This document shows positions 1 to 6,106 of a DNA stretch of 6,106 nt, in pieces. Made by a program: the position numbers and the translations under genes. Under the pieces are notes generated by a model. The model made no database searches. It was given only the letters and a program-made list of their open reading frames with translations, and had not been told where the DNA came from. Each line of letters opens with the position of its first letter. The stretch's first letter is position 1. The DNA comes from Deltaproteobacteria bacterium (GTDB taxonomy: Bacteria > DRYD01). The stretch lies in assembly GCA_028276365.1 (NCBI GenBank), contig JAPYWL010000062.1, positions 1 through 6,106 of the forward strand. The letters are read 5' to 3'.

Positions 1-183
1 AGAAAAGAACTAAAAACAGATATAGAAAGATTAGATAACAAAATAGAGGAAGTAAGAAAAGAACTAAAAACAGATATAGAAAAATTAGATAACAAAATAG
101 AAGAAGTAAGAAAAGAATTAAAAAACGATGTCAATAATTTAGATAAGAGAATAGAAAAATTGGATAATAAAATAGAAGAAGCA
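1..183 (+). repeat. Tandem 54-nt repeats encoding an 18-residue coiled-coil unit
   Basis: Unit 1 is 1-54 and unit 2 is 55-108. They differ at two bases (R to K in codon 10, and a silent GAG/GAA). Unit 3 (109-183) is 75 nt: it starts and ends like the others but carries seven extra codons (LDKRIEK or an equivalent placement), exactly one heptad, so the coiled-coil phase is kept. A decayed fourth unit starts at 184 (KKELKIDIHNL). The array probably extends left of the window. Confidence 0.9.
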
Positions 184-588
184 AAAAAAGAATTAAAAAT
201 AGATATACACAACTTAAGGATAGAATTTAAAGAAAATATATCGGAAATAAATCAAAGAGTAATAGATATCGAAAAAACTCTAAGACAGGAAATTTTAGGA
301 ATGTCAATTAAATTAGATCAAATGAACAAAAGAATAGATGACCTATTTTTCCAATATGAATATAAAATGAATAATATCCAACAAGAATACAAAAAATACA
401 TAATCAATATAAGCAGAGAAATAAATAAAGAATTAAATGAATACGTAAATAATAGATTAAAAGAAGAACTAAATAAAATGATGAATAATGAAAATGATGA
501 AGAGTATAAGAAAAATATAAGGTTTCAAATGAAATTAACAGAAATAATAAAAAATGTTATAGATGAATATTATAAAAAAGCTTCCTAA
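1..588 (+). CDS. Coiled-coil repeat protein, 3' part (5' end outside window)
   Basis: The reading frame is open from base 1 to the TAA at 586-588 (195 visible residues), so the true start lies left of the window. The first conventional start codon in frame, a TTG at 160, sits inside a repeat and has no ribosome binding site, so I do not use it. The protein is almost wholly Lys, Glu, Asn, Asp, Ile and Leu. Its first part consists of 18-residue units (RKELKTDIE-x-LDNKIEEV) with hydrophobic residues spaced 4-3-4-3-4, the pattern of a heptad plus an 11-residue hendecad in a long coiled coil. From about residue 75 the repeats fade, but the coiled-coil-like composition continues to a C-terminus ending YYKKAS. 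No membrane segment, signal peptide or enzymatic motif is visible. A structural, scaffold or tether role is possible; the function is unknown. It converges on the nucleotidase gene with a 46-nt gap. Confidence 0.85.
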   Translation, partial: RKELKTDIERLDNKIEEVRKELKTDIEKLDNKIEEVRKELKNDVNNLDKRIEKLDNKIEEAKKELKIDIHNLRIEFKENISEINQRVIDIEKTLRQEILGMSIKLDQMNKRIDDLFFQYEYKMNNIQQEYKKYIINISREINKELNEYVNNRLKEELNKMMNNENDEEYKKNIRFQMKLTEIIKNVIDEYYKKAS

Positions 589-634
589 ATATCACTGCTT
601 TAAAAATTATTTATTTTTATTTTTTATTATTTTT

Positions 635-2173
635 TTATTTTTTGGATTGTAAATATTTTAGAGGTTCAAAGCTATCATTTAAAGGCGAGTGTTCTTTAAT
701 ATAGTTAGCTATTATATCTCTGATATATCCGTAGTTTTCGAATACTGGATATCTTTTGAATTCAGTATATCCATCTCCTCCATAATATAAGAAATCTATG
801 GTAGCTACTTTATATTCTTTGTCTTCTTGAATTTCTTTACCATTTAATAACCATTTGTTTTCTTTAAATTCTAAGGAACTATTGTATTTTAATGGAGTTT
901 TTTTATTTTCCATACTGTTAAGGAGCTCTAAAATATCTTTACCTTTCATTTTCACTGTTATTAACATATTTTCAAAAGGTAATATACTAAATACTTGTCC
1001 GTAAGTTATATTACCTTTATTAAGGATATCCCTAATTCCTCCAGTATTATAGAAGGCTATGTCAGAATTAGTATAATAGACCATTATGTTAGTTATTAAA
1101 GTACCTAAATTATTAGAAATATCTTTGGAATTTTTATCAAAGGTGGTATTAGATTGTCCCAAAACTTCGGTAGCATATTTTTCAGAATCTGAAATATATT
1201 TCTTTAATATTTTAGTTATTTGATTATCGGGAGTGATAATTTTATTAATAGTAGGATAAAGTTTATAACTGATTAAATCAATATTTTTAGGATTTTTATT
1301 AACATTTAGTTTAATATAACCTATGTATTTTCCATAGCTTCCAGTTTGAAGTATTAATATATTTTTATTATTGTTTTGTACAGTTATAGGTTCATATAAA
1401 GTGGTGTGACTATGTCCACCTATTATTAAATCTATATAATCTACATTTTTAGCTAATTTTTCGTCTTCTTTAACTCCTAAGTGTGTTAAAGCTATTATTA
1501 AATCTGGATTATTTGATAGTATTTCAGATTTATATTTATTAAGAATTTCAATTGGATCAAGGATTTTATGATTATTAAGAGCTTTGGGCATAGTTATTTG
1601 TTCAGTTTCTGGAGTTAATAATCCTATAACAGCTATTTTTAAATTATTTTTATTTATTATAATATAAGGTTTAGTATATTTAAATAATGGATTAGCATTA
1701 GCACATAGTACTGGCATCTTTAAATTTTTTACTATATTTAAGAATTTTTCATATCCAAAATCAAATTCATGGTTTCCTAAGGTAACAGCATCATAATTTA
1801 GATAATTATAAAAATCTACTACTGATTGACCATAGGAAAGATTAGAGTATATAGTACCTGCACTAAAATCTCCTGCATCTAATAATAACACATTTTTTTC
1901 TTGAGTTCTTATATTATTTACAATAGAAGAAATATATTCTGCTCCTGCTACTTCATACTCATATTTTTCAAAAATTTTTTGAGTTTGACTAACTATTCTT
2001 CCATGAAAATCATTAGTATGTAATATAACTAATTCTTCTGCTAAAATCGGATTTATAAATACTAATAAAATCCAAATGAAACTAATTATACAATATATAA
2101 AAAGATAATTTGTTTTTTTTAGTTTTTTATTTTTTATATTTTTTTTATTTTTGATATTTTTGTTGTTTTCCAT
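635..2173 (-). CDS. Secreted 5'-nucleotidase / bifunctional metallophosphatase (UshA/YfkN family)
   Basis: A 512-residue protein expected to hydrolyse nucleotides, nucleotide sugars or related phosphate esters outside the cytoplasm. After a Lys/Asn-rich start (1-22) comes a hydrophobic segment (about 23-45) ending PILA before EE, which fits a signal peptide or an N-terminal anchor. The metallophosphatase domain follows with all metal-site motifs: HTNDFHG (D55, H57), DAGD (D102), GNHE (133-136), THLG (H231) and GGHSHT (H254, H256). The C-terminal 5'-nucleotidase domain shows NTGGIRD (376-382), ILPF (397-400) and the GGDGY substrate-stacking loop (465-469). Length and domain order are usual for the family. 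The ATG at 2173 has an AAAGGGG Shine-Dalgarno about 10 nt upstream. It is the last gene of the - strand run, 49 nt after the glycosyltransferase. The exact substrate cannot be read from the sequence. Confidence 0.95.
   Translation of the reverse strand: MENNKNIKNKKNIKNKKLKKTNYLFIYCIISFIWILLVFINPILAEELVILHTNDFHGRIVSQTQKIFEKYEYEVAGAEYISSIVNNIRTQEKNVLLLDAGDFSAGTIYSNLSYGQSVVDFYNYLNYDAVTLGNHEFDFGYEKFLNIVKNLKMPVLCANANPLFKYTKPYIIINKNNLKIAVIGLLTPETEQITMPKALNNHKILDPIEILNKYKSEILSNNPDLIIALTHLGVKEDEKLAKNVDYIDLIIGGHSHTTLYEPITVQNNNKNILILQTGSYGKYIGYIKLNVNKNPKNIDLISYKLYPTINKIITPDNQITKILKKYISDSEKYATEVLGQSNTTFDKNSKDISNNLGTLITNIMVYYTNSDIAFYNTGGIRDILNKGNITYGQVFSILPFENMLITVKMKGKDILELLNSMENKKTPLKYNSSLEFKENKWLLNGKEIQEDKEYKVATIDFLYYGGDGYTEFKRYPVFENYGYIRDIIANYIKEHSPLNDSFEPLKYLQSKK
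2126..2161 (-). repeat. 18-nt direct repeat in the 5' end of the nucleotidase gene
   Basis: Codons 5-10 and 11-16 both encode KNIKNK. The two 18-nt copies match at 17 of 18 bases (ATC versus ATA). The repeat lengthens the basic n-region ahead of the signal peptide and looks like replication slippage in A-rich DNA. Confidence 0.8.
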
Positions 2174-2222
2174 AAAATTATTTCCCCTTTCTTTTTTTAA
2201 TTATATTTATTTTTATTTACAT

Positions 2223-3227
2223 TCATTTAATTATAGCTCTTTCATCAATTTTAATTAAATCAGCTAAAAATGAATTTATAATTACTTTTGAATTTTTTAA
2301 TAATTTTTTATTTTGGAAATCTAAGTAATTTTTTATTTCTTTAATAGTAAATAAAATGTATAAGAATATGAGAATTAAAGTTAAGCTAAAAAATAGATTT
2401 ATAAATGAAGAAATTATTATAGATAAAAGAATAAAAACGTTTAATATTTCCAATTTTTTGAGATTTTTCTTTATTTTATCAAAATTAGAGTTTTTAATAA
2501 TATTTAGAGTTAATAATCTTAGGATTAGCCAAATAATTTTAGAATATCCATAATGACTTTTTCCAAAGATCCTATTGCTAAAATTAACTTTTATGTTTTC
2601 TATCTTGTTTTTATTAGCAAATGATATAATAGGTAAAAATCTATGGTATCCATAGGGTAATTTTAAATTTTTTATGGAATCTTTTTTATAAGCTTTTAGG
2701 GAACATCCTACATCTTTAATTTGGTAACTTGAAACTAAGTTTATTAATTTATTCCCAATTGAAGAAGCAATTACTCTAAATCCTTCATCTCTATTTTCTC
2801 TATACCCACTTAAAACTTCTATTTCTTTGCTTTGTATATCTCTAAAAAGTTTTATAATATCATAGGGATCATTTTGTAAGTCAGAATCTAAGGTTATAAT
2901 AACATCACCTGTTACTACCTCAAATCCAGTAGATAAAGCATAAGATTGCCCAAAATTTGAATTTAATTTAATTAATATTAATTTAATTTTTTCTAGAAAG
3001 CTACTTTTTATTTCATTTAATTTATTATCTTTTATTGAATTTAATAAAATATCTAAACTATCATCATCGCTACCATCATCTATTAAAATTATTTCAATAA
3101 ATTCTAAATTATAAAAATCAGTTAATAAAATATTTGAAACATCTAAAAGTTTTTTGTATAAAATTTCTAAATTTTTATTTTCATTATGGAAAGGAGAGAC
3201 TATAGAAATACTTTTATATTTCGCCAT
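2223..3227 (-). CDS. GT2 family glycosyltransferase, polyprenyl-phosphate sugar transferase type (GtrB/DPM1-like)
   Basis: A 334-residue inverting GT-A enzyme, expected to move a sugar from a nucleotide donor to a polyprenyl phosphate on the cytoplasmic face of the membrane. The motifs come in family order: VSPFHNE (10-16), LIDDGSDD (49-56), the GQSYAL segment (93-98), the DxD motif in LDSDLQNDP (D114, D116), GYRENRDEG (141-149), KDVGCSLKAY (171-180), and RIFGKSHYG (219-227) before an amphipathic segment (229-245), as in GtrB. A hydrophobic stretch at about 262-297 could be a membrane hairpin, followed by a basic tail. The RxYxExKxRPxY-like ending common in GtrB relatives is not recognisable. 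The ATG at 3227 has an AAGGA site about 9 nt upstream (complement at 3237-3241). It lies 45 nt after the PrsW-like gene, probably in the same operon. The sugar is unknown; no flippase or second transferase is in view. Confidence 0.93.
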   Translation of the reverse strand: MAKYKSISIVSPFHNENKNLEILYKKLLDVSNILLTDFYNLEFIEIILIDDGSDDDSLDILLNSIKDNKLNEIKSSFLEKIKLILIKLNSNFGQSYALSTGFEVVTGDVIITLDSDLQNDPYDIIKLFRDIQSKEIEVLSGYRENRDEGFRVIASSIGNKLINLVSSYQIKDVGCSLKAYKKDSIKNLKLPYGYHRFLPIISFANKNKIENIKVNFSNRIFGKSHYGYSKIIWLILRLLTLNIIKNSNFDKIKKNLKKLEILNVFILLSIIISSFINLFFSLTLILIFLYILFTIKEIKNYLDFQNKKLLKNSKVIINSFLADLIKIDERAIIK

Positions 3228-3272
3228 TTTTTTTAATCCTTAACTTTAATATTAATATCAACTGTTTTTAAT

Positions 3273-4592
3273 TTATGAGCCAAATAATATTGGCCTTAAT
3301 ATATATAATATACCTTTTTTTTCTTGTAGTTCATTATATATTTCTTGATTATTAGAATTTAGGTATTGTTTTTTTAGTAATGAGTAAGAAGCTAACAAGT
3401 TCATATATATATCATAAAGTTTCTTTAATTTGCTATCTAAATAACTACTTTTTCTTTTATTTCTTAAGTTTAGATTAATCAATTCATTTAAGATGTTATT
3501 ATCAATTAGATTTTCGTTAATTTCATCTTGTAAAACCTCTACCATTATATTTCTCTCTACGTAAACTGATCTTATGTAAAATAGGATATTTAGAAAAATG
3601 TAAATAAGTGTATAAAATGGGAATACAATACACATTAATAGAAGATTTGAGGAGAAAATAAGAGAAGAGAAATTCCATAGGAAATGCGAACCAACACTTA
3701 GTAAATATCCTCCTGTTACATATAGTATTTTTTTTAGGTAATCCTTAGTTAAGGTAGCAAAGCCTATAGAAAATCCAACAAATGAGGTCATTAAAGAATG
3801 TAGTATAAACCCAAATACCCACCTGAGAATCATTTGAAGAAAACCTCCACTTAGTCCTGCTATAGCTATTCCGTTAGCAATGTATATATAATCTTCAACT
3901 AACTTAAATCCCAGTCCTGCAGCAGCTGCATATACCATACCATCTATTGGACTATTGAATTTTGTTCTTAAAAACAATAATATTATAACTATTGCTAATA
4001 ATTTAAAAAACTCTTCAAATATTGGAGCACTTACAACTATTCCACATATATTACCAAATGTTTGACCACATATAAAGCTAGATATTGTGATATTAAATTC
4101 ATTAGCTATTAAAGCAAAAAAAGTAGCACCTAAGGCACCCCATATAAAAGCAAATATTATATGGCTCCAATCCTCCTTTTCATATATATCTAATAACCTC
4201 AAAAAATATAAAGCTAAAAAACTAAATAGAATAGAAATTGAATAATATATTAATGCTAATAAAATTCCTCCTATCCCGCCTCTACTTATTATCATTGTCC
4301 CTGTTAAAATACTAAAACATAAACAAGAAATAAAAAATATAAAAGAAAATATCACAAAAATTAATATAGTTTTGTTTCTATTTGATACATTATAACTGAG
4401 ATTGTTAATCAAATTTATAGCTTCATCTATGCTTTTAATATAAACATTAGGTGTATTATTATTATATTGAGTTTTAATGTTTAAATCAAAGTTACTTGAA
4501 GGTTTTGGAGTATCATGAATTATTGAACCGCAATTGGGGCAAAAGATGTATTCTGACCTAACACTATATCCACAATTATAACACTTGCTAAT
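3273..4592 (-). CDS. Zinc-ribbon PrsW-type intramembrane protease, probable ATT start
   Basis: The frame runs from an upstream TAA (4596-4598) to the TAA at 3273-3275. I place the start at the ATT at 4590-4592 (439 residues), because a GGAGGG Shine-Dalgarno lies 7 nt before it. The first conventional start, a TTG at 4410-4412, has no clear site and would remove an intact zinc ribbon. Residues 4-21 hold C4-x2-C7 and C18-x2-C21 (CYNCG, CPNCG), followed by a low-complexity linker to about 70. About eight membrane segments follow (roughly 74-340). The PrsW motifs are FEEFFK (E193, E194, K197), FKLVEDY (E233), LHSLMTS (H265) and SHFLWN (H303), which are the membrane-embedded glutamate/histidine motifs of family M82. 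A charged helical cytosolic tail fills 341-439. In Bacillus, PrsW cleaves the anti-sigma factor RsiW; the substrate here is unknown. Other members of the wider CPBP/PrsW superfamily need not be proteases. Confidence 0.85.
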   Translation of the reverse strand: MSKCYNCGYSVRSEYIFCPNCGSIIHDTPKPSSNFDLNIKTQYNNNTPNVYIKSIDEAINLINNLSYNVSNRNKTILIFVIFSFIFFISCLCFSILTGTMIISRGGIGGILLALIYYSISILFSFLALYFLRLLDIYEKEDWSHIIFAFIWGALGATFFALIANEFNITISSFICGQTFGNICGIVVSAPIFEEFFKLLAIVIILLFLRTKFNSPIDGMVYAAAAGLGFKLVEDYIYIANGIAIAGLSGGFLQMILRWVFGFILHSLMTSFVGFSIGFATLTKDYLKKILYVTGGYLLSVGSHFLWNFSSLIFSSNLLLMCIVFPFYTLIYIFLNILFYIRSVYVERNIMVEVLQDEINENLIDNNILNELINLNLRNKRKSSYLDSKLKKLYDIYMNLLASYSLLKKQYLNSNNQEIYNELQEKKGILYILRPILFGS

Positions 4593-4599
4593 AAATTAT

Positions 4600-4605
4600 C
4601 CCTCC
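4600..4605 (-). promoter_or_regulatory. Shine-Dalgarno GGAGGG that decides the PrsW-like start
   Basis: On the - strand, GGAGGG lies 7 nt before the ATT codon at 4592, a normal spacing for initiation. It is the strongest ribosome binding site in the window. It overlaps a tiny ORF, ATG GAG GGA TAA (4607-4596), in the same frame. Confidence 0.65.
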
Positions 4606-4635
4606 ATAGGTAAATCCATTAATAAACTAAATCCC

Positions 4636-5406
4636 TTAGTAAACTATACCACCATCAAAAAATATATGCTGATTGTTTATATAAGTATTTTCATAGCTTA
4701 ATAAAAAAGCTATAAATTTCCCTATTTCTTTTACATCTGCTATTCTTTTTATTAATATGTTTTTTTCTATTTCTTTTATATAATCATTAGGGGATATATT
4801 CAATATCTTAGATTGTTTAAGTATGTAATCTTGTAGTCGTTCGGTATTTATATAACCTGGAGCTACAGCGTTTATTAATAGTTTCCCATTAAAACTTTCC
4901 GATAATTCTAAATTAATAGTTTTTAAAGCATTAACAAGTGCCAATCTTAAAGAGTTTGAAACTATCATGTTTTTAGTTATCTTTTTGGTAGTAAATGAAG
5001 TTATTGCTACTATTCTAGGATATTCTGAATTTTTTAGATAATTAATTGTATTTTTTATTATTTCAATTGGTGATAAAAACATTGTTTTAAAATAGCTTAG
5101 CCATTCGTTATGGGTTATTTCATGAAATGGTTTGATATTAGGTCCCCCATAGTTTATTAGTATAGAATCAAGTTTGTTTATATTTTCTAATATATCAACT
5201 AAATTTTTTAAAGTAGAATCTTCTGAAATATCACCAGGTAGAAGAATTATTTTATCTTCTGAATAATTTTTTCTTAGTTCATTATATGCTTTAAGGGGGT
5301 TTCTGGAATTTAAAATAATGTGATAATTTTTAGCTAACATTTGATTAGCTACTTCAAAACCAATTCCTTTAGATCCCCCTAATATTAATGCAAAATTTTT
5401 TGACAT
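4636..5406 (-). CDS. Short-chain dehydrogenase/reductase, atypical active site
   Basis: A 256-residue single-domain SDR with the expected Rossmann core. GGSKGIG (10-16) is the nucleotide-binding loop, SR at 34-35 would favour NADP(H), and GDI (58-60) is the adenine-site Asp. NYGGP (85-89) stands in for NNAG. ITS gives the catalytic-type S137. APGYINTER (182-190) and a C-terminal FFDGG (249-253) close the fold. The catalytic Tyr (13 after the Ser) and Lys (17 after) are replaced by S150 and R154 in a SNSLR context. From memory, a recognised SDR branch shares GGP, SN-x-x-R and PG-x-x-x-T-x-R, and the protein fits that branch. Such proteins are often labelled 3-oxoacyl-ACP reductase, but the substrate is unknown and classical oxidoreductase activity is doubtful. 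The ATG at 5406 follows an AAGGAAG site at good spacing. The gene starts 16 nt after the STAS gene, so the two are probably co-transcribed. Confidence 0.9.
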   Translation of the reverse strand: MSKNFALILGGSKGIGFEVANQMLAKNYHIILNSRNPLKAYNELRKNYSEDKIILLPGDISEDSTLKNLVDILENINKLDSILINYGGPNIKPFHEITHNEWLSYFKTMFLSPIEIIKNTINYLKNSEYPRIVAITSFTTKKITKNMIVSNSLRLALVNALKTINLELSESFNGKLLINAVAPGYINTERLQDYILKQSKILNISPNDYIKEIEKNILIKRIADVKEIGKFIAFLLSYENTYINNQHIFFDGGIVY

Positions 5407-5422
5407 AATTATACTTCCTTAA

Positions 5423-5767
5423 TTATGATTTATTTAATTCATCTATAGCTTCATTGATTGAATTTACTATTTTAAAAACTTTAAATAAACCTGTTATTTC
5501 AAAAATTTGATTTATATAACTATTAGGAGATATGATGACTAATTTTCCTTCTTTTTCTTTTACTTTTTTAAGAACTCCTATTAAAACCCCTAAACCTGTA
5601 CTATCTATGAATTTAACTTTTTCCATCGAAATAATTATATTTTTATAATCTTCAATTTCTTTAAGAATATCGGATTTAACTTTAGGGGAAGTGTAAGTAT
5701 CTACTTCACCTTCTATATTTATTATAACATAATTCTCTTTTTTATTTATTATCAAATTCACATTCAT
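5423..5767 (-). CDS. STAS-domain anti-sigma-factor antagonist (SpoIIAA/RsbV type)
   Basis: A 114-residue single STAS domain, the usual size for an anti-anti-sigma factor. Visible elements are the opening strand with NIEGEVDTYTSP (17-28), then IISMEKVKFIDSTGLGVLIG (45-64), where S56 after D55 is the expected phosphorylation site for an anti-sigma kinase, and a closing helical part with ITGLFKVFKIV (91-101). In the known scheme, the unphosphorylated protein binds the anti-sigma kinase and frees the sigma factor, and phosphorylation at the Ser stops this. No kinase, phosphatase or sigma gene is in the window, so the partner is unknown. The ATG at 5767 has no recognisable Shine-Dalgarno; its leader is A/T only for about 18 nt. 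The stop lies 16 nt before the SDR start, and the SDR ribosome binding site follows the stop directly. Confidence 0.95.
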   Translation of the reverse strand: MNVNLIINKKENYVIINIEGEVDTYTSPKVKSDILKEIEDYKNIIISMEKVKFIDSTGLGVLIGVLKKVKEKEGKLVIISPNSYINQIFEITGLFKVFKIVNSINEAIDELNKS

Positions 5768-5804
5768 ATTTTTATTTTTATAAAGATTGTGAGATATTTA
5801 TATA

Positions 5805-5823
5805 CCGCTTCCCACATAAGCGG
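5805..5823. repeat. Inverted repeat (6-bp stem, 7-nt loop) between the YtxH-like and STAS genes
   Basis: CCGCTT (5805-5810) and AAGCGG (5818-5823) pair perfectly around CCCACAT. This is the only GC-rich patch in the 90-nt gap 5768-5857, which is otherwise A/T. On the - strand the hairpin is followed by TATATAAATATC and not by a T-run, so a classical terminator for the upstream gene is unlikely. An operator, an mRNA processing or stability hairpin, or a weak terminator are all possible. I could not place a convincing -35/-10 pair near it. Confidence 0.5.
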
Positions 5824-5857
5824 AATTTAATTTTAATTTTTAAAATTTTTTATTTTT

Positions 5858-6106
5858 TTATTCTGCTTTTGATTCTTGGGCTTTCTTAGAGAACTTCTCT
5901 TTTAGATCTTGGATAATTTTTTCTCCTTCTTCCTTAAGATGTTTGATTTCTTGATTAAGTTTTTGAATTTGTTTATTAGCTTCTTCTAAAGTTTCTGTAG
6001 TTTTTTCTTTTATTAGTTTTCGTGTTTCTTCTCCTGAGGTAGGGGCATACAGGATCCCAATAACACTACCTACTGCTACTCCTATTAAAAAAGAAACTAC
6101 TATATC
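5858..6106 (-). CDS. YtxH-like small membrane protein, 5' end outside window
   Basis: The frame is open from the right edge (base 6106) to the TAA at 5858-5860, giving 82 residues; the start codon is outside the window. Residues 3-21 form a glycine-zipper membrane segment (FLIGVAVGSVIGILYAP), followed by TSGEETRK, the sequence signature of the YtxH family (Gly-rich helix, then L-x-APxSGxETR). The rest (33-78) is a highly charged helix with hydrophobic residues at 3-4 spacing (L40, I47, L50, I54, L57, I64, L68), likely a coiled coil, ending in a Lys/Glu-rich tail. With only a few residues missing at the N-terminus, the length fits the family. Bacillus YtxH is known as a stress-induced protein of unclear biochemical role. 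The STAS gene follows after 90 nt, with an inverted repeat between them, so co-transcription is possible but less certain than for the genes downstream. Confidence 0.85.
   Translation of the reverse strand, partial: DIVVSFLIGVAVGSVIGILYAPTSGEETRKLIKEKTTETLEEANKQIQKLNQEIKHLKEEGEKIIQDLKEKFSKKAQESKAE

Follow-up and report, generated by a model that had tools for sequence, protein, structure and literature searches.

The prsW gene described here raises the question of where its translation begins, as none of the usual start codons stands ahead of the conserved domain at the front of its reading frame. The window, meaning the whole stretch of DNA analysed, is an entire contig of 6106 bases from the metagenome-assembled genome of an uncultured bacterium (G000; 1.59 Mb, ~24% GC) related to Candidatus Calescibacterium in the candidate phylum Calescibacteriota. 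Its minus-strand genes encode a YtxH-like protein (labelled by inspection only), a STAS-domain protein, an SDR oxidoreductase, a PrsW-family protease, a family 2 glycosyltransferase and a 5'-nucleotidase-like protein. On the plus strand, an open frame at positions 1-588 runs off the start of the contig and encodes repeats of a KELKTDIEKLDNKIEEVR-like coiled-coil unit. The SDR gene (4636-5406, minus strand; PF13561/PF00106 match) lies upstream of prsW and probably shares one operon with it; judging by the neighbourhood, a role of the protease in stress signalling would fit the STAS-domain gene two genes upstream.

Counted from an ATT codon, prsW (3273-4592, minus strand) encodes a 439 aa zinc-ribbon intramembrane protease. 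Residues 140-329 match the PrsW-protease family PF13367 (E 1.8e-41; 142 bits against a cut-off of 23.5), as do 5/5 homologues, and Glu193, Glu194, Glu233, His265 and His303 of the membrane domain are invariant in the five; such residues are catalytic in the PrsW family, a role that is putative here. The protein covers the full length of the model for this family, to which Bacillus PrsW belongs, but differs in having a zinc ribbon at the N-terminus and a helical extension at the C-terminus. The ribbon is predicted from a C-x2-C-x10-C-x2-C pattern at residues 4-22 (4527-4583, minus strand); the segment CYNCGYSVRSEYIFCPNC matches Pfam Zn_Ribbon_1 with an E of 2e-4, just under the curated cut-off, and the same domain was found in 5/5 scanned homologues. 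The four cysteines of its two CxxC knuckles (Cys4, Cys7, Cys18 and Cys21) are invariant among the homologues, with synonymous changes between genomes within the ribbon (Cys as TGT or TGC). A predicted structure, built with only five sequences, is good for the membrane part; the ribbon is modelled with low confidence (pLDDT ~46-58), and the model was dropped as support for it.

On the minus strand the prsW frame reads TAA (4598-4596), TTT (4595-4593) and ATT (4592-4590), and between this in-frame stop and the ribbon ATT is the sole near-cognate codon. As originally described, with coordinates that proved exact, the frame lacks ATG, GTG and TTG from the stop to a TTG at 4412-4410, 60 codons downstream of the ATT; this TTG is the first start offered by the ORF caller and the one a standard gene caller would take, and since it lies downstream of the ribbon, a start chosen by the usual rules would lose that domain. 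The lack of usual starts was rejected as stand-alone evidence, as 60 such codons would occur by chance with a probability of ~0.21 in this 24% GC genome. The Shine-Dalgarno sequence GGAGGG (4600-4605, minus strand) stands 7 nt (ATAATTT) before the ATT, exactly as first placed; GGAGG occurs seven times in the window, always on the minus strand, and only the copy at 4605-4601 falls outside coding sequence. A GGAGG within a 5-nt spacing range is expected at ~0.2% of random sites, and the 16S rRNA tails of two related genomes (G001 and G002) end in CACCTCCTTTCT, a normal anti-Shine-Dalgarno sequence. No sign of a regulatory RNA structure was found at the start, where folding was no better than that of shuffled sequences in both species of the genus (z 0.22 and -0.12).

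Counting the window's own genome, prsW homologues were found in six genomes of the family; the others are G001, likewise a metagenome assembly and the only other genome of the same genus in the comparison (L014, contig CAKZQG010000026.1), and four genomes of the sister genus, Candidatus Calescibacterium. The G001 protein is 73% identical to that of the window and its frame begins TAA TCT ATT AAT TGC, with GGAGGG again 7 nt before the ATT (L014:2995-2997), which aligns with the ATT of the window. No ATG, GTG or TTG occurs over 95 codons of the G001 frame; codon 96 is the first, an ATG that falls within the membrane part. In all four sister-genus genomes the gene begins ATG-(AGA or AAA)-TGT, giving M-[RK]-C, and this Met aligns with the ATT of G001; in the window the start and the first Cys are one codon further apart. 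The upstream TAA is found at the same place in G001 and in G004 of the sister genus, and the ATG of G004 directly follows the aligned TAA-TTT; the leaders GATAATTTATGAG (G004) and GATAATTTATTAG (window) differ in the third base of the start codon. The homologue alignment first proposed as a check thus returns ATT in G001 and ATG in the sister genus at the aligned position. G004 has a full-length prsW (L015) and, in addition, an ATG-started open frame of only 71 aa that encodes the same zinc ribbon (L013:1501-1605).

Due to a start codon missing ahead of a conserved domain in two species, the observation is considered strong on sequence grounds, and prsW of the window's genus is very probably translated from AUU at 4592, as originally proposed. 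The ribosome would be positioned by the GGAGGG 7 nt upstream and would read the AUU as formyl-Met; the product would be a membrane protease of 439 residues with the zinc ribbon at its N-terminus.

The alternative that survives best is one of translational coupling, by which ribosomes would restart at the ATT after terminating just upstream; AUU would still be read, so coupling is compatible with the preferred reading, and it is regarded as possible though less likely than not. The coupling site would be either the SDR stop in G001 or a short in-frame ORF, ATG GAG GGA TAA, that is present in both species, and ATGGAGGGATAA occurs in both genomes. The SDR gene of G001 ends GAT GGA GGG ATA ATC TAT TAA and overlaps prsW by one base, the third base of the prsW ATT being the T of the SDR stop (ATTAA). 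An ATG in this register would destroy the SDR stop, therefore the third base there cannot be G. The Shine-Dalgarno sequence and ATT of G001 are also part of the SDR coding sequence, so the protein it encodes accounts for some of their conservation in that genome; the short ORF of G001, which is SDR coding as well, gives no independent sign of function. Against coupling, the SDR stop of the window (TAA, 4638-4636) lies 43 nt upstream of the prsW ATT, and the strong Shine-Dalgarno sequence permits direct initiation.

The separation of the two genes in the window coincides with a stretch of ~48 nt relative to G001 (4588-4635, minus strand; located by alignment, exact ends ambiguous), which holds a second copy of the SDR end and prsW leader. 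The gap between SDR stop and prsW start contains a 17-nt tandem repeat (4611-4627 and 4628-4644, the latter overlapping the edge of the stretch) that is absent from G001. The second GGAGGGATAATTTATTAG in the window, past the ~48 nt, no longer encodes SDR; the ATT and its Shine-Dalgarno sequence are thus kept where the SDR protein no longer requires them. A 48-nt insertion has freed the ATT of the window from the SDR gene and the ATT is nevertheless retained, although the stretch may be of recent origin. SDR orthologues occur in both genera, and the gene neighbours prsW only in the window's genus; in the sister genus the SDR gene lies elsewhere, its protein ending DGGITI or DGGLTT, and prsW lies 4 nt behind an ftsZ-like gene (L016:1869-4302; named by inspection), which in the window's genus is on another contig. 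The likely origin of the AUU start is a rearrangement by which prsW left its place behind ftsZ and came to follow the SDR gene, and in G001 coupling to SDR translation may add to prsW output.

Initiation at TTG 4412 or at another internal usual start, with the ribbon frame left untranslated, is considered very improbable. This TTG is the first usual start in the frame of the window, and a product begun there, immediately ahead of the first transmembrane helix, would retain the membrane domain; however, it has no good Shine-Dalgarno sequence before it, the aligned codon in G001 is TTA, and there the first usual start is the ATG inside the membrane part. The frame upstream of the TTG is a conserved ribbon in every homologue and is ATG-started in the sister genus; a homologue beginning at the TTG position without a ribbon, named at the outset as what would overturn the prediction, does not occur among the close homologues examined, all of which begin at the ribbon.

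A sequencing or assembly error that conceals an ATG is slightly less probable again; the window comes from a metagenome assembly, and ATT and ATG differ by a single base, but a distinct and separately assembled species has ATT at the same place, where a change to ATG would remove the SDR stop. Given the same ATT, the same Shine-Dalgarno sequence and the same lack of a usual start at 73% protein identity, a local base error is very unlikely. Use of the ATG at 4607 with readthrough of the TAA at 4598 is the least credible account, as ATG GAG GGA TAA stands in frame ahead of the ATT in both species but has no clear Shine-Dalgarno sequence before 4607, TAA is an ordinary stop in this genome and a poor readthrough codon in general, and the sister genus starts at an ATG past the equivalent point.

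Initiation at AUU thus remains the preferred reading, and its consequences for expression can be outlined from what is established about such codons: pairing of AUU with the initiator tRNA is poor, AUU-type starts are partly rejected by IF3, and a strong Shine-Dalgarno sequence offsets some of the loss. A weak AUU would keep the protease at low abundance, and a shortage of IF3 would raise its output together with that of a near-cognate infC; the simplest reading of the start is that little of the membrane protease is made and that its output is sensitive to IF3, though for the IF3-linked regulation of prsW itself the chances are judged about even. Rare AUU starts are already established, and prsW adds a further case. 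In E. coli, infC (AUU, with IF3 autoregulation) and pcnB (AUU) have starts that limit expression (PMC1780047, PMC9410913). Like these, prsW is a chromosomal gene beginning at AUU; unlike them it encodes a membrane protease rather than a translation factor or poly(A) polymerase, and IF3 control, a feature of E. coli infC, is putative for prsW. In S. aureus, AUU and AUA starts give ~10% of AUG output in RPMI medium, and cvfC1 (AUU), ccpN (AUA) and infC (AUA) have conserved near-cognate starts with strong Shine-Dalgarno sites (PMC13009471). The present lineage resembles S. aureus in its conserved near-cognate starts with strong Shine-Dalgarno sequences and in having a near-cognate infC in the same organism; however, ribosome profiling and reporters located the S. 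aureus starts, while that of prsW is predicted from comparative sequence. The cvfC1 product, a 61-residue protein and not a protease, also has a possible zinc-finger fold (PMC13009471).

The analogy with infC drawn in the original prediction extends to the lineage itself, where infC has no usual start before its conserved N-terminus in 5/5 genomes in which it was found. In the window's genus (L021, L022) GGAGGT stands 8 nt before an ATA that is followed by an ATT codon, and in the sister genus (L023-L025) GGAGGT stands 8 nt before an ATC. In the window's genus truD begins with ATA in G000 as well as in G001 (L166:1501-2595, L167); in the sister genus it has ATG in two genes and GTG in one. Within the window's genus an ATT lies next to or near the ATA of both infC and truD, so the codon actually read is less certain for these two genes. 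It is unlikely, though conceivable, that the overlap imposed the AUU start (in ATTAA only codons ending in T can serve) and that prsW (AUU), truD (AUA) and infC (AUA/AUC) form a small Calescibacteriota set that would co-vary with the level of IF3. Common gene callers omit AUU, AUA and AUC, so the ribbon of PrsW, the first residues of IF3 and the front of TruD would be mis-annotated in this lineage; in G001 the mis-annotation would also remove the start of the PrsW membrane domain. If the AUU start is correct, a membrane protease joins the few genes whose output a near-cognate start keeps low, and the lineage would be suited to testing whether several genes are under IF3-linked control; worth further attention are the ATTAA overlap and the near-cognate starts that prsW shares with infC and truD. 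Among the papers searched, none was found on start codons in this phylum or on the start of a zinc-ribbon PrsW.

The survey for near-cognate starts covered 272 gene pairs of the two genus members (~0.86 Mb of G000 and 1.0 Mb of G001), with prsW examined directly, outside the pairs; infC and truD are the only clear near-cognate cases among these besides prsW. Most candidates on the raw list were set aside as antisense shadow frames or as alignments that extend past a normal ATG by a few codons on its upstream side. A RecF/SMC-like gene of G000 (L096:879-1742) without a usual start was left uncounted, given a TTG and a poly-T run at that place in G001; it possibly reflects a frameshift or another odd start.
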